A stretch of 23,757 nt of DNA from Ectocarpus siliculosus (Eukaryota; Sar; Phaeophyceae; Ectocarpales; Ectocarpaceae). This document shows, in pieces, positions 1 through 23,757 of this stretch. Location of the stretch: the NCBI GenBank assembly GCA_000310025.1, contig FN649729.1, positions 3,202,418 to 3,226,174 of the forward strand, given 5' to 3'. Made by a program: the position numbers and the translations under genes. Position 1 is the first letter of the stretch. Each line of letters opens with the position of its first letter. The notes below the pieces were generated by a model that ran no database searches, was not told the DNA's origin, and saw only the letters and a program-made list of their open reading frames with translations.

Positions 1-218
1 TTTTGGAGGAACCAGAACTATCAGGGACCTTTCTTTCCGAAAAGTGGATTTGGAGGATTTTTGTTGGGGGGGGGGGAGCCAGGGCCGGGGATTTTTCGGC
101 CCACGCCCTGGTTGTCGGGCTGACGGTGGTTAGGTTTTTATTTCAAATTGCCCAAAAAGCCACGGAGGGACAGTTACTCATAGGAGGGAAATGGACAGAG
201 GGAGGGGGACAGAGAAAA
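1..218. other. Left edge, no gene recognised
   Basis: I see no coding exon or RNA gene here. The stretch holds a G11 run near position 65 and ends in AAAA just before the CCCC-G tract that flanks the LINE. If the DM10 gene at 3331-4914 continues past the LINE, its next exon should lie here or left of the window. I could not find a segment on the minus strand resembling the rest of a DM10 domain. Confidence 0.5.
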
Positions 219-234
219 CCCCGGGGGGGGGGGG
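219..234. repeat. Putative 16-bp target-site duplication of the LINE
   Basis: The sequence CCCC followed by twelve G at 219-234 recurs exactly at 2963-2978, immediately beyond the two ends of the LINE. The first copy runs on for four more G (235-238), which can be read as the element's own poly-C tail seen from the other strand. The repeat is low in complexity, so the identity is only partly informative; the CCCC-to-G junction in both copies is the useful part. Confidence 0.55.
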
Positions 235-241
235 GGGGTAC

Positions 242-2962
242 TCATTTGTTGCTTGCCGTAGTCATTTGACCATTGACCACGCGTCCCTTTCGAGACGGAG
301 CACCGTTCCTACCCCTACTAGAGACACCACCAACATTTGGGAGCTCTTTACGTTTCTGCCTCAAACTCCATAAAAAATTCTTGCACATCTTATCCCCGTC
401 CTCTAGGGCCTCTTGTGCCCACCATCTATCCCCAATTATCGCGATTGTTTTTTCGCTGTTGTCTAATTTACCAAACTTGTCCATGTCACACCCTCTCTGT
501 CTCATTTCCTCCTCGAGATCCTCTCTTTCCTTCCTGTACAACTCACACTCCCCAACTATGTGGGGTCTACTCTCCTCCGATTTGCCACATGGACATGTGT
601 GTCTATCCTCCTCTTCCTCTCTCCTACGGCTGGTATACCTCTTCCTCCGTTCTGGCAAGTCCAGATCGCCTACTCGAAATTGCAATCTCAGCTTTTTCGC
701 GTAGTCCATGGGGCCGTCCAAGTACGTCATCATCCCTATCCCTTCTTTCAACTTCCCGTATATCTCCAAGTGGTCTTCGCTTCGTACCTTCTTCCGAAGG
801 GTTGCCTCCTCCCTACTTTCTAGCATCTCCTTGACTTTCGTCTTGAACCCCCCGAACCCTTCCGTGTCCAACGTCTCCTCCTCGTCTCCTATCTCCCTCC
901 AAACCTTCTCTACCACCTTGTCCCATCTGATTCCCTTCTTCCCTGGAGTCGCTTTTGCCCAAGCTGCCTTGTCAACCATGGCTGGTAGTCTATCGTCCGA
1001 CATTCTACTTACCTTGTACTGCCAATTCAACTTCTGCATGTCTCTCTTTGTTTTAAAGAGAGTACATTCCCAATTCTGCTCTCAATACAGTGTTGCTCGT
1101 TGTACTTGAACATCCTAGTATTTTCTTGGCCGCTGCCATCTGCACCGTTTCCAGCTGCTTGACGGCCTTTTCGTTACCTTCCCATACCTCTCCTGCATAC
1201 TCTAGCTTAGGTACAATCACATTCAAGAGAATACACCTCTTAATCCTAGTGTCTAGGTGTGGGTCCGTAAGGATCTCGTCCATCTTGACTATCTGAGCTT
1301 TACCCTTCCCAATCAACTTCGCTATGTGTGCGTCCCATGAGCACTCCTTCGAAATCTCTACTCCCAGGTACGTATACTTGTCTACTACCGGTAGTTCTTC
1401 CTCCCCCCATTTCCATTTGAATTCTACGGGATTTTTCTTGTCTTCGTTACAGACCACTACTGCGCATTTTCCTACGTTCGCCGACAGTCTCCATTTTCGG
1501 GTGTATCCTACCGCCGCGTCTATTTGTTCTTGCAACCCTTCTGGTGTTTCAGATACCCCCACGAAATCATCTGCAAACATCAGTCCGGACACACTCTTTC
1601 CCCCTACTTGGACTCCCTGTCTTACTGCTTCAACCGCCCTTATCAAATCGTTGATGTAAATCTTAAAAAGAGTGGGTGACATCGTACAGCCCTGTGCGAC
1701 TCCTTGGAGTATATCCACGTACTTCGAAATTTCCCCATCCAACATCACCGCACTTCTTGTGCATTCTGTCATCTTTTTCAACATCCTCCACATTTCTATT
1801 GACTTGCGGACCCCTCGGGGCCAGTTTATTTGAGTGTACCTTTTTAGGGTAAGTTAACCTGTGACCACGGCAATCGACCGCGTCGAGTGTTGGATCAGTA
1901 CGGACATACGAAGGTACTGGGTAGAGAGAGATCGGAACGGTTTTTAATGTGAAGACAACAACAACAACAACAACAACAACAACATTTCCCCCCGGATCCC
2001 GATGTCCCACATCTTTTTCCACAATCCATTGCGCCATACGATGTCGTAGGCTTTTTGTACATCTAGGAAGAAACAGTATGTCGTACGCCCGGCGTCTTTC
2101 CTACCTTGGATAATTTTACTCAACGTATATACATGGTCTACACAACTACGATCTGGTCTAAATCCAGCTTGTCCTTCGCTGATCTTTTGTTTCCCCTCCA
2201 ACATGTCTCCCATTCTATTGTCTATCATCTTGCCAAACAGTTTCCCCACTGTGCTCAGCAGGGTTATCCCTCTATAATTCCCCGGGTCAGCTTTATCCCC
2301 CCTTTTTGAACAGGTTCACGACTACTCCTTCTCTCCATCTCTTCGGCGCGTACTCGTGTTTCCATATCCAGTTGAATATCCGGACCAACATGTTAATCAT
2401 CCCCTCCCCCCCCTGTTTCAAAAGCTCATTCACAATTCCATCAGCCCCTGCCGCTTTTCTATTCCTGAGTTTCGCTACGCAGTCCTCTACCTCTTCTCGT
2501 GTGAACTCTCCCTGCAACCCGTCTATATCACTACGTTCCCTCCGAGATCTTTCAACGTTTTCCTCTGCCCACGAGTTGATTTCCTTCTCAAACTCCGAGT
2601 CGAAGTTGTCGTTGGTGGTGGGTGTCCCAAGTTTGCGGTAGTGCTCTACTAGTACTTCCCTCTTTCCTTTAGAACTGCTTACTATATTACCCTCGGCAGA
2701 TCTTAGTGTCGTTATTTCCGTGCCTCCCCCTCTTTTGTTGCCCACTATCCCTTGAATTCCTACCCACATTTGCTTCATCCCCCCTCAAAATCTTCGTTAG
2801 TCTTTTGGACTACTTCCTCCCACAACCCTTTCTTCTTCTTCACGACCAATTCCTTCACCCTCTTTCTACTTTCAATATACTTCTTCCATCCTGCATCTGT
2901 TTTCCCTGCCGCATATTTTGCGTGTGACTCTCTACGTACTCGAATTGCTTGCTTGATTTCTT
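242..2962 (-). pseudogene. LINE reverse transcriptase ORF, frameshifted and interrupted
   Basis: The coding sequence falls into five segments. From the 5' side: 2962-2775, a basic linker; 2778-2293, with the early RT motif NRKAAGADGI; about 2292-1982, with QAGFRPDRSC and the catalytic motif A (FLDVQKAYD); 1796-1053, with motif B (QGCTMSPTLF), motif C (FADD, about 1566-1578), motif D, and motif E (YLG); and 1039-242, with a Cys-x-Cys...His...Cys knuckle (CPCG...H...C) typical of LINE C-termini. The catalytic aspartates are intact. Frame is lost at a six-C run at 2779-2784, at a six-C run at 2297-2302, and near 1051-1056. The SINE-like insertion adds in-frame stops. Two of the three shifts are in homopolymers, so a sequencing or assembly cause cannot be excluded. 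As written, the copy is not expressible. Confidence 0.9.
1797..1981 (+). mobile_element. 185-bp SINE-like insertion with CAA-repeat tail
   Basis: This 185-bp segment interrupts the LINE between RT motifs A and B. It is bounded by perfect 7-bp direct repeats, ACATTTC at 1790-1796 and 1982-1988. Removing the element plus one repeat copy (192 bp) joins the two RT segments exactly in frame at a Met-Trp junction, which shows it is a clean later insertion. The plus strand ends in about nine AAC/CAA units, the sort of short tandem tail seen in some SINEs, so the element is antisense to the LINE. I do not see convincing pol III A and B boxes. Its last 60 bp or so resemble 14540-14600, so it belongs to a family. 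Being short, non-coding and TSD-flanked, it could also be a tail fragment of another LINE. Confidence 0.82.
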
Positions 2963-2978
2963 CCCCGGGGGGGGGGGG

Positions 2979-3330
2979 CCAAAAAACAAATGGACAAAAA
3001 AAAAAACAAACAAACATGGACAAAAAAAGGGAAAGGGGGGAAAAAAGGAAAGGGGGGACCCCAAATGCTTCCAATCCCTTGTTGGTTAATACCCCCGTCT
3101 ACCCAAAAACAAATTCGGAAAGGGATGCTCGCAAAATGGAAGGGGGGCGAGGGAAACCGGGACCGGGGCTGCACTCTTTTAAAAACCGGAAATGTAAAAA
3201 AACTCTCACACGGAAAAAAGGTGCTCCTAAAGAGTGAGCATGACTCAACACCGCTCGCAGGCATACTACAACTTGAAATGAAGCCCAATGAATGAACCAA
3301 CGTTTGGCTCTTCTGTGTAACACCCCTCAC
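2979..3330. other. Intron sequence between DM10 exon 3 and the LINE
   Basis: No exon is recognised here. Positions 2979-3060 are A- and G-rich low-complexity sequence. The intron begins at the donor GTGAGG directly after exon 3 (minus strand, 3330 downward). I looked for the rest of the DM10 domain on the minus strand and did not find it. Confidence 0.5.
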
Positions 3331-4914
3331 CAGTACGTCCTCGCCAACCCTGATCTCGTCCAGGGACACCCTGGACGGTCGTCGGAGTGCGAAAGACCGA
3401 CCGGCGCCGGGATAGGCGGTCTCCTTTGACTCGAGCACTTCCAGGGTCGAATCTTGCGGGTAGTAGTGGATGATCACCAGGCGGACGCTGGGGGGTGCCT
3501 GCGTTTACGTTGTTGGCAGCGGCGGCGGCGGCAGCCGTGCGCGCGGTTCCGACTCAGTGTCCTCGCAAGCGGGGCTGTGTGTTGTTGCCGTCACCGCCGG
3601 AACAACCTTCGAACATCTGGAAAGTGACCCTGATACTGATGTTTTTTGGTTGTTCTGTCGAGGGTCTACCACCACCACCTCTTGAGGTGCCACAACACAT
3701 CAGGCGCAGGTAGGCATACTGCTGTTCGATATTATTGTTGCGGAGGCCTTCTGTTTCAATTCAGGCTCACCAAACACTGGTACTTGATACTCTGCTAATC
3801 CAGTAGCACTATCGTCTTGCTTGCCGTTCTCAATTCATGTTGGAGGGATCACCGGTAGACGTACAGAGCCAGTGAGTTCCCTCCTCCGACGTTGATATAA
3901 AGATAAATATCAAGAAATGATCGGTGATCCAGAGACGTGAGATGCAAAAAAGCCATATTCCGGGCTCCGGTATTTCGGAAGTTCGTAGGAGAGTACAGCA
4001 GTACACCTGTCGGCTCGTTGGATCCACTTGGTCGACGATGAACCCGAAGAACCGAAATACCTTGTCGGCTTGCTCGTACCAGGTGCCTTTCGGCTCGTTG
4101 GTCTTGGGAGGAGAGAAGGCCGGGGCTATCGACTGAGTGCTTGTCACCCAATGGGATCTGCGGGCAAAAAAGGAGCGTGATTGAGGTGAATACCCTAGCG
4201 TCGATGTATTAATGATGTCGGTTCGAAAAGAAGTGAGCGCGTATGCTACATAGTCGAAACCAACCATCCGTGCGTTTGAACACCTAAAGAATGATTAGGT
4301 CTTCTTGCGGGCGACATACCGTGGTGCAGACTAAATTATGACGCGAATGAATGCAATGCGAACACCTGAACAGTGTTGGTTATGATCGTAGTCTTGACTG
4401 CTGCATACGGCGGGCAAGATGGGTATCAACCGCATCCTCTGACTGTACTGTGTAGAAACAGCCAGCAGAGAGCTCTGCGAAATGCTCTGTCGAGACGAAA
4501 TGCACACGAGACTGCGATCGACAAACACAGGCGTTGCCAAGCGGCCCGGTTGTCTATCGTTGTCCATACGACGAACTTGTGAGAACTACTAGCAGCGTAG
4601 AGCGGCACGCGATACCTGAGAGTGGTGCAGAAAGCTTTTTCCTTCGTACTTTCGCCGCCCTCGCCAGGCTGCGCCGTCGTCCTGGCAGACATCGACGTTG
4701 CCATTGCCAGAGGCGTCCTCTGCACCATACCGCCATCCTTGATGTGGAAAACGGCGTCGCGTCGAGGAGTTCGCTGGCTGTGCATCCTTCCAAGGGCCAC
4801 ATTAATCTGCCTCCTAAAAGTGGGACTCTCGACTCCTGTCCCTACCGCTGCTTCGGTAGACGGCAACGTTAGCCGCGGAACAGGAGGCCTCTGTGTTGCA
4901 GCAGCAGTCGCCAT
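3331..4914 (-). CDS. DM10 (DUF1126) domain protein, 5' part of gene
   Basis: Three minus-strand exons are supported: 4914-4616, 4157-4007 and 3498-3331, giving residues 1-206. Splice phases match (2 then 0). The donors are CAG/GTATCG, CAG/GTGTAC and CTG/GTGAGG, and exon 2 follows a good pyrimidine tract ending in CCCGCAG. The start ATG has A at -3 and G at +4. Residues 1-130 are low in recognisable structure. From about residue 132 the sequence follows the DM10 pattern: KVFRFFGF, then VRLVIIHYYPQDSTLEVLE, then FALRR, then LDEIRVGEDV. DM10 domains occur in EFHC1/EFHC2 and in NDK7 (NME7), proteins of the inner junction of axonemal doublet microtubules. The short spacing between ALRR and the VG motif is closer to NDK7, while KVFRFFGF resembles EFHC. 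The gene is incomplete: exon 3 ends inside the domain and the next sequence downstream is intron and LINE. Confidence 0.75.
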
Positions 4915-5847
4915 GATCACCGTTTTCGAGAGGGCCGTACGTGCGGAAAGATGCCGACAGACGCAGCGACGGTGGAACTCAGAGAGCCCGAAACAGAGGG
5001 AAAGGATTGGGAATTCGTTTGGGCAAGGGCTGGCCGATGCGGCCTGTTGGAGGGAGACTATGTAGAGAGGGAGGGAGAGAGGGCAGGAGGCGAAAGAAGG
5101 GGCGACGAGCATGCGGTGAAATAACCAGGGACGGAACGGCGCGAACAGGCACATGCGCATGTAGACTACCATGTATGTACTTTCTTTTTTTTTCGAGGGC
5201 CGGATATCACGACATCACGACATCTCCTCATATGCATACGGATATCACGCGTACATATACATATGCGTACACATAAGTACGTTGCTCCACACAAGTAGAA
5301 ACGCAGGTCTAACACATATGCCTAGAAAACTGTTTATGGACCCCCTTCCTAATTTACCCTCTGGGCTCTTTTCTGTCTGTCTGTCCAATGAGCTAATAAT
5401 AATAATCGACTGCTGCTGCTGCTGCTGTGGTCATATTTCGGAAGGGTACTTTAGTGTAGTCTAGTCTTTCTGTGTTTGCAAATATACATTGAGGAGACTA
5501 TTGTTGGCGCGTAGACACGGCATCTCCTCTCTCGAGGTGCTTGCTTTCATTTTTTTCCGCTTCGAACGCGGGTTATCTTTCGCCAGCGGGCAGTCTTTTT
5601 TCCAGTGCAGAGTGGTGATGATGCCGTGTTACATCTACTATTTTTTTCCGAGAGTTGACGTTTTCTCCGAGTGTTGATGTGTTTTCTCCATCCCTGCAAT
5701 GAATATCGGTGCGCTCGTTTTGGACGATAGCCCATCGTGTGCAAAATAATATTTCCTATCATGTGTCCCTCAGCCACCAAGGTCTAACTCTCTCGGGAGA
5801 AGGGGGTAGGTTGTGGGGTGTTGGGCATATGGTCGTGGTTGTTCGAG

Positions 5848-6012
5848 GTTGTTCCGAAATCAGGAAGAAGACAAAAAAAGGGACACCGGCAGGTATAATT
5901 ATAGAGGTTTGCCCTGTCGCCAGGCAGGCATCCCTTCAAAGTCATTCTCCTGCCGGTAAAAGGGGTGGGTGGTCTTGTTCCGAAATCCCAAACAATAAAA
6001 GAGAACACCAGC
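5848..6012. repeat. Diverged direct repeat
   Basis: The motif TTGTTCCGAAATC occurs at about 5848 and again at about 5977, followed in both by an A-rich stretch and then ACACC-GCAGG. The two copies lie about 130 bp apart and differ at many positions, so this is an old partial duplication. Confidence 0.5.
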
Positions 6013-6281
6013 AGGCGCCCTGTCTACAGGTGTATCTCGCTCGCGAGCTTTTGGGATGAGAGGAGCTCGACGAATGAGTCCTCTCACGGATGCGGGCGCA
6101 CTTGCTTCGCCGAGAGAAAAAATGAGCTGCGGGTGTATTTATTTTTCCTTGAGGGATCCTCCGACACGATTCTCACGAAACCGGAGCGTTGTTCACATGG
6201 GCGAAAAACGGAACACGCCTAGATGTCCCCGTAAACCAGCTACGCTATTTGTAGTGAAAAATGATGAATTTGGTGTACAGA

Positions 6282-6431
6282 AGTATCATTCAAGTACGTA
6301 CCAACGAAAACAAGAGGAACGAGAGCAGCACGCTATACAGAAGAAAGAGAGCAATGAGTATCATTCAAGTACGTACCAACGAAAACAAGAGGAACGAGAG
6401 CAGCACGCTATACAGAAGAAAGAGAGCAATG
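6282..6431. repeat. Exact 75-bp tandem duplication
   Basis: Two consecutive 75-bp units, 6282-6356 and 6357-6431, appear identical. Because 75 is a multiple of three, an open plus-strand frame (6056-6502) crosses both and repeats a 25-residue unit beginning YHSSTYQRKQEE. I do not have evidence that this frame is a gene. Identity of the copies implies a recent duplication. Confidence 0.9.
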
Positions 6432-6888
6432 ACGGGCCAGGAACGACCAACAAGCGAAACCGAATACTCAACTGGTCCACCCACAACCAACGTAACCAAT
6501 AGAAGAAAAATACCTATTTCCTGCAACAGCAAAAACGACCATTAAAAAGGCACGAGATGCGACGTAAGCCACGCACGAGTCGCTAAAATATGCGTAAGCG
6601 CGAGAGGAGACAAAAACGTATTCACCCATCAAAAAGCACAAGAAGAGCACCCCATACAATCAAACAACCACAAGCCGCATCGATCATCTCAAACCGGCCC
6701 AGGAAACAAAAAATTTTGACTGGTTACACGTCATCACCTACCCTAACTAGCTCTATAACCCGTCGTCACTGGAAACATTCAAAAACATGCATCATTTACT
6801 TTGTAGGTCGTTCGGGAAATCGCGACGCATTCCGCTACACCCGAAGACACTCAGTCAGCAAAATCTTGCGCATGCATGTGTGATCCTT

Positions 6889-6954
6889 TTCCTTCCGCAA
6901 GTTCAACAAATTCCTTCCGCAAGTTCAACAAATTCCTTCCGCAAGTTCAACAAA
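6889..6954. repeat. Three-copy 22-bp tandem repeat
   Basis: The unit TTCCTTCCGCAAGTTCAACA plus AA is repeated three times without change at 6889-6910, 6911-6932 and 6933-6954. The period is not a multiple of three, which argues against a conserved coding role. Confidence 0.9.
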
Positions 6955-7821
6955 CCCAAGCCAATCTACAGATTCCCCCACAACAACCAGAAGCTCTCTA
7001 AAATTCGTTTACCCTCATCACCTACCGCGCCCCATCTCGTTTTCCGCCGCCAGGTCAACCAGACGAAACCGACGGTAGTGTACGCAACCAACGGAGAAGA
7101 ACCTGTTGCGCCCTCGACGCTACGGGTTTGAGAAAAAACGCCGTGCGAAAACGTTTCGTACAGCTAGGCAGACCAAGTTTAAAAAAAGGTTTCAAGGGGA
7201 GGAGGCGGAACCTACCGCATCGCCGCCGACAGGAAAGACCCAACAAATCTGATTACAACTAGACACCTTGCACCTGATCGTTCACAAACCGTTTGATGGA
7301 TGCCTGCGTGCACGACCACCACCACAGGTTATATTCCCCCCTCTCTTTCCCTTTACCCACACAGTAGAGAATTGTAAAAAAGTAGATCTCAACGTCGTAA
7401 GATACAAAAATACCCTCATGATCCCGCCACCAAGAACGAACAACACACCGACAACTGTAAACAGGTAAGTACAGCGATGGTGCTATTTCCTAGGACGTGT
7501 ACCGTGCAAGCAACCCGCTCTACTCCGCCGCCGTCGCCGCTACATGCGCCCGTTTCACAGCTCTTCCCATCTGTGCATCATCAGCCCGTCGTTGCAAGGC
7601 ACCATCTACAGCGCCAAGCCGGGTTCGTTTGGGTCGAGAGGGTAAAAATGCTTCCGTCCACCGCTAAAAATACTCGGCCCAACGCCATCGGTTGGAGGGG
7701 TTGGCCGGCACGGTGTGAAAAAGACGTGGGGGACTGAGCTGCGTTGTGCCAGCCAGCCACTACTACAAGGACAAGGGAGGCGGCGCTTCCCATCAGAGAG
7801 CGCGTCCCTCCCCTCCTCCCC

Positions 7822-10800
7822 TTAAACAGACATCTCCGTCTCCTCGACGACGCCTCCGACGGTGGTAGTCACCACCATCTGCGGTTCGTACCACGGGTCA
7901 CCGCTTGGGTGCTCCAGCTCGAAGTGGTTGTCGTCGGTTCTCGCCGCCGCCCTGCCGCCGATGGTGAGCGATTCGACCGGAGTGGCCGTCCCGCGGGGCT
8001 GGATCTTCCAGTAGTACTCGGTCTTCTGCTCGACCTTGAAGGAGACCTCCTCCCCGGCGGGACACTCCACGAACTTCCACTTGATGTCCCAGCGGCCGTC
8101 CTTCCCGGTCCCGAAGTCCAGGTCTCCCTCCGAGCACTCCGGGCACCTGTGGCCCACCACAATTGATTTGTAGCGGTGGTGTTGGTTCGTGCAGAGCAAG
8201 AGGGGGGGGGATGGCAGGAAGCGGAAGTGTTGAGAAAAAACAATCTAGTTTCTTGAGATTTCATAAACCAAACCAAGGAACGCAGCGCATGCATGTAGCG
8301 AGGGGGCGAAGCAGGTCTTCATACTTGTCGTTGGACATGGGCTGGTTTGGACGCCAAAACCCAAAACATAACGAAAGTACCGAACGCGCGCGTTTGTTTA
8401 TTTAGTTATTTTCCCATGCTCTCACTTGTCCATGATGAAGCCCTTGAAGGTGCCAACCGGGTCGCTTCCACTTCCTCCTCCGGTCCCCTCTCCCTCCACA
8501 CACGCGCCGCACATGAGCGAGTCGCCGTACTGCGGCTCGTTGAGCGCCACTGTTCACACAAGCAGCACCAGCAGAGCGGGGGCACGATGGTGGACCGGAA
8601 TGGCAAAAGTTCGGGGGCGGGGAGTCCTACGGTGGAACCAACTTCCCTTCCAAGCCGTCAACACAAGGGGAACAAACTTCCGCGGAACTCTCAAATCTTT
8701 AGCTCGGCCGTATAAATAGATCAAGGCACGTCTGAAGTCGCTACTGTACGCAAACACCAACAAATTACAAAAAAATCCTACAACGTGGGGTGCACTACAA
8801 TCACCATCCCTCGTGTCCTCATCCTAACCTGGGGTCATGCCATCGTAGATGCTCGGGAAGTCGTCGAAGAACCCGCAGTTGCCTGCCGAGGTCCCAGTGT
8901 AGTAGGTCCCTTCGCCGTTGAAGGTGATTCCGTATTCTCCGCCGGACACGTCTCCGCCGCCGCCGCCAGAAGAAACGGGCTCCGGGGTCGGCTCCGGGGT
9001 CGACTCGGGGGTGGGTTCCGGGGTGGGTTCCGGGGTGGGTTCCGGGGTGGGTTCCGGGGTGGGTTCCGGGGTGGGTTCCGGGGTGGGTTCCGGGGTGGGT
9101 TCCGGGGTGGGTTCCGGGGTCGACTCGGGCACATCCTGGATCATCGCAACGAAAGCATACGGAAGGCACAACATAAGCGCATGGTAAGGCACAACATAAG
9201 CGCTTGTGACCACATGTCTTCTGCTGTACATGCTGGGTGAGGGGCCGAGAATCCGCCTTCGACGGAACTAAATTAAGCAAGCCGGAACTAAAAAAAGCAA
9301 CACGGGGGTTTTGGGGAAGCTCGGGTCCATCGATCACCTTTAGCCCTCCACTAAAAAAAAAAAAAAACTCCTCACCGGCTCGGGCATACCGTCGGCCCCG
9401 AACTGGTAGAGAGAGAACGCCCAGTAGCCACCTGGTGCCGCCGTTGTTTTTCGGAGGGGGCGGGGTAGGGATGAGGGGATCAGCAGGGATGATGACAAGA
9501 GGGGAGGGTTGTGACACTGTAAAAAGTTTTCTCCTCCGAATTGGCTTCTATTTTCTCTAGTTCTCTCCGTCGGCGGTGAGGAACTCCGAAGTGGCTTCTT
9601 TTTTTCTCTCCGTCGGGGGATGAAATCGCACTTTTAATCGTCGCGTTCTGGGGCAAACACGAAGGAGTTGACGCTTAGGATCTGCCAGACCCATACCATC
9701 ACCCAACACACCCTTGCCCTATTCATGTCAACCAAACTCACCGCAAGCACTCCCCGAATCACCCCCGCAGTGCATGTGGCAGGTGCCCAACCCGTGGGTC
9801 TCGTAGTCCTCGGGGTCGCTAGAGTACCCACAGAAGCACTCGTTCCCGTACTGGGTGGCGTAGTACACGGCGTCCGACGACTCGCAGTGGTCGCGGCACA
9901 TGTCCGTCGTCATGCCCTCGTCCACGAGCATGTCCTCCATCACGCGGCTCTCGTTCGCGTCCGACCAGCAGCCCACATACTCCTCGTGGTCCGGTGTCTG
10001 CGCCGCCGTCAGCTTGTACAAGTCGATCGTGAGTTGGCCGCCACAGGTCTCGTCCTGGGAGCGAGGGGGGTGAGAGTTGAGGTGCAGTAACCGTTGCCGT
10101 CACGAATAAACTAGAGGCATTTTACACGCACAACCGTGAACGAAAAACGTGTCCGTCTGATGCCGTTCGACCCGAAGCTCGGCACTTCTTTTTGAGCCGA
10201 ACGCCAGAGGCGCGAGGAATTACACCATCGGCCGCCGCACTTGGTAGGCGAACGTCATGAAGAACCACCGTGACAGGTGAGGACTGGTGTAGCAACCACT
10301 GGTGTATGCATAGCAACCTTGGTTTCATCTTCACGTCGGGTTGTCACCCGTAAGACACAGCACACGACGGATTGTTCCCCAAGCGGCAGAAAAAGCAGAA
10401 GCAGCAAAGGCCTTCCACTCCGCATCGAACACCACCGGTGACCCAGGCGAAACGGCAAAAGCGCAATCTTCGTAGATTACTTGCAAGAAGAGGATGCAAC
10501 TCACCGAGTCGCCGGCGCAAGGAATGTCGCAGACTCCGAAATCGAACGCAGAGTAGGCCAGGTCCTCCTCGCGAGAGCACCGACACTCGTTGCCCTTTTG
10601 GGTCCCCATGAAGAACGAGCCGAGCTCGTGGCAGCGGTCGTAGCACATCTGTTGCAAGTCGTTCGGGTACAAAGCGTACACGTAGGGCGTGGCGGCGATG
10701 TCATTACTCAATACAAGTAGATACAAGTAAACCAGCATGTATGACAAAAGGACGCGGCCTACTGCTGTAGGCCGATGATCGATTCGTCAACCCTTGCTTC

Positions 10801-12450
10801 GTGGAACTCGACCGTGTCATGGGTTGGCAACAAGTACACCAACCCAAGTTTCTCACGGCGCGTGCATGACGAGCCTTCTGCTCACCTCGTTCGTCATCGT
10901 TTCCATCACGAGCGGCAGGTGAGGGCGTGCGTTCACCATGCCGTTGTCGACGTAGCAGCCGACGTGCTCGTAGGCCTCATAGCTACTTCCCGAGAGCCCG
11001 CGACGCGCCCCTCCCGCTGAAACCTGACGCGGCGGTGGTGGTGATACAGCCACAAGCGATGTTAATTATTAATTCATCGTGTTCTTCATCAATCTTGTGC
11101 GCTGCTTGCTGTTGTCGTTTACAGCATGTTCGCGAGCCTGTGTTTTTGATTATCACACCTCCAAAACGCTGTTAATTTACCATCTCCCTTTTCCTCACAG
11201 AGCAGTTGGCATATTTTTATTTGCCGGTTTGAGCGTTTGCCATAAGCGAGCGACGTCTGGACGCTCTTGGCACGCATGCATGTGCTCTTAACAGGAGCGT
11301 CGGGAGGGGGGCGGGGCGGGAAGCGTACGACAAATGTGAAACGACCGAAAATGAAGTTTCATGGCCGCCACGTTTCACTGTTGTTCAGATGTGCAAACTC
11401 CAGCGTAATATCTACACTCGGGATATAGTACTTGTTGCGCTTGTATGTGGTGCGGTTGAGGTGCCAAAGAGTCGCGCACTTGTCGACACATCTGCGTACA
11501 GTTGTTCTTCTGGGCGCCTGGGCGCCATGATCAACAAGACGTACGCGACCACTGCTTTCGGGCTGCAGTGCTCTTAACGATGAGTCACCCGTGCCCAACG
11601 TTGTGACTATGCTGCGACCATGTATGACGCGTCGATTGAGCCGGGCCGTCGGGCCGTCTTCGGAGTAAAGACGGTTGGTCGGGTGCTTTGCGCAAAGGGA
11701 GAAGAAAAAGGCTGAGAGGAAGGGGGCTGGCTCACGGGAGAACCAACGGCAAATTCCGTGGCCGGTTGCTTGTTTCTCTGCAACCAAGGGAATCGCTGTT
11801 CCATGAAGTGCGGTCACATGTGGCACGGCTTATGAACAGCAGTAGAAGCAGTAGCAATGTAACGTCTGTAAGTAAATGTAACGTTGCGCGTTGCTTGCTC
11901 AGTAGGGTCAACCAAAATTCCGCACGTCCTCTCTCTCTCTCTCGTTGATTATTTGCCGACGTGCGTGGTGTGTAAATCGTACGTTTTTCTCCAAAGCGAG
12001 ATGGCGGTTGGATCGAAAAGTAATTTCACGGTATTTTTGTGGCGTCGGCCAGCGGTCTGACAGCAGAGGAGTGTATGAAACAAAAAGAAAGAAGTAATCT
12101 GTTGTCTGTTACAAGTAGTGTGGTCGCTTCATCTTGAGAGCAACATGGACGGTGTCGCCACGTTGGAGGCAAAGCATGTGTGGCACGTCCGGGGCTGGTA
12201 CGTTTTTGGCGGAAGGGAATCTCCTCGTCTTTACATACCTGGTACATACCTTCAGCAACACTGCAAGACACCAAGAGCCCACGTAGAAAGCAAGCAGTTT
12301 TCTGACAAGAAAGTACTGGTAGAAAAAGAAAAAAGCGCATCCAACAATTATGCGTTCATGAAGAACACCCACCTCGGCGCCCCTGAGGGAGGTCTCCAGT
12401 GAAGCTACGGGCGTGGCACACACCAGTAGAGCTGCGGCGAGTCTCGTCAT
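7822..12450 (-). CDS. Secreted protein: two WSC domains, TPEP linker, expansin-like module
   Basis: Eight exons: 12450-12373, 11023-10886, 10648-10505, 10054-9742, 9431-9376, 9135-8829, 8549-8426, 8146-7822. They sum to 1485 nt (494 residues plus TAA), with agreeing phases at all seven GT-AG introns. Residues 1-18 form a signal peptide ([17 protein letters not shown]). WSC1 spans about 44-136 and WSC2 about 145-236, each with the eight cysteines of the family (WSC1: C49, 74, 78, 94, 96, 112, 116, 124). A TPEP linker covers about 249-296. From about 310 comes a double-psi beta-barrel (GEGTYY, NCGF, CGAC, DKCPEC, then GDLDF with D397 at the position of the conserved expansin aspartate). A C-terminal beta domain follows ([21 protein letters not shown]). 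WSC domains bind carbohydrate; expansins loosen cell-wall polymers without hydrolysis. The likely role is extracellular wall remodelling (inferred). The start ATG has A at -3. Confidence 0.92.
8979..9130. repeat. 12-bp coding minisatellite encoding TPEP
   Basis: Nine perfect 12-bp units (GTGGGTTCCGGG on the plus strand, 9011-9118) sit inside exon 6 of the WSC-expansin gene, with diverged units on both sides. Read on the minus strand each unit encodes a four-residue TPEP step of the linker. The flanking units at each end carry GTCGACTCGGGG, encoding a Ser variant. The plus strand is a run of G3-G4 tracts spaced by 2-4 bases, so it could form G-quadruplexes. Confidence 0.95.
9163..9203. repeat. 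Short tandem duplication in intron 5 of the WSC-expansin gene
   Basis: AAGGCACAACATAAGCGC occurs at 9163-9180 and again at 9186-9203, a period of 23 bp. It lies 28 bp upstream of exon 6 in transcript orientation and lengthens the intron slightly. No function is apparent. Confidence 0.85.
11024..12372 (-). other. Intron 1 of the WSC-expansin gene
   Basis: This 1349-bp intron separates the signal-peptide exon from the first WSC exon. The donor is GAG/GTGGGT and the acceptor CGTCAG/GTT, both phase 0. It includes a TC run at about 11930-11942. I see no further exon in it, although an extra phase-0 exon of a length divisible by three could be missed by eye. Confidence 0.7.
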
Positions 12451-14461
12451 GATCCTGGTAGCTGCTGTCTGGGGGGCGGAAAGGGAGAAAGCAGCAGTGC
12501 GGCGGTACACGTGTGGCAGCAGCATCAGCAGCAGCAGTTGCAAAACGAACAAAAAAAACGATACGCATGGTGGTACAAGATCGGGATGGTATGCAAAGTA
12601 GAGTACCGCTGAGACTTTCGACCACCAAATACAAACAAGAATCACATATATCGGACACAGCGACAGCAGTCGTGCGAGTCTCTTTCGTTGCACAACTGTC
12701 TTTTGCCGAGAACGAAAAAGCGTGTGCGTTGCAAAGTGTCCTCCGAGCTGGACTCTTAGCACTCCGCTCGACAGCGGTGATTGGGGTCTCGCGTGCGGCT
12801 GCATTTCTGCGTAACTGCTGCTGCTGCCGGTGCACGCAAAAAGAAAGATACCTACCTCATCAGCAGCCAAAAAACAGACACTCGCGCGCGTGGCCGTGAT
12901 GATTTGACAGCAGTCAGCAGCAGTCAGCTGTGCGTATCCCTGGTACTACTAGCTACAGTCACAGCCAGGCACGCACGCGCTTCAGTGGCAACCCAGCAGA
13001 GCACACTCCGGACTCTACTCGTGACCTCTCGCGAGTCCGGCAGCTGAGCTACAGCAGTAGAGTAGCTGCTGCACACCCTTCCAACCAGGGAAAGGTTCGG
13101 TCTCTCGCAAAAGAATCGCACGGTGAGCGGCAGAAGCCCACCGAGCCATTGCTTGAGACGGCGCGACAAACCACTTCACGCATCAACAGGGTCTCTCACC
13201 TGCTGCTGTACACACCCTGTGCTAGCTACTAGCAGCGGTGGAGAGCGAGGGAGAGAGGAAGGAGAGAGGAGATGAGGAGGAGAGTGTGGGAGATGGTGGT
13301 GGGGAAGGGGGTGGCTTGTGCTTCCGGAGAGAGCCGTTAGTTTTCGCGAAACGAAACCATCCATCCAACGTGTTTGTGGCGGCGTGTGTGAATATAGCAA
13401 AGATCCGTTGCCAGAACAAGAAAGATCCAAGATATGTGTGTGTCCATGCAGATCCGGACCAGAGAGGAAATAAAATGGAGGGATCCAAAAATCTTGGCCG
13501 AAGATGTTGCTCCGTACATACTGTAGTGCACCGGCTTATTGGCTTGGCGCAGGACATCGGGTGCGAGAAGAGGACAACGGACTGCTGCGGCTATAACGTT
13601 CGTCGTTGGATAGCGTGGAGATATGACATATGGTCTTGCATCCCGCCGACAGGAGTCGGGTGGATGAAAAGTGACGACGCCCCATGGAATCAGTCATCAT
13701 CCATAGTTGCAACGGTTGTTTTTGCCTGGACACTGGGCTATAAACTATCGATTGTTAATGGTTTCGCCACACAACAACACTTTAACGCTTTCATGACTAC
13801 AAATAAATACAAGCAATTTCGTATGGCGGTCAAGCGTACGTATGTGTGCGTTGAAATGAGGTGGTCGGAATAGTCTCGTCGCCCCCGCCCGTCGGCATCC
13901 GATAGATGATCCTCCTCGTCTCTCCGACGTTTTTTCTCCTCCTCCTCCTGTTGTTGTTCTCCACGTCAGTGTGCATCGTCATCAACATTCTCAGCCAGCT
14001 GCGGTTTATTGTACGAACTACTACTGCAGTACTGTCTCTGAAACAACATCAACAAATTTAATTTCCTAGTCGTTGGTAGGGAAGGGGGCAGGCATGGCGA
14101 CAGACTGACGACTGCGGGCGGCACACCGGCATGTATTATCTGCATGCATTTAATCAAAATTTAACGTAGACTGCATCACAGGATCTACGTCGTCAGCACG
14201 ACTGACTGTGGGTCATGATCACTTGTTCTGACGACAAAATGCAGTAATTCAAGGACTTGCGAGCTCCCTTCATACTTTGTACCTCCAGGTAGGCTTTTAG
14301 AATGTTGCTTGCCTGCAACAGACGATTGCAGACGTACCATGTACTTCGAAGTACATATTTATCGGGGACAACGACCCCATGATAAACGATCAGTAAATAA
14401 TCAGCATGCACAACCACTTGCAACCAGTAGACAATCAGCATCCGATCCTTGATCGCGCACG

Positions 14462-14600
14462 CACCATTTTTATTTATTTTCTAGTGGCTTTGTGACCGAC
14501 CGTGGAAGGTAAGGCGTCCGTCCACGTCTCACAGTTTTTGACCAGTAAACATACAAGGATTCGGAGACCGGAATGGTTTTATGGTGAAGACAACAACAGC
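14462..14600 (+). mobile_element. Probable second, diverged copy of the SINE-like family
   Basis: The stretch 14545-14600 resembles the 3' end of the insertion at 1797-1981. In the same order both contain CAGTA, ACATAC-AAGG, GG-AG, CCGGAA/TCGGAACGGTTTT, then GTGAAGACAACAAC and an AAC/CAA-type tail. Upstream, GTGACC followed by GACCG and a T-rich stretch may also correspond, so the copy may begin near 14462. The tail here is interrupted (CAACAACAGCAACAAAAC), as expected of an older insertion. I did not find target-site duplications. Confidence 0.55.
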
Positions 14601-14851
14601 AACAAAACATGGCACTATATTAACACCGTCCTCCTACCGCACAGCAGTATCGGCCTTGCCCACCCTTCTACATGGGAAGAGCTCCGATCCGGGGTCTCTC
14701 ACGAAAACACCGACCGAAAGCAAAGTTAGGCTCGTTGGCTCACTTGTACGTTGTTGTACTTCGACTGCGTTCGTTCCTTTGGTACAAAGATATCAGATGT
14801 GGAACAGGATGGCTGCCTACCGAACCGAAATACACCAAGCAGTGTGTGGAT

Positions 14852-15157
14852 GTGTGGATGGAGGCGGGGTTGCCTTCAAGCAAGGGACGAAACAGAAAAC
14901 AAATAACGCCGACAACCACCCCAAATCATCATCGATGGCATTCGACTGCTGTACGATGATGCACTTCAACACGCCGGCCGAATGATCGATGTTGATAATA
15001 TCGAGAGTGTGGATGGAGGCGGGGTTGCCTTCAAGCAAGGGACGAAACAGAAAACAAATAACGCCGACAACCACCCCAAGTCATCATCAATGGCATTCGA
15101 CTGCGGTACGATGCACTTCAACACGCCAGCCGAATGATCGATGTTCATTATATCGAC
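14852..15157. repeat. 155-bp tandem duplication
   Basis: A unit starting GTGTGGATGGAGGCGG is present at 14852-15006 and again at 15007 to about 15157. The copies differ by a few substitutions and a short deletion (GATGATGCAC against GATGCAC). No gene or element is recognised in the unit. The divergence places it earlier than the exact 75-bp duplication at 6282. Confidence 0.9.
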
Positions 15158-15840
15158 TCGACTATTTGCTTTCTTTTGGGGGGCGTCTGTCTGGAGGAGA
15201 CCTGCTACGCCAACAGCCGCGCCAAAATCGTCGCAAATACACGCCGGCTGGCGGCTCGGAAGACAGCAACCACGCGGCGCACGCGTCGCGTTACCAAGTA
15301 TGTATGTACGTGAACACCGACGTTTCGTTGTTGAAACTACAAAGGGACAGCAAAAGTTGCTTGTGTCCGTTACGTACTTCATCTACACGCAAAATACCAA
15401 CAACGTACTTTGCTGTGTGCCCGCACGCCCCTACGGCAGGTACCACAATGCGTCCACGGGATCGGCCACAAAACCAACCTTAGAACCTTCCTCAACAACT
15501 AGTCAACCGCTGTCGCAGACGCAAATTCGAAAAACAACGATCCAGCAGTTGCAACTCGCCGCTAAGGAGAGCAGCGAGTGATAGACACCGAGAGAACCCG
15601 TATCAAGACACGAAGAGATACAACGGACCCCAAGAAACGCAAAAACTCGCAGCAAACGGGGAGGTATCAGGATGTGCCAACGAGCAGAGCAGGCAGGCCC
15701 AACCACAACCAAAACAAGTATCGGGTCTTGCACGCACGCCGAGCAGGCAACGAGAACGGTCAGGAACACCGAAACGTTGCATGCCACGCACCCCCCCCCA
15801 ACTCCCACTAAGGAAGGAACGATTGGCCATCGGCGATCGG

Positions 15841-15945
15841 TCCTGTGAGGACAATGTTCCGTCCTCTAGAGGACGCGTGGTCAATGGTCTAACCGCTAAG
15901 GCATGCAAAACATAAGAGTACGCCCCCCCCCCCCCCCCTCCCCCT
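15841..15945 (+). mobile_element. Short poly-C-tailed element sharing the LINE 3' end (copy A)
   Basis: This segment and 16989-17094 align from TCCTGTG through to the poly-C tail. It contains a perfect palindrome GTCCTCTAGAGGAC (15861-15874), then GACGCGTGGTCAATGGTCTA, then CTAAGGCATGCAAAAC, then GAGTACG and C17. The same order (GGGACGCGTGGTCAATGGTC ... ATGAGTAC and poly-C) occurs at the 3' end of the LINE (about 239-320, minus strand). It is either a SINE that uses the LINE tail or a severely truncated LINE copy. It ends 72 bp beyond the FPS stop codon and so may be in the FPS 3' UTR. Confidence 0.78.
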
Positions 15946-16016
15946 GCCATTTCACCCCCGCGAGGATTCCGACTGCCAGAATGGCCTACAACAGACGCCT
16001 CGCTGCGCCGATCACT

Positions 16017-19000
16017 TCACTTGGATCGCTTGTAGATCTTGTCGATGAACTGGTGGAAGACCTGCAGGAACAGCAAGCAGACGGTGGACGCCGTACATAG
16101 GCAGAGCGTGAGTGAGAGAAAAACAAAAAAAAGCAAGCTGCGGAAGAAGCAGGAAGGAGGCAGACAGCGAGGACGACCGTCGGGTGCATGCGCGTGGCGG
16201 TGGACTTTCTCTCCCTGACGGGGCCTTCGTGCGTCAAGTGAAACGGCACCGATGATGGCGCAAGCGTTGCACACACACACACACACACACCTACAGCAGG
16301 AGTCTAACGCGGAGACAAAGGGAAGTGCCGAAGAAGCCACGGCGCGTGCTGCGCCACGACGTGGCCCCAGCGAAAACAAGTCTCTTGCAACTCCTCCGCT
16401 GGAAAAAAATTATAAAACATATGAAGTACCAAAATTACGACCGGCACGGACGGTATAACCCCCGTGACAATAAAAAACGGATGCACACCGCCTGCCCGGT
16501 CAGAAACGCGCCAACCACCACGCACGTGCGCTCGCACGGCGCGTGGAAACTACGGTTTTTATCAAATCACTGGGCGCATCTCGCGAAAAATGTATACATT
16601 TCAATGTCCAAGCCGCTGCGCGCGTCTTCCCACAAATAAGACAACAAAAAACGTACCACGCTCGGTACAACGTCACAGATGTATAAAAACATTTGCGTGC
16701 GCAGCCCGTCGGCCTGCGCATTCACTTCGTACAGAAAAAAAAAAAAAAAACACACACACACGCACACGCACACGCACACGCACACACACACACACACACA
16801 CACCGCACTGAGACTGGCGTCTTCTCATTGGTCAGCCGGTTAGCGCGGTCGATGCTAAAGATTAAAACACACACAAGCTGCAGGCGCTGCGCCGTGCGCC
16901 GTACACACAAATGGACGGAGATCCGTGCTGGGCAAGCTGTGGCAACAGAGTCACAGGTTGTGTGAGCGGCGTCGTCCCCCCACCCATTTCCTGTGGGAAC
17001 AATACCTCGTCCTCTCGAGGACGCGTGGTAAATGGTCTAACCGCTAAGGCATGCAAAACATGGGTACGCCCCAACCGCCGCCCCCCCCTCCCCCATGCAA
17101 TGGTCTAACGACTACGGCATGCACGACTATGAGTACACCCCCCTCCCCCCCCCGTTTCCTCACCGCGTGGGGGATGTCCTCGACCTTCGCGATGAGCTCC
17201 TTGATCTGCTTGTGAGTGTCCTCCTCGTACTTGGCGTACACTTTCTCCAGCTTCAGCTCGCGGTACAGCTCCTTGACGCGCTCAATCTTGACGAAAAGAG
17301 CAAAAAAATGCAAACACAAAACACAAAATTAACACTCGCACTCAAAAAGATACAGCAGTAGAACAGAGGCCGTCCTTTGCGATTCTTGTGTGCTTCTTTT
17401 TCTACTGTAGCGAATTTTGCCGTGTTTGGCCGATTTTGTGAGGTCGATGCCAACCCACGAAGCACCGTCATTTGACAACTTTGTTGCCTTGGTTCGAAGA
17501 GGTCGCCAAGAACGCCGATGATGTGGTTCCGCAGAGAGAAGCTCACGCCGAGTGTGTGCATGGTAAAGGAAATCATCGAGGGTTGCAGGAGTTGAAAAGA
17601 TATACCTTGCTCCCCCAAAGCTTTCGGCACAGCCACCCTCGCGTTCTGCTCGAACATGACTTTTGGCAACAGTCAATTGCATGTCCCATTGAAACGGCAA
17701 GCTCTTCGCGACAACCGCTTGGTTGGACTGACACACGAAAAACAGCAACGCGACAAACCGCTTGGTTGGACCGACACACGAAAAACAGCAACGCCACCAA
17801 CAGGCTGACCGTACAACGCCGCATCGGCAGCAACACAACCAACAGCGGACTACAGTAGACTGCTGCATGTTTCAAAAATGAAGCATGCCTTCCACGCCAT
17901 TACCATCGGTCCCCCCCCCCCATGCTGTACCTTAGCTTCCTCGTCGATTGCGTAGTTCTGGATGAGGACGGCCTTCTGCGCCTTGGAGGCCCTCTCAAGC
18001 GCCTGCACCACCAGCCAGCTGCACTTGTTGTCTTGGATGTCGGTGCCCACCTTTTCGGTCGTCGAAAGCGTAGTTTGCGCGTTCCGAACAGCGACGTACA
18101 GTACAGCACACAGCAAGAAAGAAAGGAGAGACGCGTGTGATCATTCTGTGCTGCTGCTGCTGCTGCTGCTGCTGTTGCTGCTGTTTGGCTAAGATGGAAA
18201 ACAGTAAGAACGAGAACCAAGCCGATGCGAATCGCCGGGAGGAGGAAGGGGGAGGAGGAAAAGTAAAAGGACGAGACGCCCGCCGCACAGGAAAAACGAT
18301 AGCCCCGTCGGCCGCACCAAACGCCGCCATAACGTTGGGGCATGCAACCGCATGGTGCCGCTGCTGCAACATTTGTCTCGCTTGCTGTTGTGTATTTTCG
18401 TCCGTTTCTCGCCCCGAGACGGTGCAGTAGGTAAAACACTTGGTCCGATCCCCTACAGAAGTGGTGACCTAAGAAACCGACGGTTTCATCTCAACGTATT
18501 CAACAACCACCGCCAACCTCTCCGCTGTGGCCGTTCCATGAGGGCAAAGAGACCAGCGCGTGCTGTTTATGCGGCTTGGTTCACGGAATGGGTCTTGGGG
18601 CAGTGTTCCTTTCGAACGTGGGGAAGTAGTTTCGCGAACCTTACCGAATACCTCCGGGAGGGCGCCAATAAGAAGTCGGGGAGGGCGCCAAAAGAGTCGA
18701 GAGGGGGTCACTTGGACAACGGCAGCACACCCCCAACTCATCGAAAACAACGACAACGGAGCTGCCGCTGTCGCGCCGCTGTCAGGGCACTACCACTGCT
18801 GTCAACACCGCTTCGAGGGAAGGTGCTGTAGCGAATGTGCGTGTGCGTGCGTCCCTAAAACTCGGTCCTATGCAAAAATATCGCCGCAACAACGCGGGTA
18901 TCTAGAAACACGCTTCAATCTGCGCCTACAAGAGCCGTTGTACGTGGAAATATTGTCAGGGTACGGTCAACAACACCGCTCGTGCTGTCCAGACGTGCGT

Positions 19001-21827
19001 GCGGCCCTTTTGCAACAAGCACCCCGCAACACCGCGGGTGCATGTAGAAACGCTTCCTGCGAGAGCCGTCCTTACGGACATGATCCCAAGCACGACACAC
19101 ACCTTTCCGATGACCTCCGGGTCGCCGAAGCAGTCGAGGTAGTCGTCCTGGATCTGGAAGAACTCCCCTATCCGGCAGCAGATGTCGCGGGCGAGCCGGT
19201 AGCTGGCGGGGTCCTTCACGCCGGCGTAGATCATGCCGATCGCGCAAGGCAGGTAGAAGGTGTAGTACGCCGTCTTATACCGGACGATCATGCGGTAGCG
19301 CACGGGAGTAAACCTGCAGAGGGGGTGGGGGTGGGGGGCGCAATCATGTTTCGCGTTTCGCATGCTTGAGCTGTTAGACCAGCGTCTTCGAGGGGGCGGG
19401 GGGGGGGGGGGAGGGGTGGCATTCTGCGTTTCGTGGGATTGTGAAAAGACATCTCCAGGGCAACCACTGCCGGTACGCCCAAAGAATACCGCAAGATCCA
19501 GTCTGGAACATCCAGCAAAAACGTGGGATAGTCTACAGTACCTACGGGATCACCTATATTTCACCCCCCAAGGATTATCATGCCATCGAGAGAGAAAATA
19601 TCTCGCCCTCCCTCGCGCAACAGAGCACCCTGCGTCTCTTTTCTACCTAATGTCGTTTGTATGTCTCACTCTCGTCTTGTCTGTCGGTCTCTGTCTGTCT
19701 CTCTATGTCCTCTGTCCCCGTCTCTGTCCCCGTCTGTCTCTATCCCGTTCTCTCTGTGTGCCTCCCGTCTCTGTCTCTATCTATTACTTGTGTGTGTGTT
19801 TGTCTGTGTCCCTCCCTCTCTCTCTGTGTGTCTCTCTCTGTCTCTGTCTCTTGCCTGGTGAGATCGGACGGGGCGTCCATCGGCTGGGACGTGAGGTCCA
19901 GAAGCTGCCCCATCTCGGTCCGGTAGGTCACGTCGTGGAACAGCTCCACCAGCTGCAGGTAGTAGTTCTCGTGAGCGAAGTGCCGCTTCAACATCTGCGG
20001 GACACGCAGAAGTAGCGAAAACACACACGGCGGACAATGTGGCAAAAGTGTAGTAAGACACGTGCGGGGTGATGGAATGTTGCGCGGTTAGCAACGCGTC
20101 GGCACACAGAACAACAAAAAACAAACGTGCGCAGAAAAAAAAATACTAGAGCAGGACGACACGATTACACCCAAATCTCTCGTTCGCACGGCGACGGACG
20201 TCTCCAAACTCCACCGGGGGTGCCACCGAATGCAACCGAAGGGGGGCACGTCGCCCCGTGGACCTCAGACACGAATATTTTCGGAAAGAGAGGGCGGAAA
20301 CTCAAGGCCCGTTGTACTCGCCCCCCACTCGAATCCGCCGAAACTACAAGACCTCTGACAAGAGACAAGTTCTTTTTTCGCTCGGCGTGGCGGCGTACCT
20401 TGGCGGTATGGGGGCGACAATACCGTCCTCACCTCTCGCGGTTCCTGTCTACAGTAGCCGCTTGAACAACAGCAGTAGCGTTGACTCACCTTGAACACGT
20501 GGGCCTCGAGGATGAAAGAGTCGTTGATGGCGATCTCCTGCACCTTGGGCACCTTCTCGGAGAGAGAGAGAGAGAGAGAGAGAGAGGGACAGAGAAACAG
20601 AGGGGGGGGGGGGAGGACGAGCAACAGAGGGCACCCAGAGTCGGTCGTAAGAGTCGTTGGAATACAAACGTAGCTGCTGCCGACACACACCATCGAAAAA
20701 AACAAATCTGCTGACGCGTTCCTTTCACACTTTGGGTGACCCTTAACTCAGCATGTGTTTGTCTCTGTTTCTGTCTCCCCACCTTGTACCAGCAGGGTTG
20801 CCCGCGGCGGGTTAGGCTCCTGTCCATGACATCGTCGGCCACCAGGAAAAACGCCTGCAGCCACTCCACGCACCATCCAAGAATGCTGCCGCGGCATACC
20901 TGGGTCAACCGTGGGGGCGGGGGGGGGCGGGGGGGGTCATTTTTTCATCGACACCTTGTCTCAGATACCGTCAACGCACCTCTTATACCCGGATGAAACG
21001 TGGGGTCTCATTTTCCCATTGACAACTTGCCTCGTCTATCGTCAACGCACCTCTTTGGGGCCCTGAGTGCCACCGATTCTCTCTGTTGCATGCTGCTGTG
21101 GCAGCCAACCCCCCCCCCCCGTAAGACGGAGACCTAAAAAATGCTCGCGCACTTGGTACACGATTCTGGACATGGCCATAGACGGGGGAAAGAGGGAAAC
21201 GATATGGTACGGGAGAGGTGGTCCCTACAAACAAAACCACCGGAAAACAAATCCCCTCCGCGACCCCCCCCCCCTATACCTCTTCGTGGCGGAGCTCCCT
21301 GCCGTTGGCCTCGGCGAACGCTCTCAGCACGTCCACGACCCCCATCCCCCGGTTCATCTTGCCTCCCTTGGTGTTGTACTCCAGGTTCTCCTGGATCCAA
21401 TCCAACTGCGCCGGGATTCCCTCGTACTGGTACCATGGTATTGTGTTGGCGTTCGGAAAAGAAGAAAAAAAATAAAACGTTCCGAAGAAGAAAGAATTAC
21501 ACGACAGATTCGCGGCGGCGTGTCAGCACCGAGTCGTACAATGGAAGGTCTCGACGAAACCACGCACCGTTGGTGGAATGGAAACAGCAGGCACTTAACA
21601 AGAAAAATCCAAAGAACGACCGGAGGGGGTAAGCTGCACTCACGCGGCACGTTGTATAACCCCCCGAAAAACATATCAGCACGGCCAGTGGCCGGCTTCA
21701 CAAGAATCCTACACTGTACATACTGCGAGGACAAGTTCTAACCAATTGAGCTGGGGAAACGAGCACACGTGTTTGACACCCCGCCCGTGTCCAACGCCAC
21801 ACGAAAAGGAGCAAACAACGTCGCCCC

Positions 21828-21874
<47 letters not shown>

Positions 21875-22063
21875 TCTCTCCGCCTTGTCCCATTATCTTC
21901 TTACGTTGTCGGCGACGTCAGCCACCAGCTCCTCCACGAGGAACTTGTGCATGGCCTCGAACGACTTCTTGGGGTCGCCCGGCAGCTCGCGGGGGTAGAC
22001 GACCAAGGCCGAGTCCTCCACGGCGAGCCCTTGCCCCGACGACGACGAAGCACCGCTCGATCC
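16017..22063 (-). CDS. FPS: Farnesyl diphosphate synthase (first exon not resolved)
   Basis: The enzyme condenses IPP with DMAPP and then geranyl diphosphate to give farnesyl diphosphate. Nine exons: 22063-21905, 21426-21280, 20899-20783, 20552-20490, 19994-19855, 19313-19103, 18050-17931, 17286-17164, 16061-16017. They sum to 1125 nt (374 residues plus TGA). All introns are phase 0 except intron 5 (phase 2), and phases agree. Counting from the first exon here: GGKMNRG in exon 2; first Asp-rich motif DDVMD at 124-128, then [21 protein letters not shown]; second Asp-rich motif DDYLD at 265-269, then [12 protein letters not shown]-terminus KIYKRSK. Phe at positions -5 and -4 before the first motif is the eukaryotic C15-product pattern. 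Intron 5 begins with GC. The 5' exon with ATG is missing from this model; it lies in 22064-22919 or the gene continues into 22920-23679. An internal Met (residue 38) is a poor start. Confidence 0.96.
16270..16291. repeat. AC dinucleotide microsatellite
   Basis: About eleven AC/CA units in FPS intron 8. Confidence 0.95.
16737..16803. repeat. Poly-A and CA/CGCA microsatellite
   Basis: An A run (16735-16750) continues directly into CA repeats with interspersed CGCACA units up to 16803, within FPS intron 8. The order A-run then CA resembles a retroelement tail but no element body is evident upstream. Confidence 0.9.
16989..17094 (+). mobile_element. Short poly-C-tailed element (copy B) in FPS intron 8
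   Basis: It aligns with copy A from TCCTGTGGGAACAATACC through GTCCTCTCGAGGAC, GACGCGTGGTAAATGGTC, CTAAGGCATGCAAAAC and GGTACG, to a C-rich tail. It is antisense to the FPS transcript. The tail (CCCCAACCGCCGCCCCCCCC) is interrupted, which suggests an older copy than A. Copy C follows immediately. Confidence 0.8.
17095..17153 (+). mobile_element. Short poly-C-tailed element (copy C), 3' end only
   Basis: Positions 17099-17140 read AATGGTC-TAAC, GACTACGGCA and TATGAGTAC, followed by a C-rich tail. This is closer to the LINE 3' end (AATGGTCAAATGACTACGGC ... AATGAGTAC) than to copies A and B. It abuts the tail of copy B, and its own tail ends about 10 bp from the FPS exon 8 donor site (17163-17162). 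Confidence 0.72.
17709..17793. repeat. 42/43-bp tandem duplication in FPS intron 7
   Basis: Two consecutive units beginning CGACAA-CCGCTTGGTTGGA and ending GAAAAACAGCAACG occupy 17709-17750 and 17751-17793. They differ by one inserted A and one T/C change. Confidence 0.92.
18149..18183. repeat. CTG trinucleotide repeat in FPS intron 6
   Basis: About eleven TGC/CTG units with one TTG interruption lie roughly 100 bp from the exon 7 acceptor. They are intronic and not translated. Confidence 0.95.
18888..19075. repeat. Diverged direct repeat in FPS intron 6
   Basis: CAACAACGCGGGTATCTAG followed by AAACACGCTTC and AGAGCCGTT (from about 18888) is matched by CAACACCGCGGGTGCATGTAG, AAACGCTTC and AGAGCCGTC (from about 19028). 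Spacing is about 140 bp. The copies differ by substitutions and indels. Confidence 0.6.
19320..19393 (-). mobile_element. Short poly-C-tailed element (copy D) beside FPS exon 6
   Basis: On the minus strand this reads CCTCGAAGACGC, TGGTCTAACAGCTCAAGCATGC, AAAC, ATGATTGCG and then a C-rich tail CCCCCCACCCCCACCCCC. The order matches copies A and B, with more divergence. The tail is followed within a few bases by TCTGCAG, the acceptor of FPS exon 6 (19313). The element is in the same orientation as the FPS transcript. Confidence 0.7.
19650..19854. repeat. Pyrimidine-rich low-complexity tract in FPS intron 5
   Basis: TCTC, TGTCTC and TGTCC motifs dominate the plus strand for about 200 bp, so the transcript strand is purine-rich directly downstream of the GC donor at 19854-19853. 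Confidence 0.9.
19853..19854 (-). other. Non-canonical GC splice donor of FPS intron 5
   Basis: Exon 5 ends ACC-AG and the intron begins GCAAGA, which fits the known consensus of GC-AG introns (AG/GCAAG). The acceptor at exon 6 is CTCTGCAG/GTT. The phase-2 split codon becomes AGG (Arg), giving SDLTRFTPVRY, which matches the family. I see no GT nearby on the transcript strand that would keep the frame. Confidence 0.88.
20560..20587. repeat. AG microsatellite acting as pyrimidine tract of FPS exon 4 acceptor
   Basis: The plus-strand AG run is a CT run on the transcript strand. It ends about 8 bp before the acceptor CCGAGAAG/GTG of exon 4. Its length sets the pyrimidine tract of this intron. 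Confidence 0.9.
20938..21055. repeat. Imperfect tandem repeat of about 70 bp in FPS intron 2
   Basis: CATTTTTTCATCGACACCTTG ... GTCAACGCACCTCTT (from 20938) is matched by CATTTTCCCATTGACAACTTG ... GTCAACGCACCTCTT (from about 21009). The first copy directly abuts a G-rich run at 20913-20936 (C-rich on the transcript strand). Confidence 0.8.
21831..21880. repeat. TC microsatellite in FPS intron 1
   Basis: About 25 TC units with two interruptions start 25 bp downstream of the exon 1 donor; on the transcript strand it is a GA run. It produces a long plus-strand open frame (21746-22666) that is an artefact of repeat composition. Confidence 0.95.
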
Positions 22064-22158
22064 CTGTCAAACACAATCAGAGAGAGGGAGACAGAGAAAA
22101 GAGATATAGGCACAAAGAGAGAGGTGCGGGAGGGGGGAGAAGAGATAAACAGGCAGAG

Positions 22159-22183
22159 GGAGAGAGAGAGAGAGAGAGAGAGA
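22159..22183. repeat. AG microsatellite upstream of FPS exon 1 acceptor
   Basis: On the transcript strand this is a CT run about 100 bp before the TTTGACAG acceptor at 22064-22066, within a longer pyrimidine-rich stretch. Confidence 0.9.
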
Positions 22184-22612
22184 AGAGAGAATGAAAGAGC
22201 AAGAAGGCGGCAGGCAACAAAGCGACAGAGCAGTGAATCATCGTCGGTGAGCACGGAAGGGATCGGATCACACGCAGAGTGCGCACACCGTAAGCAACAC
22301 CAAAGGATATCCAAAATTTCATACACATCAACCAAGAAGGGGGGGGGGGGGGGGCACCGCAATCACGGCCGCAGGGAAGCAACCGAGCGGAGCGGAGCGA
22401 GCGGCATGGGCAGACAAGGCGGGTCGGCAGAGAGGAGCAGGGCGGAGAGAAAACACCGCTACAACCTGCGGTTACACGACGGCTGTCGGGAGACGCAACA
22501 AAAACATACCGAGCCAGCCAGCGAGGCAAAGCGGAGAACACAAGCAAGATCCAAGGCAGGGCGTGATGGGCGAGCAGCAGCCGGGAGCAGCCAACAGAAA
22601 GGTCGGCGTGCT

Positions 22613-22651
22613 ACAAGACAAGACAAGACAAGACAAGACAAGACAAGACAG
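22613..22651. repeat. ACAAG pentanucleotide repeat
   Basis: About eight consecutive ACAAG units with no visible interruption. Confidence 0.95.
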
Positions 22652-22919
22652 ATATCCTGCAGGTGACACAAGACACCACACCCCCCTTGGGCCGACTTTC
22701 GAAGCTCGATTTCTCCACACCACAAGCGGCGGCGTCGAAAATGGCGGCGTTGGGGCCGTCTCGACGGGACCTCCCCGTAAAACGCATCGTTTCATTGATG
22801 GATCATCTCCATACCGTGGAGGCATCGAGCTCCGGAAATACGTCCAGAGGGTGCGGTATCACACGTAATCTCGTGTCACCTACGGTAGTAGTAGGCACGC
22901 AGTTTGTCCCGTACCGCAC

Positions 22920-23679
22920 CTTCGAGCTCCCAGGGGAGACCCTGGCCAGGGCGTAGGAGAAGGCCACCGCCAACACCGCGAACGCGTACTTGGCCAGCTC
23001 GTCGAACTCGCAGAAGCACTCCCAAGCCTGTTTTTTTTTTTTTTCCGTCGTGTTTTCGTAACACAGCAGTGGCGGCAAACCACGGCGGAGGGAAGGGGGG
23101 CAGCAGGGGGATGATTGGTGGACGTCCCTGAAGGCAAGCGGATGTAGCAGCAGCGGGCAAAACCGCAGAGGCAAATAACGGTTGCGTCTGCGTACAAGTC
23201 ATTTATCCCAGGGCAGCCAGCTACAAGCTAGCTCTTTTGTGTGCATGTGCAGGAAGATGATGGTAGTGGCACTTCACCGCACGTACAGATGCCACCGTGT
23301 GCCCGCGCCCCATTGAAGATCTAGCTTGCAATACGTCCAACTGGTCGGGAAGGCAATCTTGCTTCCAAAGGCGACAAATTCGCGCTCACCACACAACCAA
23401 CAAAAATATCGCCACCACCACCACCGCCACCGCCGCCGCCACCGACAGCAACGAGGACCGCACCTTTCCAATGTTCTCCTCCTGGTACAGGAAGTACGCG
23501 GCGCCCCCCGCCGCGAGCGTGAGGTAGATCGGCAGCACCTGGCCGGAGGCCGTGGCGGCGCCGAAGTAGAGGGTCACGCCCCACTGCACGGCCATCATCG
23601 CGCCCACCACCAGGATCACCGGCCACGCCTGGTCCAGGATCTCGCTGGCCTGGTCCGCGAAAGGCTCGTCCGTTGCGCC
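22920..23679 (-). CDS. Unrecognised membrane protein, two exons, partial
   Basis: Two minus-strand exons are proposed: about 23679-23464 and 23027-22920. The first reads ATDEPFADQASEILDQAWP, then two hydrophobic stretches (PVILVVGAMMAVQWGVTLYF and VLPIYLTLAAGGAAYFLYQ), ending EENIGK at the donor GTGCGG. The second is 36 codons, with WECFCEFDELAKY and a third hydrophobic stretch (YAFAVLAVAFSYALARV), ending SPGSSK at a possible donor GTGCGG. Both exons are phase 0 at each end. The open frame continues upstream through a Ser/Pro-rich stretch towards the G20 run at 23725-23744 and the window edge, so the start is not visible. The exon 2 acceptor is odd, with poly-A rather than pyrimidines before AACAG. 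It may be the 3' end of a separate gene or, by phase, could splice to FPS exon 1. I do not recognise the family. Confidence 0.45.
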
Positions 23680-23724
23680 GGGTCTTTTCTCGCGAGGAGG
23701 AGGCGACAGGGTGGTAGACGTCGA

Positions 23725-23744
23725 GGGGGGGGGGGGGGGGGGGG
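23725..23744. repeat. G20 homopolymer at the right edge
   Basis: Twenty consecutive G, followed after a few bases by another G run at the end of the window. Such tracts are prone to length error in sequencing and assembly. Confidence 0.95.
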
Positions 23745-23757
23745 TTGGAAGGGGGGG

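Follow-up and report, generated by a model that had tools for sequence, protein, structure and literature searches.

The stretch of Ectocarpus siliculosus DNA studied here (the window: 23,757 nucleotides, contig FN649729.1, positions 3,202,418 to 3,226,174) raises the question of whether a brown alga encodes, in a single secreted protein, a pair of WSC domains joined to an expansin, and of what such a protein might do in the cell wall. An intact gene of this kind matters because, according to a 2016 paper, expansins had not been reported from any brown algal genome (PMC5100021). In our literature search neither an expansin nor an expansin gene family was described from a brown alga, nor was WSC described as the binder of an expansin; prior annotation of either is possible. 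The algal setting is supported by the EF1a primers of Le Bail 2008 (PMC2546422): with up to 2 mismatches allowed, the reverse primer has a single site in the genome, which it matches with 0; the forward primer fits the same locus with 0 mismatches, and the product (1501-1660) has the published size of 160 bp. The genome is accordingly that of Ectocarpus or of something very close to it.

Gene structure and domain composition

The gene lies on the minus strand of the window, from 12450 down to 7822, in 8 exons whose spliced open reading frame of 1485 nt encodes 494 residues and a stop codon. Its features are:

12373..12450, minus strand: exon 1, start codon, followed by a likely signal peptide (residues 1-26)
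10886..11023, minus strand: exon 2, WSC domain 1, N-terminal part
10505..10648, minus strand: exon 3, WSC domain 1, middle; acceptor TTGCAACAG followed by ATG
9742..10054, minus strand: exon 4, C-terminal part of WSC domain 1 and the larger part of WSC domain 2
9376..9431, minus strand: exon 5, C-terminal part of WSC domain 2
8829..9135, minus strand: exon 6, TPEP linker, Gly-rich spacer and first part of expansin domain 1
8977..9120, minus strand: 12-bp tandem array of 12 copies encoding the TPEP repeats (repeat analysis)
8426..8549, minus strand: exon 7, central part of expansin domain 1 (MCGAC ... IMDK)
7822..8146, minus strand: exon 8, C-terminal part of expansin domain 1 (CPEC..GDLDF), expansin domain 2 and stop codon

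All seven introns are of the GT...AG type, the phases agree across the eight exons and the translation is uninterrupted, so that the model of eight exons and 494 residues proposed in the first-pass annotation is borne out. Exon 3 starts with ATGTGCTACGAC at 10648 and not with the open frame farther upstream; choosing this acceptor restores the cysteine spacing of the WSC domain. Read past its donor, the frame of exon 5 meets a stop after 11 codons. The G+C content of third codon positions is 83.6% in the exons versus 51.2% in the joined introns. The WSC-WSC-expansin observation is confirmed as real and far beyond chance: an open-frame artefact is ruled out by the eight exons, their phases and GC3, together with two independent domain homologies.

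Hydrophobicity peaks in the 15-residue window that begins at residue 4, and the top eight such windows all start within residues 1-8; the same scan of the full protein recognized no second strongly hydrophobic stretch. A secretion signal is therefore likely at the N-terminus, in agreement with the signal peptide assigned earlier, and the two eight-cysteine WSC domains and the Pro/Thr/Glu linker of the same annotation were likewise recovered. The linker consists of 11 TPEP units; since it is encoded by the 12-bp tandem array (94% matches between copies), its length may vary among individuals. The protein is very acidic (calculated pI about 4.1) and contains one Asn-X-Ser/Thr site in its 494 residues.

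A Pfam search matched two stretches to the WSC family (PF01822) with 99.8 bits, against a gathering cut-off of 27.8 (E = 1e-28), and there are 8 cysteines in each domain. Membership of the same family is also apparent by sequence from the WSC domains of Kremen-1 (E = 0.0024) and of 7pz2 (E = 1.1e-5), which we take to be a yeast Wsc1-type chain. Wsc1 is a membrane stress sensor, whereas the Ectocarpus pair sits on a protein whose N-terminal hydrophobic stretch is followed by no comparable one. Genome-wide there are at least 102 WSC matches at E <= 0.001, those of the gene itself included, and the second WSC domain (exon 4) scores best among the matches listed. Many of these genomic matches form clusters on a small number of contigs (C456, C244, C139, C10, C21).

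Homology and structure of the expansin module

Residues 317-492 match positions 1-179 of the 194 in the NCBIfam family for expansin EXLX1 (NF041144) with E = 8.3e-19. The match extends across both domains of the expansin superfamily, a double-psi barrel and an Ig-like beta domain, domain 1 being recognized by sequence only and domain 2 also by modelling, and this supports the complete two-domain module claimed in the first-pass annotation. The score of 67.6 bits is below the curated cut-off of 100, which leaves the protein outside the EXLX1 subfamily proper; the module of a paralog on contig C26 scores 57.3, and YoaJ, used as a control, 266.6. Among the Pfam families that the annotation had named as a check, PF01822 was matched as described, while PF03330 (DPBB_1) and PF01357 (Expansin_C) gave no match in the 494-residue protein at E values up to 1; the YoaJ control passes DPBB_1 and is itself under the Expansin_C cut-off.

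A phmmer search of the PDB identified the Streptomyces expansin Ss_EXLX1 (9ms5, E = 1.1e-13), a Talaromyces expansin (7wvr, 6.3e-10) and YoaJ (2bh0, 1e-4). The Ectocarpus module has the same two-domain organization and domain 2 fold as these EXLX1-type proteins, and shares with 9ms5 and 7wvr the CGA(C/F) and CP(E/G)C cysteine motifs; it differs from the EXLX1 type in that the domain 1 loop following CGAC carries an insertion, and from all three proteins by the two WSC domains ahead of the module. Plant beta-expansin EXPB1 and the grass pollen allergens Phl p 1/2/3 are more distant, with 9-16% identity in the alignment, and to our knowledge carry neither WSC nor a TPEP linker.

The structural comparison with EXLX1 suggested at the outset was made for exon 8, with a divided outcome. 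A single-sequence model (mean pLDDT 72.4) had no match in the PDB at E <= 0.001, and the 50 structure matches listed for it contained no expansin. With 66 bacterial rows added to the input, the best Foldseek match of the model is an expansin (1.7e-3, with none at E <= 0.001); as those rows are themselves expansins, this model and the sequence homology are not independent lines of evidence.

Conservation of functional residues

The three algal modules were aligned with two solved structures and 69 of 74 bacterial sequences (YoaJ numbering throughout). Thr12, Asp71 and Asp82, domain 1 residues characteristic of the expansin superfamily which we assume to matter for activity in YoaJ, are kept in all three algal and all 69 bacterial rows. 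In domain 2, by contrast, Lys119 is present in 69/69 bacterial rows and falls in a gap in 3/3 algal ones. YoaJ presumably binds cellulose through the flat aromatic triad Trp125, Trp126 and Tyr157. In place of this CBM63-type triad the module of the window gene has Tyr/Tyr/Asp, the register at the first two positions being uncertain by one residue. Position 125 is Tyr, Tyr and Phe in the algae (53 W, 11 Y, 4 F and 1 D in bacteria); position 126 is Tyr in the algae versus W in the 69 bacterial rows, although a one-residue shift could put the next Trp there; position 157 is Asp in every algal row (62 Y and 7 W in bacteria). Eight columns after LDF, presumably a helix, are missing in the three algal rows, whereas the solved rows and the bacterial rows displayed have residues there.

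With Lys119 lost and Asp in the place of Tyr157, any cellulose binding of the bacterial EXLX1 kind may be weak. Since one triad aromatic and the conserved Lys are gone from domain 2, the case for cellulose as the only target is less secure than it is for microbial expansins. We favor the reading, suggested by these substitutions, that the loosening function has been kept and the binding face changed, which would give the WSC pair an obvious task.

Paralogs and origin of the fusion

Two other expansin loci were found in the genome with a protein query, which was more sensitive than the NCBIfam family alone: the latter recovered two exon fragments, none above the cut-off. The C26 gene (locus L018) splices cleanly to give 286 residues, in the order signal peptide, Cys-rich module, short PSPTPS linker and expansin module. 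Its Cys-rich module is encoded by a single exon with phase 1 at both ends, has no Pfam match, and matches the genome 135 times at E <= 0.001. This module is about 70 residues long (6923-7132 of L018, G000:C26:6825422-6825631), and its matches are often clustered (C4, C207, C229). The C13 gene (locus L019) encodes 221 residues, the last few uncertain, in which a hydrophobic N-terminus leads directly into the expansin module.

A search with the two WSC domains in six frames around the C26 and C13 genes (9.8 and 9.9 kb) gave a best E of 0.33; applied to the window, this search recovers the WSC exons at 1.1e-56 to 5.4e-4. WSC thus looks like an optional add-on; the two paralog loci contain 2.8% and 22.7% N, so a distant WSC exon could be hidden in them. 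A phase 2 intron between DK and CPEC is common to the three expansin genes, and a phase 1 intron before VALN to two of them. In the tree the three algal expansins form one clade (100/100), within which the window gene and the C26 gene are sisters (100/94). The pairwise differences at codon positions 1/2/3 are 0.26/0.26/0.45, 0.28/0.35/0.56 and 0.35/0.33/0.52, highest at the third position in each case. The simplest reading is that one ancestral algal expansin was duplicated, and that differing N-terminal modules were joined to the copies by exon shuffling.

An earlier scan of bacterial and archaeal genome contigs (query A1) found no relative; a scan with query A3 found 74 bacterial loci, many of them from Myxococcota. 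The algal branch is so long (3.42) that the tree does not place a donor, if there was one, and its two solved reference rows, with their very long branches, are not reliable. A viral origin was rejected, with no relative confirmed in viral contigs or phages, as was a plasmid origin, for which the one match was weak (Pantoea EXLX1, E = 0.03).

The fusion of expansins to carbohydrate binders is of a known kind: swollenins and the CBM-expansin fusions of fungi and bacteria have the same layout of binder, linker and expansin, with a binder of CBM1 or CBM2 type where the Ectocarpus protein has WSC. In bacteria we found no instance of the WSC-expansin order: when the 806 plus-strand ORFs with a minimum length of 100 aa in the 74 loci were searched, the best E values were 0.1 for WSC domain 1 and 0.57 for WSC domain 2, and a Pfam scan of 7 of these 74 recognized no WSC. 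Joining of WSC to another domain in the brown algal lineage is already in print: one paper describes WSC, lectin and CBM modules attached to PR-1 proteins, in which the partner of WSC is a CAP domain rather than an expansin (PMC12879055).

Possible function and alternatives

On balance we think it probable that the gene encodes a secreted, modular wall protein of the expansin type, with the WSC pair as its anchor and the expansin module loosening the wall. If expressed, the protein would be secreted with removal of the signal peptide; the WSC pair would hold it on an algal wall glycan, the acidic Pro/Thr/Glu linker serving as a flexible spacer; and the two-domain module, like the expansins of plants and microbes, would act without hydrolysis by loosening the non-covalent contacts that wall polymers make with one another. 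The contacts acted on might be those of cellulose microfibrils, perhaps with beta-glucan or sulfated fucan. The interpretation given in the first-pass annotation is thus partly supported: its proposal that the WSC pair directs a non-hydrolytic wall loosener to a polymer of the algal wall fits our results, from which we infer it as well. Several observations count against the reading as an anchored wall loosener: the changes at Lys119 and Tyr157, the missed NCBIfam cut-off, the Pfam families left unmatched and the single-sequence model of exon 8. A paper on Ectocarpus tip growth adds the minor share of cellulose in brown algal walls (at most 8% of dry weight), and proposes that growth depends on graded wall thickness, whereas other tip-growing cells loosen the wall locally (PMC6347293). 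A loosening effect of auxin is reported in the same paper (PMC6347293).

More tentatively, the brown algal expansin clade could possibly have given up its cellulose-gripping face and handed binding over to interchangeable modules, loosening instead a non-cellulosic network that contains alginate or beta-glucan. The signs of this would be the Asp at 157, the loss of Lys119 and the stretch removed from domain 1, with the WSC pair or the Cys-rich module as binders; if true, it would mean a wall-loosening system retuned for the brown algal wall. The same changes (triad altered, Lys119 lost in three of three algal copies, eight columns missing after LDF) would also suit a structural or lectin-like wall protein, in which WSC and the expansin fold would be glycan binders that cross-link or decorate the wall, in adhesion, defense or wall sensing, with no loosening at all. 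Its very acidic character would agree with such a role, as would the modules carried by brown algal PR-1 proteins (PMC12879055); we consider it rather unlikely, as domain 1 keeps Thr12, Asp71 and Asp82, and the paralogs differ most at third codon positions.

A defense protein acting on foreign walls, for instance the peptidoglycan of bacteria or the wall of an epiphyte or pathogen, appears highly unlikely to us, with no specific counterpoint to name; what speaks for it is that the non-algal relatives, in a search of bacterial and archaeal genomes, are bacterial, and that two solved bacterial expansins were deposited under names including peptidoglycan-binding. The last alternative divides the gene in two, a short secreted WSC-WSC protein and an expansin gene starting inside intron 5. 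The frame upstream of exon 6 is indeed open to 9267, with Met codons within it, and the C13 paralog, which has a hydrophobic stretch of its own at the N-terminus, is an expansin to which no further domain is joined. However, intron 5 is only 240 bp long, its splice sites are canonical and the phases agree, and the in-frame stretch directly upstream of exon 6 has a GC3 of 0.59, below that of every one of the eight exons (0.69-0.90). The predicted join of exons 5 and 6 rests on this phase, splice-site and composition evidence, and we judge two separate genes to be very improbable.

Returning to a single anchored expansin as the preferred reading, the presence of three expansin-type genes in the model brown alga Ectocarpus makes wall loosening directly testable in an independently multicellular lineage, and their family is a candidate for the missing wall-loosening agent. 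These genes also present the WSC pair and the Cys-rich module as exchangeable parts on one effector module.

Other features of the window

Upstream of the gene, on the same strand, two frames match polyprenyl synthetase and resemble farnesyl diphosphate synthase (18956-19549 and 20486-20944, minus strand; E = 4.6e-21 and 2.9e-15). Downstream, two RVT_1 fragments in separate open frames (1053-1853 and 1944-2315, minus strand; E = 3.2e-14 and 7.3e-15) are probably what is left of a decayed retroelement. A 75-bp unit is present in two copies at 6282-6432, with 100% matches.
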